64,000 nt of DNA from Nonomuraea fuscirosea. Lineage in GTDB: Bacteria; Actinomycetota; Actinomycetes; Streptosporangiales; Streptosporangiaceae. Positions 1 through 64,000 of the stretch are shown here, piece after piece; position 1 is the stretch's first letter, and each line of letters opens with the position of its first letter. The translations under genes and the position numbers were made by a program. The notes under the pieces were generated by a model. That model did no database searches. It was not told the DNA's origin and was given only the letters and a program-made list of their open reading frames with translations. Location: positions 186,001 to 250,000 of the forward strand of contig NZ_PVNG01000014.1 in NCBI RefSeq assembly GCF_003001935.1, written 5' to 3'.

Positions 1-729
1 GGGCCGGCCGGCCAGCCTGACGGGGGTACCGAGGTGGACGGGGGCGAGGGCGCGCATGGAGTACGTCGCCGGGGTACGGCCCGGACTGCGGCGCAGGGCG
101 AGGTCGAGCAGCAGCATGCTGGTGAGCGGGCCGTGGACGAGCAGGCCCGGCTGCCCTTCCACCTCGCGGGTCCACGGGTCGTTGTAGTGGACGAGGTGGC
201 TGTTGTAGGTCAGCGCGGAGTAGCGGAACAGGTGCACGGGGCCCAGTTCGAGCGGCTCGTCCCAGGTCAGCTCGGCCGGGCCGGGGCCCGGCTGGGGGCG
301 GGCGGGGGCGGTGGGGCCGAGGAAGACGTCGTGCTGGCGTACGGTCACGGCGGGCCCGTCCGGTCCGCCGATCGTCCTCGCGATCGTCACGAACACGAGC
401 CTGCCGCTGCGGCCCCGCTTGTCGTCCATCCGGTCGAGCGTGGCGGTCAGATCGAGCGTCTCGCCGTAGCGGATCGGGCGGTGGAAGGTCATCTCCTCCC
501 CCGCGAACAGGCGGCGCGGCAGGTCGATGTCCGGCACGACGCCGTCACGGGCCGGGGTGCCGTCGGGACGCAGCGCGTCAAGGCCGAGGTCGGGCAGGAA
601 GTAGAGCCCGTGCCGGCCTGGCGGCAGCGCCCCGCCCTCGACCGGCTCGGGGTCGTCCGGCGCGAAGGTGTCCCGATAGGCCCGCGCGGGCCACAACCGG
701 ATGGTGTCGGTCCTGGTGATCGTGCTCAC
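1..729 (-). CDS. MaoC-like / FAS1-type acyl-CoA hydratase (partial, C-terminus outside window)
   Basis: The frame from GTG at 729 stays open for 243 codons to the window edge, so the C-terminus is missing. The N-terminal half has the FAS1-like dehydratase layout (PDIDLPRRLFAGEEMTFHRP, then a Gly-Arg-Ser-Gly strand). The second half has the hotdog segment FRYSALTYNSHLVHYN and the motif VHGPLTS, as in mesaconyl-C4-CoA and itaconyl-CoA hydratases of the HTD2/MaoC type. These enzymes add water to or remove it from branched enoyl-CoA thioesters in the cytoplasm. As the last visible gene of a block with HMG-CoA lyase and HMG-CoA reductase, it may hydrate a methylglutaconyl-, mesaconyl- or itaconyl-type CoA; that is inference. 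GGGAGG lies 7 bases before the GTG. The stop of a 15-codon mini-ORF overlaps this start. Confidence 0.85.
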   Translation of the reverse strand, partial: MSTITRTDTIRLWPARAYRDTFAPDDPEPVEGGALPPGRHGLYFLPDLGLDALRPDGTPARDGVVPDIDLPRRLFAGEEMTFHRPIRYGETLDLTATLDRMDDKRGRSGRLVFVTIARTIGGPDGPAVTVRQHDVFLGPTAPARPQPGPGPAELTWDEPLELGPVHLFRYSALTYNSHLVHYNDPWTREVEGQPGLLVHGPLTSMLLLDLALRRSPGRTPATYSMRALAPVHLGTPVRLAGRP

Positions 730-773
730 AGGGCTCCTCCCGTGCGGGACGTCGGTCCGGATGGTGATCGCAA
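726..773 (-). CDS. Mini-ORF (15 codons) bridging amidohydrolase and hydratase genes
   Basis: A TTG at 773, with GGGAGG four bases upstream, opens 15 codons (reading LRSPSGPTSRTGGAL after the TTG is read as Leu) and stops at TGA 728-726. That stop overlaps the GTG of the hydratase gene (GTGA). The segment is a diverged tandem copy of the hydratase ribosome-binding site and first codons. Translation is not proven. Its layout would let ribosomes ending here restart on the hydratase. Confidence 0.3.
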   Translation of the reverse strand: MRSPSGPTSRTGGAL

Positions 774-789
774 GGCCCTCCCGTGCGGG
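736..789 (-). repeat. 41-bp tandem duplication of a start region
   Basis: The 13-mer CCTCCCGTGCGGG (plus strand) occurs at 736-748 and 777-789, a period of 41 bases. The homology continues on the minus strand into CGATCACC and GGACCGAC, both of which also occur just inside the hydratase coding start. The duplicated unit is therefore the Shine-Dalgarno sequence plus initiation codon plus first codons. Confidence 0.7.
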
Positions 790-796
790 TCGGCGG

Positions 797-2401
797 TCAC
801 AGGTTTCTCCAGGTCCAGTGGCCGGCGAGGAGGGTGCCCGCGACGGGCATCGTGCGCAGTTCGTCGCGGTCGGCGGTGGCCGGGTCGCGGTCGAGGACGA
901 CCAGGTCGGCGGGGTCGCCGGGGGCGAAGCCGGCCCGCCCGCGGGAGGCGGCGGCCAGGGCCACGCCGCGCGGCAGGCGCTGCTCCGGATGCCACGGCTC
1001 GCGCTCGCCGCGGCTGCGGCTGATCGCGGAGGCGACGGCCTGCCACGGATCCAGCGGCGCGACGGGGGCGTCGGAGCCGAGCCGCAGGGCGACCCCGGCC
1101 TCGTGCAGCGAGGCGAAGGCGAAGGCTCGGCCGGTCCGCCCCTCCCACAGCCGGTCGGCGACGTCACGATCGTCCATGGCGTGCTCGGGCTGGACGCTGG
1201 CCACGAGCCCGAGCCGGGCGAAGCGGGCGAAGTCCCCGGCCCGGACGAGCTGCGCGTGCTCGATCACCCCCGGCCGCCCCAGCTCCTCGAACACGTCGAC
1301 GACCTGGCTGTTCGCCCGGTCTCCAATGGCGTGCACGGCGGCCTCGATCCCGCCGGGCCAGGCCAGGGTGAGCAGGTCGCGCAGCTCTTCGACGGTGTAG
1401 CTCTCGACGCCGCACGCGTGCGGGTCCCCCGGATCGAGCCCCGGGTACGGGTCCCAGCACAGCGCGGTCCTGGTGTTGAGCGAGCCGTCCACGACGACCT
1501 TCAGCCGGCCGACGGTCACCAGCCCGGCGGGGTCGAGGGGCGCGCCGGTGCGCAGGCCCCGCGCGAGGGCGTCGTCCAGCCGGTCGGGCCAGATGGACGC
1601 CTCCACCCGCAGGCTCGTCAGCCCCTCGGCCACCCGCTCGGGCCACAGCCGGACATTGTCGGCGTGCTCGAAGTCGACGATGCCGACGACCCCGCGCCGG
1701 GCCGCCGCCCGTGCCGTGTCGCGGTAGTCGGCCACCGTCAGCGAGCCCTCCGCGTCCAGGCCGGGCGAGCCGATCCAGTCGCCCTCGCGCAGCACCCCCG
1801 ACTCGTCCACGGTCACGCCCATCCGGGCGGCGGCGGCCGAGTTGATCCAGCCGCAGTGCAGGTCGGCGCTGACCAGCACGACCGGGGTGCCGGGGGCGGC
1901 CTCGTCGAGGGCGCGCAGGGTGGGCCGGTCGGGCCAGAGCGCGTCGCGGAAGCCGTACCCGGACAGGACTCCCCCGGCGGGCACGGGCGTGCGGGTGAGC
2001 GCCGCGCGGACCAGGGCGGCGGTCTCGGCGGCGCCGGCCGCGCCGGACAGGTCCACGCGGCGGCTCTGGACCACCCACTGGGTGAAGTGCACGTGCTCGT
2101 CCCACAGGCCGGGCCCGAGGTGGCGCCCGTCGAGTCTCACCGGCTCGGCGCCGGGTGCGGGCACCGTGCCGGCCGGACCGGCCGCAACGATCCGCCCGTC
2201 GCGTACGTGCACGTCGATGAGGGCGTCGTCGCCGTAGCGGCGGGCGTCGCGCAACAGCAGCCCGTTCGTGCCCGTCATCCCCGGCGCCCCGGATCGCACC
2301 GGCCCGTTCGTGCCCGTCATCCCCGGTGCCTCGGATCGCGCCGACCCGTTCGTGTCCGTCATCTCCGGCGTCTCACCTCGCGCCGGCCCTGTGTCCGTCA
2401 T
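797..2401 (-). CDS. YtcJ-like metal-dependent amidohydrolase
   Basis: Cytoplasmic metal-dependent hydrolase of the Amidohydro_3/YtcJ type, acting on amide or related C-N bonds; the substrate is unknown. Visible motifs: metal-binding DEHVHF near residue 100, the Lys region VGRLKVVVDGSLN, HAIGD, IEHAQLV, the late Asp in RLGSDAPV, and the C-terminal composite-domain end GDPADLVVLDRDP. Length from the first ATG is 534 residues, close to the usual 500-550. The first 41 residues come from three extra copies of a 42-bp start-region repeat. ATG codons lie at 2401, 2362, 2320 and 2278, and the conserved fold begins only after the last one, so 2278 could be the ancestral start. It lies ten bases downstream of the CoA-transferase gene in the same block, suggesting it releases an acid that the CoA-transferase then activates. 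Confidence 0.88.
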   Translation of the reverse strand: MTDTGPARGETPEMTDTNGSARSEAPGMTGTNGPVRSGAPGMTGTNGLLLRDARRYGDDALIDVHVRDGRIVAAGPAGTVPAPGAEPVRLDGRHLGPGLWDEHVHFTQWVVQSRRVDLSGAAGAAETAALVRAALTRTPVPAGGVLSGYGFRDALWPDRPTLRALDEAAPGTPVVLVSADLHCGWINSAAAARMGVTVDESGVLREGDWIGSPGLDAEGSLTVADYRDTARAAARRGVVGIVDFEHADNVRLWPERVAEGLTSLRVEASIWPDRLDDALARGLRTGAPLDPAGLVTVGRLKVVVDGSLNTRTALCWDPYPGLDPGDPHACGVESYTVEELRDLLTLAWPGGIEAAVHAIGDRANSQVVDVFEELGRPGVIEHAQLVRAGDFARFARLGLVASVQPEHAMDDRDVADRLWEGRTGRAFAFASLHEAGVALRLGSDAPVAPLDPWQAVASAISRSRGEREPWHPEQRLPRGVALAAASRGRAGFAPGDPADLVVLDRDPATADRDELRTMPVAGTLLAGHWTWRNL

Positions 2402-2422
2402 CCCCCGGCCTCAGATCGCGCC
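2259..2422 (-). repeat. Four-copy 39-42-bp repeat spanning stop, SD and start
   Basis: Units begin at minus-strand positions 2422, 2384, 2342 and 2300, each starting GGCGCGA or GGTGCGA and carrying GGRGATGACGGRCAC. The first unit contains the true TGA stop of the CoA-transferase. In the third unit that codon has become CGA, and in the fourth CGG. The copies are multiples of three bases, so they fuse in frame and extend the amidohydrolase N-terminus as MTDTG / MTDTNG / MTGTNG / MTGTNG. Confidence 0.8.
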
Positions 2423-3676
2423 GGCGGCGCGGAGGGCGGCGATCTTGTCGGGGTCGTAGCCGGCCAGCGCGCCCAGGACGACCTCGGTGTCCCGGCCGAG
2501 CTCCGGCGCCGGGCGGCCGACGTCCGCCGGTGTGGCGCTCAGCTTGATCGGCTGACCGAACATCCGTACCGGGCCGAAGCCCGGATGATCGACGCTCACC
2601 ACCATGTCGCGTTCGGCGGTCCCCGGGTCCTCGACCACGTCCTTGATGGACTTGACCACCGTGAGCGGCAGCACCTCCCCGGCCATCCGCTCCAGCTCCT
2701 CGCCCGTACGCCCGGCCAGCCACCGCGCGATGACGGGCCGCACGCGGCGCTCGTAGACGTCCTCGTCGAAGCGCTTGCGCATGGTGTCGATCTCGGGGTC
2801 GGCGGCCAGGCCGGGCTCGCCGAACAGCTCGCACGCCAGCCGCCAGAACTTGTCGGTGTAGGCGCCGAAGAACACGTGACCGTCCCGGCACGGGAACAGC
2901 TCGTACGGCCGCACCCACGGATGCCGGTTGCCGGTGTGCCGCGCGACGTCGCCGTCCACCGTGTAGTTGACGACGGCGTTCTCGGTGAGCGCGATGACGC
3001 TGTCCACCTGGGCGACGTCCACGAGCTGCCCCTGCCCCGTGCCTTCGGCGTGGCGCAGCGCCAGCAGCGTGCCCGTGACGGCGAAGAGGGTCGCGGCCAG
3101 GTCGCCGAGCACGGTGCCGACCCGGACGGGCGGGCCGCCCGGGTCGCCGTTCATCGACCACAGCCCGCCGGCCGCCTGCGCGGTGCTGTCGAACGCGGGC
3201 CGCCGGCTGCGCGAGCCCGTCTGCCCGTATCCGGAGATCGCCGTGTAGACCAGGCGCGGGTTGACCTCGGCGAGGGTCTCGTAGCCGACGCCGAGCTTGG
3301 CCATGGTGCCGGGGCGGAAGTTCTCGACGAGGATGTCCGCCCTGGCGGCCAGGTCCTTGAGCGCCGTGCGGCCCGCCTCGGTGGACAGGTCGAGCGTGAT
3401 GGTCAGCTTGCCGCGGTTGTACTGGGCGTAGTAGCCGCTCAGCTCCCGCTCCCCCGCCCGCACGTACGGCGGGAAGCCGCGCGTGACGTCGGGGTCCCTC
3501 GGGTTCTCCACCTTGATCACGGTCGCCCCGAAGTCGGCCAGGATCTGCCCGCAGTACGGCCCGGCGAGCACGCGGGACAGGTCGAGCACCACGACCCCGG
3601 ACAGCGCGCCCGGCTGCTCCGGAAGCCCTGGAAACATGTCAGCGGTCACTCTCTCTCCCTGATGTCGTGTCGTCAT
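2411..3676 (-). CDS. Class III CoA-transferase (CaiB/BaiF family)
   Basis: Transfers CoA between carboxylic acids in the cytoplasm through an aspartyl-CoA mixed anhydride. The 421 residues match the family length. The N-terminus has VVVLDLSRVLAGPY and VIKVENP, followed by the substrate loop DILVENFRPGTM. The likely nucleophile is Asp163 in RPAFDSTAQAAGG. Given coupling to HMG-CoA lyase, a plausible role is activating hydroxymethylglutarate or a related dicarboxylate; the human family member SUGCT accepts glutarate and HMG. This is inference. The ATG at 3676 overlaps the lyase stop (ATGA). A GTG at 3649 preceded by GGGAGAGAGA is an equally good start that would remove nine residues. Confidence 0.9.
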   Translation of the reverse strand: MTTRHQGERVTADMFPGLPEQPGALSGVVVLDLSRVLAGPYCGQILADFGATVIKVENPRDPDVTRGFPPYVRAGERELSGYYAQYNRGKLTITLDLSTEAGRTALKDLAARADILVENFRPGTMAKLGVGYETLAEVNPRLVYTAISGYGQTGSRSRRPAFDSTAQAAGGLWSMNGDPGGPPVRVGTVLGDLAATLFAVTGTLLALRHAEGTGQGQLVDVAQVDSVIALTENAVVNYTVDGDVARHTGNRHPWVRPYELFPCRDGHVFFGAYTDKFWRLACELFGEPGLAADPEIDTMRKRFDEDVYERRVRPVIARWLAGRTGEELERMAGEVLPLTVVKSIKDVVEDPGTAERDMVVSVDHPGFGPVRMFGQPIKLSATPADVGRPAPELGRDTEVVLGALAGYDPDKIAALRAAGAI

Positions 3677-4650
3677 CGCCCAGCGGCGGGGACTGCGGCG
3701 GCGAGTGCGGTGGTGACCCGGGACGGCAGCCCGGTGCGGCCCAGTTGCGCGCCGATCCAGCGCGACACGCCGGCCAGCGCGTCCAGGTCGGCCCCGGTCG
3801 CGATCCCCATGCCGTGCAGCAGCCAGACCAGGTCCTCGGTGGCCAGGTTCCCGGTCGCGCCGCGCGCGTACGGGCAGCGCCCCAGCCCGCCGACCGAGGA
3901 GTCGAACTCGCGCACGCCCGCGTCGAGCCCGGCGACGACGTTGGCCAGCGCCTGCCCGTACGTGTCGTGCAGGTGCAGCGCGAGGTCGCCGGCGGGGACG
4001 CCGAGCGCGGCCAGGTCGCGCACGATCGCGTGGACGTGCCCGGGTGTGGCGACGCCGATGGTGTCCCCGAGCGCGACCGTCGAGCAGCCGGCCGCGAGGA
4101 GCGCGGCGGCGGTGGCGGCCACCACGGCGCGGTCCACGGGCCCCTCCCAGGGGTCGCCGAACGCCATCGAGACGTAGCCGCGCACCCCGAGCCCCTGCTC
4201 ACGCGCCGCCCGCGTCACCTCCGTGGCGGTGTCGAGCGCCGCCTGCCTGGCCGCGTTGAGGTTGGCGCGGGCGAAGCTCTCCGTGGCGCTCACGACCACG
4301 GCGACGTGCCGGGTTCCCGCTTCGACGGCCCGGTCCAGGCCGCGCCGGTTGGGCACGAGCGCGACCGTACGCACGCCGTCCAGGTCGGCGAGGGCGGGCA
4401 GCACCTCGGCGGCGTCGGTCAGCTGCGGGATCCACGACGGCGGGACGAAGCTCGTCGCCTCGATGTCGCGCAGCCCGGCAGCGGCGAGGCGGCGGCAGAG
4501 CTCGATCTTCGTCCTGGCCGGGATGACGGCCGGCTCGGCCTGCAGCCCGTCGCGCGGCCCGACCTCGTAGACGCGCACCCGCTCCGGGGCCCGATCCATC
4601 CGCTCGACGATCGGCCGGGGCCGCCAGCGTTCGCGGGGCGGGGTGCTCAC
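3673..4650 (-). CDS. mvaB: Hydroxymethylglutaryl-CoA lyase
   Basis: Cleaves HMG-CoA to acetyl-CoA and acetoacetate using a divalent metal in a TIM barrel. Visible active-site elements: VGPRDGLQ (catalytic Arg-Asp) near residue 30, metal-binding HLHDTYG, and the signature GLGRCPYARGATGN with the catalytic Cys. Most relatives have GLGGCP, so the Arg before Cys is a small departure. Length is 325 residues against about 300, with extra residues at the N-terminus. The gene overlaps both neighbours by 4 bases (GTGA with the HMG-CoA reductase, ATGA with the CoA-transferase), indicating translational coupling. Together with the reductase it completes the degradative mevalonate route. A related lyase activity such as citramalyl-CoA cleavage is possible but less likely beside the reductase. 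Confidence 0.93.
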   Translation of the reverse strand: MSTPPRERWRPRPIVERMDRAPERVRVYEVGPRDGLQAEPAVIPARTKIELCRRLAAAGLRDIEATSFVPPSWIPQLTDAAEVLPALADLDGVRTVALVPNRRGLDRAVEAGTRHVAVVVSATESFARANLNAARQAALDTATEVTRAAREQGLGVRGYVSMAFGDPWEGPVDRAVVAATAAALLAAGCSTVALGDTIGVATPGHVHAIVRDLAALGVPAGDLALHLHDTYGQALANVVAGLDAGVREFDSSVGGLGRCPYARGATGNLATEDLVWLLHGMGIATGADLDALAGVSRWIGAQLGRTGLPSRVTTALAAAVPAAGR

Positions 4651-5918
4651 GCGCGTTCACCCCGCAGCGAGGCCAGCACCTCGCGGGCGTGCTCCTCCTG
4701 GATCTTCCCGTCCCGGACCAGCAGCTCCGCGACCCGCGGCACCTCGTCGGAGGTGGCGCCGGCGGTGGCCGCGACCGTCCTGGCGTGCAGCCGCATGTGC
4801 CCGTGCTGGATGCCCTCGGCGGCCAGGGCTCGGCAGGCGGCCAGGTTCTGGGCCAGGCCGACGGAGACGATGACCTCGGCCAGCTCCGCCGCCGAGGTGA
4901 CGCCGAGGATCTTGACGGCCGCCTGCGCCACCGGGTGCGCGCGGGTGGCCCCGCCGACGAGGCCGACCGGCATCGGCACCTCCAGCGTGCCGGTGAGGTT
5001 GCCGTCGCGGTCCTTCTCGAAGCGCGACAGGGCGGTGTAGGCGCCGTCGCGGGCGGCGTGCGCGTGGCAGCCCGCCTCGACGGCCCGGGTGTCGTTGCCG
5101 GTCGCGAGGACGACGGCGCTGATGCCGTTCATGATGCCCTTGTTGTGGGTGGCGGCGCGGTACGGGTCCGCCTCCGCGAACGCCGAGGCCGCCACGATGT
5201 CGTCCACCACCCGCGGGCCGCCGAGCAGCTCCGCGTCGAAGACGGCCCGCGCCCGGACGAGCCGGGTGTCGGCCTTGTTGCTCAGGATGCGCAGCAGCGG
5301 CCGGCCTCCCGCGCGCTCGGCGAGCACCGGCGCGATCGCCTCGGCCATCGTGTTGACGGCGTTGGCGCCCATGGCGTCGCGCACGTCCACCAGCAGGTGG
5401 GCGATCACCTGGGGGCCCGCGCGGGTCGGGAGGACGCGGGCGGTCAGGTCGCGGGCGCCGCCGCCGAGCCGGACGAGCACGGGGTCCTGGGCGTCGGCCA
5501 GCGCCAGGATCTCCTCGCGGGCCTCCAGCACGCGGTTGCGCGCCCCGTGCGGGTCGATCACGTCCACGACCTGGATCTGGGCGATCATCACCGGGCCGGT
5601 CCCCGAGGCGTGGAAGCCGCCGTGGACGCGGGCGATCCGCGCGGCGTTGCTCGCGGCGGCCACCACGGACGGCTCCTCCGTGGCCATCGGCACCAGGCGG
5701 TCGCGCCCGTTCACTTTCACGTTGGTGGCCACGCCGAGCGGCAGCCCGATCGTGCCGATGACGTTCTCGATCATGTGGTCGGCCTGGTCCAGGGCGAGGC
5801 CGCCGGTGTCGAGCGCGCTGAGCGCGGCGGCCGCCACGCCCGCGCCGTCCGCCACCAGGGCGCGCCGCTCGGCGACGCTCCTGTCCTTGAACCCGGAGAT
5901 CCGGCTGTTGACCGCCAC
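4647..5918 (-). CDS. mvaA: Class II (degradative) hydroxymethylglutaryl-CoA reductase
   Basis: Oxidises mevalonate to HMG-CoA in catabolic bacteria, usually with NAD. From GTG 5918 the protein has 423 residues, close to the Pseudomonas mevalonii enzyme (about 428), and begins NSRISGFKDRSVAERR like class II members. AGGAG lies seven bases upstream. Catalytic elements are all present: Glu82 in TEEPSVVAA, DAMGANAVNTM, Lys in THNKGIMNG, Asp in ATGNDTR, and the late His in IQHGHMRLHAR. The frame stays open to 6026, but the extra 36 residues are Pro/Arg-rich and unlike the family. Its end overlaps the lyase start (GTGA). A degradative class II enzyme beside HMG-CoA lyase, and no isoprenoid synthesis genes, argues for mevalonate use as a carbon source. 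Confidence 0.93.
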   Translation of the reverse strand: MAVNSRISGFKDRSVAERRALVADGAGVAAAALSALDTGGLALDQADHMIENVIGTIGLPLGVATNVKVNGRDRLVPMATEEPSVVAAASNAARIARVHGGFHASGTGPVMIAQIQVVDVIDPHGARNRVLEAREEILALADAQDPVLVRLGGGARDLTARVLPTRAGPQVIAHLLVDVRDAMGANAVNTMAEAIAPVLAERAGGRPLLRILSNKADTRLVRARAVFDAELLGGPRVVDDIVAASAFAEADPYRAATHNKGIMNGISAVVLATGNDTRAVEAGCHAHAARDGAYTALSRFEKDRDGNLTGTLEVPMPVGLVGGATRAHPVAQAAVKILGVTSAAELAEVIVSVGLAQNLAACRALAAEGIQHGHMRLHARTVAATAGATSDEVPRVAELLVRDGKIQEEHAREVLASLRGERA

Positions 5919-6022
5919 GTGTGCTCCTCGTCGTCCGGTGGGCGCGCCGCGGGACCGATCACCGCGCGACGCCGCTGGTCCCGTCAACGTAGGACGCGCC
6001 GGCCCGGCCGGGCCATGGGTGT

Positions 6023-8047
6023 TCACCCCAGCCCGCCCGGCTGTTCGTGTGACGATGCCCCGCCTGCTTGACCACTGGCCGCGCTCATCAGCTCCCGCAG
6101 CCGCACGGCCAGCGAGATGCGGAAGAAGCGGTCGTCCTCGCGCCAGCCGGGGCCGAGCAGGGCGTCGAGGCGTTCGAGGCGCTGCAGGATCGTGTTGGGG
6201 TGGAAGCCGAGCATCCTGGCGGCCCTGGTGGGGCTGGCGTTGCAGCGGGCGAAGGCGCGCAGGGTGGCCTCCAGCTCGGTGCCGCGTTCGGCGTCGTAGT
6301 CGAGCACGGGGCCGATCAGCCGGGTCACGAACGAGGTCAGCGAGCGGGCGTCGGCGTCGAACACGCTCACGTACGGGAGGTAGTCGTCGGTGCCGGCCAC
6401 CTCGTCGTCCACCCCGATCACCGCGAGCAGGCGGCTGGTGCGCAGGGCGAGCGTGAAGCGCGTGACGAGGCCCGCCACCGCCGCCTCGACCGGGTCACCG
6501 GTCCCGTCACGGGCCGGCTCATCGGGCGGCGGGACCACGGCGAGGACCGGGCCGCCGGCGTGGCGGGCGATGTGCTCCCTGACGGCGTGCGCGCCCACAC
6601 CGGGCCGGCGCGAGTCCAGCAGCACCACCACGGCCTCGTGGCTCAGCCCGGCCAGCCCGCCCGCGCCGACGCACCGCCGCGCCGCCGCCAGGGCGCGGGC
6701 CCGCCGCCCGGCGGGGACGACGTAGAGCTGCACGGTGTCGAGCCGGGAGAGCTCGACGCCGAACGCGCGGGCGCGGCGCTCCAGATCGTCGCGGCGCCCC
6801 GGTTGCCCGTCCAGGATGTCCGCGACGAGGTCGGTGAGCAGCCGGCCCTCGGCCCGCGCCACGGCCTGCTGCTGCAGCTCCAGCAGGGAGCACACCTGGG
6901 CGGCGCGCTCGATCGTACGGCGGTCGACCGGGCCCAGCTCGAAGTCACCGGGGCCGAACAGCAGCGCCCCGAAGTCCTGCGCCCCCGCCCGCATCGCGCC
7001 CACGGCGGCCACCTCGCGGTCCGCTCCTGCGAGCACCTGGCAGCGGCCCGTCCGCGCGCCGGCCGCGACGGCGGCCAGGACCGGCGGGGTCAGCTCCACC
7101 GGGCCGCCCGCCCGCTCGCTCATGAACGGCGCGGCCGGCCCCGACGCGGCGATGACGCGATCCTCCGCGTCGATCACGGTGACACCGCGCCCGAGGGCCG
7201 CGGAGAGCGCCCGCACGAGCTGGCCGAACCCGCCGCCGTCCAGCACGACCTGGACGAGCTCCCGGTGCACCGCGCCGGCGCGGTCCCGCTCGGCCAGGTG
7301 CTCGGTGAGCCGCGCCAGCGCCGCGCGCGCCTCCTCTTCGGAACGCCACAGGTCGCGCAGCGTGTGCGCGGTCCGCAGGACGACGGAGGCGTGGTCGGCC
7401 AGCGCCGACAGCAGCGCGATCTGGTCGGGGGTGAACGAGCGCTCCTCGCGCGTCGCCACGAACAGCACGCCGAGCACGTCGTCGCCGGACACCATCGGCA
7501 CGCCCAGGATGGAGACGACGCCCTCCAGCTCGACCGCCCGGTCGATGTCCGGGACGCGGCGGTCCGCCAGGTACTCGCTGTAGCGCGGCACCCAGCGGGG
7601 CATCCGCAGCTCGATGACCTCGCCGGCCAGGCCGTAGCCCGCGGGCACGTTCAGGTGGCGGAACTCGCCGCTGTAGGCGCCGGCGGTGGTGCGCACGTTG
7701 AGCTCCCTGGTGCGCGCGTCGTACTCCGACAGGTACGTCACGTCGCAGCCGAGGATCTCGTGCGCCCGCTGGACCAGCCGTTCGAGCAGGGCCTTCCCGT
7801 CGCGCGCGGCGGCCAGCTCGCGGGCGCTGGAGAACAGGGCGGCCAGCTCGTGCTCGCGGCGGCGCAGCCGTACGTGCTCGCCGCGCGCCCGGTGGACGTG
7901 CTCGCGCGCCCGCTCCTGGCGCGGGGCGGGCACGCCCAGCGTCTCCAGGGCGGCGCCGAGGTCGCGCGGGCTGACGGCGGCGTCGCCGGTGACGGCGCCG
8001 AGCACGGTGGCCAGTGCCGCCGACCGCGCGGAGATGTCGTCGCGCAC
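6023..8047 (-). CDS. GAF-domain PucR-family transcriptional regulator
   Basis: 674 residues from GTG 8047, which has a GGAGG 9 bases upstream. A GAF domain spans roughly residues 90-250 (VTYLSEYDARTRELNVRTTA, GYGLAGEVIELRMPRW, VSILGVPMVSGDDVLGVLFV). A central GGDEF-like CdaR region follows, then a C-terminal PucR helix-turn-helix (LRAFARCNASPTRAARML and FHPNTILQRLERLDALLGPG). Such proteins sense small molecules or aromatic/purine catabolites and regulate the adjoining catabolic genes. It sits inside the co-oriented block between the transporter and the HMG-CoA enzymes, with a 104-base gap before the reductase, so it may govern the downstream half. Its start region is duplicated (34-bp period). 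Confidence 0.9.
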   Translation of the reverse strand: MRDDISARSAALATVLGAVTGDAAVSPRDLGAALETLGVPAPRQERAREHVHRARGEHVRLRRREHELAALFSSARELAAARDGKALLERLVQRAHEILGCDVTYLSEYDARTRELNVRTTAGAYSGEFRHLNVPAGYGLAGEVIELRMPRWVPRYSEYLADRRVPDIDRAVELEGVVSILGVPMVSGDDVLGVLFVATREERSFTPDQIALLSALADHASVVLRTAHTLRDLWRSEEEARAALARLTEHLAERDRAGAVHRELVQVVLDGGGFGQLVRALSAALGRGVTVIDAEDRVIAASGPAAPFMSERAGGPVELTPPVLAAVAAGARTGRCQVLAGADREVAAVGAMRAGAQDFGALLFGPGDFELGPVDRRTIERAAQVCSLLELQQQAVARAEGRLLTDLVADILDGQPGRRDDLERRARAFGVELSRLDTVQLYVVPAGRRARALAAARRCVGAGGLAGLSHEAVVVLLDSRRPGVGAHAVREHIARHAGGPVLAVVPPPDEPARDGTGDPVEAAVAGLVTRFTLALRTSRLLAVIGVDDEVAGTDDYLPYVSVFDADARSLTSFVTRLIGPVLDYDAERGTELEATLRAFARCNASPTRAARMLGFHPNTILQRLERLDALLGPGWREDDRFFRISLAVRLRELMSAASGQAGGASSHEQPGGLG

Positions 8048-8052
8048 GTTTC

Positions 8053-8105
8053 CTGCCTCCTCACGCGGCGGGTCGGACCGCCGCTGCTGCCTCCTCACGC
8101 GGCGG
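8053..8105 (-). repeat. 34-bp-period duplication of a Shine-Dalgarno region
   Basis: The 19-mer CTGCCTCCTCACGCGGCGG (plus strand) occurs at 8053-8071 and 8087-8105. On the minus strand each copy reads GTGAGGAGGCAG, a GTG and a strong SD. The repeat fills the whole gap between the ATPase stop and the PucR-type start. Confidence 0.75.
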
Positions 8106-8897
8106 TCAGAGCGCCTCCTCCCCGTCGAACGGCTCCCCCATGACCGGCACGGCGGCCAGCAGCTCGCGCGTGTACGGATGCGCCGGCGCGGACAGCACGC
8201 TCTCGGTCTCCCCCGACTCCACGATCCGGCCGTGCCGCATGACGCTCACGGTGTCGCACACGTACCGGACGACGGCGAGGTTGTGCGAGATGAACAGGAC
8301 GGTCAGGTCCAGCTCGGCGCGCAGCTCGCGGAGCAGGTTGAGCACGACGCCCTGCACGGAGACGTCGAGCGCGGAGGTGATCTCGTCGGCGATGACGACG
8401 TCCGGCTCGGCGGCCAGCGCCCTGGCTATGGTGACGCGCTGGCACTGGCCGCCGGAGAAGGCCGAGGGGAGGTCGCCGGCCCGCTTCGGGTCGAGGTGGA
8501 CCAGGCCCAGCAGCTCCTCGACCCTGCGCTGTCTGTCCGCCCTGGACAGGCGGCGGCCGGTGGCGCGCATGGCCTCCGCGATCGAGACCCCGACGGGCAT
8601 CCTGGGGTCGAGCGCCGCGTACGGGTCCTGGAAGACGAGCTGGACCCGCCTGCGGGCGGTGCGCGCGGCGGCGGAGCTCCCGGCGATGTCGGCGCCGTCC
8701 AGCCGGATGGTGCCGGCCACGGGCCTGACCAGCCCCACAGCGGCGGCGGCCAGGGTGGACTTGCCCGAGCCCGACTCGCCGACGAGCCCGTGGACGCCGC
8801 CCGAGGCGACGGTGAGGTCCACGCCGTCCACGGCGACGTGCGCGCCGGCGCCGTGCCCGTAACGCACGGTCGTGCCGGTGAATTCGAGTGTGCTCAC
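8106..8897 (-). CDS. Peptide/nickel-type ABC transporter ATP-binding protein (DppF-like)
   Basis: Cytoplasmic ATPase of an oligopeptide-type importer, 263 residues from GTG 8897, which overlaps the preceding stop as GTGA. Walker A is GESGSGKST, the Q-loop is LVFQDPYAAL, the signature is SGGQCQRVTIARAL, Walker B is DVVIADEI (Glu), the D-loop is TSALDV and the H-loop His is in FISHNLAVV. The C-terminal HPYTRELLAAVP is the DppF/OppF hallmark. It would pair with the ATPase half of the fused upstream protein. Confidence 0.93.
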   Translation of the reverse strand: MSTLEFTGTTVRYGHGAGAHVAVDGVDLTVASGGVHGLVGESGSGKSTLAAAAVGLVRPVAGTIRLDGADIAGSSAAARTARRRVQLVFQDPYAALDPRMPVGVSIAEAMRATGRRLSRADRQRRVEELLGLVHLDPKRAGDLPSAFSGGQCQRVTIARALAAEPDVVIADEITSALDVSVQGVVLNLLRELRAELDLTVLFISHNLAVVRYVCDTVSVMRHGRIVESGETESVLSAPAHPYTRELLAAVPVMGEPFDGEEAL

Positions 8898-10618
8898 GCT
8901 CGCGCCTCCTCGGCGACGCCGCCGCTCTCGTCGATGACGGGCAGCGGGCGGGTTCGGTCGGTGCCCATGTGCGGGACGCACGCCACCAGGGCCCGCGTGT
9001 ACGGGTGCCGCGCCTCGTCCAGCCGCGCCGCGGCCACCTCCTCGACGATCTGCCCGTCCTTCATCACCAGCACCCGGTCACAGAACCCGCTGACCAGCGC
9101 GATGTCGTGGGAGATGAACAGGATGGCGCTGCCGGTCCGCCGCCGCGCGTCGCGCAGCACGCGCAGCACCTGGCGCTGCACGGTCACGTCGAGCGCGGTC
9201 GTCGGCTCGTCCGCGATGACCAGCCGCGGCCGGCCCATGAGCCCCATCCCGATCATGGCCCGCTGCCGCATGCCGCCGGACAGCTCGTGCGGGTACTGGC
9301 GGGCGCGGCGCTCGGGCCGCGCGATCCCGACCGAGGCGAGCACGTCCCTGGCCCGGTGCCGGGCCGCGGCCCTGGGGACGCCGTCGTGGGTCCGGCTCAC
9401 CTCGGTGAGCTGCCGGCCGACCGTGAGCGAGGGGTTGAGCGAGGTGAGCGGGTCCTGGAAGACCACGGCCAGCTCCAGGCCGAGCCTGCGGCGGTCGGCG
9501 GCGCGCGGCGCGGCGGTCATGTCGATGCCCTGGAAGCTCAGCCGGGTGGCGTCGATCGCGGCCTCGGGGCCGAGCAGGCCGGCGACGGCCATGGCGGTGA
9601 CGGACTTGCCCGACCCCGAGGCGCCGACGATGCCGACGGTCTCCCCGGGCCGGATGGTCAGGCTCACGCCGCGTACCCGCTCGACGAGCCGTCCTTGCCG
9701 GTCGGGGAAGCTGACGCGCAGGTCCTCGACCTCCACGAGCACCTCAGGATCGCCGGCCCCGGCCCGTGCGCGTGCCTTGCTCGCCCGGGGCCGCAGGGGC
9801 GTCTTCGAGGCGGACTCGCCGGTCAGCGAGCCGATCGCGTTGAGGATCAGGCCGGTGAGGACGATCGCGATGCCGGGGCCGAGGGCCGCCATCGGGTTGA
9901 CGTAGATGCGCGCGATGCCTTCGCGCAGCAGGCGGCCCCAGTCGAAGCCGGGGGCCTGCACGCCCAGGCCGAGGAACGACAGCCCGGCGAAGGAGAGCAG
10001 CGCGGTGGAGGCGTACGCGGCGGTGTTGACCAGCATCGGCGGCGCGATGTTGGGGATCACGTGGCGGAGGATGACGCCGGCCGGTCCGACGCCGACGATC
10101 CTGGCGGCCCGGACGAAGTCGCGCCCGGTCACAGAGGAGGCCAGCGTGTACGTCAGCCGCGCGATCGACGGCACCCCCGCGAACCCCACGGCCAGCATGG
10201 CGCCGCTCGCGGTGGCGCCCCAGATCACGGAGAAGAACAGCGCGAGCAGCAGCCACGGGAACGACAGCAGGATGTCGATGAACGCGCTGACCAGCCGCCG
10301 CAGCGGGCAGGGCAGCACGGTCGCGACGACGCCGAGCACGATCCCGCCGCTCACGGCGACGGCCGTGGCCCCGAGCGCGAGCAGCACCGACAGCCGGGCC
10401 GCGATGAGCACGCGGGCCAGGACGTCTCGGCCGAGGTCGTCGGTGCCGAACGGATGGGCGGCGCTCGGCCCCTGGACGCGGTCGGCCACGGAGGTCGCGG
10501 TGGCGGCGTCGCCCCACACGTACGGCGCGAGCACGATGACGAGCAGCAGCGCGAACGCGCCGAGAACGGTCACGACGCCTTGCGGGCCGCGCAGCCCGCG
10601 CGGGAGGCCGGAGCGCAC
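8894..10618 (-). CDS. Fused ABC permease (DppC-like) and ATPase (DppD-like)
   Basis: A 574-residue single polypeptide. Residues 1 to about 265 are a DppC-type inner-membrane permease with the N-terminal HPFGTDDLGRDVLARVL motif and the EAA-like loop FVRAARIVGVGPAGVILRHV. An Arg/Ala-rich linker follows (residues 270-290). Residues 290-574 are a complete DppD-type ATPase: Walker A GASGSGKSVT, VVFQDPLTSLNPSLTVG, SGGMRQRAMIG, VIADEPTTALDV, FISHDIALV and C-terminal HPYTRALVACVP. In most bacteria these are two genes. The frame is continuous with no sign of an assembly error. Coupled by GTGA to the second ATPase gene and four bases after the DppB-like permease. Confidence 0.92.
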   Translation of the reverse strand: MRSGLPRGLRGPQGVVTVLGAFALLLVIVLAPYVWGDAATATSVADRVQGPSAAHPFGTDDLGRDVLARVLIAARLSVLLALGATAVAVSGGIVLGVVATVLPCPLRRLVSAFIDILLSFPWLLLALFFSVIWGATASGAMLAVGFAGVPSIARLTYTLASSVTGRDFVRAARIVGVGPAGVILRHVIPNIAPPMLVNTAAYASTALLSFAGLSFLGLGVQAPGFDWGRLLREGIARIYVNPMAALGPGIAIVLTGLILNAIGSLTGESASKTPLRPRASKARARAGAGDPEVLVEVEDLRVSFPDRQGRLVERVRGVSLTIRPGETVGIVGASGSGKSVTAMAVAGLLGPEAAIDATRLSFQGIDMTAAPRAADRRRLGLELAVVFQDPLTSLNPSLTVGRQLTEVSRTHDGVPRAAARHRARDVLASVGIARPERRARQYPHELSGGMRQRAMIGMGLMGRPRLVIADEPTTALDVTVQRQVLRVLRDARRRTGSAILFISHDIALVSGFCDRVLVMKDGQIVEEVAAARLDEARHPYTRALVACVPHMGTDRTRPLPVIDESGGVAEEARA

Positions 10619-10622
10619 GATG

Positions 10623-11669
10623 TCAGCCCTCCATGATCGACGAACGGGGGTCGAGGGTGGCCAGAACCAGGTCGATGAGCAGATTGAGGCCGAGGACGAG
10701 CACGGCGTAGACGAGGACGACCCCCTGGATCATCGGATAGTCCTTCGCCGTGATCGACGAGACGATCGTCGAGCCGAGCCCTGGGATCACGAACACGGCC
10801 TCGATGAGCACGGTGCCGGCCACGAGCCCGGTGAGGATGAGCCCTCCGGTCGTGAGCGCGGCGGTGATCATGTTGGGCAGCGCGTGCCGCAGGTAGAGCA
10901 GGCGCGCGGGCAGCCGTTTGCCGCGCGCGGTCGTCATGTACGGGGTCTCCAGCACGGCCAGCATCTCCACGTGCACGATCCGGGCGAGGTAGGCCAGCGG
11001 CCCGACGGCCAGGGCGGCGACCGGCAGCACGGCCTGGGCGGCCCCGCCCCATCCGGCCACGGGCAGCGCGTTCAGCGTGACGCCGAACAGCGCGATGAGG
11101 CCGACGGCGAGCAGGAAGTTCGGGATGGCGATCAGGCCGCTGAGCGCCCAGGAGACCCCGGCGCCGGCCGCGCGCCCGCGCCCGCCGCGCGCCGCTACCG
11201 CCGTGGCGACGCCGATGGGCACGGCGCCGAGCGCGGCAACGAGGAAGGCGAGCAGGGAGAGGACGAGCGTGGTGGGGAACCGGTCGGCGAGCGTGGCGGC
11301 CACGGGACGGTGGGACCGCAGCGAGACGCCGAGGTCGCCGTGCAGCAGGCCGCTCAGGTAGCCGGTGAACTGCCGCCAGGCCGGCTGGTCCAGCCCCAGC
11401 TCCGCCCGGGTGCGTTCGACCAGCTCGGGGGTCGCGCTGGGGCCGAGCGCGGCGCGGACGGGGTCGCCGGGCACGAGGTGCACGACGAGGAACGTGGCGA
11501 CCACGACGACGGCGAGCGAGACCAGCGCCCGGCCGAGGCGGCGCAGCACGAACGAGGCGCGGGGCGACAGCCGCGGCAGGGCGTGGCGATCCCCCCGGCG
11601 CGCCGGATCGGGCCCGGTGGCCGGTCCGGCGGGCGTCGGCCCGGTGGGGGTGGCCGGAGAGATCGCCAT
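10623..11669 (-). CDS. Peptide/nickel-type ABC transporter permease (DppB-like)
   Basis: 348-residue inner-membrane permease. After a Pro/Gly-rich cytoplasmic tail of about 40 residues come about six transmembrane segments, starting LVSLAVVVVATFLVVHLVPGDP. Family features are the first-periplasmic-loop sequence LGLDQPAWRQFTGYLSGLL and the EAA loop YMTTARGKRLPARLLYLRHA. The end is VIPGLGSTIVSSITAKDYPM followed by a final helix. It heads the membrane part of the importer and lies just after the binding-protein gene. Confidence 0.92.
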   Translation of the reverse strand: MAISPATPTGPTPAGPATGPDPARRGDRHALPRLSPRASFVLRRLGRALVSLAVVVVATFLVVHLVPGDPVRAALGPSATPELVERTRAELGLDQPAWRQFTGYLSGLLHGDLGVSLRSHRPVAATLADRFPTTLVLSLLAFLVAALGAVPIGVATAVAARGGRGRAAGAGVSWALSGLIAIPNFLLAVGLIALFGVTLNALPVAGWGGAAQAVLPVAALAVGPLAYLARIVHVEMLAVLETPYMTTARGKRLPARLLYLRHALPNMITAALTTGGLILTGLVAGTVLIEAVFVIPGLGSTIVSSITAKDYPMIQGVVLVYAVLVLGLNLLIDLVLATLDPRSSIMEG

Positions 11670-11673
11670 GGTG

Positions 11674-13281
11674 TCACCCCAGCATCCTGATCGTGGTGGG
11701 CGCGACGAAGTTCGGCTGCTCCAGCTCGACCCCGGACAGGTAGGTGCGCTGCTCGTTGTCGGCCAGCGGGAACACGTCGGTGCGCTCGACGAGCGCGGCC
11801 TCGGCCTGCTGCCACAGGTCGCACGTCGTCTCCGGCGTGGCGGTGGCGGCCTTCTTCGCCAGCGCCTCGTACTCGGGGTTGTCGACGAACATGAAGTTGT
11901 TGCCGCCCTTGTCGGGGGTCGCCCCGGCGAAGAACGTGCTCACCGTGACCGGGCCGCCGGGCGCGATCTGGACGAAGCCGGTGTCCCAGTCGAACGTCTG
12001 GAACAGCTGCTCCGACCAGGCGTTGGCGTCGTTCGCGGAGAGCTTGGTGGTGACGCCGAGCTTGTCCCAGGTCTGCTGGACCAGCTCGGCGGCGGGGGCG
12101 TGCGTGCCCGTGGCCGCGTCGTAGATGAACTTCACGGTCAGCGGCTTGCCGTCCTTCTCCCGTTTGCCGCCCGCGCCGAGCCGCCAGCCGGCCTGGTCGA
12201 GCAGGGATCCGGCCTTGGCCAGGTCGGTGGCGGGCAGCGTCCACTTCGGGCCGCCGGCCACGCACAGGAGCGGGTTCTTGACCACCAATGACCGGGAGTC
12301 CATCGCGGAGCCGTCGCTCACCACGTCGCCGATGGCCTTGCGGTCGAGCGCCGTGACGAGGGCCTGACGGACGAGCGGGTCGGAGGTGGGGCGCTCGGCG
12401 CGCTCGTTGAACAGCATCTCGCCGACCGGGTTGCGCACGCCGACCGAGCCGAGTTTCGCGCCGTCGAGGCGCTTGCGGTCGGTGCCGAGGACGACGGCCG
12501 CGTTGATCTCGCCGGACAGCAGCAGGTTGGCCGCGGTGCTCTCGTCGGTGACCACGCGGATCTCCAGGCTGTCCGGCAGGCCCTTCGTCTCGCTCGTGAC
12601 ACCCTTCGGGCCCCACGTGTAGTCCTTGCGCTTGGCGTAGGTGTACGTGGCGCCGGGGGTCGAGCCGCCCAGGGCGTACAGGCCGGTGCCGTCGGTCGTG
12701 GTCTTGAGCTTCGCGGGGTCGGCGAGGCCCGCCCCGCACACCATCTCGATCGTCCCCGTGTTGGCGAGCAGGAAGGGGTCGTTCTCCTTGGTGGTGACGG
12801 TGAGCGTGTTCCCCTCGGCCTCGGCCGAGACGCCCTTGTGGATCTGCGAGCCGTAGTAGAAGGTCGCGTGCTCGGGGTCGGCGTGGTAGTTGATGTTGTC
12901 CGCCGCCGTCTGGGCGGTGAACGGCTTGCCGTCGGAGCAGGTGACGCCGTCGTGCAGGGTGTAGGTGATCTTCTTGTCGCCCAGCTCCCAGCGGGTGGCC
13001 AGCCAGGGCTCGAACTTCCCGTCCGGGGTGGAGTAGACGAGCGACTCGTAGGCGTAGCCGACCATCTCGCGGGCGGCCAGGGAGACGCCGGTCAGCGGGT
13101 CGAGGTGGCCGGGGTCGGCGGAGATCGCCTTGACGAAGACGCCGCCGGAGACGTGCGTACCGGCTTCCGCCTGCCCGCCCGGGTCGCCGGAGCCGCCGCT
13201 CTGCCCGGAGCCGCACGCCGTCAGGCCGGTCGCGGCCAGGATGACGGCGACGGTCGCGGACGCCCTGCCGTGTCTGCTCAT
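11674..13281 (-). CDS. ABC transporter substrate-binding lipoprotein (SBP family 5)
   Basis: 535-residue extracytoplasmic binding protein. The signal peptide ends in the lipobox GLTAC with Cys23, so it is lipid-anchored, followed by a Gly/Ser linker. Family-5 features: VSGGVFVKAISADPGHLDPL, FEPWLATRWELGDKKITYTL, YTLHDGVTCSDGKPFTAQ, and the later LVRQALVTALDRKAIGDVV. The ATG at 13281 has GAAGGA seven bases upstream and overlaps the HyuA stop (ATGA), so the longer open frame to 14391 is only antisense shadow. Such proteins bind peptides, opines or other small ligands; the ligand here is unknown. Confidence 0.92.
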   Translation of the reverse strand: MSRHGRASATVAVILAATGLTACGSGQSGGSGDPGGQAEAGTHVSGGVFVKAISADPGHLDPLTGVSLAAREMVGYAYESLVYSTPDGKFEPWLATRWELGDKKITYTLHDGVTCSDGKPFTAQTAADNINYHADPEHATFYYGSQIHKGVSAEAEGNTLTVTTKENDPFLLANTGTIEMVCGAGLADPAKLKTTTDGTGLYALGGSTPGATYTYAKRKDYTWGPKGVTSETKGLPDSLEIRVVTDESTAANLLLSGEINAAVVLGTDRKRLDGAKLGSVGVRNPVGEMLFNERAERPTSDPLVRQALVTALDRKAIGDVVSDGSAMDSRSLVVKNPLLCVAGGPKWTLPATDLAKAGSLLDQAGWRLGAGGKREKDGKPLTVKFIYDAATGTHAPAAELVQQTWDKLGVTTKLSANDANAWSEQLFQTFDWDTGFVQIAPGGPVTVSTFFAGATPDKGGNNFMFVDNPEYEALAKKAATATPETTCDLWQQAEAALVERTDVFPLADNEQRTYLSGVELEQPNFVAPTTIRMLG

Positions 13282-14855
13282 GTTGGTTCCTTCCGTCCGA
13301 TGTGGGCCACCGGCCCCGCGGCCTTGACCGCGACCTTGAGCGTGGGCTGCGTCACGTACGTCACCGGCGTCTCCAGCACGTCGATGACCTCGACGCGGGC
13401 GGGGTCGGCCCCCGCCTGCACGGCCTTGTCGATCGCCGCCTTGCTGGCCTCCTCGATGGCGGCCACGCGGTCGGCGACGGCGCACAGCCGGTCGGCCCGG
13501 CCGCCCGCGAGGGCGATCGCGGCGCCGACCGCGTTCGCGACCGCGCCGCGTTCCGGCCGGACGACCTCGCTGGCGCCGAGGACCCGGTCGGGGACGAGGA
13601 ACTCGCCACCGCCGACGACCACCAGCGGCAGCCCGGTGCGCCCGAGCGACATGCGCTCGACGGCCGACTCGATCCGGTCGTGCGCGACGGCCAGCGCCTC
13701 GGCCAGCCCCTTGCGTACGGACCGGTCCAGCGGCGGCAGCTCCCGGCCCGCCACGACCGCGCCGGCCGTGGCCGCCGCGTCGGTGAGGGTCGGGGTGGAG
13801 CCGCCGAACAGCAGCGCCTCCTCCGCGATGCGGTAGCCGACCGAGTCGGTGCCCGGCGTGCCCGCGGCCACGTCCACGATGGTGCCGCCGCCGACGCCGA
13901 GGCTGAGGATGTCCGGCATGCGGAAGTTCGTCCGTACGCCGCCGACCTCGCGCGGCAGCGTCGACTCCCTGGGGAAGCGGCCGACCAGGACGCCGAGGTC
14001 GCTGGTGGTGCCGCCGACGTCGATGACGATGGCGTCGTCCGCGCCGGACAGGGCGGCGGCGCCGCGGATCGAGTTCGCGGGGCCGGAGCCGATCGTCAGC
14101 ACGGGGTAGCGGGCGGCGTACTCGACGGCCATGAACGTGCCGTCGTTCTGCGCGAAGAACGTGGCCGCGTCCAGCCCGTGCTCGACGACGACGGTCGTGA
14201 GCGCGGAGGTGATGTCGCGCGCCACCGCGTAGAGTGCGGCGTTGAGCACGGTCGCGTTCTCGCGTTCGAGCAGGCCCAGCGCCCCGATCTCGCTGCTCAG
14301 GGAGATCGGCACGTCCACGCCCACGTGGTCCTGGACGAGCGCCTCCACCTCCAGCTCCTGCTCGGGGAAGGACGGGCTGAAGATGCCGCACACGGCGACC
14401 GCGTCGAAACGGCCCTCCAGCTCGTCGAGCAGCCGGCGGACGGCGTCGCGGTCCAGCTCGGCGATGGGGTAGCCGTCCACGAGGTGCCCACCGCCGGCCA
14501 GCACGTACCCGGCCAGGACCGCCTGGCGCAGGTCGGCCGGCCAGCCGGCGAGCGGCGGGTAGACGGTGGAGGCCGGCGCGCCGAGCCGGATCACGGCGAC
14601 CCGGCCCAGGTCGCGGCGGCGCACGATCGCGTTCGTCGCGTGCGTGGTGCCGAGCATCACCCGCGAGACCGCGCCCCGGTCGGGGCCGAGCTGGTCCAGC
14701 ACGGCGGCCAGGCTCGACCTGATGCCCGCGGTGACGTCGCCGGTGGTGGCGCTCTTCGTCCAGGCGATGACCTCACCCGACGGGGAGATCACCACGGCGT
14801 CGGTGTTGGTGCCGCCGACGTCGATGCCGACGGACAGGTCGGTGCGGGCGTTCAT
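13278..14855 (-). CDS. Hydantoinase/oxoprolinase family protein (HyuA subunit-like)
   Basis: 525-residue ASKHA-fold protein that normally uses ATP to open or modify cyclic amides (hydantoin, 5-oxoproline) or related ketone substrates. Phosphate-1 motif GIDVGGTNTDAV is at the N-terminus, the family element MLGTTHATNAIVRR follows, and the second nucleotide-binding motif VIDVGGTTSDLGVL lies near residue 270. It is the short HyuA-type subunit without a fused HyuB. The partner here is the DUF917 protein immediately upstream, a pairing known in many genomes. Start and SD (GGAGGACGCCG ATG) are duplicated upstream, and a 13-codon mini-ORF ends across this ATG. Confidence 0.9.
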   Translation of the reverse strand: MNARTDLSVGIDVGGTNTDAVVISPSGEVIAWTKSATTGDVTAGIRSSLAAVLDQLGPDRGAVSRVMLGTTHATNAIVRRRDLGRVAVIRLGAPASTVYPPLAGWPADLRQAVLAGYVLAGGGHLVDGYPIAELDRDAVRRLLDELEGRFDAVAVCGIFSPSFPEQELEVEALVQDHVGVDVPISLSSEIGALGLLERENATVLNAALYAVARDITSALTTVVVEHGLDAATFFAQNDGTFMAVEYAARYPVLTIGSGPANSIRGAAALSGADDAIVIDVGGTTSDLGVLVGRFPRESTLPREVGGVRTNFRMPDILSLGVGGGTIVDVAAGTPGTDSVGYRIAEEALLFGGSTPTLTDAAATAGAVVAGRELPPLDRSVRKGLAEALAVAHDRIESAVERMSLGRTGLPLVVVGGGEFLVPDRVLGASEVVRPERGAVANAVGAAIALAGGRADRLCAVADRVAAIEEASKAAIDKAVQAGADPARVEVIDVLETPVTYVTQPTLKVAVKAAGPVAHIGRKEPT

Positions 14856-14904
14856 CGGCGTCCTCCGACGGACGGGTCGGTGCGGGTGCTCATCGGCGTC
14901 CTCC
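14829..14904 (-). repeat. Two-copy 38-bp repeat at the DUF917-hyuA junction
   Basis: Units 14867-14904 and 14829-14866 (minus strand) both read GGAGGACGCCGATG followed by A(G/A)C(A/G)CCCGCACCGACC. The repeat contains SD, start codon and about nine codons. The two encoded N-termini are recognisably alike (MSTRTDPSVG and MNARTDLSVG). Confidence 0.85.
14852..14893 (-). CDS. 13-codon mini-ORF bridging DUF917 gene and hyuA
   Basis: ATG 14893 overlaps the DUF917 stop (ATGA), runs 13 codons (MSTRTDPSVGGRR) and stops at TGA 14854-14852, which overlaps the hyuA ATG (ATGA). Each start is preceded by the identical SD GGAGGACGCCG. It is a truncated copy of the hyuA 5' end. A function as a relay for coupled translation is inferred; the peptide itself may do nothing. 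Confidence 0.45.
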   Translation of the reverse strand: MSTRTDPSVGGRR

Positions 14905-16101
14905 GTCGAACGGGACGTAGTCGAGGTCGTATCCGAACGCCCTGGGGCCGGTCAGCTCCAGGCCGCGCTCGGTGCGCCACAGCGGGTCGCACGCCCACGC
15001 CAGCACGCTGACCCGCTGGCCGAAACGGAGCAGCTCGGTGGAGATCGCCTCACCGGTCTCGGAGTCGACCACGGTGATGAGGTCGGGAACGCTGGCGACG
15101 ACGACACCGTCCTCGATGATCACCAGGTTCTCGTTCTGGATCTCGACCCGGGTGAGGCGGCCCCGGTCGGCGCCGACGCCCTCGACGGTCACCGACCCGC
15201 GGGTGAAGCCGCCCTCGGTGTTGCGCTCGACGTCGATCACCTTGCCCGAGACGACGACCGTGGCGGCCAGTTCGGCGGCCAGTTCCGAGACGGGCTCGGA
15301 CGCGGCGAGCAGGCGGCGGCCGACCTGGACGGCGCGGCTCACCGTGCCCTCGATGACGGCGCCGGGAGCGGTCTCGGCGGTGAGCACGTAGTGGGCGCCG
15401 AGCGAGATCGCGCCGCTGGCCACGGTGATGGCGCGGGCGTGGCGCTCCAGCCAGGCGAGGTTGATCGTCCGCAGCACCGAGACGTTGCCGATGGTGTCGG
15501 CCATGACGGCGAACTCGCTCGGCAGCCCGGCCACGTTCATCGAGATCATCGTGCCCTGGGGGAAGGCGCGGCCCATGCCGTCGGCGTCGAGGACCTTGAG
15601 CCCCATCCCCGCGGCCCAGCCCACCGGGGCCACGCCGTTGCTGCCGCCGATCTCGGCCGCCATCACCGCCGTCATCGGGCGGCCCGTGATCCGTTCGACC
15701 TCGCGGACGATCGTCTCCGTCTGGCCCTCGGCGGGCAGCATCTCGATGCCGACCGACGGCGCCCCGATCGCCGACAGCACGATCACGGCGTCGTCCTCGG
15801 TGAGCTCCCCGACGGTGACGACGGGCACCGGGCCGTGCTTCTCGATCGCCGCCGCGACGGCCATCTGCTCGGTCTGGACGGCGCCTCCGCCGCCCGTGCC
15901 GAAGATGGCGGCGCCGGCCGCGAGGGCGGCGACGTCGTCCGCGGCGATCTCGCACAGGCGCGCGGGCGCGGCGGTCCTGGCGGTCGCGGCGGTTCCGGCG
16001 GTTCCGGCGGTTCCGGCGGGCGGGTGCGCGGACGTGGTCGTGGCGGCGGGCGGGTGCACGGGCGCGCCGCCGCCTCCGGTAGGCAGGTCCTGGTCGGGCA
16101 T
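14890..16101 (-). CDS. DUF917 family protein (S-methyl-thiohydantoin desulfurase-like)
   Basis: 403 residues. The core from about residue 50 has the DUF917 hallmark AAIFGTGGGG and then AAEIGGSNGVAPVGWAAGMG, GMGRAFPQGTM and a C-terminal beta-rich half ending YDLDYVPFDGGRR. DUF917 members accompany HyuA-like proteins and one is known to act on S-methyl thiohydantoins, so a cyclic amide substrate is a reasonable guess. The N-terminal 45 residues are a low-complexity Pro/Ala/Thr/Gly stretch encoded by 9-bp repeats around 15985-16018, absent from typical members. No SD precedes ATG 16101; a -10 hexamer ends six bases upstream, consistent with a leaderless mRNA. It is the first gene of the block. 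Confidence 0.85.
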   Translation of the reverse strand: MPDQDLPTGGGGAPVHPPAATTTSAHPPAGTAGTAGTAATARTAAPARLCEIAADDVAALAAGAAIFGTGGGGAVQTEQMAVAAAIEKHGPVPVVTVGELTEDDAVIVLSAIGAPSVGIEMLPAEGQTETIVREVERITGRPMTAVMAAEIGGSNGVAPVGWAAGMGLKVLDADGMGRAFPQGTMISMNVAGLPSEFAVMADTIGNVSVLRTINLAWLERHARAITVASGAISLGAHYVLTAETAPGAVIEGTVSRAVQVGRRLLAASEPVSELAAELAATVVVSGKVIDVERNTEGGFTRGSVTVEGVGADRGRLTRVEIQNENLVIIEDGVVVASVPDLITVVDSETGEAISTELLRFGQRVSVLAWACDPLWRTERGLELTGPRAFGYDLDYVPFDGGRR

Positions 16102-16136
16102 GTCTTGAGGCTAGGGAGCCCGGTCAAACCCAACAA
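16102..16136 (-). promoter_or_regulatory. Promoter of the minus-strand catabolic block, probably leaderless
   Basis: On the minus strand TTGTTG (16136-16131), a 17-base spacer and TAGCCT (16113-16108) lie six bases before ATG 16101. This places the transcription start at or next to the ATG. The 73-base divergent gap to the PucR gene must hold both promoters and any PucR operator. Confidence 0.55.
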
Positions 16137-16174
16137 TGTGCCAAGCACCCAGAGAAACACGCCAGACTGTGCTC

Positions 16175-17662
16175 ATGGAACAAGTCAGCCTGGCGGACAT
16201 CGTCGCCCAGGGCGACAGGATGGGCATCCGGTGCGTCGCGGGCGATCCCGAGGGCGTCGGAGTGTCGGGCGTGCAGATCGTGGCCAAGGACGACCTGCGC
16301 CAGGCGTCGCCGGGCCGGCTGGTGATCGTGGCCATGCCGCACGGGGCGGTGCCGCGGCCGTACCAGGTGGACATCGCCATCAGGCATGCCATCGGCGCGC
16401 GCTGCGCCGGCATCGTGTTCGCCGGCGACTTCCCGATCGCCGAGACCGCCCGCGCGCTCGCCGAGCGCGGCGGGCTGCCGGTGCTGATGAGCGCGGTGAC
16501 GCCGTCCGAGCTGGCGGTGCTGCTCGACCGGGCGATCCGCGGCGGCGCCGAGGAGGCGCTGTCCAGGGCCGAGTACGCCATCGCGCGGGCCACGGAGGCA
16601 GCCGGAGAGTCGCCGGGGCGGCCGATGGAGGCCGTGCTCGACGAGGTCGGCGCGGCGCTCGGCGCCCGGCTCACCCTCGTCGAGGACCCCGGCGTGCCGT
16701 GGTCGGAGCCGCACGCCGTCTGTGTGGGCGAGGTGCCGGTCGGGCGTCTGGTCGCCGACCGCGACGACGCCTCCGTCACGGTGGCGCTCCCGGTGATCGC
16801 CGCGATGCTCTCCCGCATCCTGCAACGGCAGCTCCAGGCCAGGTTCGGGCCGGTACGCTCGCGCGCCGACCTCATCATCGAGCTCGTCTTCGCCGAGTCC
16901 TCGCGCATCGACCGGCTCGCCATCGAGGCCACCCGCGCCGGGCTGCCGGTGTCGCTGTCCCACGCGGTCGCCTGGCTCATCCCCACCCACCGCGACGACC
17001 CCGAGCAGCGCCCGCCCGCCGTGCTCGCGTCCTCCGTCGAGCTGCACGCGCTGCAACTCGTGGACCGGCGCGACGAGGTGTGGCACCTGGCCACGTTCCA
17101 CGACGACACCGTCATGGTGGCCTCGGAGGAGACCGGCGCCGCCGACCACCAGCGGCGGCTGCGCGACGTCATGGAGGCCGTGGCCGCCCACGCCCGCTCT
17201 GTCGCGGGCGAGGAGTGGTCGTTCACCGTGGGGCTCGGCACGCCGCAGAGCGGGGCGGCCGGGCTGCGGCAGTCCGCGACGGAGGCGCACATCGCCGCCG
17301 ACGCGGCCGTCGCGGGCGGCCGGGCGGGCGGCATCGAGGTCACCGACGTCACCGGGCTGCGCCGGGTGCTGCTCGACTTCTACGCCTCACCGCTGAGCCG
17401 GTCGCTGCTGGACGACATCCTGGCCCCCCTCGACGCGCTCGGGCCCGAACGCGCGGCGATCGCCATGCGCACCCTGGTCGCCTACCTCGGCCACCGCAAC
17501 TCGCTGGCCCGGGCGGGCGCGGAGCTCAACCTGCACGCCAACGCGGTCAACTACCGCGTCAGGCGGATCGAGCAGACGCTCGGGCTCGACCTCACCGCGC
17601 CGGACGTGCGCTTCTCCGTCGAACTGGCCTGCCGCGTACGCCTCGCCGCCTCGGGCCGCTGA
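16175..17662 (+). CDS. PucR-family transcriptional regulator
   Basis: 495 residues from ATG 16175. N-terminal PucR (purine-catabolism regulator) domain to about residue 125 (VSLADIVAQGDRMGIRCVAG, AGIVFAGDFPIAETARAL). A central CdaR/GGDEF-like region follows and then a C-terminal HTH_30: LVAYLGHRNSLARAGAELNL and HANAVNYRVRRIEQTLGLDL. The family activates or represses adjoining nitrogen-ring catabolism genes. It is divergent from the DUF917-hyuA block across 73 bases, the classic arrangement for control of its neighbour. An in-frame ATG at 16136 would lie inside the opposite promoter and is unlikely. Confidence 0.9.
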   Translation: MEQVSLADIVAQGDRMGIRCVAGDPEGVGVSGVQIVAKDDLRQASPGRLVIVAMPHGAVPRPYQVDIAIRHAIGARCAGIVFAGDFPIAETARALAERGGLPVLMSAVTPSELAVLLDRAIRGGAEEALSRAEYAIARATEAAGESPGRPMEAVLDEVGAALGARLTLVEDPGVPWSEPHAVCVGEVPVGRLVADRDDASVTVALPVIAAMLSRILQRQLQARFGPVRSRADLIIELVFAESSRIDRLAIEATRAGLPVSLSHAVAWLIPTHRDDPEQRPPAVLASSVELHALQLVDRRDEVWHLATFHDDTVMVASEETGAADHQRRLRDVMEAVAAHARSVAGEEWSFTVGLGTPQSGAAGLRQSATEAHIAADAAVAGGRAGGIEVTDVTGLRRVLLDFYASPLSRSLLDDILAPLDALGPERAAIAMRTLVAYLGHRNSLARAGAELNLHANAVNYRVRRIEQTLGLDLTAPDVRFSVELACRVRLAASGR

Positions 17663-17808
17663 CCCCGTGGGCCCGCCGCATCGTCACGCCGACCTCGCCG
17701 GATCGCCGCGGATCGGGGCCGCCGGCCTCGCCGGCTCGTAGGATCGGGACGCCGACCTGGCCTGCTCTGTTCACCCTTCCCTCATTCGCCTGGTAGACGT
17801 TGAGACCC

Positions 17809-19083
17809 ATGCACGGACACACTGCGCGCGACCCCGAGACCGAACGTTCCCGCCGCTGGCTGCTGAACCGGGCGCTGCTGCTCGGCGGCGCCGCCGCGGT
17901 GACGGCCATGACCGGCTGCTCCCCCAGCTCGCCCGGCGGCGCCCCGGCCAGCGCCGCCCGCTCCTCCGGCGCGCCTCCTCCCGGCGGGGCGGCCCCCAGA
18001 CCCGGCGAGATCTCCTACGACGACTTCGTCGGCGTCACCACCGACGGCAAGGTGGTCGAGGACCTGTACGCGGTCCACTCCACGGGCGTCTCCACCGCCG
18101 CGCTCGTCAAGGCGGCCAAGGCGTTCCTCAAGGGGCTCCCGGCGGCGCAGCGGCGGGAGACGCTGTACGACGTACGCGCCGACGAGTGGCTGGCCTGGAG
18201 CAACCTCGACGGCTTCGAGCGCAAGGGCGTCCGCATGGGCGACCTGACCAAGGCCCAGCGCGCCCGGGGCTACGCGGTGCTGGAGGCGGCGCTGTCCGCC
18301 GACGGGCTGACCCAGACCCGCAACATCATGAAGCTCAACGCGTTCCTGGGCGAGCAGGCCGGCGGCGGCAGGGAGAGCCTCACCGAGGGCCACTACTTCT
18401 TCACGGTCATGGGCACGCCGTCCGCCACGCAGCCCTGGGGCTTCCAGTTCGAGGGTCACCACCTGGCCGTCAACTACTTCGTGCTCAAGGACCAGGTGGT
18501 CATGACGCCGACGTTCATGGGCTCCGAGCCGACGTCGGCCACATACAGGGGCGAGCGCGTCACCGTGTTCACCAGGGAGACCGAGGCCGGGCTCGCGCTG
18601 CTGCACGCGCTGACCCCGGAGCAGCGCGCCGAGGTGATCTCCACGACGGAGGTGAAGCGCGGCGCCAACATGAAGGCGGGCGCCGGCGCCGACAACCTCC
18701 GCCTCCCCTACGCCGGCCTGGCCGCCTCCCGCTTCACGCCCGAACAGCGCGGCAAACTGCTCGACCTCCTCCGCGTCTACGTCGGCTACCAGGCCGAGGG
18801 GCACGCGGCCGTACGGATGAAGGAGGTCGAGGAGCACCTGGACGAGACGTACTTCTGCTGGCTCGGCGAGACCGGCGACGACTCCGCGTTCTACTACCGC
18901 GTGCACAGCCCGGTCGTGCTCATCGAGTACGACGCCCAGGCCCCGATCGCGTACGGCGACGAACGCGGCCCCGGCGGGGAGCCGACCCGCCAGCACATCC
19001 ACACCGTCGTCCGCACCCCCAACGGCAACGACTACGGCGCCGACCTGCTCCGCCTCCACCTGGAGACCGACCACAGTTCCTGA
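17809..19083 (+). CDS. DUF3500 lipoprotein
   Basis: 424 residues. The N-terminus has a twin-arginine-like SRRWLLNRALLLGG, a hydrophobic run and a lipobox AMTGC, then a Ser/Pro/Gly linker, so it is probably exported (possibly by Tat) and lipid-anchored. The rest matches the DUF3500 layout: YDVRADEWLAWSNLDG, GHYFFTVMGTPSATQPWGF, FEGHHLAVNYFVLKDQVVMT, and a C-terminal RVHSPVVLIEYDAQ with QHIHTVVRTPNGNDYG. The conserved His residues in GHH and HIH suggest a metal site, but I know no established activity. No SD-like sequence is strong; ATG 17809 is preferred to TTG 17800. A single-gene unit. Confidence 0.8.
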   Translation: MHGHTARDPETERSRRWLLNRALLLGGAAAVTAMTGCSPSSPGGAPASAARSSGAPPPGGAAPRPGEISYDDFVGVTTDGKVVEDLYAVHSTGVSTAALVKAAKAFLKGLPAAQRRETLYDVRADEWLAWSNLDGFERKGVRMGDLTKAQRARGYAVLEAALSADGLTQTRNIMKLNAFLGEQAGGGRESLTEGHYFFTVMGTPSATQPWGFQFEGHHLAVNYFVLKDQVVMTPTFMGSEPTSATYRGERVTVFTRETEAGLALLHALTPEQRAEVISTTEVKRGANMKAGAGADNLRLPYAGLAASRFTPEQRGKLLDLLRVYVGYQAEGHAAVRMKEVEEHLDETYFCWLGETGDDSAFYYRVHSPVVLIEYDAQAPIAYGDERGPGGEPTRQHIHTVVRTPNGNDYGADLLRLHLETDHSS

Positions 19084-19246
19084 GGCGGGTTCGGTGGAGG
19101 GAGGACGTCATGGACGTCGCCGGGCTCGGCTCGTTCCCGAGGCCGGCCTGCCGCCCTCATCGCCGCCGTCCGCTTCCCCTCACGCGACGTTACGCCGCCT
19201 GCGAACCTCGCCCGCATCGCGTCGGCGCAGGTGATTGAGTGCTCGC

Positions 19247-20245
19247 ATGAACGTACTCATTCTTGGCGGGACGGCTTGGCTCGGGCGCGAGGTGGCGCGG
19301 CAGGCGGCCGGGCGTGGTCACGCGGTGACGTGCCTGGCACGCGGCGAGAGCGGTCCCGTGGCCGGCGGCACGACGCTGGTGACGGCGGACCGGCGGGCCG
19401 CGGACGCGTATGAGCAGGTGCGGCGCCAGGACTGGGACGCGGTCGTGGAGGTGTCGTGGCAGCCGGGCCTGGTGCGCGGCGCCTTGGCGGCCCTCGGTGA
19501 GCGGGCGAAGCACTGGGTCTACGTGTCCTCCGTCAGCGCCTATGCCGATCACGGGGTGCCCGGCGCCGACGAGTCCGCGCCGTTGCTGGAGCCGACCGAC
19601 GTCGACGAGGCCGACAGGGAGCTCTACGGCGAGGCGAAGGCCGCCTGCGAGCTGGCCTCGGCCGAGATTCTGGGCGACCGGCTGCTCATCGCGCGGGCCG
19701 GGCTGATCGGCGGGCCCGGCGACCACAGCGGGCGCTCCGGCTACTGGGTGGCGCGGGCCGCCCGCGACCCGCACGCGCCGCTGCTGGTGCCCGACTCCGC
19801 CGGCATCCCCACCCAGGTGATCGACGCTCGTGACCTGGCCGCGTGGCTGCTCGACTGCGCCGAGACCGGCACCACCGGCACGTACAACACGGTCGGGCCG
19901 CAGGTGCCCTTCGGCGAGTGGATCGAGCTGTGCCGCACCATCGGCGGGCACACCGGCCCGGTGGTCACCGCCGATCCCGCGTGGCTGCTTGAGCAGGGCG
20001 TCGCCGAGTACATGGGGCCTGAGTCGCTGCCGATGTGGCTGGTCGAGCAGGGTTGGGAGGGCTGGTCGTCCCGTTCCGGCCAGGCCGCACTGTCCGCCGG
20101 CCTCCGCCACCGCCCCCGGGCCGACCTGCTCACCGACCTGCTGGCGTGGGAGCGGGAGGAGGGGCTCGACCGGGACCGGCGGGCTGGGCTCAGCGCGGGG
20201 CGGGAGCGGGAGTTGCTCACCCTCCTCGGCGACACGGCACGCTAG
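19247..20245 (+). CDS. NAD-dependent epimerase/dehydratase-like protein (atypical SDR)
   Basis: 332 residues. The Rossmann nucleotide motif is [18 protein letters not shown] at the N-terminus. Strand-4 motif [13 protein letters not shown] and a candidate Tyr-x3-Lys ([11 protein letters not shown]) place it in the extended/atypical SDR group, followed by [17 protein letters not shown]. Typical members act on nucleotide sugars or isoflavones; nothing here specifies the substrate. AGGTGA sits 12 bases before ATG 19247, a long spacing; a TTG 12 bases upstream is possible. No operon partner: about 160 bases separate it from the gene before and 567 from the gene after. Confidence 0.85.
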
Positions 20246-20812
20246 GAAGCGGGAAGCGGGAAGCGGAGTCCCGTCCGGGACGGGCGCCTCTGTGCTGGTC
20301 GACCGTTTCTCCGCTGTCGGCGGTCCATCAAGCGCTCCTCGTCTGCTCGACGAGTCCGCCTGGCTCGCCGCTGCTGCTCAGCGCCCCGCTTGGCGGGTGC
20401 GTCTCGTCTGCGCAGGTCAACGTCGTGCGGGGTGCGGTTTCCCGCGTGCGGCTGGGGGCAGTGGCGGGGTCGAGGAGGTGCCTGTGACTGCAGCCGACCA
20501 TGCGCGAGCCCGCGGCCACCGGCAGCCGTGTGCCCACGGGCGGCACGGTGGCTTGGGGCTACCCGGCGACTTCGGGCAACACGGTGACCTGGGCCGGCAC
20601 CCTGACCCGGGCCAGCACCGCCGCCCAGGCCCGCGCCGTGACCCCGGCCGGCACGGGGGCTTCTGGCAACGCCGTCAACCGGCGCGACGCTGTCTGCTCG
20701 GGCAGCTTGGGCGCTTTGGGCGACGTTGTGAGTTCGTGCGGCACCGTCTTGATGGCGGGTGGGTGGGTGATGGCGGCGTGTGGGGTCGTCGGGTGGCTCG
20801 TGGGAGGGTGTT
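20246..20812 (+). other. 567-bp stretch without a recognisable gene
   Basis: The region begins with a small repeat (GGGAAGC three times near 20249-20270). Several overlapping frames stay open on both strands, as expected in GC-rich DNA, but none has a good SD, a recognisable motif or convincing amino-acid content. The plus frame from 20500 gives a Thr/Gly/Ala-rich string (TVAWGYPATSGNTVTWAGTL) that could be decayed exported protein. I see no terminator or clear promoter apart from the SD of the following gene. Confidence 0.5.
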
Positions 20813-22003
20813 GTGAGACTGCCCGCACCGCGTGGTCCGCTCACCTCGTTGCTGTTCGAGCGGCTGGTTCACCCGCCGGAGGCGTACCCGTACCGGGCGA
20901 ACGGGCGGGCGGGTCAGGGGCGGTTCACGGACCACCAGCATCCGCGAGCGCCGCACGGGCACCTCAGCGAACGGCGGCCGGCGGCCGATGGGCGGTCGGC
21001 GCATGCGTACGCGCATCTCATCGGCGGGCATGGGGCGGAAGGGTGGCCTTCGCCGTTGCATGTCGGCGATGGTGGTCTGGGGGATGACGACTTCCAGTTG
21101 GCCCTGTTCGCCTGCTACGAGCTGCACTACCAGGGCTTCCAGGACGTGGACGACCGCTGGGAGTGGCATCCGTGGCTGCTGGCCGCGCGGGCCGTACTGG
21201 AGGAGCGGTTCGAGGAGGCGCTGGGTCGGGCCGTGGCCCGGCCGTCGCTGGACGGGCCGAAAGGGGTGCGGCGGGCGCTCAACGAGCTGACCGCCGACGA
21301 CGCGGGACCCTCCGTGTCCACGTTCCTGGCTCGTCACGCCGACCGCGGACAGTTCCGCGAGTTCGTCGTGCATCGGTCGATCTACCACCTGAAGGAGGCC
21401 GACCCGCACACCTGGGCGATCCCGCGCCTGCGTGGCGCGGCGAAGGCGGCGCTGGTGGAGATCCAGGCCGACGAGTACGGCGGCGGCCGGCCGGAACGCA
21501 TGCACTCCGAGCTGTTCCGCGCCACCATGCGCGGCCTCGGCCTGGACGACTCCTACGGCGCCTACCTCGGGCAGGTGCCGGGCATCACGCTGGCCGTCTC
21601 GAACGCCATGTCCCTGTTCGGCCTGCACCGGCGCCTGCGCGGCGCGCTCGCCGGGCACCTGGCCGCGCTGGAGATGACCTCCTCCCTGCCCAATCGCCGC
21701 TACGCGACCGGTCTGCGCAGGCTCGGCGGCGACGATGACGCCGCCCGCTTCTATGACGAGCACGTGCAGGCCGACGCGGTGCACGAGCAGATCGCCGCCC
21801 ACGACCTGTGCGCGAACCTGGCCGCCGGTGAACCCGCGCTCGCGCAGGACATCCTGTACGGAGCCGCGTGCGCCCTGGAGCTGGAGCGCCTGTGGGCGGG
21901 GCACGTCCTCGACCGGTGGGAACGGGGGGTCACCTCCCTCGTCGAGGCACCGGCCGCGAAGGTGCCCGCGCGGGAGGGATGCGATGCCGCCTCGAAACGA
22001 TGA
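20813..22003 (+). CDS. Heme-oxygenase-like iron-containing redox enzyme
   Basis: 396 residues from GTG 20813, six bases after GGAGG. After a 90-residue N-terminal part come helices with candidate iron ligands: ELHYQGF, EIQADEYGGGRPERMHSELF (Glu, Asp, His) and DEHVQADAVHEQIA (Glu, His, His). This spacing is that of heme-oxygenase-like diiron oxidases/oxygenases annotated as iron-containing redox enzyme family. Members oxidise amines, fatty acids or amino-acid-derived compounds with O2; the substrate here is unknown. The stop lies inside the start of the CDGSH gene (20-base overlap), so the two products are co-translated and the iron-sulfur protein may supply electrons. Confidence 0.82.
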   Translation: MRLPAPRGPLTSLLFERLVHPPEAYPYRANGRAGQGRFTDHQHPRAPHGHLSERRPAADGRSAHAYAHLIGGHGAEGWPSPLHVGDGGLGDDDFQLALFACYELHYQGFQDVDDRWEWHPWLLAARAVLEERFEEALGRAVARPSLDGPKGVRRALNELTADDAGPSVSTFLARHADRGQFREFVVHRSIYHLKEADPHTWAIPRLRGAAKAALVEIQADEYGGGRPERMHSELFRATMRGLGLDDSYGAYLGQVPGITLAVSNAMSLFGLHRRLRGALAGHLAALEMTSSLPNRRYATGLRRLGGDDDAARFYDEHVQADAVHEQIAAHDLCANLAAGEPALAQDILYGAACALELERLWAGHVLDRWERGVTSLVEAPAAKVPAREGCDAASKR

Positions 22004-22319
22004 CGCCGCGATGGAGAGGGACGGTGCGGCGGCGGGCGACCATGGCGCCGCACCAGGTTCGGACCCGCACGCGGAGGCGAAGGCGAAGCCGGGCACGGAG
22101 GCGGGTTCCGGGGTGGTGACGGTGACGACCTGTGAGGACGGGCCGCTGCTGGTGCGGGGGGCGTTCGAGCTGGTGACTCAGGACGGTGAGTCCATTCCGG
22201 CCGGGCGGGCCACGGTCGCGTTGTGCCGGTGCGGCTTGTCGTCGGTGAAGCCGTTCTGCGACGGGTCGCACAAGGCGGCGGGGTTCAAGGCGGCGAGCGA
22301 GCCCGACCTGCCGGGCTGA
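21984..22319 (+). CDS. CDGSH-type iron-sulfur domain protein
   Basis: 111 residues. A 45-residue Ala/Asp/Gly-rich leader precedes a small beta domain. The CDGSH cluster motif is at residues 81-96 (Cys81, Cys83, Cys92, His96 in CRCGLSSVKPFCDGSH), binding a redox-active [2Fe-2S] cluster through three Cys and one His. GGGAGG is six bases before ATG 21984, inside the 3' end of the upstream oxygenase gene (20-base overlap in another frame). This pairing suggests it transfers electrons to, or matures, the oxygenase. Its 3' 142 bases are also read on the opposite strand as the tail of the convergent glycosyltransferase gene. Confidence 0.9.
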   Translation: MPPRNDDAAMERDGAAAGDHGAAPGSDPHAEAKAKPGTEAGSGVVTVTTCEDGPLLVRGAFELVTQDGESIPAGRATVALCRCGLSSVKPFCDGSHKAAGFKAASEPDLPG

Positions 22320-23326
22320 CCCGGCGACCGGCCCACGTGCTGGGCCGGCTGCCGGCCGAGCCCCTGGGCCCGCTGTCTGCGCAGGTCCCGGCGCAGCCGG
22401 CGGACGGAGTGGGCCGCGCGGCTGAGTTTCCGGCCCGCGTACGGCACTCCGCCGCGTACGGAGGCGGCCAGGGCGAGCCAGCTGCACGTCGCCCGTTCCA
22501 GCACCCAGATCGGGGCGCACAGTGCGGCGGCGGCGGGGAAGACGTGCCTGCCTCCGGCTCGGCGGCGGCCGGTTTCGGCCAGGGCCACGGTGAGCGCGGC
22601 GCCTGCGGCCAGGGCGGTGTATCTCCGGCGCAGCAGGCAGACGGCCACGGCGGGGAGCACGGACAGGAACACCGCCATGCGGACGGGCTGGGCCAGGTCG
22701 TCGTACGCCTGCCGGACCCGCTGCCCCCAGAAGCGGGCGGCGTCGGGGGGCAGGCGGCGCACGTAGAGGTCGAGCGGGCGGAGCTCCCTGCCGCCGTGGG
22801 CCCGGACGGTGCGGATGAGCTCAAGGTTCTCGAACAGGACGTCGCCGTCGTACCCGCCGCCCATCCGTTCGACGAAGGAGCGGCGCAGGCCGAACGTCCC
22901 GGGATAGTCGGCGCCGACACAGCGGTTGAGCAGCGTGCGGGCGGTGTCCCAGAGGGCGTGCCAGGGCAGGTGGGTGAAGTGGTTCTGGGGGCGGACGAGG
23001 TCGGCGCCGGCGAGGAGGGCGTCCATCCTGGCGAGGGTGTGCCGGTCGTACCGTACGTCGTCGTCGGCGATGATCACGTGCTCGGCGCGGGCCAGGCGCA
23101 GGCCGGTGATGACGCCGTTGACCTTGCCGTTGGCGAAGCGGAGGTCGGGCGCGGGGCGTACGTGCTCGGCGAGGCCGCGCCAGGCGGCGGCGTGCCGTTC
23201 GAACAGCGGCGGGGCGGAGCCGTCGACGACGATGACCCGCACGTGCCGGCGGAGGGAGCCGAGGTAGGCGGTCAGCTCGTCGAGGCCGGAGTCGTCCGCC
23301 CAGCGCAGCGGCAGCACGTAGTCCAC
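22178..23326 (-). CDS. Family 2 glycosyltransferase with C-terminal membrane helices
   Basis: 382 residues from a GTG start. GT-A fold: N-terminal YVLPLRWADDSGLDELTAYL, strand VRVIVVDGSA, and the nucleotide-sugar/metal Asp triad at residues 88-90 in HVIIADDDVRYD. Acceptor-side elements follow (ADLVRPQNHF, ADYPGTFGLRRSFVERMGGG, LFENLELIRT). From about residue 210 two hydrophobic stretches (VRMAVFLSVLPAVAVCLL and YTALAAGAALTVALA) indicate membrane association. The last 47 residues are encoded opposite the CDGSH gene and look unlike protein selected for function. The true functional end may be earlier, but no stop codon occurs before 22178. Donor and acceptor sugars are unknown. Confidence 0.85.
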   Translation of the reverse strand: MDYVLPLRWADDSGLDELTAYLGSLRRHVRVIVVDGSAPPLFERHAAAWRGLAEHVRPAPDLRFANGKVNGVITGLRLARAEHVIIADDDVRYDRHTLARMDALLAGADLVRPQNHFTHLPWHALWDTARTLLNRCVGADYPGTFGLRRSFVERMGGGYDGDVLFENLELIRTVRAHGGRELRPLDLYVRRLPPDAARFWGQRVRQAYDDLAQPVRMAVFLSVLPAVAVCLLRRRYTALAAGAALTVALAETGRRRAGGRHVFPAAAALCAPIWVLERATCSWLALAASVRGGVPYAGRKLSRAAHSVRRLRRDLRRQRAQGLGRQPAQHVGRSPGQPGRSGSLAALNPAALCDPSQNGFTDDKPHRHNATVARPAGMDSPS

Positions 23327-23394
23327 ATCGCCGCGCCTGCCCGGCAGGAGTGCCGCTAAACGGACGGTTGAAATGGGTGTTTCGGACCGCCCCG

Positions 23395-23445
23395 ATCGTG
23401 GTCACGATATCCGAACATACTGGTGGTTGGTCATGTCCGAATATC
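23395..23445. promoter_or_regulatory. Nested palindromes in the divergent glycosyltransferase / PEP-mutase gap
   Basis: ATCGTGGTCACGAT (23395-23408) is a perfect 6-2-6 palindrome. Next to it GATATCCGAACAT (23406-23418) and ATGTCCGAATATC (23433-23445) form an inverted repeat with 11 of 13 positions paired and a 14-base spacer. The local base composition is clearly AT-richer than the surroundings. It looks like a two-site operator, but no regulator gene lies next to it. Confidence 0.5.
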
Positions 23446-23515
23446 GCTGGTCCGGCGTCGCGGGGGCTGCGATGCTGCTCGCCGCCGACGTTGACCTCTT
23501 CGGAAGGACCTGATC

Positions 23516-24313
23516 GTGACCTCCACTTCGATCGACCACGCGGCCCGGTTCCGCGCCCTGCACCAGGGTGCCGTCCTCGTGCTGCCCAATGCCTGGGACG
23601 CGGCCTCGGCCGCCCTCGTCGAGGCCGCGGGAGCCCAGGCCGTCGCGACGACGAGCGCCGGCGTCTCGTGGGCGAACGGCGCCCCCGACGGCTCAGGGCT
23701 GGGACGGGAGGCGATGGCCGCCGCGGTCGCGCGGATCGTGGCGGCGGTGCGCGTGCCGGTCACCGCGGACATCGAGGGCGGGTACGGCGACGTCGGCGGC
23801 ACCGTGCGCGCGGTGATCCAGGCCGGCGCGGTCGGCATCAACCTGGAGGACTCCCCCGGCTCTCCCCTGCTTCCGGCCGGCGAGCAGGCCGAGCGCATCG
23901 CCGCCGCCCGGGCCGCCGCCGAGGCGGAGGGCGTGGACCTGTTCGTCAACGCCCGCACCGACGTCTACCTGGCGGGTGTTCCGGGGGATCAGGCGGCCGA
24001 GGTGGAGGAGCGGGCGCGGGTCTACGCCGAGGCGGGGGCGGACGGGCTGTTCGTGCCCGGGCTGCTCGACCAGGACGTCATCGCCCGTCTGGCCAAGGGG
24101 CCGCTGCCGCTGAACGTGATGGCCGGCCCGGGAGCGCCGCCGGTGGCCGAGCTGGCGGCGGCCGGGGTGGCCAGGGTGAGCGTGGGCTCGGCGATCGCCC
24201 AGTCCGCGTACGCGGTCGCCGCCCGGGCCGCGGCCGAACTGCTGGCGGGCGGCACGTACGAGACGCTCGCGGACGGCCTCGCCTACGGCGCGCTGAACGA
24301 CACCCTGCGCTGA
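23516..24313 (+). CDS. Isocitrate lyase / PEP mutase family protein
   Basis: 265-residue alpha/beta barrel enzyme of the PEP mutase/isocitrate lyase superfamily, which makes or breaks C-C or P-C bonds next to a carboxylate. Visible: LVLPNAWDAASAALVEAAGA, TTSAGVSWANGAPDG, the Mg-binding region TADIEGGYGD, INLEDSPG, and FVNARTDVYLAG. The KKCGH active-site motif of true isocitrate lyase is absent, so it more likely belongs to the oxaloacetate-decarboxylase, carboxyphosphonoenolpyruvate or 2-methylisocitrate-lyase-like group. GTG 23516 follows GGAAGGA. Followed by a hairpin with a T run, so probably monocistronic. Confidence 0.88.
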   Translation: MTSTSIDHAARFRALHQGAVLVLPNAWDAASAALVEAAGAQAVATTSAGVSWANGAPDGSGLGREAMAAAVARIVAAVRVPVTADIEGGYGDVGGTVRAVIQAGAVGINLEDSPGSPLLPAGEQAERIAAARAAAEAEGVDLFVNARTDVYLAGVPGDQAAEVEERARVYAEAGADGLFVPGLLDQDVIARLAKGPLPLNVMAGPGAPPVAELAAAGVARVSVGSAIAQSAYAVAARAAAELLAGGTYETLADGLAYGALNDTLR

Positions 24314-24326
24314 CCGGCCCCCACCA

Positions 24327-24350
24327 CGCTCGACCCTGAGCGGGGCTTTT
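24327..24350 (+). terminator. Candidate intrinsic terminator after the PEP-mutase-like gene
   Basis: CGCTC (24327-24331) pairs with GAGCG (24338-24342) around a six-base loop, followed by GGGCTTTT. The stem is short, so this is moderate evidence. Confidence 0.4.
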
Positions 24351-24404
24351 GCAGGGGGTTGATCGGGGGCACGACCCTCCGGAGGGCTGCGAGCTGGAGG
24401 TTCG

Positions 24405-26012
24405 ATGCGTCTGGACACGCTGTTCGTCAACGGCCGGTTCACCACCCTGGATCCCGACCGGCCGTACGCCACCCGACTCGGCGTGTTCGGCGGCCGGGTC
24501 GCCGGGCTGGACGACGAGCTCGACGGCGTGGGCGCGGACGTGGTCGTGGACCTGGGCGGGGCGCCGGTGGTGCCGGGGTTCAACGACGCCCACCACCATC
24601 TGAGCCTGCGCGGCCAGCGGATGCGTGAGCTGGACCTGCGGGTGGCCACCCTGGACGAGTTGTACGCGCGGGTGGCCGAGCGGGCCGCCACGCTGCCCGA
24701 GGGCGCATGGGTGCGCGGCGGCGGCTACGACCAGTACAAGCTGGGCGCCCACCCCGACCGTGAGGCCCTGGACCGGGCGGCGGGCGGCCGGCCGGTCTGG
24801 GTCCAGCACACCTCGTGCCACATGGGCGTGGCGAGCACGGCGGCGTTCGCGCTCATGGGGTTCCCCGCGCTGGAGGACGTGCCCGACGTGCCGGGCGGCG
24901 CGGTGAGCCGCGACGAGCGCGGGCTGCCGGACGGGCTGCTGGCCGAGCAGGCCCAGGAGCTGGCCCTGCGGCTGCTGCGGCCCCTGGCGCACGAGGAGTT
25001 CGTCGCGGGCATCGCGCTGGCCTCGCGGGCCGCCGCCGCCGAGGGCCTGACCAGCTTCACCGAGCCGGGCGTCGGTCTGGGCCTGGCGGGCAACGGGCCC
25101 TGGGACATCGCGGACTTCCAGGACGCCGTGCACCGCGGCCTGCTCCTGCAGCGCGCCACGCTCATGCCGGGCTCGGCCAATCTGCACGCCGTGGAGGCCA
25201 GGTTCGGGCTGGATCTGGGCGTACGCACCGGCCTCGGCGACGAGTGGCTGCGGATCGGCCCGGTGAAGCTGTTCTCGGACGGCTCGCTGATCGGCAGGAC
25301 GGCCGCCATGTGCCACGACTACGAGGGCGAGCCGGGCAACCGGGGCTTCCTCCAGGAGGAGGAGACGGCGCTGCGTACGTTCATCCTGCACGCCCACGGC
25401 TCGGGCTGGCAGGTGGCCACGCACGCCATCGGCGACGCGGCCGTGGACGTGGTGCTGGACGCCTACGCCGAGGCCCAGGCGCGGCATCCGCGCCCCGGCG
25501 CGAGACACCGGATCGAGCACTGCGGCCTGACCACCGACGCGCAGGTGGAAAGGATCGCCGAGCTCGGCGTCATCCCGGTCCCGCAGGGCCGGTTCGTGAC
25601 GGAGCTCGGTGACGGGATGCTGGCGGCGCTGGGCCGGGGCCGGATCCGCGGCTGCTACCGGCAGCGCTCGTTCCTGGAGGCGGGGATCGTGCTGCCGGGC
25701 AGCTCCGACTGCCCGGTGGTCGAGGGCGCGCCGCTGCTCGGCATCCACGACCTGGTCAACCAGACGACCGCGGCGGGGGTGCCGTTCAACCCGGACGAGG
25801 CGCTGACCGTGGAGCAGGCGTTGCGGGCGTACACGACAGGGTCGGCGTACGCGGTGCGCGAGGAGGAGCGCAAGGGCACGCTGGGCCGCGGCATGCTGGC
25901 GGACTTCGCGGTGCTCTCCGACGACCTGCTCGCGACCGGACAGGAGCGGATCGGGGACATCGTGGTGATCGCCACGGTCGTGGGCGGCCGGCTGGTGCAC
26001 GACGTCCGGTGA
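24405..26012 (+). CDS. YtcJ-like metal-dependent amidohydrolase
   Basis: 535 residues, Amidohydro_3/YtcJ architecture: an N-terminal beta piece, metal-binding NDAHHHLS near residue 64, GPVKLFSDGSLIGR (Lys/Asp), HAIGDAAVDVVLDAY, RIEHCGL, and the late GSSDCPV Asp. It ends with the beta-sandwich closing sequence RGMLADFAVLSDDLL. It shares architecture with the minus-strand enzyme at 797-2401 but is clearly diverged and lacks the repeated N-terminus. ATG 24405 follows CTGGAGG. The gene stands alone before a strong bidirectional terminator; the substrate is unknown. Confidence 0.9.
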   Translation: MRLDTLFVNGRFTTLDPDRPYATRLGVFGGRVAGLDDELDGVGADVVVDLGGAPVVPGFNDAHHHLSLRGQRMRELDLRVATLDELYARVAERAATLPEGAWVRGGGYDQYKLGAHPDREALDRAAGGRPVWVQHTSCHMGVASTAAFALMGFPALEDVPDVPGGAVSRDERGLPDGLLAEQAQELALRLLRPLAHEEFVAGIALASRAAAAEGLTSFTEPGVGLGLAGNGPWDIADFQDAVHRGLLLQRATLMPGSANLHAVEARFGLDLGVRTGLGDEWLRIGPVKLFSDGSLIGRTAAMCHDYEGEPGNRGFLQEEETALRTFILHAHGSGWQVATHAIGDAAVDVVLDAYAEAQARHPRPGARHRIEHCGLTTDAQVERIAELGVIPVPQGRFVTELGDGMLAALGRGRIRGCYRQRSFLEAGIVLPGSSDCPVVEGAPLLGIHDLVNQTTAAGVPFNPDEALTVEQALRAYTTGSAYAVREEERKGTLGRGMLADFAVLSDDLLATGQERIGDIVVIATVVGGRLVHDVR

Positions 26013-26122
26013 CGGCGGTGGGGCCTGAACCGCCTCGGCGGCGAACCTGGAGGATCCGGGCGAACGGGGCCGGACATCGTCCGGGGCCGCCCGGCGGCCG
26101 TACGCGGAACCGGTGGACGGAC

Positions 26123-26165
26123 GGAAGGCCGCCTTCCCGCGGGCGAAGCGGGGAGGCGGCCTTCC
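26123..26165. terminator. Bidirectional terminator between amidohydrolase and efflux pump genes
   Basis: An 18-bp stem (26123-26140 with 26148-26165, one G-U pair) closes a seven-base loop between two convergent stops. There is no T run, as is common in actinobacteria. Confidence 0.75.
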
Positions 26166-26178
26166 GGGCCCCCATGGT

Positions 26179-27771
26179 CTAGGCGGTGGTGCCGGCGACC
26201 TCCGGCTTCGGCGCCGGCCCCGGCTCCGAGATGTCCAGGCTGTCGCGGAGCTGGGCGGGCTTGAGGAAGATCGCGGCGATGAGCCCGACGACGGCGATGG
26301 CCGCCGAGACGAGGAAGATGTGCCCCGTGGCGTCGCCGTAGGCGGCGCGCACGATCTCCTTGATGGGCTCGGGCAGGGCCGCGATGTTCAGGCTGCCGCC
26401 GGCCGCCGCGGCGTCCCCCGTGACCGGGATGCCCGCCTTGGCCAGGCCCTCGCTGATGTTGGTCGCGACCTGACCGGCCAGGATGGCGCCGAGCACCGAG
26501 ACGCCGACGGTGCCGCCGAGCGAGCGGAAGAAGGTGACCGCGCCGCTGGCCGCGCCGATCTCGCGCAGCGGGACCGTGTTCTGGATGACCAGGACGAGGT
26601 TCTGCATGGACATGCCGACGCCGACGCCCACGAGGAGCATGTACGCCGAGACCAGCACGAGCGGGGTCTCGTGGTCGATCGTGGCCAGACCGGCGAAGCC
26701 CGCCAGCAGGACGATCAGTCCGGCCAGGATGTACGGCTTCGTCCGGCCGCTCTTGGAGACCATCCGGCCGCTGATGGTCGAGGAGAACAGCACGCCGACC
26801 ATCATGGGGATGGTCAGCAGGCCGGCGGTGGTGGGCCCGTACCCGCGGCCGATCTGGAAGTACTGACCGAGGAAGACCGAGCCGCCGAACATGGCCATGC
26901 CGACCGCGAGGCTGGCCAGGATGGCCAGCGCGGGGGTGCGGCGGCTGATGACGTGCAGCGGCACGACCGGCTCCTTGACCACGGACTCGACGAAGACGGC
27001 CGCGACGAGCAGCAGCACGCCGCCGCCCGCCATCACGGCGGTCTGCCAGGAGAGCCAGTCGAAGGAGTTGCCGACGAACGTGACCCAGATGAGCAGGACG
27101 CTGACGCCCGCGGCGATGAGGGTCGCGCCCCAGTAGTCGATGCTCACGTCGGCGCGGCGCACCGTCGGCATGTTCAGCGTCTTGGCCAGCATCGCGAAGG
27201 CGGCGACGGTGAACGGCACGGCGATGAAGAAGCACCAGCGCCAGCCGAGCCAGGAGGTGTCGGCGATGAGGCCGCCGAGCAGCGGACCGCCGACCGTGGC
27301 CACGGCCATGACGGCGCCGAGGTAGCCGTTGTACCGGCCGCGCTCCTTCGGCGGGATCATGGCGGCGATCACGACCTGCGTGAGGATCTGCAGCGCGCCC
27401 ATGCCCAGGCCCTGGATCGCCCGAAAGGCGATGAGCTGGCCGGTGTTCTGGGCGAAGCCGCAGGCCAGCGAGCTGACCATGAAGATGACGATGGCGATCT
27501 GGAGCAGCAGCTTCTTGTTGAACAGGTCGGCGAGCTTGCCCCAGATGGGCGTCGAGGCGGTCGAGGCCAGCAGGGATGCGGTGACGACCCAGGTGTACTG
27601 CGACTGGCTGCCCTCAAGGGCGCCGATGATCTGCGGCAGCGCGACCGAGACGATGGTGGCGCTGATCATGGCGACGAACAGGACGAGGAGCAGGCCGCTG
27701 AGGGCTTCGAGGATCTGGCGGTGGGTCATCGGCTCCGCCGCCGCGGACGGCGCTGCCGGCTGGGCACTCAC
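26179..27771 (-). CDS. DHA2-type MFS drug exporter
   Basis: 530 residues from GTG 27771, six bases after GGAGG. Fourteen hydrophobic segments fit the DHA2 group of proton-coupled exporters. Motif elements: motif A GKLADLFNKK after TM2, RAIQGLGMGAL (motif B), GPLLGGLIADTSWLGWRWCF (motif C and the DHA2 WRW), and VTFFRSLGGTVGVSVLGAIL near the C-terminus. It would expel hydrophobic drugs or cations across the inner membrane. The divergent TetR gene 109 bases away is the likely repressor, with a palindrome in between. Confidence 0.93.
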   Translation of the reverse strand: MSAQPAAPSAAAEPMTHRQILEALSGLLLVLFVAMISATIVSVALPQIIGALEGSQSQYTWVVTASLLASTASTPIWGKLADLFNKKLLLQIAIVIFMVSSLACGFAQNTGQLIAFRAIQGLGMGALQILTQVVIAAMIPPKERGRYNGYLGAVMAVATVGGPLLGGLIADTSWLGWRWCFFIAVPFTVAAFAMLAKTLNMPTVRRADVSIDYWGATLIAAGVSVLLIWVTFVGNSFDWLSWQTAVMAGGGVLLLVAAVFVESVVKEPVVPLHVISRRTPALAILASLAVGMAMFGGSVFLGQYFQIGRGYGPTTAGLLTIPMMVGVLFSSTISGRMVSKSGRTKPYILAGLIVLLAGFAGLATIDHETPLVLVSAYMLLVGVGVGMSMQNLVLVIQNTVPLREIGAASGAVTFFRSLGGTVGVSVLGAILAGQVATNISEGLAKAGIPVTGDAAAAGGSLNIAALPEPIKEIVRAAYGDATGHIFLVSAAIAVVGLIAAIFLKPAQLRDSLDISEPGPAPKPEVAGTTA

Positions 27772-27816
27772 ACGCAACCTCCGATCAAGGGGAAAGGGAT
27801 GCAACCTGGACACCTT

Positions 27817-27828
27817 ACATGCTCATGT
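27817..27828. promoter_or_regulatory. Palindromic operator candidate between efflux pump and tetR
   Basis: ACATGCTCATGT is a perfect 12-bp palindrome. Its core ATGAGCATG recurs, in opposite orientation, at the tetR start codon (27881-27889), and TTGAGCAT lies at 27843, so three related half-sites flank both promoters. Confidence 0.5.
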
Positions 27829-27842
27829 GGCAACTTTGCGCA

Positions 27843-27870
27843 TTGAGCATTTATTCCCCTTGGGTAAGCT
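27843..27870 (+). promoter_or_regulatory. tetR promoter
   Basis: TTGAGC (27843-27848), 16 bases, TAAGCT (27865-27870), then ATG at 27881. The start of transcription would fall only a few bases before the ATG, giving a near-leaderless mRNA; no SD is present. Confidence 0.5.
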
Positions 27871-27880
27871 TGGACACATC

Positions 27881-28462
27881 ATGAGCATGACAGGGCTGCG
27901 CGAGCGCAAGAAGGCCGAGACGAGGCAGGCGGTGCACGAGGCCGCGCTGCGGCTCACCGTCGAGCACGGCCTGGAGAACGTCACCGTCGAGGCCATCGCC
28001 GACGCCGCCAACATCTCCCGCCGTACGTTCTCGAACTACTTCGACGGCAAGGAGGACGCGCTGCTGTACGGCGAGTCGCAACGCCTCGGCACACTCGTCC
28101 GGCGGGTACGCGAGCAGCCGCCCGACCGGTCCGCCTGGCGGGCGCTGCGCGGCGCGCTGGACAGCCTGCACGAGGAGAGTGACGTCGCCGACCGCGCGCA
28201 GCACGTGCGCGCCCGGCTGGCCATGAATCACCCCTCCTTGATGGCCCGGCAGCTGGCCTACCGGGTCCGGCTGGAGCAGGAGCTCAGCGCGGCGGTGGCC
28301 GGGCGGGAGCAGGCCGGCGACGCGGGCCCCGAGCTGCTCACCGCCGCGTTCCTGACCGCGCTGCGGGTCGCCGCCCAGTGGTGGTGCGCCGAGCAGGAGA
28401 CCCGGTCGTTGCACCAGCTGAGCGTCCTGGCCCTCGACCAGATCGCCCGGCCGTTCACCTGA
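27881..28462 (+). CDS. TetR-family repressor of the divergent MFS pump
   Basis: 193 residues. N-terminal helix-turn-helix RQAVHEAALRLTVEHGLENV then VEAIADAANISRRTFSNYF is typical TetR. The C-terminal helical ligand domain (ARLAMNHPSLMARQLAYRVR, RVAAQWWCAEQETRSLHQLS) resembles TetR_17/MftR-like regulators. It would bind the palindrome in the shared 109-base gap and release it on drug binding. ATG 27881 is used; ATG 27887 is a close alternative. Confidence 0.9.
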   Translation: MSMTGLRERKKAETRQAVHEAALRLTVEHGLENVTVEAIADAANISRRTFSNYFDGKEDALLYGESQRLGTLVRRVREQPPDRSAWRALRGALDSLHEESDVADRAQHVRARLAMNHPSLMARQLAYRVRLEQELSAAVAGREQAGDAGPELLTAAFLTALRVAAQWWCAEQETRSLHQLSVLALDQIARPFT

Positions 28463-28581
28463 CCGCGGCGGGCCGACTTGAGCGGAGCCCGGTGCGCCGC
28501 CGTGCCGTATGGATCGTGGGAACGCTTCTGGGACACACTGAGCAGACCGGTCGTACGCCACTCCTCACCGCTGGAGCGTCC

Positions 28582-29364
28582 ATGAACCTGGAACCGATCC
28601 CCACCGACCAGCTCGCCTTCCGGATGCCGCCCACCTTCGACGACGTGGCGGACGAGCGGCGTCACCGGCAGGAACGTCTGGTGGCGGCGCTGCGCCTGTT
28701 CGGCAGGTTCGGCTTCGAGGAGGGCGTCGCCGGGCACATCACCGCCCGCGACCCCGAGCACCTGGACCACTTCTGGGTCAACCCGTTCGGCATGAGCTTC
28801 AAGCACATCAGGGTCAGTGACCTGATCCTGGTCAACCACCAGGGGCAGGTGGTGCACGGCGGCCACCACGTCAACCAGGCCGCGTTCGCGATCCACTCGA
28901 TGGTGCACCAGGCCCGTCCCGACGCGGTCGCCGCCGCCCACTCCCACTCCGTGCACGGCAAGGCGCTGTCGTCCCTCGGCGTCCTGCTCGAACCGCTCAC
29001 CCAGGACGCCTGCGCCTTCTACGAGGACCACGGGCTGTTCGACGACTACACCGGCGTGGTGCTGGACGTCGAGGAGGGCCGCCGGATCGCCCGGGCGCTC
29101 GGCTCGCACAAGGCCGTCATCCTGCGCAACCACGGCCTGTTGACCGTGGGCGGCTCGGTGGACGCGGCGGCCTGGTGGTTCATCACCATGGAACGCTCGT
29201 GCCAGGCGCAGCTGCTGGCCAAGGCGGCCGGGCCGACGGTCTCCATCGAGCACGAGCAGGCCAAGCTGACGCACGGGCAGATCGGCGGCGACTTCGCCGG
29301 CTGGCTCAACTTCCAGCCGCTGTACGACCAGATCGTCCGCTCCGACCCGGACCTGTTCGACTGA
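28582..29364 (+). CDS. Class II aldolase/adducin family protein
   Basis: 260 residues from ATG 28582 (GGAG upstream). Zn-dependent aldolase fold: GVAGHITARDPEHLDHFWVN, substrate-binding PFGMSF, metal-binding AAAHSHSVHGKAL (His-x-His), and third His in ILRNHGLLTVG. Members act as sugar-phosphate aldolases or as decarboxylase-like enzymes on ketoacids; nothing here specifies the substrate. It is followed by a tandem-repeat array and a convergent gene. Confidence 0.9.
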   Translation: MNLEPIPTDQLAFRMPPTFDDVADERRHRQERLVAALRLFGRFGFEEGVAGHITARDPEHLDHFWVNPFGMSFKHIRVSDLILVNHQGQVVHGGHHVNQAAFAIHSMVHQARPDAVAAAHSHSVHGKALSSLGVLLEPLTQDACAFYEDHGLFDDYTGVVLDVEEGRRIARALGSHKAVILRNHGLLTVGGSVDAAAWWFITMERSCQAQLLAKAAGPTVSIEHEQAKLTHGQIGGDFAGWLNFQPLYDQIVRSDPDLFD

Positions 29365-29402
29365 CCAGAGCTGGTCGATCGGCGGGGGTCTGTTCGGGCT
29401 GA

Positions 29403-29528
29403 CAGGGCCTGTCCGACCGGCAGGGCCTGTCCGACCGGCAGGGCCTGTCCGACCGGCAGGGCCTGTCCGACCGGCAGGGCCTGCTCGACTGACAGGGCCT
29501 GCTTGCCCGGCAGGGCGTGACCGTCCTG
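29403..29528. repeat. 18-bp tandem repeat array (7 units)
   Basis: Four identical units CAGGGCCTGTCCGACCGG (29403-29474) are followed by three decayed units (29475-29528). It lies between convergent stops, has no spacers and is not in a credible reading frame. The last units merge into a hairpin. Confidence 0.9.
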
Positions 29529-29533
29529 CCGGG
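29506..29533. terminator. Hairpin at the end of the 18-bp array
   Basis: CCCGGCAGG (29506-29514) pairs perfectly with CCTGCCGGG (29525-29533) around a 10-base loop, four bases from the FG-GAP gene stop. Likely bidirectional terminator. Confidence 0.6.
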
Positions 29534-29536
29534 TGG

Positions 29537-30838
29537 CTAGCGGGCCGGCAGGGTGGTCAGGGTCTTCCTGCCGTCCGTCACGATGATACGGAAGTCGTCC
29601 ACGCCGGAGGCCAGGGCGAGCTCGTCGTCCCCGTCGCCGTCGTAGTCGCCCGCCGCCAGCGGCCTGGACCCGGCCGCCGCGGCGAGCCGCCCGCCCGCGC
29701 GCAGGCCGCCCGCCGCGCCCCAGAAGGTCAGGATCGGCCGGGACCCGCCGCCGAAGGCGAGGTCGTCGCGGCCGTCGCCGTCGAAGTCGCCCGACACCGC
29801 CCGGCCCGCGGTGCCCTTGAACGTGCCGGTGCGCCCGCCGCCGTAGTAGACGGTCAGGGTCTGATCGACCGAGGGCGCCTCGCTCTCGTAGCCGGGCTCG
29901 TCGTTGCGGCTGCCGTCGTCGCCGACGGCCACGTCTCTGGAACCGTCGCCGTCGAAGTCGCCGAACGCCGCCGACATCCCCTTGTTGAGCTTGCGCCCCT
30001 GCTTGGCGGGCCCGCCACGGCCGGGGGTGAGCAGCCAGCCGGAGGTCTGCTCCCCGTCGTCGCCCTCGTACACGAGCAGGGCCGTGGCGTGACCGGGGCC
30101 GATCCGGTCCACGCTCATCCGCCAGAACTCCGAGCCGGTCGGGGACGGCTGGACGCTCCGCCTGCGCGGGGCGCCGTCGCGGGCGAAGGGCCCGTACAGG
30201 ACGGCCAGGTTCGTGTCGGAGGCGCCGTGCGCCGGCGGGCTGGACATGGCCACGTCGGCGGCGCCGTCGCCGTCGAAGTCACCGGCGACGGCGCGGTAGT
30301 TGCCCACGTCGCCGGCCACGGGGAGCGGCACCGGGGTCGGCGTCGCCGTGGCCGCGATGCCGCGCGGGCCGCCCCAGAAGATGTGCGGGCCCATCCGGTG
30401 CTCGCCGCCGCCCGGCCGGCCGTACGCGAGGACGTCGCCGAAGCCGTCGCCGTCGAGGTCGGCCCTGATGCCGTCGTCGATCAGCCAGGGGTCGAACGTC
30501 TCGGACGTGATGAGCGTGCGCCTGCGGGGGTCGAGGCCCTGGGGCGAGCCGTGGACGATGGACAGGTAGCGCCGGTCCTCGCGCGGCAGATCGACCTGGA
30601 CGACCAGGTCGGAGCGGCCGTCACCGTCGATGTCGTCGGCGCGCCGCGCACCCGGTGCGGTGGGCGGCGCATCCGGCGTGGTGGGCGGCGCATCCGCGGA
30701 GACGGGCGGCGCGGACGTCGCCGGGGTGGAGGTGGCGGGCGCCGGAGTGGCCGGCGGGCGCGGCGTCGTCCCGGGGCCGCACGCGGTGACCAGCAGGGCC
30801 AGCACCGGCCAGATCATCACCTTACGCGGCACGACCAC
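29537..30838 (-). CDS. FG-GAP/VCBS-repeat lipoprotein
   Basis: 433 residues from GTG 30838. Short signal peptide with lipobox LVTAC (Cys20), then a Pro/Thr/Ala-rich linker with repeated ASPATP- and DAPPTT-like units to about residue 65. The rest is a beta-propeller built from FG-GAP blades, each with a calcium loop: DIDGDGRSD, DLDGDGFGD, DFDGDGAAD, DFDGDGSRD, DFDGDGRDD, DYDGDGDDE. Such secreted propellers bind ligands or surfaces; no catalytic residues are evident. It stands alone with a convergent neighbour. Confidence 0.88.
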   Translation of the reverse strand: MVVPRKVMIWPVLALLVTACGPGTTPRPPATPAPATSTPATSAPPVSADAPPTTPDAPPTAPGARRADDIDGDGRSDLVVQVDLPREDRRYLSIVHGSPQGLDPRRRTLITSETFDPWLIDDGIRADLDGDGFGDVLAYGRPGGGEHRMGPHIFWGGPRGIAATATPTPVPLPVAGDVGNYRAVAGDFDGDGAADVAMSSPPAHGASDTNLAVLYGPFARDGAPRRRSVQPSPTGSEFWRMSVDRIGPGHATALLVYEGDDGEQTSGWLLTPGRGGPAKQGRKLNKGMSAAFGDFDGDGSRDVAVGDDGSRNDEPGYESEAPSVDQTLTVYYGGGRTGTFKGTAGRAVSGDFDGDGRDDLAFGGGSRPILTFWGAAGGLRAGGRLAAAAGSRPLAAGDYDGDGDDELALASGVDDFRIIVTDGRKTLTTLPAR

Positions 30839-30909
30839 AGCCTAGCCGCCGTCCCGCCGCCGCGCCCTGCGCACGCGGCACGCCGCGACCCCGCCCAGGC
30901 GCGCCCGTT

Positions 30910-30996
30910 CACGAAACGCCGGAGCGCCGCCCCGCCTGCACGAAAGGCCGGAGCGCCGCCCCGCCCGCACGAAACGCCGGAGCGCCGCCGCGCCTC
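30910..30996. repeat. 29-bp tandem repeat (3 units)
   Basis: Units start at 30910, 30939 and 30968, each CACGAAA(C/G)GCCGGAGCGCC followed by GCCCCGCC or a variant. They lie in the 186-base gap upstream of the FG-GAP gene and downstream of the CHRD gene, with no spacer sequences, so this is not CRISPR. Confidence 0.85.
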
Positions 30997-31024
30997 GTTC
31001 ACCCGCACGCGGCGGAGCCGCGGG

Positions 31025-31924
31025 TCACCAGTCGCCGCGGTAGAGCTGGCCGCGGATCGCGCCGCCGGGGAACGCGGCGGTGTGCAGGTTCACGTACCAG
31101 TTCTTCGGGTTGTTCCAGATGCGGCGCGAGGTCGCGCGGTCGGCCTTCACGCTGCCGGCCACACCGTTGACGCTGGGGGGCAGGCCCTTGTCGGCCGCGA
31201 AGAAGGGCACCACCACGGGCCCGTTCTTGCCCTTGGGGGCGCGGTGGATGTGCGCCCCGACCGGCGCGCCGATCCGCTTCCAGGCGGAGGCGAACCACAC
31301 CCGGTCGCCTTCCGGCTGCACCAGCCATCCGGCGCGGCCGTTGTGGTCGCCGACCTTCATGCCGGGCGCGGGCACCTCCTGCCGGCCGTTGGCCTGCGTG
31401 GTGAGCGTCTTGCCGAAGCCGTGCGACAGCACCGACTCCAGCTCGACCGGGCGGATCCGGTACAGCTGGCCGCGTACGGCCCCACCGCCGAAGTCGGCGT
31501 TGTGCAGGTTGGCGTACCAGTTGCGCGGGTTGGTGAGGATGCGGCGCAGCAGGTGGCCGTCCTTGACCAGGACCGTGCCCTTGACGGCGTGCAGGGAGGC
31601 GGGCAGTGCCTGGCCGATGAACGGGATCCTGACGTCGCCGTTCTCACCGGCCCGGCCTCGGTGGATGTGGAAGCCGCTGGGCGCGTTCACCTTGCTCCAG
31701 CGGACGGCGTAGTCGACCCGGTTGCCGTGGATCCGGAACACGGCGAGGGCGCCGCCGTCCGGGTCGCCGACCTTGGTCCCCTGGGCGGGCACCTCGTTGT
31801 CGCCGTCGAGCGAGGCGGCCAGGTAGATGGGGGTGACGGCCTGCGCGGACACGGGGCTGAGCGCGGTCGCGATCAGTGCCGTGGCGGCGGTCAGGCCGGT
31901 AAGGACGAGGGTGCGCTTGGTCAT
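31025..31924 (-). CDS. Secreted protein with two CHRD domains
   Basis: 299 residues from ATG 31924 (GAAAGGG upstream). A Sec signal peptide (TKRTLVLTGLTAATALIATA, cleavage after SAQA) is followed by two tandem CHRD (chordin-type) domains of about 130 residues. Each has an N-terminal EVPA element (NEVPAQGTKVGDPDG and QEVPAPGMKVGDHNG), a central FHIHRG/AHIHRA His pair, and a closing NWYANLHNADFGGGAVRGQL or NWYVNLHTAAFPGGAIRGQL. The domain pair looks like an internal duplication. Function of bacterial CHRD proteins is poorly known; extracellular binding is likely. An upstream GTG-ATG extension is not needed. Confidence 0.88.
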   Translation of the reverse strand: MTKRTLVLTGLTAATALIATALSPVSAQAVTPIYLAASLDGDNEVPAQGTKVGDPDGGALAVFRIHGNRVDYAVRWSKVNAPSGFHIHRGRAGENGDVRIPFIGQALPASLHAVKGTVLVKDGHLLRRILTNPRNWYANLHNADFGGGAVRGQLYRIRPVELESVLSHGFGKTLTTQANGRQEVPAPGMKVGDHNGRAGWLVQPEGDRVWFASAWKRIGAPVGAHIHRAPKGKNGPVVVPFFAADKGLPPSVNGVAGSVKADRATSRRIWNNPKNWYVNLHTAAFPGGAIRGQLYRGDW

Positions 31925-32068
31925 GGTTACCCTTTCGGTGCTCTCTGGGCCTGGTACGGCTGCCTGGCTCGCCGGGTTCAACCACCCCCTGTGACCGGGG
32001 CGGCTTCCCGGAGCGCCGGAAGGGCGGGGCAGGGCTAGGCGGCGCCGCGGCGGGCAGGGACCTCAGGT

Positions 32069-32212
32069 ATGAACGTCCCGCTCGTGCTGGCCGTCGTCGC
32101 GCTGTTCGCCGGCGTCGTCGTGGCCCTCAGTCAGAAGGCGTGGCCGGTGGCCCTGCTGTGCGCCGCCCTGATCCTGGCCGCCCTGTCGGACGCCGGGGTG
32201 ATCGCCGGCTGA
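32069..32212 (+). CDS. Small two-helix membrane protein
   Basis: 47 residues: MNVPLVLAVVALFAGVVVAL, a short SQKAWP loop, then ALLCAALILAALSDAGVIAG. Two transmembrane helices fill almost the whole protein. CTCAGGT precedes ATG 32069. I recognise the style of small actinobacterial membrane proteins but not a named family. It is separated from the iron importer by 215 bases and is too short to be found by length alone. Confidence 0.6.
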   Translation: MNVPLVLAVVALFAGVVVALSQKAWPVALLCAALILAALSDAGVIAG

Positions 32213-32403
32213 GGCGCGTCGGTCATCCATGGTTTGCGCAGGTTGACCATTTCTCGCACCGGAGCGTTCGTATGCGGGTGGTTCCTGGCTCAGTCGTCGC
32301 CGCCTTGGTCGCCGGACCCCGTTCCATCGCCGCCACCGCGCCGATCCACGGGTACTTCGTGGACGAGCGAGCATTGATCGGGACCCCGGCATGGCGGATT
32401 TGG

Positions 32404-32422
32404 CAAGGGTAGCCTAACCTTA
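32404..32422. promoter_or_regulatory. DtxR/IdeR/DmdR-type iron box before the siderophore importer
   Basis: The minus-strand 19-mer TAAGGTTAGGCTACCCTTG agrees with the iron-box consensus TWAGGTWAGSCTWACCTWA at 17 of 19 positions. It overlaps a -10-like TAACCT (32415-32420) that ends seven bases before ATG 32428, so iron-loaded regulator would block transcription. The importer mRNA is probably leaderless (no SD). Confidence 0.8.
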
Positions 32423-32427
32423 GCTCC

Positions 32428-33264
32428 ATGACCGAGGAGATCTCTCTCCGCGGCGCGGAGCTATCCCTCAGTTACCACGGCACCACCGTGGTCGAGGACG
32501 GTCGCATCACCTTGCGGCCCGGCCACGTGACCGCCCTGGTGGGCCCGAACGGCAGCGGCAAGTCCACGCTGCTGCGCGCGCTCGCCCGACTGCACCGCCC
32601 CGACGGCGGCACCGTGACGCTGGCCGACGGCACGAGCGCGCTCGGTCTCTCGGCCCGTGACTTCGCCCGGCGGGTGACGCTGCTTGCGCAGAGCCGTCCC
32701 ACGCCGGGCGGCGTCCAGGTGCGCGACGTCGTCGGGTACGGGCGCCACCCGTACCGGCGCCGCTGGAAGGCCGGTGACCCCGACGGCGCCGCCGCCGTCG
32801 CCAGGGCGATGGAGCTGACCGGCGTCACCACCATGGCGGAGCGGCCCGTGGACGAGCTGTCGGGAGGCGAGCTGCAGCGCGTGTGGCTGGCCACCTGCCT
32901 GGCCCAGGACACCGGCGTCCTGCTGCTCGACGAGCCCACCACGTTCCTCGACCTGCGTTACCAGGTGGAGCTGCTCGAACTGATCCGCGACCTGGCCGAC
33001 GAGCACGGCGTGGCGATCGGCGTCGTCCTGCACGACCTCAACCAGGCCGCCGAGATCGCCGACCACGTCGTCCTGCTGCACCAGGGGCGCGTCCGCGCGG
33101 ACGGGCCGCCCGCCCTGGTCCTCACCGAGGACCTGCTCACCGCCGCGTACGGCATCCGCATCGAGGTCAGCGCCGACCCGATCACCGGAACCGTCATCAC
33201 CCGGCCGATCGGCCGGCACAACACCAGCGGACGCCAGGACGCCGGCGTCTCCGCCACGACATGA
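32428..33264 (+). CDS. Iron-siderophore ABC transporter ATP-binding protein
   Basis: 278-residue FecE/FepC-type ATPase. Walker A GPNGSGKST, family element QSRPTPGGVQVRDVVGYGRH, PYRRRW, signature LSGGELQRVWLATCLAQ, Walker B LLLDEPTTFLDLRYQ, H-loop VLHDLNQAAEIADHVVLL. It energises import of ferric siderophore complexes. It lies directly behind an iron box and 11 bases before the binding-protein start. An in-frame ATG for the next gene at 33261 overlaps its stop. Confidence 0.93.
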   Translation: MTEEISLRGAELSLSYHGTTVVEDGRITLRPGHVTALVGPNGSGKSTLLRALARLHRPDGGTVTLADGTSALGLSARDFARRVTLLAQSRPTPGGVQVRDVVGYGRHPYRRRWKAGDPDGAAAVARAMELTGVTTMAERPVDELSGGELQRVWLATCLAQDTGVLLLDEPTTFLDLRYQVELLELIRDLADEHGVAIGVVLHDLNQAAEIADHVVLLHQGRVRADGPPALVLTEDLLTAAYGIRIEVSADPITGTVITRPIGRHNTSGRQDAGVSATT

Positions 33265-33275
33265 CAGGAAGCACC

Positions 33276-34268
33276 ATGCGCAGAGCCTTGACGGCTGCCC
33301 TGACCACCGCCGCCGCCATGGTCGTTCTCGCCGCGTGCGGCACGACCGAGGCCCCCGTACCGGAGCAGGCCGCCGCGAGTGGCACGCCGTCCGCCACCGC
33401 CACCCCCGTGACCGTCACCGACAGCCGCGGCAAGCAGGTCACGTTCGAGCGCCCGGCCACGCGGGTGGTCAGCCTGGAGTGGGGCGAGACCGAGATGCTG
33501 GCCGGCCTCGGCGTCATGCCGGTCGGGGCGGCCGACGTGAAGGGCTACGCCACCTGGGACACCGCCGTCAAGCTCGACTCCTCGGTCAAGGACGTCGGCG
33601 ACCGGCAGGAGCCCAGCGTCGACTCCATCAGCGCCCTGCAGCCGGACCTGGTCCTGATGGAGTCCGACGACGCCGGGCTGATCGACCAGCTGGAGAAGTT
33701 CGTACCGGTGCTGGTGGCCAAGGGCAGCGACGCCGGCGACAACCTCAAGCGCATGCGCGACGACCTCAACATGATCGCCTCGGCCGTCGGCAAGACCGAC
33801 GTGGCCACCCGGCAGATCGCGGACTTCGAGGCGGCCCTGGCCGCCGGCAAGCAGCAGATCGAGGCCGCGGGCGGGGGCGGCAAGCCGTTCGTGATGGCCG
33901 ACGGCTGGAAGCAGGGCAGCACGATCTCCGTCCGCCTGTTCGGCAAGGGCGCGCTCGTCTCCGACGTGGCCGAGCAGCTCGGGCTCAAGAACGGCTGGAG
34001 CGGCAAGGTCGACAAGGACTGGGGCCTCGGCACCACCGACGTCGAGGGCCTGAGCGTGCTCAAGGACCCCGACCTGCGCTTCTTCTACAGCGCCTCCGAC
34101 GGCGTGGACGTGTTCACCGACGGGCTGCAGGACAACGCCATCTGGAAGTCGCTGCCGTTCGTCGAGAAGAAGCAGGTCGTCAAGCTGCCTGACGGGATCT
34201 GGACCTTCGGCGGGCCGCTGTCCTGCCGGCAGTTCGCCGACGCGCTGGTGAAGGCGTACACGGGTTGA
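33276..34268 (+). CDS. Iron-siderophore binding lipoprotein
   Basis: 330-residue periplasmic-binding-type lipoprotein (FecB/FhuD-like, class III). Signal peptide MRRALTAALTTAAAMVVLAAC with lipobox Cys21, then an Ala/Thr/Pro linker. The ligand domain starts VTVTDSRGKQVTFERPATRV and has LEWGETEMLAGLG, ISALQPDLVLMESDD and the long backbone helix. AGGA six bases before ATG 33276 supports this start over ATG 33261. It captures ferric siderophore outside the membrane and passes it to the fused permease. Confidence 0.93.
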   Translation: MRRALTAALTTAAAMVVLAACGTTEAPVPEQAAASGTPSATATPVTVTDSRGKQVTFERPATRVVSLEWGETEMLAGLGVMPVGAADVKGYATWDTAVKLDSSVKDVGDRQEPSVDSISALQPDLVLMESDDAGLIDQLEKFVPVLVAKGSDAGDNLKRMRDDLNMIASAVGKTDVATRQIADFEAALAAGKQQIEAAGGGGKPFVMADGWKQGSTISVRLFGKGALVSDVAEQLGLKNGWSGKVDKDWGLGTTDVEGLSVLKDPDLRFFYSASDGVDVFTDGLQDNAIWKSLPFVEKKQVVKLPDGIWTFGGPLSCRQFADALVKAYTG

Positions 34269-36346
34269 GCACGGACGTCCTGACCCCGGCGGCGCCGCCC
34301 GACACCCCGCTGCGGCGGATCGGCGCCGCCGGGGTCGTCCTTCTCACGCTGGCGGCCACCGTGCTGGTGGCCGCCGTGCACGTGACGCAGGGCACCTCGT
34401 CGATCGGCGCGCTCGACCTGCTGGCGCTGCCGTTCGGCGGCAGTGACGAGGCCGCCCGCGTGCTGCTGGCCTCCCGGCTGCCCCGGCTGCTGGCCGGAGT
34501 CTGCGTCGGGCTCGCGCTGGGCGTGGCGGGCTCGCTGTTGCAGACGATCGCCCGCAACGCGATGGCCTCGCCGGACACGCTGGCCGTCAGCGCGGGCGCG
34601 TACCTGGCCGTGGCCGCCGCCGCGGCGTTCGGGCTGGTGCTGCCGGTGCCGGTGTCCGGCGGGCTGGCCCTGTTCGGCGGGCTGGCCGCGGCGGCCCTGG
34701 TGATGGCGCTGTCGGCGGGCGGGCGCAGCGGGACCACCCGGCTGATCCTGGCCGGCTCGGCCACCGCGCTGGCGCTCTCCTCGATGACGAACCTGGTCAT
34801 GATCCTGTTCCAGCAGGAGACGGTCGGGCTGTTCGCCTGGGGCAGCGGCTCGCTCGTGCAGAGCGACCTGAACGCCGTCACCCAGCTCGGCCCGGTCATC
34901 CTGGCGGTGCTGGGCGCCGCGATGCTGGCCGGGCCCCGGCTGGACATCCTCGGGCTGGGCGACGACACCGCCACCGTGCTCGGCGTGAACGTCCGGCGGC
35001 TGCGGCTCTGGCTGACCGTGCTGGCGGTGCTGCTGTCGGCGGCGGCGGTGACCATCGCCGGGCCGATCGGCTTCGTCGGGCTGTGCGCGCCGGTGATCGT
35101 GCGGCTGCTGCCCAGGTCCATCCCCGCGCTGCACCGCAACCGCACCATGCTCCCCCTGTCGGGGCTGGCCGGCGTGCTCATCGTGCTCGCCTCCGACATC
35201 CTGCTGCGTGCCGTGCTCGGCGCGCAGGCCGGGGTCGAGGTGCCGCCCGGCGTGGTCACCACGGTCATCGGCGCGATCGTCATGGTCTGGCTGGCCCGCC
35301 GTTACCGCGACGCGGGCCCCACCAGGCGGCCCCCGGCCGTGGGCACCGGCGCGGGCCGCTCGCGGGCGGCGTTCCTCACCGTGGCCGGCGTGTGCGCGGT
35401 GCTGCTGGCGGGCGCGCTCGTCCTCGGCCTGCTCGGCGGGGACCGCTGGCTGCTCACCGGCGACGTCGCCAACTGGCTGCAGGCCCGCAGCGGGCGGGCC
35501 CTGACCTTCGTGCTCGACCAGCGCTGGCCGCGCGTGCTGGCCGCCGCCCTGGCGGGCGCCGCGCTGGCCGTGGCGGGCGCGGCCGTGCAGGCCGTGTGCC
35601 GCAACCCGCTGGCCGAGCCGGGCGTGCTGGGCGTCACCGCCGGAGCCGGGGTCGGCGCGATCGGGCTGATCACGCTGGCGCCGATGGCCGGGATCTGGAT
35701 GATGTCCGCGACCGCGGGCCTGGGCGCGCTGCTCGCCTTCGCCCTCGTGTACGGGCTGGCCTGGCGCGGCGGGCTGAGCTCCGACCGGCTGGTGCTGATC
35801 GGCCTGGCCGTGCAGGCCGCGTGCACGGCGATCACCATCCTGATCATCGTGCGGTCCGACCCGTGGAACACCGCCAAGGCCCTGACGTGGCTGTCCGGCT
35901 CCACCTACGGCCGCGTGCCGGCCCAGCTCATCCCCGTCACGCTGGCGCTGCTGATCGTGCTGCCGCTGCTGGTCTGGCTGCGCCGGGACCTCGACCTGCT
36001 CTCCCTCGACGAGGACACGCCGCGCGTCCTGGGCGTGCCCCTGGAGCCGGTACGCCTCGGCGCGCTGGCCGGGGCCGTGCTGCTCACCTCGACGGCGGTG
36101 TCGGCGGTCGGCGTCATCGGCTTCGTCGGCCTGGTCGCCCCGCACGCCGCCCGCGCCCTGGTCGGGGCCCACCACACCCGGCTGCTGCCGGTGGCCGCGC
36201 TGCTCGGCGCCCTGCTGGTGAGCCTGGCCGACACACTCGGGCGTACCGTGATCGCGCCCGCGCAGGTGCCGGCGGGGCTGGTGACGGCGCTGATCGGCAC
36301 GCCGTACTTCATCTACCTGCTGTGGCGGGCGCGCGCCTCCGCCTGA
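34265..36346 (+). CDS. Fused double FecCD-type siderophore permease
   Basis: 693 residues from TTG 34265, which overlaps the binding-protein stop (TTGA). The protein is two complete FecCD units in tandem, joined near residue 345. Unit 1 has LASRLPRLLAGVCVGLALGV, ARNAMASPDTLAVSAGA, LILAGSATALALSSM and GPIGFVGLCAPVIVRLL. Unit 2 has LDQRWPRVLAAALAGAALAV, CRNPLAEPGVLGVTAGAG, LVLIGLAVQAACTAI and GVIGFVGLVAPHAARALVG. This is the FhuB-like arrangement, so one polypeptide forms the whole channel, about 20 helices. It completes a three-gene iron-regulated importer and ends in a strong terminator. Confidence 0.93.
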   Translation: MSTDVLTPAAPPDTPLRRIGAAGVVLLTLAATVLVAAVHVTQGTSSIGALDLLALPFGGSDEAARVLLASRLPRLLAGVCVGLALGVAGSLLQTIARNAMASPDTLAVSAGAYLAVAAAAAFGLVLPVPVSGGLALFGGLAAAALVMALSAGGRSGTTRLILAGSATALALSSMTNLVMILFQQETVGLFAWGSGSLVQSDLNAVTQLGPVILAVLGAAMLAGPRLDILGLGDDTATVLGVNVRRLRLWLTVLAVLLSAAAVTIAGPIGFVGLCAPVIVRLLPRSIPALHRNRTMLPLSGLAGVLIVLASDILLRAVLGAQAGVEVPPGVVTTVIGAIVMVWLARRYRDAGPTRRPPAVGTGAGRSRAAFLTVAGVCAVLLAGALVLGLLGGDRWLLTGDVANWLQARSGRALTFVLDQRWPRVLAAALAGAALAVAGAAVQAVCRNPLAEPGVLGVTAGAGVGAIGLITLAPMAGIWMMSATAGLGALLAFALVYGLAWRGGLSSDRLVLIGLAVQAACTAITILIIVRSDPWNTAKALTWLSGSTYGRVPAQLIPVTLALLIVLPLLVWLRRDLDLLSLDEDTPRVLGVPLEPVRLGALAGAVLLTSTAVSAVGVIGFVGLVAPHAARALVGAHHTRLLPVAALLGALLVSLADTLGRTVIAPAQVPAGLVTALIGTPYFIYLLWRARASA

Positions 36347-36369
36347 GCCCCCTTCACGGGGGGCTCAGG
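36342..36369. terminator. Bidirectional terminator after the siderophore importer
   Basis: An 11-bp stem (CCTGAGCCCCC with its complement) around a short loop contains the stop codons of both convergent genes. Confidence 0.8.
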
Positions 36370-37192
36370 TCCGCAGGAACTCCAGCAGGTCGGCGTTGAA
36401 GCGCTCCTTGGTGCCCGGCACGTTGGCCAGCCCGTGGGAGCCGCCCTCGTACACCTTGTACGTGCACGTGGGGATGATCTTCGATGACTTGGCGCCGGCC
36501 GCCGCGATGGGCACCACCTGGTCGTCGTCCCCGTGCACGACGAGCGTCGGGATGTCGAACTTCTTCAGGTCCTCGGTGAAGTCGGTGTAGCCGAACGCGT
36601 CCACGCAGCGCACCGCCGCCTGGATGTTCTCCTGCATCGCCATGAGCCAGAAGGCGTCCTTGTTGCCCTGCGTCACCCGGTTGCCCGGCCGGTTCGCGCC
36701 GAAGAAGGTCTCCGCGGTGTCGCGCCAGAACTGCGAGCGCTCGGCGATGATGCCCTCCTTGATGCCGTCGAACACCGCGTCGGGCGTGCCCTCGGGATTG
36801 TCCGCCGACTTGACCATGATCGGCGGGATCGCCGCCAGCAGCACCGCCTTGCTCACCCGGCCGGTGCCGTGCCTGCCGATGTAGCGGGCCAGCTCGCCCC
36901 CGCCCATCGAGTGGGCGACCAGCGCGACGTCCCGCAGGTCCAGCTGGGTGATCAGGTCGTTGAGGTCGTCGGCGAAGGTGTCGAAGTCGTAGCCGTCCCA
37001 GGGCTGGGAGGAACGGCCGTGGCCGCGGCGGTCGTGCGCGATGCCGCGGAAGCGGTTGTCGGCGACCATCTTCATCTGGTCGTCCCACGCGTCGGCGTTC
37101 AGCGGCCAGCCATGACAGAAGACCACCGGAGTGCCGGTGCCCCAGTCCTTGTAGAAGATCTCGTTGCCGTCCCGCGTGGTGACGTAAGGCAT
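36365..37192 (-). CDS. Alpha/beta hydrolase, non-heme chloroperoxidase type
   Basis: 275 residues. Alpha/beta-hydrolase fold with oxyanion element FCHGWPLNADAWDDQM, HDRRGHGRSSQP, nucleophile Ser95 in VAHSMGGGE, acid Asp in VVHGDDDQVVPI and catalytic His in GGSHGLANVPGTKE. This set is typical of the cofactor-free haloperoxidase/esterase group, which hydrolyse esters and can form peracids. GGGGGAG precedes ATG 37192. Monocistronic, cytoplasmic (no signal peptide). Confidence 0.92.
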   Translation of the reverse strand: MPYVTTRDGNEIFYKDWGTGTPVVFCHGWPLNADAWDDQMKMVADNRFRGIAHDRRGHGRSSQPWDGYDFDTFADDLNDLITQLDLRDVALVAHSMGGGELARYIGRHGTGRVSKAVLLAAIPPIMVKSADNPEGTPDAVFDGIKEGIIAERSQFWRDTAETFFGANRPGNRVTQGNKDAFWLMAMQENIQAAVRCVDAFGYTDFTEDLKKFDIPTLVVHGDDDQVVPIAAAGAKSSKIIPTCTYKVYEGGSHGLANVPGTKERFNADLLEFLRT

Positions 37193-37371
37193 GGTCGTGC
37201 TCCCCCGTGCTCGGTGGTCGTGCCCTGTCCACGAGCGCGATACCCACCCCGGTGCGACCGCCTACCGCGCATCTCCCCAAAATCGGGTATTCAGCCCTTT
37301 ACCGGACGCTGCACCCGACCTTGGCAGGGCTATACGATCTTGTCTGTCCGTACGCCGACCCGAGGAGCCAC

Positions 37372-37875
37372 GTGGGCCTGTTTCCTGAGACGAACCAGTG
37401 GGAGCTGCTGACCGCCGCCGGGCTGCGCGGCGACTTCCAGGCCGCCTGGATCGAGGGCGACGACGTCGACGCGATCGCCGCCGAGGCCGGCTGCGACCCC
37501 GGCGACACCCTCGACTGCGGCCTGACCACCGCGCTGCGCTGGCACGGGCTCGGTTCGCGCGCCACCCTCGCCTGGATGGGCCCGCACGCGCCCGGCTGGA
37601 CGTTCGCCCTCGTGTTCGGCGACGCGGATCCCCGCCTCGGTCTGACGGAGCGGCGCGTCTTCGACCTGTGGTACGCGCGCGAGATCGACGAGTTCTCCGG
37701 CCCCGGCGCCCTCTACGAGGAGGAAGGACTGGACGACCTCGACCTCAACGACGACGTGGGCGACGAGGACGACCTCGAACCTCACCTGGTCGCCGTCGGG
37801 CGGCTCACCGGCCGCTTCGTCGACGCCGCCTGGCTCGCCGAACGGCGGACGCTGCGCCGGGTGACGGCCTCGTGA
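37372..37875 (+). CDS. Small protein, first of a coupled paralogous pair (DUF6461-like)
   Basis: 167 residues from GTG 37372 (GAGGAG upstream). Elements shared with the next gene: WELLTAAGLRGDFQAAWIEG, DCGLTTALRWHGL, HAPGWTFAL and VAVGRLTGRFVDAAWL. An acidic stretch LDDLDLNDDVGDEDD precedes the last motif. I think of DUF6461-type actinobacterial proteins but cannot confirm. No signal peptide or membrane segment. The gene ends with a GTGA overlap into its paralog, so they are co-translated, probably as subunits of one complex. Confidence 0.72.
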   Translation: MGLFPETNQWELLTAAGLRGDFQAAWIEGDDVDAIAAEAGCDPGDTLDCGLTTALRWHGLGSRATLAWMGPHAPGWTFALVFGDADPRLGLTERRVFDLWYAREIDEFSGPGALYEEEGLDDLDLNDDVGDEDDLEPHLVAVGRLTGRFVDAAWLAERRTLRRVTAS

Positions 37876-38462
37876 CGCACGAGGCGCAGTGGCCCCTGCT
37901 CGCGGCGCGCGGGCTCGGCGACCTGTTCGCCGGGATCTGGATCGAGGGCGACCCCGGCGACGTGGCCCGTCTGATGGGCGCCGACCCGGCCGCCGGGGTC
38001 GCCTGCGGGTTCGGCGAGGCGATGCGGTCGTACGAGCCGTACGCGTTCAAGGAGTTGCTCTGGATCGGCGAGCACTCCCCCGGCTGGACCCACGCCATCA
38101 CCATCGCGGGCCCGCCGCCGCGCACCGACCTGCCTGCCGCCGGCGGACGCCGGTTCGTGCGGGTGGTGTGGGACCGTCACGGCATCGGCGTGCACGACCT
38201 GTCCTACTCGGACGGGACCACGGCCGGGGAGCTGAGCCCTCGGGACATCGCCACGCCCTGGGCCCTTCGCGAGCACGCCGACGGCCTCCTGCCGAGCCGT
38301 CCCGGTTTGATCGACTTCCACACGACCGGGCCGGCCGAGCCGGTGGGCAGCCTGGGACTGTGGCTGGAGAACTGGCTCGTGGTGGCGGGGCGGCTGTCGG
38401 GGCGTTTCATGGACGCCCGGTACCTGGACGCGACCCGGCTGCTGTGCCGCGTCCCCCTTTGA
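37872..38462 (+). CDS. Small protein, second of the coupled paralogous pair (DUF6461-like)
   Basis: 196 residues from GTG 37872. Aligns by eye with the preceding protein: WPLLAARGLGDLFAGIWIEG, ACGFGEAMRSY, HSPGWTHAI, LVVAGRLSGRFMDARYLDAT. It has an extra middle part (VVWDRHGIGVHDLSYSDG) absent from its partner and lacks the acidic stretch. Function unknown; tandem duplication followed by divergence is the simplest origin. Six bases separate its stop from the convergent SDR gene stop. Confidence 0.72.
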   Translation: MTHEAQWPLLAARGLGDLFAGIWIEGDPGDVARLMGADPAAGVACGFGEAMRSYEPYAFKELLWIGEHSPGWTHAITIAGPPPRTDLPAAGGRRFVRVVWDRHGIGVHDLSYSDGTTAGELSPRDIATPWALREHADGLLPSRPGLIDFHTTGPAEPVGSLGLWLENWLVVAGRLSGRFMDARYLDATRLLCRVPL

Positions 38463-38468
38463 CCGTGC

Positions 38469-39164
38469 TCAGCGACCTGCGGGCCGCTTTCGGGGCCGGT
38501 TGGCGGGGCGCAGGGAGGGCGGGGTCAGTGTTTCGCCGGTGATGTGGGTGGCGGCGTCCGAGCACAGCCAGACGACGGCGCCGGCGATCTCGTCCGGGCC
38601 GCCCGCGGTCACCGCGTTGACCCGGATCCCCGAGCCGGCGAGCCGCCGCGCCGTCGCCCGGGTCAGGGCGATGCCGGCGGGGCCGGGCGTCAGGTTGACG
38701 ATGGAGCCGCCGGTGCGCATCGAGGCGATCTCGTACCGCATCGCCAGCGCCAGCCCGTGCGCCCGTTCGTCGTTCGCCGCGGCGTCAGTCCATGCGGCGT
38801 CGTGGCAGGCGGCATCGCAGGAGGCATCGCAGGCGGCGTCGTCGCAGGTGCCGCTGCAAGCGGTGTTGTTGCAGGCGGCGTCGAGGCGGCCGAAGGCGCC
38901 GAGTGTCTGCTCGACCAGGCGCCGTACCGCCACCTGGTCCGTCAGATCCGTGCGGACGGCGATGGCGTGGCCGCCGGCCGCACCGATGCGCGCGGCCTGC
39001 TCCTCCAGCGGCTCCGCGTCGCCGGCGGCGAGCACCACGCTCGCTCCGGCCCTGCTCAGCGCCCAGGCCACCGCCGCGCCCGCACCCCCAGCCGCGCCGG
39101 TGACGAGGACGGTACGGCCCTGGAGCGGCTCGTGCGACGCTTCGTGCACTGCCTCGTACGCCAT
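38469..39164 (-). CDS. Eroded SDR-family oxidoreductase
   Basis: 231 residues with an intact N-terminal Rossmann motif (VLVTGAAGGAGAAVAWALS, residues 20-38) and the distal SDR pieces IRVNAVTAGG and DAATHITGETL. Two defects are clear. The catalytic Ser...Tyr-x3-Lys block is missing: IVNLTPGPAG runs straight into IALTRATARRLAGSGIRVNA, about 20 residues shorter than normal. The NNAG region is replaced by a Cys/Asp/Ala-rich insert (TACSGTCDDAACDASCDAAC) encoded by imperfect 12-15-bp repeats near 38800-38880. It probably binds nucleotide at best and may be a pseudogene that kept its frame. Divergent from the LAL regulator. Confidence 0.7.
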   Translation of the reverse strand: MAYEAVHEASHEPLQGRTVLVTGAAGGAGAAVAWALSRAGASVVLAAGDAEPLEEQAARIGAAGGHAIAVRTDLTDQVAVRRLVEQTLGAFGRLDAACNNTACSGTCDDAACDASCDAACHDAAWTDAAANDERAHGLALAMRYEIASMRTGGSIVNLTPGPAGIALTRATARRLAGSGIRVNAVTAGGPDEIAGAVVWLCSDAATHITGETLTPPSLRPANRPRKRPAGR

Positions 39165-39285
39165 GGAGATGATCCCCGCCCTCGGCTCGTCCGCTGGACT
39201 CCGGCTGGACTTCCGTTCCCGACGCTAGGAGCCGGGCCGTCGCGGGCGCATCAGTGAAATCGCCGGTCCGCCGGGCCGAAAGGCG

Positions 39286-39315
39286 TTGTCACCGGTGCCG
39301 GACCCTTTCTATGCT
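39286..39315 (+). promoter_or_regulatory. Promoter of the LAL regulator, leaderless
   Basis: TTGTCA (39286-39291), an 18-base spacer and TATGCT (39310-39315) are followed after six bases by GTG 39322. Both hexamers are close to the housekeeping consensus, so transcription should begin at the GTG itself. This decides the start against in-frame codons further upstream. Confidence 0.65.
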
Positions 39316-39321
39316 CGCCGT

Positions 39322-42300
39322 GTGCTGGGGAGAGACGGCGAGACCGCGCTGCTCGACTCCCTGCTGCGGCGGGCGCGCGAAGGGCGCGGCGGCGGGGTCG
39401 TCCTGCACGGGGAGCCCGGCATCGGGAAGACCGCGCTGCTGTCGTACGCGGAGGAGCGGGCCACCGGTTTCCGGCTGCTGCGCGCCGTCGGCGTCGCCCC
39501 GGAGGCCGACCTTCCCTACGCGACCCTGCACCAGCTCCTGCTCCCCGCGCTCGACGCGGTGGACGAGCTTCCCGGCCCGCAGGCGCAGGCCCTGAGCGTG
39601 CTGTTCGGGCGGGCGCACGGCACGCCGCCGGACCCGTTCCTGGTCGGATTATCCGCATTGTCGCTGCTGTCGCTGTGGGCCGGCGAGCAGCCGGTGTTGT
39701 GCGTCATCGACGACGCGCACTGGGCGGACCAGCCGACGCTGAAGACGGTGGCGTTCGTCGCGCGCCGCCTGGACAACGAGCCCGTGGTGGTGGCGCTGGC
39801 CGCGCGCGCCGACGAAGGGCACGACACCGACCTGCCCGCGCTGCGCCGCGTACCCCTCATGGGTCTCAAGCCCGACGCGGCCAGGGCGCTGCTGGCCGGG
39901 CGGCGGCTGAGCGACGGCGAACAGCGCCGGCTGCTGGCCGTCACCGGCGGAAACCCGCTGGCCCTGCTCGAACTCGCCGGCCGCGAGCCGCATCCGGAAG
40001 GGGCGCAGCAGCCGCCGGCCATGACCGAGGAGCTGCAGCGCTCGTTCCTGGCCAAGGTCATGGACCGGCACGCCGCGGAGCTGCCGCTGCTCCAGCTCAT
40101 CGCCGCCGACGGCTCGGGCAGCGTCGACACCGTCGAGCGGGCCGCCGCCACGCTGCGGATCCCGTCCGAACCGCTGCACCGCGCCGAGATCGACGAGCTG
40201 CTCACGTACGACGGGACGCGGCTGGTGTTCCGGCATCCGCTGATCCGTTCCGCGATCTATCACAGCGCCTCCGTGCACCGGCGCGCGGCGATCCACCGGG
40301 CGCTCGCCGCCGCCTTCGACGGGCAGGCCGACCAGCACCGGCGCGCCTGGCACCTCGGGCAGGCGGCCGTCGGGCACGACGAGCGGGCCGCCGCCGAACT
40401 GGAACGCTCGGCCGAGCACGCCGCCCTGCGCGGCGGTCCGGCGGCGGCCATGTCCGCGCTGTCGAGGGCCGCCGAGCTCACCGCCGACGGCCCGCGCCGA
40501 GGGCGTCGACTCTGGGGCGCCGCCCTGGCCGCCGTCCAGGGCGGGCTCACCGCCGCCGCCACCGACCTGCTCGACCGTGCCGTACGCGAGCCGCACCTGG
40601 AGGAGGCCGACCGGATCGCGCTGGCGGCGGTACGGGCCATCGTGGCGGAGTTCGCCGGCTCGACCGAGGACGCGCTGGAGCTCATCAGGCCCTGGATCCC
40701 GCGCGCGCTGCGGGTCGACCGGCGGCTGTTCACCCCCACCGTCGCGATGTACGGCGACCTCGGCCTGCGCGCCAACCGGCCGGAAACCTGGGCCGACCTG
40801 GCCGGCTGGCTCGCCGAGGTCCCCCTGGACGAGCCGGAGGACGAGGTCCTGCGCCTCCTCCACCGCCTCAGCCTCACCCGCACGGGCCACCCCCTCCGGC
40901 CACCGTCCACCGGGCGGGCGCCGGCGTCCGGCGAGGTAGCGCCTGGCCTGGGTGGGGCGGGGGTTCACGACGGTCGTGATGGGTTCGAGGCGATCACCGA
41001 TCCGGCCACGCTCACCCTGGCCGGGGGCGTTGCCCGGCAGCTCGGTGAGCACGAGCTGAGCCGGCGGCTCTACCGCGAGGCCGGGCGGCTGGCCAGGGCC
41101 GGTGGGTCGCTGGGCGGGCTGGCGTGGAACCTCGAATACCAGGCCGCCGACGAGCTCGCGCGGGGCAGGTTCGGGCTGGCCGAGGCCCACGCCGAGGAGG
41201 GCTGCCAGTTCGCCGCCGACGCCAGCCAGCCGAACACCGCCTGCCGCAACCGGGGCCTGCTGGCCCTGTGCGCCGCCCTCAGGGGACGACCGGACGCGGC
41301 GCGGCTGGCCACCGAGGTCCTGGCCGAGGCGAGCGGCCGCAAGCTGTGCGACGCGATGGCGTACGCCAGGCGGGCGCTGGGGCTGATCGAACTGGTGGCC
41401 GGTCGGCATGGTGAGGCCGCCAGGCACTTCGAGTCGATCGGCGACTGGACCGCCGACCCCCCGCCCGACCTGGCCATGGGCGTCCTTCCCGACCTCGTCG
41501 AAGCCCTCGTACGCGCCGGCGAGAACGCCCGAGCGGCCGATGCGACGACCCGCTACGAGAAGTGGACGGGCCACACCGCCCGGCTCGAACCGACGGGAAC
41601 CGGGCCCGCATCGGCGGCGACGGGAGCCGGCCTCGCGGCGGACGTGGCGGCGCTGGTGGCTCGTTGCCGGGCACTGGTCGGCGCCGATGGGGATGCGGAC
41701 GGTCATTACGCCGAGGCGCTGCGCCTGCACGCGATGTCCGACTCGCCGTTCGAGTGCGCCCGTACGCGACTGCTGCGCGGTGAGCAACTGCGGCGGGATC
41801 GGCGGCGCAACGAGGCGCAGGTGCATCTGCGGGAGGCGGCCGACAGCTTCCGCCGGATGGGCGCCCGTGCCTGGGCCGAGCGGGCGGAGGGCGAGTTGCG
41901 CGCCACCGGCGAGTCGACCCGCCCCAGGGCCTCCGGGGAGCTGTCACCGGCGCGGACCGACACTCGGACGGCACACGCGAGAGCCGCCGCCGAGACGACG
42001 GAACTGGCGAGAGCCACCGCCGATACGGCACGCGCGAGGGTTGCCGACGGGCCGACGCCGGAGGAGACGTCCGGGGAGGCGACGTCCGCGGACGCGGCGC
42101 GAGGCCGGGTGGGTGGTGAGGTGACGCGGCGGGGTGCCACCGGCGAGTCTCGTGGTGCCGCCGGTGAGTACGGGGATGCGCTGGGCATGCTCACCCCGCA
42201 GGAGTTGCGGGTCTCGCTGGCCGTCGCCGAGGGGCTGACGAACCGTGAGATCGCCGCCCGGCTGTTCCTCAGCCCGCGCACCGTGGACTACCACCTGCGC

Positions 42301-42378
42301 AAGGTCTTCCAGAAGGCCGGCATCGCCTCCAGGGCCGAGCTCATCCGCCTGGTCCTGGCCGAGCGCCTCGCCTCCTGA
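39322..42378 (+). CDS. LAL-type (large ATP-binding) LuxR-family regulator
   Basis: 1018 residues. N-terminal AAA-like ATPase: Walker A GEPGIGKT (residues 30-37), Walker B VLCVIDDAHWAD, sensor-like GLKPDAARALLAGR. A long helical TPR-like middle follows (residues 350-850). Then comes an Ala/Thr/Arg/Glu-rich low-complexity linker (about 870-945), unusual in its length. The C-terminal LuxR HTH reads LTPQELRVSLAVAEGLTNRE then FLSPRTVDYHLRKVFQKAGI. LALs are often pathway-specific activators in actinobacterial carbon or natural-product clusters; the target may be the divergent SDR or the downstream DJ-1 gene. Confidence 0.93.
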   Translation: MLGRDGETALLDSLLRRAREGRGGGVVLHGEPGIGKTALLSYAEERATGFRLLRAVGVAPEADLPYATLHQLLLPALDAVDELPGPQAQALSVLFGRAHGTPPDPFLVGLSALSLLSLWAGEQPVLCVIDDAHWADQPTLKTVAFVARRLDNEPVVVALAARADEGHDTDLPALRRVPLMGLKPDAARALLAGRRLSDGEQRRLLAVTGGNPLALLELAGREPHPEGAQQPPAMTEELQRSFLAKVMDRHAAELPLLQLIAADGSGSVDTVERAAATLRIPSEPLHRAEIDELLTYDGTRLVFRHPLIRSAIYHSASVHRRAAIHRALAAAFDGQADQHRRAWHLGQAAVGHDERAAAELERSAEHAALRGGPAAAMSALSRAAELTADGPRRGRRLWGAALAAVQGGLTAAATDLLDRAVREPHLEEADRIALAAVRAIVAEFAGSTEDALELIRPWIPRALRVDRRLFTPTVAMYGDLGLRANRPETWADLAGWLAEVPLDEPEDEVLRLLHRLSLTRTGHPLRPPSTGRAPASGEVAPGLGGAGVHDGRDGFEAITDPATLTLAGGVARQLGEHELSRRLYREAGRLARAGGSLGGLAWNLEYQAADELARGRFGLAEAHAEEGCQFAADASQPNTACRNRGLLALCAALRGRPDAARLATEVLAEASGRKLCDAMAYARRALGLIELVAGRHGEAARHFESIGDWTADPPPDLAMGVLPDLVEALVRAGENARAADATTRYEKWTGHTARLEPTGTGPASAATGAGLAADVAALVARCRALVGADGDADGHYAEALRLHAMSDSPFECARTRLLRGEQLRRDRRRNEAQVHLREAADSFRRMGARAWAERAEGELRATGESTRPRASGELSPARTDTRTAHARAAAETTELARATADTARARVADGPTPEETSGEATSADAARGRVGGEVTRRGATGESRGAAGEYGDALGMLTPQELRVSLAVAEGLTNREIAARLFLSPRTVDYHLRKVFQKAGIASRAELIRLVLAERLAS

Positions 42379-42460
42379 CACGGCCGGACGGCTCGCCTCG
42401 TGAACAAGCGCCACGCCTCCTGACCGACCGGGCGCCACACCTCGTGAACGAGGACCGGCG
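42369..42460 (+). repeat. Degenerate 20-25-bp repeats of a gene end, including the stop codon
   Basis: Units starting at 42369, 42394, 42414 and 42438 each carry C(G/A)CCTC(C/G)TGA(A/C)C. The first contains the real stop codon of the LAL gene. The array fills most of the gap to the next gene. Confidence 0.6.
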
Positions 42461-42538
42461 ACTTCACTGATTCGGCCGTGCCGCCTTGTTCTCTAACGTC
42501 GGCGACGTCACGATCCCCCGTACGTCAGGAGCACGGCC

Positions 42539-44287
42539 ATGGCCGCCCACGACCCCCAGCAAACCAGACACCGCCCTGTAGTCCGGTTCATCTGGCACTA
42601 CGTCGAGATGGTCATCGCGATGTTCGCCGGAATGCTGCTGCTCGACCCGTTATGGGGCCTGTTCCTCCCCCCGAACCCAGGGACGGATGTGGAGGTCCTG
42701 GTCATGGCCGCCGACATGGTCATCGGCATGTCGATCTGGATGCGGGTGCGTCACCACGGCTGGGCCGCCGTCGCGGAGATGGGGCTGGCGATGTTCGCGC
42801 CGTTCCTGATCCTGCTCGTCCCCTACTGGTTCGGCGTGCTGGCGGGTGATGTGGTGATGTCGGCCGGCCACGTGCTCATGTTCGTCTTCATGGCGCTGGC
42901 CATGCTGCGGCGGCGGGAGGAGTACACGCGCCACACCCACCGGCTCACCATCAACCCGAAGTGGGCGAAGCGGGCGGTGGTGCTGCTGGTCGCGCTGCTC
43001 GTCCCGGGGGCGGTGGCCGCGGTGAACACGATCGGCAAGTTCGCCGACCTGTACGAGCGGCGCCCGGACACGGTGTCGGTCAAGCCCGTCCCACGCCCGC
43101 ACGACCCGGCCAAGCCCACCGTGGCCCTGCTGACCAGTAGCGAGGGCACGAACGTGGCCGACCTGCTGGGCCCGTACGAGGTGCTGGCGGGCACCGGCCG
43201 GGTGAACACGTACATCGTCGCCGCCGGCCCGGGGACGGCGCCGCTGACCGGCGGGCTGGACCTGGTGCCCGACCTGACGTTCGACCAGCTGGCGGGCGTG
43301 CTGGCCGATCACGACGACAGCCTGGACGCCGTGATGATCCCGGCGCTGCAGGACCCGCCCCAGGCCGAGCACGCCGCGATCAACGACTGGCTGCGCCGCC
43401 AGTCGGCCTCGGGCACGCTGACGGTCAGCGTCTGCAGAGGCGCACGCGCGTTCGCGGAGAGCGGGCTGCTCGACGGCAGGACGGCCACCTCGCACTGGCT
43501 CCGCCTGGCCGGGCTGCGCGCCGACTTCCCCCAGGTGAAGTGGGTGGCCGGCACGCGGTACGTGGACGACGGCAACGTGATCAGCACGGCCGGCGTGCTG
43601 TCCGGCGTCGACGGCGCCCTGCGGATCCTCGAGCGGCTGGTCGACGCCGACACCGCGCGGGCGGCGGCGGACCGGGTGCACTGGCGGTACTACTCCCCCG
43701 GCACCGCGGGCGGCATCCCCACCTCGACGCTGGAGCCGCTGGACGCGGTCGTGGGCGTCAACTCCGCCTATCAGACCGGGCCTTCGACCATCGGCGTCCG
43801 GCTCGTGGAAGGGGTCGGGGAGCTGGAGCTGGCCTCGGCGTTCATCTCCTACACCGAGCACGCCATGGTCGCCAGGACGGTCGCGATCGGCGAGGGCGCG
43901 GTGCGGTCCCGGCACGGGCTGACGTTCGTGCCGCGCGCGGCGACCGCCGCCGGGGTCGGCCGGCTGCTGGTGCCCGGCCTGGACGCGGCGCGCCGCCAGG
44001 TCGCGGGGACGGGTGGCGAGGTGCGGCCCGAGTACCTGCACACGACGGAGGAGTTCGCGTTCGATCCGGTGGTGCGCGACATCGCCCGTACGTATGACGT
44101 GCGGACGGCGCTGTGGACGGCGAAGACGCTGGAGTACCCGGTGCTGGACCTCGACCTGCGCGGCAGCGCCTGGCCGTGGGCGGCGACCGCGGTGCCGCTG
44201 GTGCTCGCGCTGCTGGGCGCGGCGGCGGCGGTCGGCGTCATCGCCCTGGTACGCCGCCTCCGCACCCGCGCGCCCAGCACCGCGTGA
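42539..44287 (+). CDS. Membrane-anchored DJ-1/PfpI-like protein
   Basis: 582 residues. The first 155 residues hold four likely transmembrane helices (FIWHYVEMVIAMFAGMLLLD, EVLVMAADMVIGMSIWM, AAVAEMGLAMFAPFLILLVP, VVMSAGHVLMFVFMALAML) and a fifth near 145-165. Residues 190-390 form a DJ-1/PfpI domain with VALLTSSEGTNVADLLGPYE, then the nucleophile Cys299 in TVSVCRGARAFAESGLLDGR, and TATSHW. A further alpha/beta part follows, and a last helix WPWAATAVPLVLALLG near the C-terminus. GlxA-like regulators share the DJ-1 part but have an AraC domain instead of membrane helices. AGGAG precedes ATG 42539. Role unknown; an amidase, glyoxalase-like or sensing activity is possible. Confidence 0.8.
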   Translation: MAAHDPQQTRHRPVVRFIWHYVEMVIAMFAGMLLLDPLWGLFLPPNPGTDVEVLVMAADMVIGMSIWMRVRHHGWAAVAEMGLAMFAPFLILLVPYWFGVLAGDVVMSAGHVLMFVFMALAMLRRREEYTRHTHRLTINPKWAKRAVVLLVALLVPGAVAAVNTIGKFADLYERRPDTVSVKPVPRPHDPAKPTVALLTSSEGTNVADLLGPYEVLAGTGRVNTYIVAAGPGTAPLTGGLDLVPDLTFDQLAGVLADHDDSLDAVMIPALQDPPQAEHAAINDWLRRQSASGTLTVSVCRGARAFAESGLLDGRTATSHWLRLAGLRADFPQVKWVAGTRYVDDGNVISTAGVLSGVDGALRILERLVDADTARAAADRVHWRYYSPGTAGGIPTSTLEPLDAVVGVNSAYQTGPSTIGVRLVEGVGELELASAFISYTEHAMVARTVAIGEGAVRSRHGLTFVPRAATAAGVGRLLVPGLDAARRQVAGTGGEVRPEYLHTTEEFAFDPVVRDIARTYDVRTALWTAKTLEYPVLDLDLRGSAWPWAATAVPLVLALLGAAAAVGVIALVRRLRTRAPSTA

Positions 44288-44288
44288 C

Positions 44289-44369
44289 GCGCCCGTACGC
44301 AGAGGACCGCGCGCCGCGCCCGTACGCACAGGACCGCGCGCCGCACCCGGACGCACCTCAGAGCCGCGT
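44289..44369. repeat. 27-bp tandem repeat (about 3 units)
   Basis: Units at 44289-44315 and 44316-44342 (GCGCCCGTACGCAxAGGACC plus GCGCGCC) differ at one position; a third unit at 44343 is diverged. They start two bases after the DJ-1-like gene stop. Confidence 0.8.
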
Positions 44370-44506
44370 GCGGCGTGCCCGTCCATATCTCTCCGAAGGG
44401 GAGGTAAGCACTCAGCCCGCCCCCGCCGAGCCGCCCCGGCCCTCCCCCTCCCCGCCGCTATAACGGAGCCGCAGCGATCGGCACCATGAGGCCCCGGGGG
44501 ACCAGG

Positions 44507-46318
44507 ATGATCAGAGTGGGACGGATGGCCACGGGAGCGGGCCTGCTCGCCGCCCTGTTCGTGCCCGGTCAGGCGACCGCCGAGCCCGACCGGCCCGCGA
44601 TCCCGCCGGCTGCGGTGCTGGGCCTGGCACTGGACGGCAAGTCGTTCACTCTGCGCGACGCGTTCGCGATCCTGGACGGCCGCCCGATCCACGCCCGGCT
44701 CGCGCCGGACGTGGCGGACGTCCTGGACAGGACGCGGGCGGGCGCGCTGGCCGCCCTGGACAGCCAGCGGGTGTACGGGTGGAACCAGGCGCTCGGCCCG
44801 CTGAAGGACCGCCCGCTCTCGCTGGAGGAGGCCGAGCAGTTCCAGCGCAACGTGCTGCGCTCGCACGCGGCGGGCGTCGGCGAGCCGCTGCCGGACGACG
44901 TGGTCAGGCTGGCCCTGGTCATCAAGGCGAACCAGCTGGCCAGGGGGAAGGTCGGCGTCCGGCCGGCGGTGCCCCAGCGGCTGCTGGACCTGGTCAACGC
45001 CGGGGTCGTGCCCCGGATGCCGGGGATCGGCTCGCTGGGCACCGGTGACCTGCAGCCGCAGGCGGCGGCCGGGCTGGCGGCGCTCGGCGGGGAGGCGCCC
45101 GTGCGTTACCGGGGCATGGAGGGGCCGGCCTCCGCGATGCTGCCGAGGGCGGGGCTGCCGCGCGACTTCACGTTCCAGGCGGGTGAGGCGCTGCCGATCG
45201 TCAGCGGCAGCACCGTGCTGGCCGCCACGCTGATGCACGCCGTGCACCGGGCCACCGCGCTCGCCGACCAGGCGGAGGGGGCCTTCGCCCTGTTCATGGA
45301 GGCGACCAGGGCCGAGCGAGGGTCGCTGGATGCGCGTACGCACAGAGAACGCCACATCCCCGAGGAGAACGCGGTCGCCGCGCGGCTGCGCGCGATGGTG
45401 GCGGGCTCGGGCTGGATGACGGAGGAGGGCCGCAGGCGGCTCGACCCGGCGAACTACGAGCCGCGGATCCAGGACGCCGTGTCGGTGCGGGCGGCGCCGC
45501 ACATCCTGGCCGGGCTGCGCCAGGTGCTCGCCGACGCCCGCCAGGCGCTGGTGCGGGAGGCCAACTCCTCGACCTCCAACCCGCTGATCTTCCGGCGCGA
45601 GAAGGGCCGCGGGTACGAGTTCGTGATGGGCGGCAACTGGGACGGCTCCGTCATGGGTCATCTCGCCGACAGCCTGAACGCGGAGCTCGCCGACGTCGGC
45701 GTCCTGTCGGAGGGGTTGTCGGGACGGCTGCTGTCGCCCAGGTGGAGCTACGGCCTGCCGGCCAACCTCGCGGGCGGGACCGTCGGGCTGAACTCCGGGA
45801 TGGTGCAGGTCCAGACGGTGGCCGCCGCCCTGGTGCCGGAGATGCAGGTCAGGGCGACCCCCGCGGGCACGCTGTCGCGCCCGGTCAAGGACGGGCAGGA
45901 GGACCACAACACGATGGCCATGGCCTCGGTACGGCACCTGCACGAGAACCTCGACCGGCTGGAGATCGTCCTGGCGGTGCAGTACCTGATGGCGGCCCAG
46001 GGCATCGACCTCATCGCGGCGAAGATGGCGGGCCTGCCGCTCGGCCCCGTCACGCGGACGCTGCACGCGGAGCTCAGGAGGTACGTGCCGCCGCTGGCCG
46101 ACGACCGCTATCTGACCCCTGACCTGGAGCAGGTGATCCGGCTGGTGCGCGAGCGCCGGCTGGTCCCGGTCGTCCCCCGCCCCGCGCCCGCCGCCGCGAC
46201 GCCCCGCCCGCGCGACGCGGACGCCCGGCTCAAGACTCCCGCGACCCCTCGCCCGCGCGAAGGGGACGCCCGTCTCAGGGCCGCCGCGGCTCGGCGTCCA
46301 GCCGGAACAGCGCACTGA
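44507..46318 (+). CDS. Exported ammonia-lyase-fold protein lacking the MIO tripeptide
   Basis: 603 residues from ATG 44507, preceded by GGGGGACCAGG. A Sec signal peptide (MIRVGRMATGAGLLAALFVP, cleavage after QATA) precedes a full histidine/phenylalanine ammonia-lyase fold: RVYGWNQALG, NVLRSHAAGVGEPL, QDAVSVRAAPHILAG, EANSSTSNPLIF, MGGNWDGSVMGHLADSLNAE, GLNSGMVQVQTVAAALVPEM and QEDHNTMAM. At the site where active lyases have Ala-Ser-Gly (GSVGASGDL), this protein reads GSLGTGDL around Thr179, one residue short and without Ser, so the MIO electrophile cannot form in the known way. Both export and MIO loss are unusual. The Pro/Arg/Ala-rich tail overlaps the convergent TetR gene by 44 bases. It may be an inactive ligand-binding derivative or have a new activity. 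Confidence 0.85.
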   Translation: MIRVGRMATGAGLLAALFVPGQATAEPDRPAIPPAAVLGLALDGKSFTLRDAFAILDGRPIHARLAPDVADVLDRTRAGALAALDSQRVYGWNQALGPLKDRPLSLEEAEQFQRNVLRSHAAGVGEPLPDDVVRLALVIKANQLARGKVGVRPAVPQRLLDLVNAGVVPRMPGIGSLGTGDLQPQAAAGLAALGGEAPVRYRGMEGPASAMLPRAGLPRDFTFQAGEALPIVSGSTVLAATLMHAVHRATALADQAEGAFALFMEATRAERGSLDARTHRERHIPEENAVAARLRAMVAGSGWMTEEGRRRLDPANYEPRIQDAVSVRAAPHILAGLRQVLADARQALVREANSSTSNPLIFRREKGRGYEFVMGGNWDGSVMGHLADSLNAELADVGVLSEGLSGRLLSPRWSYGLPANLAGGTVGLNSGMVQVQTVAAALVPEMQVRATPAGTLSRPVKDGQEDHNTMAMASVRHLHENLDRLEIVLAVQYLMAAQGIDLIAAKMAGLPLGPVTRTLHAELRRYVPPLADDRYLTPDLEQVIRLVRERRLVPVVPRPAPAAATPRPRDADARLKTPATPRPREGDARLRAAAARRPAGTAH

Positions 46319-46949
46319 ACAGCGGCCACACCAGCCGGGCCATCTCCACCGGGGTGTGGGGGCAGCCGCGCTGGAGCCAGTCGGCGGCCACCCCGATGAT
46401 CGCCCCGGCCGCGAACGCCGCCGGCACGTCATGCGCGTTCTCCCCGAGCTCCCCCGGCTCCCCTGGCTCCCTTGACTCCCCGGCGGAGTCACCCGCACCG
46501 GCCGCGTGCACCTCGCTCAGCCGCTCGCGCACCCCCGCCGTGGCCCGCCGCCGGATGTGGTCGACGACCCGCGCGCTGCCCTGCGGCCCCAGCAGCGCCC
46601 GGTAGAGCCCCGCGTGCTCGGCGAGGGCGGCGAAGAACGCCTCCAGGGACTGGGTCGCCTCCGACTCGGGATCGACCACGCCGGGCGCGGGGCTGGGCAG
46701 GGACTCGATCAGCCGGTCGATCATCGCCGTGCACGCGGCCTCGGCCAGCTCGTGCACGTCGCGGAAGTGGTCGTAGAAGGTCGAACGGCTCACGCCGGCC
46801 CGCTCGGCGACGTCGGCGACGGTGATCCTGGACAGGTCCTGCTCCTCGACCAGCTTGATCAGCGCTCGCGCCAGCGCCGCGTGGGTGCGGCGTACGCGCC
46901 GATCGCCCGAAGGGGCGCGGTCGTCTTTCGTGATGCCCACACCGTGCAC
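46275..46949 (-). CDS. TetR-family repressor of the P450 operon
   Basis: 224 residues from GTG 46949. N-terminal HTH: LARALIKLVEEQDLSRITVA then VAERAGVSRSTFYDHFRDVH. The C-terminal domain (TetR_C_33-like) has YRALLGPQGSARVVDHIRRR and AGAIIGVAADWLQRGCPHTP. A Gly/Glu/Pro repeat (REPGEPGELGE) interrupts the ligand domain. It is divergent from the ferredoxin-reductase/P450/ferredoxin operon with two operator-like sites in between. Its 3' end overlaps the convergent lyase-like gene by 44 bases. Confidence 0.9.
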   Translation of the reverse strand: MHGVGITKDDRAPSGDRRVRRTHAALARALIKLVEEQDLSRITVADVAERAGVSRSTFYDHFRDVHELAEAACTAMIDRLIESLPSPAPGVVDPESEATQSLEAFFAALAEHAGLYRALLGPQGSARVVDHIRRRATAGVRERLSEVHAAGAGDSAGESREPGEPGELGENAHDVPAAFAAGAIIGVAADWLQRGCPHTPVEMARLVWPLFSALFRLDAEPRRP

Positions 46950-46960
46950 CCTACCGCCTG

Positions 46961-46992
46961 CCTACATGTGAAGGTTTTCCTACAGATGCAGG
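46961..46992. promoter_or_regulatory. Two TetR-type operator sites
   Basis: CCTACATGTGAAGG (46961-46974) and CCTACAGATGCAGG (46979-46992) both fit CCTnCAnnTGnAGG, a 14-bp pseudo-palindrome. They lie 18 bases apart, start to start, between tetR and the P450 operon. Paired sites nearly two helical turns apart suit two dimers. Confidence 0.65.
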
Positions 46993-47030
46993 GTAAGGTG
47001 GGCGCGACGCGACGGAAAGGACCACTGTTG

Positions 47031-47084
47031 ATGCGGACATGTGCCGGCCGGGCCACCCCGCGCCACCGGAGCGAGACGGCGTGA
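47031..47084 (+). CDS. 17-codon leader ORF coupled to the ferredoxin reductase
   Basis: ATG 47031, ten bases after GGAAAGG, encodes MRTCAGRATPRHRSETA and stops at TGA 47082-47084, which overlaps the reductase GTG (GTGA). The reductase itself has only a weaker SD. It may serve translational coupling; not known to be expressed. Confidence 0.4.
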   Translation: MRTCAGRATPRHRSETA

Positions 47085-48274
47085 CCCCGCCCGGAAGCAT
47101 CCTGATCGTGGGCGCCTCGGCCGCCGGTCTGAGCACCGCCGAGGCGCTGCGGCGGCACGGTTACGAGGGCCGCCTGACGCTGCTGGACGCCGAGCCGCAC
47201 CTCCCCTACGACCGGCCGCCGCTGTCGAAGCAGGTCCTGGCCGGGCTGTGGGAGCCGGCCAAGGCCCGGCTCCGCTCGCCGGCGCAGCTGGAGGCGCTGG
47301 GCGCCCGGTTCGTCCGGGGCGACCGCGCGGTCGCGCTGGACGCCGGGACGCGCTCGGCCACCACGGCCTCGGGCCGCGTGCTGAGCGCCGACGCCGTGGT
47401 GATCGCCACCGGCCTGACCTCTCGCCGGCTGCCCGGCCAGGACGGGCTGGCGGGCGTGCACACGCTGCGCGGCCTGGACGACGCGCTCACCCTGCGCACC
47501 CACCTGGCCGGCGCCAGGCGGCTCGTCGTCGTCGGCGAGGGCGTGCTCGGCGCGGAGATCGCCGCCACCGCCCGCGGCCTCGGCCTGGACGTCACGCTCG
47601 CCGGCCTCGGCCACACCCTGCTCGGCGACCAGGTCGGCGACGTGATCGGCGCTCTGCTCGGCCGCCTGCACACCGCACGCGGGGTCCGGCTCCGGCTCGG
47701 CGCCGCCGTCGAGTCGCTGAGCGGCGAGAACGGCCGGGTCACCGGGGTACGGCTGGCCACCGGCGACCCGCTGCCCGCCGACGCGGTGGTGGTGGCCGTC
47801 GGCTCCCGCCCGGCGACCGGCTGGCTGGCCGGAAGCGGGCTGACGCTGGGCGACGGGGTGGAGTGCGACACGCGCTGCCGCGCCGCCGAGGGCGTCTACG
47901 CCGTGGGCGACGTGGCCGCGTTCGAGCACGAGGGGCTGGGCCGGCGGCTGCGGCTGGAGAACCGCACCAACGCCACCGAGCAGGCCCAGGTGGTCGCGGC
48001 CAACCTGCTCGGCGCCGACCGCCCGTACACGCCGATCCCCTACTTCTGGACCGACCAGTACGACGTCAAGCTGCAGATGCACGGGCTGCCCGCCCCGGAC
48101 GCCGAGCTGAGCGTGACCGAGGGCGACCCCGAGCAGGGACGCTTCGCCGCCGTCTACCGCGAGGGCGGCGAGATCACCGGCGTGCTGGGCTGGAACATGC
48201 CCAAGCAGGCCCGTGTCCTGCGGCAGCGCTCGCTCGGCGCCTGGCAGCGCTCCCAGCCCCTCTCATCCGCATGA
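47081..48274 (+). CDS. FAD-dependent ferredoxin reductase
   Basis: 397 residues from GTG 47081. FAD-binding ILIVGASAAGLSTAEALRRH at the N-terminus, the NDR-family PYDRPPLSKQVLAG, ATG motif AVVIATGLTSRRLPG, NAD-binding LVVVGEGVLGAEIAATARGL, second FAD motif GVYAVGDVAAFEH, and C-terminal FWTDQYDVKLQMHGL. This is the oxygenase-coupled NAD(P)H:ferredoxin reductase group. With the P450 and the 3Fe-4S ferredoxin that follow it forms a complete class I electron chain. An in-frame ATG at 47039 would add 14 residues; family N-termini favour 47081. Confidence 0.92.
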   Translation: MTPPGSILIVGASAAGLSTAEALRRHGYEGRLTLLDAEPHLPYDRPPLSKQVLAGLWEPAKARLRSPAQLEALGARFVRGDRAVALDAGTRSATTASGRVLSADAVVIATGLTSRRLPGQDGLAGVHTLRGLDDALTLRTHLAGARRLVVVGEGVLGAEIAATARGLGLDVTLAGLGHTLLGDQVGDVIGALLGRLHTARGVRLRLGAAVESLSGENGRVTGVRLATGDPLPADAVVVAVGSRPATGWLAGSGLTLGDGVECDTRCRAAEGVYAVGDVAAFEHEGLGRRLRLENRTNATEQAQVVAANLLGADRPYTPIPYFWTDQYDVKLQMHGLPAPDAELSVTEGDPEQGRFAAVYREGGEITGVLGWNMPKQARVLRQRSLGAWQRSQPLSSA

Positions 48275-48317
48275 GAAGCCACCAGCCGATCAACCGTCGC
48301 ACACGAGGAGATGCCTG

Positions 48318-49529
48318 ATGAGTATCGACGAGCAGGTCCTGAACTACCCGATCCCGGCCGCCGCGCCGCTCGACCCACCCGCGGAGTGGGCGGAGCTGCG
48401 CGGTGAATGCCCGGTGGCGCACGTCAGGCTGCCGAGCGGCGACCAGGCCACGCTGCTGACCCGGTACGACGACGTCAAGCAGGTGCTCGCCGACCCGCGG
48501 CTGACCCGCCAGCTGAGCGCCCCCGACGCGGCCAGGCTGTCGGCCGACGGCGGCGGGGTGTTCAACAGCGAGGTGTCGCAGATCATCCCCGACTCCGGTG
48601 CGGATCACCTGCGCTGGCGGCGCCTGGTCGGCAGGTGGTTCACCGCCAAGCGCATGGCGGCGCTGCGGCCGCAGATGGCGCGGATCGCCGACGAACTCAT
48701 CGACGCGATGGTCGAGCGCGGCGCTCCCGGCGACCTGCGGGCCGGGCTCGGGTTCCCGCTGCCGGTGTACGTCATCTGCGACATGCTCGGCGTGCCGGCC
48801 GAGGACCGGGACCGCTTCTCGTACTGGTCCGACACCCTGCTCAACCTCACCCGCTACAGCCGGGAGGAGATCGAGGTTGCGCAGACGGAGTTCTTCGCCT
48901 ACATGTCCGGCCACGTCTCGGCCAAGCGCGACCAGCCGGGCGACGACCTGCTCAGCGAGCTGATCGCGGCCGGCGGCCCCGACGAGGGCGGCCTGTCCGA
49001 CCTGCAGATCCTCGTCACCGGCATGGCGCTGCTCGTCGCCGGGCACGAGACCACCGCCAACATGATCGGCAAGATGGTCTCCATGCTGCTGGCCGACCGC
49101 GGCCGCTGGGAGGCGCTGCTGGCCGATCCGGCGCTGGTCCGCACCGCCGTGGAGGAGACGCTGCGCCTGGACGCCAACTCCGGCTTCGGCCTGCCGCGCT
49201 ACCTGCCCGTCGAGACCGAGGTCGGCGGCACGGTCCTGCCCAAGGGCACGACCGTCATCTGCAGCATGGCCGCGGCCAACCGCGACGAGAGCGCCTTCGA
49301 GGCCGCCGCCGAGATGGACCTGACCCGCAGCCCGAACCCGCACCTGTCCTTCGGCTCGGGGGCGCACTCCTGCCTGGGGCAGTCGCTGGCGCGGACCGAG
49401 CTGCAGGTCGTGCTGGAGGTGCTGCTGCGCAGGCTGCCGGGCCTGGAGCTGGCCGTGCCCGTGGCGGAGCTGGAGCGGGTGGAGGGGCTCGCCGTCGGCG
49501 GCCTGCGCACGGTCCCCGTCCGCTGGTGA
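48318..49529 (+). CDS. Cytochrome P450
   Basis: 403 residues, soluble bacterial P450. I-helix oxygen-activation motif LLVAGHETTANM, K-helix EETLR, PERF-like region around MDLTRSPNPHL, and heme loop FGSGAHSCLGQ with Cys352. The acidic-alcohol pair is Glu-Thr. N-terminal YPIPAAAPLDPPAEWAELR matches CYP105/107-like family starts. It lies between its reductase and its ferredoxin and should be fully supplied with electrons. The substrate is unknown. The second P450 at 51010 is a close paralog, sharing the run TTVICSMAAANRDE. Confidence 0.93.
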   Translation: MSIDEQVLNYPIPAAAPLDPPAEWAELRGECPVAHVRLPSGDQATLLTRYDDVKQVLADPRLTRQLSAPDAARLSADGGGVFNSEVSQIIPDSGADHLRWRRLVGRWFTAKRMAALRPQMARIADELIDAMVERGAPGDLRAGLGFPLPVYVICDMLGVPAEDRDRFSYWSDTLLNLTRYSREEIEVAQTEFFAYMSGHVSAKRDQPGDDLLSELIAAGGPDEGGLSDLQILVTGMALLVAGHETTANMIGKMVSMLLADRGRWEALLADPALVRTAVEETLRLDANSGFGLPRYLPVETEVGGTVLPKGTTVICSMAAANRDESAFEAAAEMDLTRSPNPHLSFGSGAHSCLGQSLARTELQVVLEVLLRRLPGLELAVPVAELERVEGLAVGGLRTVPVRW

Positions 49530-49557
49530 ATCCGATCGATCAGAAGGGAGTTCCCGC

Positions 49558-49758
49558 ATGAAAGTCACCGTCGACGAGGACAAGTGCTGCGGCGCCGGTC
49601 AGTGCGTGCTGCTCGCGCCCGAGGTGTTCGACCAGCGCGAGGAGGACGGCATCGTGCTGCTGCTCGACGCCGAGCCGGGGCCGGATCAGCACGCCCTGGT
49701 CCGCGAGGCGGCCGCCGTCTGCCCCGCCGCCGCCATCGAGGTGACCGAGGACGCCTGA
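49558..49758 (+). CDS. [3Fe-4S] ferredoxin
   Basis: 66 residues. Cluster ligands are among Cys10/Cys11, Cys16 and Cys55, in the pattern DKCCGAGQCVLLAPEVF ... AAVCPAAAI, the usual single-cluster ferredoxin that serves actinobacterial P450s. The position expected for a fourth ligand is Ala (AGQ), giving a 3Fe-4S cluster. AGAAGGGAG precedes the ATG. Last gene of the three-gene P450 operon. Confidence 0.94.
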   Translation: MKVTVDEDKCCGAGQCVLLAPEVFDQREEDGIVLLLDAEPGPDQHALVREAAAVCPAAAIEVTEDA

Positions 49759-49830
49759 GGCCCGCGGATCGTCCGGCGTCCTGGGGCGCGCCGGACCGTC
49801 CCGACCTGAAAGTTTCACTCGCGTAAATGC

Positions 49831-49863
49831 CGGGTGTCATGCCCTGACCGGGCCTGACACCCG
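49831..49863 (+). terminator. Terminator of the P450 operon
   Basis: CGGGTGTCA (49831-49839) pairs with TGACACCCG (49855-49863). Inside, GCCC pairs with GGGC, making a long nearly continuous stem without a T run. Confidence 0.7.
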
Positions 49864-49892
49864 TTCCTCAGGTACGGCCCCACGGCCGTTCG

Positions 49893-49921
49893 TTGACGTC
49901 CGGAAAGCGCTTTCCTACCCT
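49893..49921 (+). promoter_or_regulatory. Pectate lyase promoter with embedded LacI-type operator
   Basis: TTGACG (49893-49898), a 17-base spacer and TACCCT (49916-49921). The spacer contains the perfect 14-bp palindrome GGAAAGCGCTTTCC (49902-49915) with the central CG of LacI/GalR-family operators. Binding there would directly block RNA polymerase. Confidence 0.75.
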
Positions 49922-49992
49922 CACAGGAGTTCTCCACCGGCCCGCCCCTCGCGCACCCGCGTGCGCGAGGGCCCGCACACAAGGAGTCGAAT

Positions 49993-50832
49993 GTGAGCAG
50001 GACGATCCTGACCCGGATGGCGGCGGCGCTCGTCGCCGCGCTGGCCGTCGCTGGCGGCGTCGGCAGCGGCCCCGTCGCCGGCGCCGCCTCGGGTCTGAGC
50101 GCGACCAGCACCTCGGGCACAAGCGCGACCACCACCACCCACGCCGCCGCCTGGCCGACGCCGAGCGGCCAGAAGGCGGTCGGCGCCACGATCAACGTCT
50201 CGGGCACGCTCGACGGCCGGATGGTCCGCCACTACGGCACCGGCGATCTCGGCAGCGGCGGCCAGGACGAGGGCCAGGACCCGATCTTCAAGCTGGCGAA
50301 CGGGGCCGTGCTGAAGAACGTCATCCTCGGCTCCCCCGCCGCCGACGGCATCCACTGCTCCGGCACCTGCACCCTGCAGAACGTCTGGTGGGAGGACGTC
50401 GGCGAGGACGCGGCCACGTTCAAGGGGACGTCGTCGTCGCAGACGATGACCATCGACGGCGGCGGCGCCCGCTCGGCCAGCGACAAGGTGTTCCAGCACA
50501 ACGGCCCGGGCACCATGTACATCAGGAACTTCGAGGTGAGCAACTTCGGCAAGCTCTACCGCTCGTGCGGCAACTGCTCCACCCAGCACAAGCGCGACGT
50601 CGTCATCTCGAACGTGACGATCACCGCCCCGGGCAAGTCGCTCGCCGGGATCAACACCAACTACGGCGACACCGCGCGCTTCTCGGGCGTCACCATCGCC
50701 GGCGACTCCAGCAGGAAGATCGTGGTCTGCGAGAAGTACCGGGGCGTGACCAGCGGCGAGCCCAGCAAGATCGGCTCCGGCGCCGACGGCGTCAACTGCC
50801 TCTACTCCAGCTCGGACATCACCTACCGCTGA
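49993..50832 (+). CDS. Secreted pectate lyase, family PL3
   Basis: 279 residues from GTG 49993 with AAGGAG seven bases upstream. Signal peptide (TRMAAALVAALAVAGGVGSG), then a Ser/Thr/Ala linker to about residue 52. The parallel beta-helix domain has PL3 features: FKLANGAVLKNVILGSPAAD, GIHCSGTCTLQNVWWEDVGE, DAATFKG, NFGKLYRSCGNC, and VCEKYRGVTSGEPSKIGSGA. These secreted enzymes cut polygalacturonate by Ca-dependent beta-elimination. A LacI-type operator in the promoter fits repression until a plant-sugar signal appears. It separates two otherwise paralogous P450 genes. Confidence 0.92.
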   Translation: MSRTILTRMAAALVAALAVAGGVGSGPVAGAASGLSATSTSGTSATTTTHAAAWPTPSGQKAVGATINVSGTLDGRMVRHYGTGDLGSGGQDEGQDPIFKLANGAVLKNVILGSPAADGIHCSGTCTLQNVWWEDVGEDAATFKGTSSSQTMTIDGGGARSASDKVFQHNGPGTMYIRNFEVSNFGKLYRSCGNCSTQHKRDVVISNVTITAPGKSLAGINTNYGDTARFSGVTIAGDSSRKIVVCEKYRGVTSGEPSKIGSGADGVNCLYSSSDITYR

Positions 50833-50855
50833 CCCCGCGAGGGCGACGCCTCCCC

Positions 50856-50887
50856 AGGGCCGTGAGCACGACCACGCTCACGGCCCT
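50856..50887 (+). terminator. Terminator after pectate lyase
   Basis: A perfect 12-bp stem (AGGGCCGTGAGC with GCTCACGGCCCT) around an 8-base loop. Confidence 0.8.
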
Positions 50888-50924
50888 TCCGCATCCGAAG
50901 GGACACGACACGATTTTGAGTCGC

Positions 50925-50954
50925 TTGACTTAAAGTGATCGACGTGACTTAGAT
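50925..50954 (+). promoter_or_regulatory. Promoter of the second P450
   Basis: TTGACT (50925-50930), 18 bases, TTAGAT (50949-50954). GTGACTTA/TTGACTTA occurs twice here, a possible direct-repeat binding site. Leader of about 50 bases to GTG 51010. Confidence 0.45.
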
Positions 50955-51009
50955 GGCATCGAGCCGGTGTCCATCAGGCGTCGGCCGCCATCCGACAGGG
51001 GGAAAGACC

Positions 51010-52215
51010 GTGACCGGAGCGCCCGAATACCCCTTCCGCAATCCCACCGCGCTGGAGCCGCCGCCTGAGTGGGCCGAGTTGCGGCAGGACTGTCCGGTGG
51101 CGCCGATCCGGCTGGCCAGTGGTGACGAGGCGCTGCTGCTGACCCGGTACGACGATGTCAGGCAGGTTCTGTCCGATCCGCGTTTCACCCGGCGGCTCGA
51201 CGCCGAAGACGCGGCGCGGGTCACCGCGAACGAGTCCGGCGGCGTGTTCGGGGGCGCCCTCAGCGGCGCGAGCACCATGAGCGGTGAGAACCACCGGGCC
51301 TGGCGGCAGCTGGTCGGCAGGGCGTTCACCGCCAAGCGGGTGACCGCGATGCAGCCCAGGATCCAGGCCATGACCGAGCGGCTCGTGGATCGGATGGTCG
51401 CCGAGGGGCAGCCGGCCGACCTGGTGTCCTCCGTCGGGTTCCCGCTGCCGGTGTGGGCGATCTGCGATCTGCTGGGGGTGCCCGACTCCGACCGGGACCG
51501 GTTCGCGTACTGGTCGGACACCATGCTGAGCATGACCAGGTTCACCCAGGAGGAGATCGACGCCGCGCAGGCCGAGTTCGACGCGTACCTGATGGCGCTG
51601 GTCGCGGCGAAGCGGGCCGAGCCGGGCGACGACCTGATCAGTGAGCTGCTCGCGATGGTCGAGGGGCTGGACGGGCGGCTGACCGAGCAGCTGCTGATGG
51701 GCACGGCCAAGGGGCTGCTGGTCGCCGGGCACGAGACCACCGCCAACATGATCGGCAAGATGATGTCGATGCTGCTCGCCGACCCGGCCCGCTGGCAGGC
51801 GCTGCTGGCCAACCGCGCGCTGATCCGGCCGGCGGTGGAGGAGTCGCTGCGCTTCGACGCGAACCCCGGCTTCGGCATGCCGCGCTACCTCAGCGAGGAG
51901 GTGGAGGTGGGCGGCGAACGGCTGCCAGGGGGCACCACCGTGATCTGCAGCATGGCCGCGGCCAACCGGGACGAGCGGCAGTTCGAGCGGGCCGCCGAGA
52001 TGCGGCTGGACCGTTCGCCCAACCCGCACGTGGCCTTCGGGGTCGGCCCGCACTCCTGTCTCGGCCAGGCGCTGGCCCGCACCGAGCTGCAGACCGTGCT
52101 GAAGGTCCTGCTCGATCGGCTGCCCACGCTGGAGCCGGCCGTCCCCGCCGCCGCGTTGCGGCGCCGCGAGGGCCTGATCGTGGGAGGGTTGGAACAGGTC
52201 CAGGTCCGATGGTGA
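51010..52215 (+). CDS. Cytochrome P450 (paralog of the one at 48318)
   Basis: 401 residues from GTG 51010 (GGGGGAAAG upstream). I-helix LLVAGHETTANMIGKMMSML, K-helix EESLR, heme loop FGVGPHSCLGQ with Cys350. Many long blocks agree with the upstream P450 (LLTRYDDV, GFPLPV, AGHETTANMIGK, CSMAAANRDE), so the two arose by duplication. It has no ferredoxin or reductase of its own and probably borrows those of the neighbouring operon. It is followed by a TetR gene on the same strand. Confidence 0.93.
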   Translation: MTGAPEYPFRNPTALEPPPEWAELRQDCPVAPIRLASGDEALLLTRYDDVRQVLSDPRFTRRLDAEDAARVTANESGGVFGGALSGASTMSGENHRAWRQLVGRAFTAKRVTAMQPRIQAMTERLVDRMVAEGQPADLVSSVGFPLPVWAICDLLGVPDSDRDRFAYWSDTMLSMTRFTQEEIDAAQAEFDAYLMALVAAKRAEPGDDLISELLAMVEGLDGRLTEQLLMGTAKGLLVAGHETTANMIGKMMSMLLADPARWQALLANRALIRPAVEESLRFDANPGFGMPRYLSEEVEVGGERLPGGTTVICSMAAANRDERQFERAAEMRLDRSPNPHVAFGVGPHSCLGQALARTELQTVLKVLLDRLPTLEPAVPAAALRRREGLIVGGLEQVQVRW

Positions 52216-52353
52216 TACGTCGTGAGAGCCGGGTGAGCATGATGGGGCGCGGCAGCCGGCCGGCGCGTCCGTGTACGGTCGTGCGCACGATGTGCGGAGG
52301 ACGTGCGGCGGATGCGCGGCGGATCGCGTGAGCGCGGGGAGCGGAGGCCGGTG

Positions 52354-53076
52354 GTGAGCGGGGCCGGGAGGGGCGAGCGGGCACAGGAGACGCGGGAGGC
52401 CATCCTGGACGCCGCCGAACGGCTGTTCGCCGAGCACGGGGTCGGCGACGTGTCCAACCGGCAGATCGCCCAGGCGGCCGGGCAGGCGAACAACTTCGCC
52501 GTCGGCTACCACTTCGGCACCAAGCCCGACCTCGTCCGCGCGATCGTGCGCCGCTACACCACGGAGACGGAGGGACGGCGCCTGCGGATGCTGGCGGCCA
52601 TCGACTCCTCCGGCGGCTCCGGCGGCTCCGGCGGTCCTGGCGGTCCTGGCGGCTCCGGTGCCCCCGGCGGTCCTGGGGGCTCCGACGACTTGCGTGCGTG
52701 GATCTCGTGCCTGGTGCGCCCGGCCACCGGTCACCTCGACGCGCTGGGCGTGCCGTGCTGGCGGGCCCGGTGCCTGGCGCAGTTCGACACCGTTCCCGGC
52801 CTGCGCCGGATCGTCATCGACGAGTCCGTGGCCACGCCCTCGATGCGGCGGACGCTGGAGGGCATGTTCCGCCTGCTGCCCGAGCTGCCGGAGGAGGTGC
52901 ACCGCGAACGCAGTGACATGAGCCGCCTGCTCGTCGTGCACACGCTGGCCGAGCGCGAACGGGCGCTGCACGAGGGCGGCGGCACGGCGCGGACGAGCTG
53001 GGAGGCCACCGCCACCGGGCTCGTCGACGCCCTGGCCGGTCTGTGGCCGGCCCCGGTGACGACGGAAGCGGGCTGA
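52354..53076 (+). CDS. TetR-family regulator with a Gly-rich linker
   Basis: 240 residues from GTG 52354, six bases after GGAGG. HTH: AILDAAERLFAEHGVGDVSN then AQAAGQANNFAVGYHFGTKP. Between the DNA-binding part and the ligand domain is a run of about 25 residues made almost only of Gly, Ser and Pro (SGGSGGSGGPGGPGGSG), encoded by 9-bp repeats. The C-terminal domain carries CWRARCLAQFDTVPGLRRIV. It likely controls the second P450, 138 bases upstream on the same strand. The flexible insert is atypical and may be recent repeat growth. Confidence 0.87.
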   Translation: MSGAGRGERAQETREAILDAAERLFAEHGVGDVSNRQIAQAAGQANNFAVGYHFGTKPDLVRAIVRRYTTETEGRRLRMLAAIDSSGGSGGSGGPGGPGGSGAPGGPGGSDDLRAWISCLVRPATGHLDALGVPCWRARCLAQFDTVPGLRRIVIDESVATPSMRRTLEGMFRLLPELPEEVHRERSDMSRLLVVHTLAERERALHEGGGTARTSWEATATGLVDALAGLWPAPVTTEAG

Positions 53077-53105
53077 AGGCCGGCGAGTCCCGTCGTGCGC
53101 GCGAC

Positions 53106-53159
53106 ACCGGGCGTCGGATGGCGGCCCTCCAGACCGGGCGTCGGATGGCGGCCCTCCAG
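53106..53159. repeat. 27-bp tandem duplication
   Basis: Two units, ACCGGGCGTCGGATGGCGGC plus CCTCCAG, at 53106-53132 and 53133-53159 just after the TetR stop. The remainder of the 281-base gap is AT-richer and includes TAAAGT near 53310 as a possible -10 for the following gene. Confidence 0.85.
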
Positions 53160-53357
53160 GCGGGTGCCGGACGGGCGGCAGGCGTCGGGAGGGAGTCAGT
53201 GTGCGGTGGACACCTGGCCATTTCCTGGGTGAATTCTGACAGGTCTGACGTGGGACAATACTTGCGCACCGCCTTACAAGTCGGCCTTTTTCCCAGTTAT
53301 GTGCTTTAAAGTAGGGCGCCGTCCGTCCGGGCCGATCAAAAAGGAGCTTCTGCGCGC

Positions 53358-55022
53358 ATGTCCGTCACTCCTCTCGACAAGGCCGGCGGGGGCGACGTCC
53401 GGCGGGTGCGAGGCAACGACTACCGGGTGCTCCAGCCGCCCGAGCGCTTCACCCCCGAGCTCCGGGTGAGCGTGATCATCCCCGCCTACGGCGCCCAGGA
53501 GAAGCTGGACCTGGTGCTGCAGGGGCTGGCGCGGCAGACGTACCCGGCGGAGCTGACCGAGATCATCGTCGTGGACAACGGCAGCTCGCCCCCGCTGCGG
53601 CTGCCGGAGGGCACGGCGGCCCGGCTGATCGTCTGCGACCTGCCCGGCCGGGCCAACGCGCGCAACGCCGGGCTGGCCGAGGCCACCGGCGACGTCATCC
53701 ACTGGCTCGACTCCGACGTGGTGCTCACGCCCGGCGCCGTCGAGGCGCACATGCGCTGGCACCACGCCGCCCCCTACCTCTCCGTCACCGGCTACATCCG
53801 CTTCACCTCCGCGCCGCTGCCCGCCGAGCTGCCCGAGGACCTGGAGGCGGCGTTCGAGCCGGCGGAGCCGCACGCGTGGCTGGTCGGGCTGGTCGAGCGG
53901 ACCAACGGTCTCGTCGGTCACACGGCCCGGCCGTTCAGCCTGCACGTCGGCGGGGCCACCTCGGTCGGCCGCCGCCTCGTCGAAGCCGCCGGCCCCATGG
54001 ACGACGAGCTGATCCTCGGCCAGGACACCGAGATGGGCTACCGCCTCGCGCAGGCGGGAGCGGTGTTCATCCCGGAGCCGCGGGCACGCGCGTACCACCT
54101 CGGCCCGACCATGCGCATGCGCGAGCAGCAGCGCATCGACCGGGTCAGCCACGCCTTCGTCGCCGACCGCATCCCGGCCTACCAGTGGCTGCGCACGCAT
54201 CCGGCGCGGCAGTGGAAGGTGCCGTACGTGACCGCGGTGGTGGACGGCACGGCCGGGTACGAGGCCGTGCGCGCCAGCGTGGACGCCCTGCTCGCCGCCA
54301 CGGTCGCGGACCTGTCCGTGGTCGTCGTCGGCCCCTGGGACACCCTCGACCGCGACCGGCGCGCCCCGCTCAAGGACCCGAACCTGGACCTGGTCCTGGT
54401 GCACGGCCACTACGAGCACGAGAGCCGGGTACGCCTGGCGACCGCCGAGGAGGTGGACCCGTCCACGCCCTTCGTGCTGCGCCTGCCCGCCGGATGGGCG
54501 CCCGGCGAGGACAGCCTGGCCCGGCTGCTGGCACTGGCCCGCAACGAGGCGCTCGGCCTGGTCGAGGTGCTGCTGCGGGAGTCGGCGGAAGGGGTCGTCT
54601 CGGCCCGGCTCGAACGCGTGTCCTCCTTCGCCCGCGCCCGGCTGGTCGCCCGGCCCGGTGAGTCCCTCGACGACGTCGTGGACGAGGTCTCGGGCGTGCG
54701 GTGGGTGGACGCGGAGACGTACGACTTCAGCGACGAGCCTGGGGAGCTGGTGGGGCGGCGCTCGGCGTACAAGGCCAGGGTGCAGGCCGAGACCGAGGCG
54801 GCCCGGCTGGCCAAGGAGGCCGAGCGGCTGCGCGCCCAGGTGGCCAAGTGGCGGGACGAGGCGGCGCGCTGGCGCAAGAGCACGGTGGAGCTGCGCAGGG
54901 AGGTCGGCACGCTGCGCCGCGAACTCCACGCCGCCCAGCGCGGCCAGCAGGCGCGGCGCGGCATGCGCGCGATCCTGGCCGGCCGGATGAAACGCGCCCT
55001 CGGCCGCAGAACCCGCAACTGA
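53358..55022 (+). CDS. Family 2 glycosyltransferase with degenerate second half and C-terminal coiled coil
   Basis: 554 residues. Residues 35-280 are a GT-A domain: VSVIIPAYGAQEKLDLVLQG, EIIVVDNGSS, DVIHWLDSDVVLTPG (metal Asp), FSLHVGGATSVGRRLVEAAG, and acceptor loop ILGQDTEMGYRLAQAGAVF. Residues 290-440 repeat strands reminiscent of a second GT-A domain (LSVVVVGPWDTL) but without its DxD, so probably non-catalytic. Residues 465-530 form a charged coiled coil (AARLAKEAERLRAQVAKWRD), and the end is Arg-rich. Such fusions act on cell-surface polysaccharides. GGAG lies 11 bases before ATG 53358. Monocistronic. Confidence 0.88.
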   Translation: MSVTPLDKAGGGDVRRVRGNDYRVLQPPERFTPELRVSVIIPAYGAQEKLDLVLQGLARQTYPAELTEIIVVDNGSSPPLRLPEGTAARLIVCDLPGRANARNAGLAEATGDVIHWLDSDVVLTPGAVEAHMRWHHAAPYLSVTGYIRFTSAPLPAELPEDLEAAFEPAEPHAWLVGLVERTNGLVGHTARPFSLHVGGATSVGRRLVEAAGPMDDELILGQDTEMGYRLAQAGAVFIPEPRARAYHLGPTMRMREQQRIDRVSHAFVADRIPAYQWLRTHPARQWKVPYVTAVVDGTAGYEAVRASVDALLAATVADLSVVVVGPWDTLDRDRRAPLKDPNLDLVLVHGHYEHESRVRLATAEEVDPSTPFVLRLPAGWAPGEDSLARLLALARNEALGLVEVLLRESAEGVVSARLERVSSFARARLVARPGESLDDVVDEVSGVRWVDAETYDFSDEPGELVGRRSAYKARVQAETEAARLAKEAERLRAQVAKWRDEAARWRKSTVELRREVGTLRRELHAAQRGQQARRGMRAILAGRMKRALGRRTRN

Positions 55023-55161
55023 CCCGTTCCGCCCCTGACCCCGGCACCGGAACCTCCGTGCGAGGCGATCCCGGCGCTGGAGTGTCGGGTCGTGGGGTGA
55101 TCCTCCGGGCGGGTCAGCGCGCCTTCGGGAGGTGGCGGGGCGGGCGACGGAGCATGGGGGG

Positions 55162-55905
55162 ATGCTGCACGGCAACCGGGTGTCCGTCCTGAGCCTGGCG
55201 CTGACCTCGGGGGCGGTCGACGCCTTCACCTTCCTCGCCCTGGGCCAGGTCTTCACCTCGAACATGACCGGCAACCTGGTCCTGCTCGGCGTCTCGGCGG
55301 GCCACGGCCGGCTGGCCGACGCGGTCGGCTCGGTGGTGGCGCTGATCGCCTTCACCTGCGGTCTGGGCGCCGCCTTCCGCTTCCTCGGCCGGCTCACCGG
55401 CTGGTCGGCCCGCATCAGGGTGGCCGTCGGCGTCGAGCTGGTGCTGCTGGCCGGCCTGGCCGCCGTCTGGGCGCTGGCCCAGATCCCTGGGTCCGTGCTG
55501 GCGCAGGCCATGAACCCGGCGCCGGCGGACGGCTCGCAGCCGGCGATGCAGGACGCGGGTCAGGCGGTGGCCGAAGGGGTGCGGCTGGCGATGATCGCCG
55601 CGGCCGCGGTCGCCATGGGCGTCCAGAGTGCGGTCACGCATCGGCTGCACACGTTCGTGGGGTCGACGACGTTCATCACCGGTGCGCTGACCAGCTCGCT
55701 CTTCCGCCACCTCACGCCCGGCACCGGCGAGCCGCACCTGGCCGGGCTGATCGCCGTGCTGCTCGCTCTGGCCGGCGGGGCCGCCGTCACGACGCTCTGC
55801 GTGTGGCTGCTGCCCGCCGCCGCTCCCGTGATCGCGCTCGCGGGCGTGGCCACCGCCCTGGTCTCCAGCGCCTTCGTCCGGCCGCCGCCCGCACCCCCGC
55901 CATGA
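55162..55905 (+). CDS. YoaK family membrane protein (DUF1275)
   Basis: 247 residues from ATG 55162 (GGGGGG upstream). Six hydrophobic helices. Family signature at the N-terminus: SGAVDAFTFLALGQVFTSNM followed by TGNLVLLG, and in the middle ALTSSLFRH after TTFITG. DUF1275/YoaK members are small inner-membrane proteins of unknown function. The C-terminus is Pro-rich. Possibly transcribed with the glucosidase 125 bases downstream. Confidence 0.9.
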   Translation: MLHGNRVSVLSLALTSGAVDAFTFLALGQVFTSNMTGNLVLLGVSAGHGRLADAVGSVVALIAFTCGLGAAFRFLGRLTGWSARIRVAVGVELVLLAGLAAVWALAQIPGSVLAQAMNPAPADGSQPAMQDAGQAVAEGVRLAMIAAAAVAMGVQSAVTHRLHTFVGSTTFITGALTSSLFRHLTPGTGEPHLAGLIAVLLALAGGAAVTTLCVWLLPAAAPVIALAGVATALVSSAFVRPPPAPPP

Positions 55906-56029
55906 GCCCGTCCGGGCACGAGCGCTCCCGGCCGTCGGAGGCACCGGCCGTGAGCGTGCGCGGCGGGCGCACCGGGACCTCACCTTCCGGGGATGAGGCG
56001 GGGATTCGTACGAGGAGGATGCTGCGAGG

Positions 56030-58729
56030 ATGGATGCCGAACGGATTCGACTGGCGCGGTCGGCCGCTCCGGACGCGCCCTGGCGCCGATGGGGCCCCTA
56101 CCTGAGCGAACGCCAATGGGGCACGGTCCGCGAGGACTACAGCGCGGACGGCGACGCGTGGAACTCCTTCCCGCACGACCACGCCCGCTCCCGCGCCTAC
56201 CGCTGGGGTGAGGACGGTCTCGGCGGCGTCAGCGACGACAAGCAGCGGCTCTGCCTGTCGATGGCGCTGTGGAACGGCAGGGACCCGATCCTCAAGGAGC
56301 GGCCGTTCGGGCTGACGAACGGCGAGGGCAACCACGGCGAGGACGTGAAGGAGTACTACTTCCACCTCGACAGCACGCCCACGCACTCCTACCTGCGCTA
56401 CCTGTACAAATATCCGCAGGCGGCCTTCCCGTACGACGACCTCGTGCGGACCGGCGCGGCCAGGGACCGGCGCTCCTTCGAGTACGAGCTGCTCGACACG
56501 GGCGTCTTCGCGGGCGACCGCTACTTCGACGTGTTCGTCGAGTACGCCAAGGCCGCCCCGGACGACCTGCTCATGCTCGTCACCGTGGCCAACAGGGGGC
56601 CGGAGGACGCGGTGCTGCACGTCCTGCCGACGCTGTGGTTCCGCAACACCTGGTCGTGGGGGCAGGGCGCGGACCGGCCTGTCATGCGGGCCACCGGGCC
56701 GGGCGTGATCAGGGCCGAGCATCATGAGCTGGGCGCGTACCGGCTGCACTGCTCGGCCGGCGTCCCGCTGCTGTTCACCGAGAACGAGACGAACCACGAG
56801 CGCCTGCACGGGAGCCGCAACGCCACCCCGTACGTCAAGGACGGCATCGGCCGGCACGTGGTGGGCGGGGAGGCCGGGGCGGTCAACCCGGAGCTCACCG
56901 GGACGAAGGCCGCCGCGTACCACACGCTGACCGTCCCCGCCGGCGGCGAGGCGACCGTCCGCGTCCGCCTCGCCGAGGAGGACGCGCACGACGTGGAAGG
57001 TGTACGGGATCCGCTCGGCACGGCGGACGTGGGAGACCCGCTCGGCGCCGGCTTCGACGCGGTGATGAGCGCGCGGCGGGCGGAGGCCGACGCCTTCTAC
57101 GCCGGGCTGACCTCGGACACGATGAGCCAGGACGAGGCGCTCGTGCTCCGGCGGGCGCTGTCGGGCCTGCTGTGGAGCAAGCAGTACTACCTGTTCGACG
57201 TGGAGACCTGGCTGGCCGAGCACGGCGCCGACCCGTGGACCCGCACCGGGCAGCGCAACCACGCCTGGTACGACCTCGACGCCGACGACATCCTGCTCAT
57301 GCCGGACACGTGGGAGTATCCCTGGTTCGCCGCCTGGGACCTGGCCTTCCACGCGGTCGCGCTGGCCATGGTGGATCCCGAGCTGGCCAAGCACCAGATC
57401 GAGGTGCTGCTCGGCGAGCGGTACCTGCATCCCAACGGCCAGGTGCCGGCGTACGAGTGGGCGTTCGGCGACGTCAACCCGCCCGTGCAGGCGTGGGCCG
57501 CCCGCTTCGTCGACAGCATGGACCGCGGGCTCGACGGCGCCGGCGACCTGGACTTCGTCGAGCGGGTGTTCCAGAAGCTGCTGGTCAACTTCACCTGGTG
57601 GGTCAACCGCAAGGACCCGGACGGCCGCAACGTGTTCCAGGGCGGGTTCCTCGGCCTGGACAACATCGGCGTGTTCGACCGCAGCGCGGCGCTGCCGACG
57701 GGCGGGACGCTCGACCAGGCCGACGGCACGGCGTGGATGGCGTTCTACACGCAGACGATGCTGCAGATGGCCGCGGAGCTGTCGGACCGCTCGCCCGCGT
57801 ACGAGGATCTGGCCGTGCGCTTCGCCACGCACTTCCTGCGCATCTCCGCCTCGACCGACCGGATCGGCGAGGTGAAGGAGGAGATGTGGGACGAGGCGGA
57901 CGGGTTCTTCTACGACGTGCTGCGCCTGCCCGGCGGCGACGCGGTCAGGCTCAAGGTGCGGTCGCTGGTGGGGCTGCTGCCGCTCTGCGCGACGACGGTG
58001 TTCACGCCGCGCCCGGACGAGAGCGACGCCCGCCTCTACCACCGGGTCAGGGAGTTCGCCCGCCGCCATCCCGACCTGGCCGCGGGCATGTCGGCGGCCG
58101 ACCGGCCCGGCGTCGGCGGCCGGCGCATGCTCTCGCTGCTGGACGAGCGGAAGCTGCGGCGGGTGCTGGCGCGCATGCTCGACGAGGAGGAGTTCCTGAG
58201 CCCGTACGGGATCCGCTCGTTGTCGCGGCACCACGCCGCGCACCCGTACACGTTCCACGTGGACGGCCGCGAGTACCGGGTGGAGTATCTGCCGGCCGAG
58301 TCGGACAGCGGCATGTTCGGCGGCAACTCCAACTGGCGCGGGCCGGTGTGGTTCCCGGTCAACGTCCTCGTCATCCGGGCGTTGCAGCACCTGTACGCCT
58401 TCTACGGCGACGACTTCACGGTGGAGTGCCCGACGGGCTCGGGCCACCGGATGACCCTCTACCAGGTGGGCGAGGAGATCTCCGCCCGCCTGGTCCGGAT
58501 CTTCCTGCGGGACGCGGGCGGGCGGCGGCCGGTGTACGGAGGGCAGCGGACGTTCCAGGAGGATCCGCACTGGCGGGATCTGATCCAGTTCCACGAGTAC
58601 TTCCACGGCGACGACGGCGCCGGCCTGGGGGCGGCGCACCAGACGGGATGGACCGCGCTCGTGGCCGTCCTGCTGGTCATGAAGGACCGGCTCTCCGCCG
58701 CCGACTTCCGTCCGGACGACCTCGGCTGA
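56030..58729 (+). CDS. GH63-like glucosidase
   Basis: 899 residues, soluble, (alpha/alpha)6-barrel glycoside hydrolase of the MGH1/GH63-like group that removes or processes alpha-glucosyl units. Features: WGPYLSERQWGTVREDYSAD at the N-terminus, EYYFHLDSTPTHSYLRYLYK, WSKQYYLFDVETWLAEHG, DTWEYPWFAAWDLAFHAVAL with candidate catalytic acid Asp, ANPPVQAWAA-like VNPPVQAWAARF, NRKDPDGRNVFQGGFLGLDN, and C-terminal FGGNSNWRGPVWFPVNVLVI. The length matches actinobacterial homologs of about 880-900. AGGAGG lies upstream of the ATG. It may act on trehalose-, glycogen- or mannosylglucose-type substrates; the last is inference. Confidence 0.9.
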   Translation: MDAERIRLARSAAPDAPWRRWGPYLSERQWGTVREDYSADGDAWNSFPHDHARSRAYRWGEDGLGGVSDDKQRLCLSMALWNGRDPILKERPFGLTNGEGNHGEDVKEYYFHLDSTPTHSYLRYLYKYPQAAFPYDDLVRTGAARDRRSFEYELLDTGVFAGDRYFDVFVEYAKAAPDDLLMLVTVANRGPEDAVLHVLPTLWFRNTWSWGQGADRPVMRATGPGVIRAEHHELGAYRLHCSAGVPLLFTENETNHERLHGSRNATPYVKDGIGRHVVGGEAGAVNPELTGTKAAAYHTLTVPAGGEATVRVRLAEEDAHDVEGVRDPLGTADVGDPLGAGFDAVMSARRAEADAFYAGLTSDTMSQDEALVLRRALSGLLWSKQYYLFDVETWLAEHGADPWTRTGQRNHAWYDLDADDILLMPDTWEYPWFAAWDLAFHAVALAMVDPELAKHQIEVLLGERYLHPNGQVPAYEWAFGDVNPPVQAWAARFVDSMDRGLDGAGDLDFVERVFQKLLVNFTWWVNRKDPDGRNVFQGGFLGLDNIGVFDRSAALPTGGTLDQADGTAWMAFYTQTMLQMAAELSDRSPAYEDLAVRFATHFLRISASTDRIGEVKEEMWDEADGFFYDVLRLPGGDAVRLKVRSLVGLLPLCATTVFTPRPDESDARLYHRVREFARRHPDLAAGMSAADRPGVGGRRMLSLLDERKLRRVLARMLDEEEFLSPYGIRSLSRHHAAHPYTFHVDGREYRVEYLPAESDSGMFGGNSNWRGPVWFPVNVLVIRALQHLYAFYGDDFTVECPTGSGHRMTLYQVGEEISARLVRIFLRDAGGRRPVYGGQRTFQEDPHWRDLIQFHEYFHGDDGAGLGAAHQTGWTALVAVLLVMKDRLSAADFRPDDLG

Positions 58730-58751
58730 CGAGGCCCGACGGGATTTACCG

Positions 58752-58790
58752 CCGGATTTACAACAATCGGGAATATCGCCATAAATCCGG
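58752..58790. promoter_or_regulatory. Inverted repeat upstream of the vWA-tubulin pair
   Basis: CCGGATTTA (58752-58760) and TAAATCCGG (58782-58790) are perfect 9-bp complements with a 21-base spacer. A further GGATTTAC lies directly before at 58742. The 272-base gap is unusually AT-rich and also has TTGACC and TTGACT 16 bases apart near 58873-58894. Could be an operator or an RNA hairpin. Confidence 0.5.
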
Positions 58791-59001
58791 ATAAGTCAGG
58801 TGACTGGCGACGACCTGCATACCCGCTCGCCACTCCAGTCCTCGCATCTCCTCGCCTCGCTTTAAGATCCTGTTGACCCTTGCATGAAGGTTGACTTTCG
58901 GACATCCTCAAACGGATGGAATACACGTCCACAACCCCGGCAGAAACTTCTCGGCGCCGCTCTCCGTTCAGCGGATAAGAAAACGGAACCTGTGAGGAAA
59001 T

Positions 59002-61245
59002 GTGCGCGTCACTCCATCCCTCAGATCCCTCCGCACGCTGACCGCCGCTCTGACCGCCGCCGTCACCGCCGTCACCGCCGCCCTGGCGCCGGTCCCGGCG
59101 GCGGCGCAGGCCGCGCCGCCCGCCGACGACGTCAAGCCCGTCCGGGTCGTGATCCTGGTCGACGAGTCGGGCAGCCTGTCGGGCGCCGACGTCGCGCGTG
59201 AGCGCGCCGCCGCCCAGCTCATCGCCCTCAGCGAGCTGTCGCCGCGCTCGCAGGTGTCCGTGGTGGGCTTCGGCAGCTCCAACGGCCGGGGGCAGTCCGC
59301 CGTGGACATCGTGTGCCCGCTGACCGGGGTGGAGACCGCCCAGGACCGCGAGTCGCTGAGCCGGTGCGTGGAGCGGTTACGCCGCAGGGAGAGCGGCGAC
59401 GGCAACGACACCGACCACGCCGCCGCCCTCGACCAGGCGCTGAGCATCATGAACGAGCCCGACGACCAGCAGCGCTCGAAGATCGTGTTCCTGCTGACCG
59501 ACGGCGTGCTCGACGTCGCCGGCAGCCCTCAGTACGGCGCCGACGCCGAATCCCGCAACCGCAACGCCCAGAAGCAGATCGACAGCGGCCTCAAGGACGC
59601 CGAGCGGGCGAAGGTGCAGATCTGGCCGCTGGGCTTCGGCTCGGCCGACAAGTCCAGCCTCGACGCCTTCGCCGCGGGCGGCTGGCGGGAGCCGTGCGGC
59701 GGCCAGGAGTCGGCCACGCCGCGGGCCAGGGTGGTCGCCGACTCGAAGGACGTCGAGCGCTCGCTGCTGGAGGCGTTCGCCTACGCCAGGTGCGCGGGCA
59801 TCGGCGACTCGGTGACCGACTCGCTCGACTCGGGCGCCACCGTCGACCTCCACGTCACCATCCCGATCATCGCCACCGACGGCTCGATCGTGGTGGTCAA
59901 GCGCGACCGGCGGATTCAGGTCACCTACTTCGACCCCGAGGGCACCCAGGTGCCCAAGCAGGGCGAGCAGAACGAGTCGACCTTCCAGGCCGCGGGCGAG
60001 GCCGGCCCGGTCGAGTCGCTGCGCATCCGCAACCCGGTGCCCGGCCAGTGGCGCATCCAGCTGAAGTCGCCGCCCGGCGTCGACCGCCAGGACGTCAGCG
60101 CGACCGTCGTGTGGCAGGGCGCGCTGCGCGCCTCGATCTCGCTGAGCAACCCGCGGCCGCGTCCCGGCGAGCAGGTGACGGTGCGGCTGCGGCTGCAGAC
60201 CAGGACGGGCACGATCTCCGACCCGGCGGCGCTCGCGGGCCTGCGCTTCACCGCCGGGCTCACCGGCGAGGGCTTCCAGGAGACGCCGATCGCGCTCGGC
60301 GACACGGGCGACGGCGCCGACCGGGCCAAGGACGACGGCGAGTTCTCCGGCCGGGTCGCCGTCCCGGAGACGGCCACCGGCACGCTGTCCTTCCTGGGCA
60401 AGGTGACCGGGCCGGGCGTGGCGGGCGACGAGCGTCCTTACGAGACCCGGATCGCCGGGCCCGCCGACCGGCTGCGCGGCCAGGTGCGGCTCGAAGCGGC
60501 CGTCGCCGAGCCGGGCGGCGAGGTCGCCGGCACCGTCGGCGTCACCAACGACGGCGAGCCCGCGCGGCTCGGCCTGCGACTGCTCGACACCCCCGGCACC
60601 GTGAGCCTGTCGGCCCAGGAGCTCCAGGCGCCCGCGGGCACCTCCGAGCACGCCTTCACCCTCCGGATCGCCGCCGACGCGGCCGAGGGGCAGGTCGGCG
60701 GCCAGGTGCAGGTGGTGGACGCGGCCGGGCAGGTGGTCGCGGAGGACTTCGTGAAGGTCGAGGTCCAGCGGCCCACGCCGATGTGGCTGCGGGCGCTCCA
60801 GGCGCTGCTCATCCTCCTCGTCGTGGTGGCCGCCGGGCTGCTGTTCCTGATGATCAGGCGGCGCCGGCGGCAGCGGGCCGCCGACCCGAGCGAGCTGACG
60901 CTGTACCTGTTCGACCGTCCGGGCGAGCCGCACATCAGCCGGCTGCAGGCGCCGCTCGGCTCGGGCCCCGAGTTCGGCTTCGACGTCACCGACAGGCGGC
61001 TGGTGCACACGTACGGCACCGGCTACTCCGTGCGCCGGGGCGAGGGCAGGTCGGTGCTGGTGACCGACCCCTCGGGGCGGCGGCTCGACCCGCTCTTCCC
61101 CGGCCGGCCGATCGCCCTGACCGACCACCTCTACCTGGGCGTGGACGACGGCCGGGCCAAGGGCGGCGAGCAGCCCGCGTACGGGCCGGCCGAGCCGCAG
61201 CCGAGCAGGACCCACAGACCGATGCCAGGCGACGACCTGTTGTGA
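59002..61245 (+). CDS. Exported, membrane-anchored vWA-domain protein
   Basis: 747 residues from GTG 59002 (AGGAAA upstream). Signal peptide with cleavage near AAAQA (residue 36). vWA domain with MIDAS motif DESGS at residues 54-58, the Thr position in GDGNDTDHAAALDQAL and the Asp in FLLTDGVLD. Three or four beta-sandwich modules follow to about residue 590. One transmembrane helix (ALLILLVVVAAGLLFLMI, near 600-620) and an Arg cluster put the last 130 residues (LYLFDRPGEPHISRLQAPLG) in the cytosol. It is seven bases upstream of the tubulin-like gene, so the cytosolic tail may contact that protein and link an extracellular adhesion or sensing domain to it. Confidence 0.9.
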   Translation: MRVTPSLRSLRTLTAALTAAVTAVTAALAPVPAAAQAAPPADDVKPVRVVILVDESGSLSGADVARERAAAQLIALSELSPRSQVSVVGFGSSNGRGQSAVDIVCPLTGVETAQDRESLSRCVERLRRRESGDGNDTDHAAALDQALSIMNEPDDQQRSKIVFLLTDGVLDVAGSPQYGADAESRNRNAQKQIDSGLKDAERAKVQIWPLGFGSADKSSLDAFAAGGWREPCGGQESATPRARVVADSKDVERSLLEAFAYARCAGIGDSVTDSLDSGATVDLHVTIPIIATDGSIVVVKRDRRIQVTYFDPEGTQVPKQGEQNESTFQAAGEAGPVESLRIRNPVPGQWRIQLKSPPGVDRQDVSATVVWQGALRASISLSNPRPRPGEQVTVRLRLQTRTGTISDPAALAGLRFTAGLTGEGFQETPIALGDTGDGADRAKDDGEFSGRVAVPETATGTLSFLGKVTGPGVAGDERPYETRIAGPADRLRGQVRLEAAVAEPGGEVAGTVGVTNDGEPARLGLRLLDTPGTVSLSAQELQAPAGTSEHAFTLRIAADAAEGQVGGQVQVVDAAGQVVAEDFVKVEVQRPTPMWLRALQALLILLVVVAAGLLFLMIRRRRRQRAADPSELTLYLFDRPGEPHISRLQAPLGSGPEFGFDVTDRRLVHTYGTGYSVRRGEGRSVLVTDPSGRRLDPLFPGRPIALTDHLYLGVDDGRAKGGEQPAYGPAEPQPSRTHRPMPGDDLL

Positions 61246-61252
61246 GGGGCGC

Positions 61253-64000
61253 ATGAGGATCTTCGATCCGATGATGTTCGTAGGGCTCGGCGGCACCGGC
61301 TGCCGGGTCGGAGTGGAGTTGGAACGCTGGCTGCGCGACGAGCTGTGCGGCCCTGACGGCATGGACCTGATCAGGAACTTCAGCTGGCAGAACTACCAGC
61401 CGTACGAGCTGCCCTCCTGCCTGCAGTTCGTCTACGTCGACCTCAACGAGGACGAGCTGAACCGCACCCGGCGGCGGGTGGTGCCGACCGAGAAGGAGTT
61501 CCCGGCGGCAGCCCGCACCGCCCATCTGATCCACGACGTGGTGCCGAAGTTCGACTCCTACCCGGAGGTGGCCCGCAGCCTGCGGGCCACGCTGGGCGAC
61601 CACGTGAAGGACTGGCTGCCGCCGCGCGAGCAGGAGCCGCTGGTGGCGCCGCTGATGCGGGGCGCGGGCCAGTTGCCCACGGTGGCCAGGGCGGCCCTGT
61701 TCGAGCGGATGCGGCACGGCACCGGGCCGGTGGTCCAGGGCGTCGAGGACGCCATCGGCGCGATCAGCAACTCCGGCGGCGAGCTGGCCGCGCTCGGCGG
61801 CCGGCTGCGGCGGCGCTGCGACGTGTTCGTGGCCTACTCGGTCGCGGGCGGCACCGGCAGCGGCATCTTCTACGACTACCTGCACCTCATCGGCGACGCC
61901 TTCGCCCGCAGCGGCATCAGGGCGCGCATCCACCCGCTGGTCGTCATGCCGTCCGCGTTCACCGAGGGCAAGGGCGGCGGGCGCCGGGCCAGGCTCAACG
62001 CCGGTTCGAGCCTGCTGGACCTGTTCCGGCTGGTGGACGACCAGAACGCGCCGCACGCGGGCACGCAGGTGGACGAGCAGGGCATCGTCGGCGAGCTGGG
62101 CGTGCGCTACCCCACCAGGGGTGACGTGCGGCTGGCGACCGGCACGGTGCAGACCGCGTTCCTGTTCACGATGCCGCCCGGCGTGCAGCGCGACGACCTG
62201 CACCGCTCGATCGCCTCGCTGGTCGTCTCGCTGGCCGGCACCCGGCCGAGCACCCCGGGCGAGAGCGCCGGCGGCATGGAGGACCGGGGAGAGTCGTCCT
62301 TCGCCGACGACTTCATCAACCGCGCCGTCGAGCGCGACGTGCCCGCCGCCTCGGGCATCGGCAACCGGGGCGTCTCGACGGCCTTCGTCTCCTCCATGAC
62401 CGTGCCCGTGGAGGAGCTGGCCGACCTGGTCAGCTCGCGGCTGCTGGCCCGCGCGGTGACACAGCTCGACGCCGTCCCGCCGGGCGCCGCCGAGACCAAC
62501 GTGGACGAGATCCGCCGCCTGTTCACCACCACCAACCTGGAGCCGCTGCACACCCGCGCGCCGCTGCCCCCGCCCGAGGCCCGCCCGGCCACGGGCGCGG
62601 CCGACATCCAGAAGTCGCTGGCCAACCGGATGCGGGAGATGCAGGACAACCTCGTCTCCCTCGAACGGGCGCTCAGCCGCAGCGTCCCGGTCATGGCCCA
62701 GGAGGTGGACGTGCGCAGGGGCGCGATGGAGGGGCTCGGCCACGTCGACCCGTTCCGGCTGCGGCGCGTGGTGGTCGGCCTGCCCGGCGACGTGCACGAG
62801 GCCGACCGGCTGGGCTTCGCCGGGCTGCTCGACCACCGCAGGGCGCAGCCGCGCAAGCCGTTCGAGGGCATGAGCGAGGCTCCCCCGCAGCCCGGGCCGA
62901 TGCGCGACCGGCTGCTGCGCAAGGTGCAGTGGTCCGACCCCGTGGTGCAGGCCTGGCTCGCCGGTCAGGACGCCTGGTACCTGTGGAGCAGCCAGGCGCT
63001 CTGGCACCGCGCCTGGGCCGACCAGATGCCCCGCTGGGAGCCGCGGCGCAAGCAGCTCCTGCGCGAGGTGCGCGAGTTCACCCAGGTGTTCGCGGAGCAC
63101 GCCGAGAACGACCCCGAGCGGTTCGCCCGCCGGGCGGGCGAACTGTACGAGACGCGCGTGGGCGTCTACCACCTGCTGCCGCCCGCCGGGGCGGAGGCGT
63201 TCTACGACGCGGTCGTGCGCCGCTTCGTGGACGTCTTCGTCGCCCGGCAGATCCTGCGCCCGACCGACACGGAGGCCGGCGTGGTCAACGCGCTGCTCGG
63301 CCCCGAGGGCTGGCGGCACGCCTACGACCTGGCCTGGCGTACGGGCAAGCCGGCCGACGCGCTCAACTGGGTGCGCGAGCGGCTCAAGCTGGAGGTCAAG
63401 AAGCTGTTCAAGGACCGCGACGAGGCCGCCGCGCTGGGCGAGCAGCCGCTGCTGCCCTCGCTGGCCGACATCCTGGCCCAGGCCGCCACGGGCGGCGGCG
63501 ACGACCCGCAGGTGCGGCAGTTCCAGCTCAAGCTGGCCGACCTGGTGCCGGGCGGCTTCACCCCCGACGGCACCGGTGAGCTGAAGGTGCTGGTCTCCTA
63601 CCCGGCGCCGGGCAAGGACCTGGACCTGGAGCGGTTCCTGCGCGACCGGATCGACCTGCCGGGCACGCCCGACTTCCGCAACATCGACGCCGACTCGGTC
63701 ACGGTGGTGCAGCTGCGCACCTCGATGAGCGTGACCCAGGTGCGCGAGCTGCGCGAGGTGCTGGCCAGCTGGGCCGAGGCGCTGCACGACGAGCGCCCGC
63801 AGGACTACCTGAAGTGGCGCCAGCGGCTCGGCTACGACTTCGGCTATCTCGCCACCACCGAGGAGCACCGCGTGCGCATCCTGCACCGGCTGCTCTGCCT
63901 GCTGTGGAACGGGCAGGTCAGCGTGGCGGAGGGCGAGCCGAGCTCGCCGTCGCGGATCAGGATCGACATCGAGGGCGGCTCGATGACGCTGCCCTTGACC
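61253..64000 (+). CDS. Large tubulin/FtsZ-like protein (Tubulin_2 family), partial
   Basis: The frame from ATG 61253 is open for 916 codons to the window edge, so the C-terminus is missing. GTPase-fold signs: an N-terminal phosphate-binding loop FVGLGGTGCRVGVELERWL (Gly11-Gly16), then FVYVDLNEDEL, and the tubulin/FtsZ signature YSVAGGTGSGIFYDY at residues 195-209. FtsZ has GGGTGTG, so one Gly is replaced by Ala. HPLVVMPSAF and the Asn in RLNAGSSLLDLF continue the fold to about residue 400. The rest is a long alpha/beta and helical extension without a family I know. Members are proposed to work with vWA proteins in membrane remodelling. The vWA gene directly upstream supports this. Cytosolic. 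Confidence 0.88.
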   Translation, partial: MRIFDPMMFVGLGGTGCRVGVELERWLRDELCGPDGMDLIRNFSWQNYQPYELPSCLQFVYVDLNEDELNRTRRRVVPTEKEFPAAARTAHLIHDVVPKFDSYPEVARSLRATLGDHVKDWLPPREQEPLVAPLMRGAGQLPTVARAALFERMRHGTGPVVQGVEDAIGAISNSGGELAALGGRLRRRCDVFVAYSVAGGTGSGIFYDYLHLIGDAFARSGIRARIHPLVVMPSAFTEGKGGGRRARLNAGSSLLDLFRLVDDQNAPHAGTQVDEQGIVGELGVRYPTRGDVRLATGTVQTAFLFTMPPGVQRDDLHRSIASLVVSLAGTRPSTPGESAGGMEDRGESSFADDFINRAVERDVPAASGIGNRGVSTAFVSSMTVPVEELADLVSSRLLARAVTQLDAVPPGAAETNVDEIRRLFTTTNLEPLHTRAPLPPPEARPATGAADIQKSLANRMREMQDNLVSLERALSRSVPVMAQEVDVRRGAMEGLGHVDPFRLRRVVVGLPGDVHEADRLGFAGLLDHRRAQPRKPFEGMSEAPPQPGPMRDRLLRKVQWSDPVVQAWLAGQDAWYLWSSQALWHRAWADQMPRWEPRRKQLLREVREFTQVFAEHAENDPERFARRAGELYETRVGVYHLLPPAGAEAFYDAVVRRFVDVFVARQILRPTDTEAGVVNALLGPEGWRHAYDLAWRTGKPADALNWVRERLKLEVKKLFKDRDEAAALGEQPLLPSLADILAQAATGGGDDPQVRQFQLKLADLVPGGFTPDGTGELKVLVSYPAPGKDLDLERFLRDRIDLPGTPDFRNIDADSVTVVQLRTSMSVTQVRELREVLASWAEALHDERPQDYLKWRQRLGYDFGYLATTEEHRVRILHRLLCLLWNGQVSVAEGEPSSPSRIRIDIEGGSMTLPLT

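Follow-up and report, generated by a model that had tools for sequence, protein, structure and literature searches.

What kind of system begins at the downstream end of the 64,000-nucleotide stretch of Nonomuraea fuscirosea DNA analysed here (the window), where the gene for a vWA membrane protein is followed by that for a tubulin-like GTPase? The initial annotation had placed the second gene seven bases behind the first and had expected further partners past position 64000. Both points have held: the gap is indeed seven bases, and upon extension the tubulin-like gene has been found to stop at L002:7367, equivalent to window position 64366 (window position = L002 position + 56999), giving a protein of 1037 aa, and behind it are four more genes of the same orientation that overlap or lie at most 2 bases apart. 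We consider the chances evenly balanced that with 59002-64000 there begins, at its 5' end, an operon of six genes whose tubulin system is tethered to the inner membrane and gated by GTP, composed as follows.

59002..61245, + strand: vWA membrane protein gene, 747 aa, GTG start
61253..64000 in the window, + strand: FtsZl1/Tubulin_2 gene, ATG start, 916 of 1037 residues inside the window
L002:7370-9205, + strand: g3, 611 aa, past the window
L002:9195-10193, + strand: degenerate kinase-like gene, 332 aa, C-terminal TM, past the window
L002:10190-11194, + strand: DO-GTPase-like GTPase, 334 aa, past the window
L002:11191-12885, + strand: GAP1-like g6, 564 aa, C-terminal TM, past the window

The same six-gene set is found in many actinobacteria. 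The tubulin-like gene occurs in 13 of 98 relatives (the window's own genome included) and a vWA gene (E≤1e-30) in the same 13, the two being adjacent in 12 and lying at the ends of two contigs in the 13th. Among 52 congeneric genomes 11 have the tubulin-like gene and it has not been found in 41, while a Tubulin_2 gene is present in 10 of 296 genomes sampled across the phylum; the tubulin-like proteins of six relatives, five Nonomuraea and one [Actinomadura] parvosata, are 86-90% identical to that of the window. Wider loci have been taken as the best 80 of 238 relatives from a genome-contig scan, and their counts therefore describe closer relatives, not all FtsZl1 loci. Within these 80, wherever the contig left room, vWA (74/74), g3 (74/74), the kinase-like gene (73/73), the GTPase (73/73) and g6 (68/71) have been recovered; all six stand in constant order in 68 loci, and the order among the genes present is kept in all 80. 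A conserved linkage of the vWA and tubulin-like pair is supported, and the refutation tests set by the initial annotation have left its claim standing. At seven more distant actinobacterial loci (L028, L029, L031-L035) single-sequence BLAST at E≤0.01 has given no partner-gene match, and at L030 it has matched vWA and g3. Two extra genes, one of the DUF4407 family (Pfam, on L104 only), are seen between vWA and tubulin in L099 and L104-L108, whose hosts are Kibdelosporangium, Actinokineospora, Amycolatopsis and one genome named Nocardia.

A vWA protein paired with a tubulin-like protein was already described in 2010, and in the six-gene operon we see a new variation on that theme. FtsZl1 proteins of ~1000 aa have been described in operons with vWA, protein kinase and GTPase neighbours, including an actinobacterial clade, with H7 and the C-terminal tubulin parts not identifiable; a role in membrane remodelling was proposed, and whether FtsZl1 is a true filament-forming tubulin was left open (Makarova and Koonin, 2010; PMC2875224). 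The operon shares the tubulin family, these neighbours and the protein size, whereas its kinase is degenerate, g3 and a GAP1-like g6 are added, and H7 and the C-terminal parts are present in the predicted structure; where an extended coiled coil followed by a helical C-terminal domain is ascribed to the family, our model shows a helical insert inside the fold. A second precedent is given by the DO-GTPase/GAP1 conflict systems, in which ~52% of GAP1-N2 loci have tubulins, accompanied in actinobacteria by a membrane vWA protein (Kaur et al., 2020; PMC7159879). The operon resembles their tubulin theme in the tubulin with a helical part, the membrane vWA protein, a GTPase with an N-terminal Cys motif, a predicted GAP1-like component and the richness in TM segments, and departs from it in a GAP1 below Pfam detection and in the presence of a tail-anchored degenerate kinase and g3. 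HRDC, which is fused to FNIII in the actinobacterial subtype of those systems, has no Pfam match among the six operon proteins at E≤1 or among eight flanking frames at 1e-4; diverged FNIII could escape this search. We are highly confident that the operon belongs, as a variant, with the vWA/FtsZl1 and DO-GTPase/GAP1 systems. Potentially new would be a predicted tubulin fold that is complete, the assignment of g6 to GAP1, and g3 as a possible pseudotubulin. In a 2023 phylogeny the FtsZl1 family has been set aside as too divergent (PMC9871819), and no experimental work on it stands among the matches listed in a search of open-access titles and abstract starts. With a predicted full tubulin fold, a fixed list of six partners and g3 as a candidate, the filament question has become directly testable, and this in soil bacteria that are harmless.

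The tubulin-like protein matches PF13809 (Tubulin_2) with E 1.7e-57 over residues 9-402 (195.7 bits, cut-off 27), the one match to this family reported in the window's genome. The T4 loop AGGTGSG is present, and T1 and T4 are kept in 81/81 aligned homologues, so that its initial assignment as a tubulin/FtsZ relative stands and its membership of the tubulin superfamily is supported. The epithet "giant" was wrong, because its 1037 aa compare with 1051 aa in the first-described family member (PMC2875224). Structure models have been those of the N. candida proteins, whose tubulin-like protein is 90% identical to the window's. They show a complete predicted tubulin fold with nucleotide-binding and C-terminal domains, a low-confidence stretch at 335-346, and a helical insert of ~360 residues (~410-770) before S8. 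The model shares with CetZ, alpha/beta-tubulin and FtsZ the whole fold and the T1 and T4 loops, and differs from them in this insert and a diverged T7. The best Foldseek E-value is only 2.5e-3, identity to these proteins is 10-17% among the structural alignments listed, and the profile has no significant match among solved structures (tubulin gamma at E 0.97, ranked below unrelated chains). In our own alignment of the 81, the second catalytic acid aligns with Asp in 59 proteins, with Ala in 18, and with Glu and Ser in 2 each; the first aligns with Ser or Thr among the common forms.

For the vWA protein, the claim of an intact MIDAS and a single TM has likewise proved right. Pfam gives PF13519 (E 8.7e-12) and PF00092 (E 4.5e-9) for a domain at ~47-225, followed up to residue 600 by sequence without a curated Pfam match, and the MIDAS DxSxS and later Thr-Asp are kept in 75/75 aligned homologues, the window's included. 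A plain hydropathy scan has found one hydrophobic stretch (600-618), and exactly one in 67 of the 75, where TM counts, as for all operon families, rest on a simple hydropathy threshold. The tail, residues 620-747, is predicted to be cytosolic, and the Ala-rich N-terminus, judged by eye only, to be a signal peptide.

The kinase-like protein has a weak Pkinase match (Pfam); its homologues keep the HRD Asp in 7/73 and the DFG Asp in 32/73, which suggests a pseudokinase in most members, and a C-terminal TM is seen in 38 of 59 unfused homologues. The GTPase of the window's genome scores just below the DO-GTPase2 cut-off of 27 bits, with 26.8 in one search and 24.4 in another, and the same gene in two other genomes (G298 and G317) exceeds the cut-off with 32.8 and 30.9 bits. 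The P-loop Lys and KxD are kept in 73/73, FFDxAG followed by Glu in 63/73, and N-terminal Cys at positions 4, 7 and 51 in 62, 66 and 73 of 73, three candidate ligands for the putative zinc ribbon expected of such GTPases. For g6 there is no Pfam match; a GAP1 profile, however, aligns with the first 220 residues at E 4.6e-11 (1.4e-11 in a clean set), while five other operon families give E≥0.29 and the reversed profile 0.38, and a GAP1-like domain is accordingly predicted from sequence. At least one TM occurs in 60/66 homologues and a terminal one in 43/66. An earlier reading, in which the operon had no GAP1 at all, came from the Pfam GAP1-N2 search: among 22 genomes, each carrying a Tubulin_2 gene, it found none in 20 and in the other 2 a match on contigs other than the operon's. 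The g6 profile comparison speaks against this reading. A profile match between the GTPase and g6 (E 2e-7) we take to be an artefact of fused frames in the g6 set, and that between the kinase and the GTPase (8e-6, 22 columns) to be likewise an artefact. A GAP1-N2/DO-GTPase2 locus detectable by Pfam lies elsewhere in the window's genome, away from the operon (G000:C11:21493-26109). PADLOC returns nothing for four of the six proteins; it matches the kinase-like protein to the defence-system kinase models MkoA (E 3.4e-11) and PD-T4-6, which kinases generally may match, and the GTPase to the P-loop stretch of mad8 (E 0.002).

Instead of the initially proposed two-part link from an adhesion domain to a filament, a membrane-associated system of at least six parts has emerged, in which a GTPase acts as the switch next to a component resembling GAP1. 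TM anchors are predicted for vWA, for g6 and for the kinase-like protein; among g3 homologues 65 of 78 have them (hydropathy threshold; some g3 starts are uncertain). In the mechanism that we propose, the extracellular vWA part would bind a metal-dependent ligand at the cell wall, and the signal would reach the cytosolic tail by way of the single TM. A threshold may be set by the GTPase and its GAP1-like partner, for which the degenerate kinase would provide the scaffold. Once tripped, the FtsZl1 protein would assemble with GTP at the membrane, probably on g3, and act on the envelope or gather effectors, in defence or in a response to envelope damage rather than in routine division. We regard this mechanism and its conflict role as about as likely as not, and given the patchy occurrence a niche trait unrelated to defence would fit as well. 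If the defence reading is true, bacteria would have an immune system that is linked to a surface receptor and switched by a polymer of the cytoskeleton.

The g3 protein has no T1/T4 GTP loops (a loop-like motif occurs in 2/76 only), and in 56 aligned homologues 118 of 125 hydrophobic stretches begin at N. candida residue 340-349; by the same threshold no such stretch is seen in g3 of the window's genome or in the eight relatives closest to it (L049-L056). That g3 is no tubulin paralogue, and instead an unrelated scaffold of alpha/beta and helical-bundle parts, is the strongest of the competing explanations and falls only somewhat short of an even chance. Foldseek gives no match below 0.001 for the model, direct comparison of its profile with that of the tubulin-like protein (whole, inserts removed, or C-terminal parts only) yields no signal, the best hit of its profile among solved structures is a coiled-coil entry at E 0.0059, and among the families listed the highest Z belongs to helical bundles, talin (9.7) for example, which match the insert only. 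Against the scaffold view, 21 of the 50 rows listed reach from one end of the model to the other, and all of these are tubulin, CetZ or FtsZ chains, aligned over 182-202 residues at 4.2-4.9 A; by our own reading of secondary structure, moreover, the helical insert interrupts the fold order where that of the FtsZl1 model does. In 2 of 15 genomes g3 occurs without tubulin, alone in one and beside a g6-like frame in the other, which weakens strict co-occurrence. On the reverse strand of L163 (8455-10761), a congeneric genome that gave no Tubulin_2 match, stands an orphan homologue of g3 that is long and has hydrophobic stretches.

Further hints to function come from neighbouring genes in other genera. 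A PycTM-family gene stands upstream in 13 of 56 loci with >6 kb before vWA, all 13 in Streptomyces; that of L110 has been identified by Pfam (PF18967, E 2.6e-16) and by PADLOC as PycTM, and the other 12 by a profile built from this protein.

L110:1429-7295, upstream of the operon: PycTM module; similar in L103, L109, L112, L114-L116, L118-L120, L122, L124 and L125

The Streptomyces module comprises a Crp-like cNMP-binding regulator, a possible cyclase-like protein (in L110 with a biotinyl-lipoyl domain), an AAA-like protein, gX with no assigned family, and the PycTM-family effector. Since there is no Pfam cyclase match, we do not call the upstream family a cyclase. Related Crp-like and cyclase-like genes adjoin the operon, up- or downstream, in Actinomadura, Kineosporia and other genera. 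The Streptomyces relatives thereby resemble Pycsar (PycC/PycTM), while at the Nonomuraea locus Pfam has detected no PycTM, cyclase or Pyc effector among eight flanking frames (E≤1e-4). Such neighbours speak for signalling and defence rather than for housekeeping, with none of them at the window's own locus. On the tubulin tree the T7/H8 acidic residue has been lost twice (L086 of Kineosporia and the Streptomyces loci), both times near the gX module, an association resting on these two events only. With contig room, gX is present in 14 of 15 Ala/Ser loci and has 1 weak match in 41 others; because L123 has Ala and room and no gX, and L100 a weak gX match and Asp, Ala/Ser is not neatly tied to gX.

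Combining these observations, one may imagine an immune machine of two tubulins, the active FtsZl1 protein and a membrane-anchored pseudotubulin g3, with vWA as receptor and GTPase/GAP1 as switch, a picture that we consider unlikely. Both proteins would descend from one ancestor that gained the helical insert in its C-terminal domain, and g3 without GTP loops might serve as template or cap, like gamma-tubulin for microtubules. The outside receptor and the inside switch would set the timing of filament growth. In Streptomyces and Kineosporia, where effector genes would have joined the locus, the tubulin lost its hydrolysis residue, and such a tubulin may make stable filaments that trigger the joined effectors.

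Comparably doubtful is the membrane-remodelling machine proposed by Makarova and Koonin (PMC2875224), in which the tubulin would deform the membrane into vesicles, invaginations or hyphal cross-walls, with vWA as anchor to the cell wall. The several membrane-anchored partners and the full predicted tubulin fold agree with it; the lack of a detected gene in 41 of 52 congeneric genomes argues against a general morphological need, and the GAP1-like and PycTM/Crp/AAA-like associations point to signalling. Least probable is a tubulin-like sensor or switch GTPase that never polymerises and signals without a filament, to which Ala or Ser at the second acid position, Ser or Thr at the first, the long helical insert and the low-confidence stretch would lend themselves, and which the complete predicted fold including the C-terminal domain and the invariant T1 and T4 loops oppose.

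The genes upstream of the operon (window 50953-58729) are ordinary and encode a cytochrome P450, a TetR regulator, a family 2 glycosyltransferase, a DUF1275 protein and an MGH1/GH63-like glycoside hydrolase. Downstream, at L002:13008-17247 (window-equivalent 70007-74246), lie a NIT-sensor histidine kinase, whose open frame starts 122 bp past g6, and behind it a Roadblock protein and a small GTPase, a block that we take to be conservon-like. It looks separate from the six-gene operon: it stands 3' of it in 6/9 congeneric loci, where the gap is ~2.5-3 kb, and one of the three loci without it is on a contig without room. One congeneric genome with a full-length tubulin-like gene also has a second, decayed-looking copy (L048, G333:C1:6534900-6554600).
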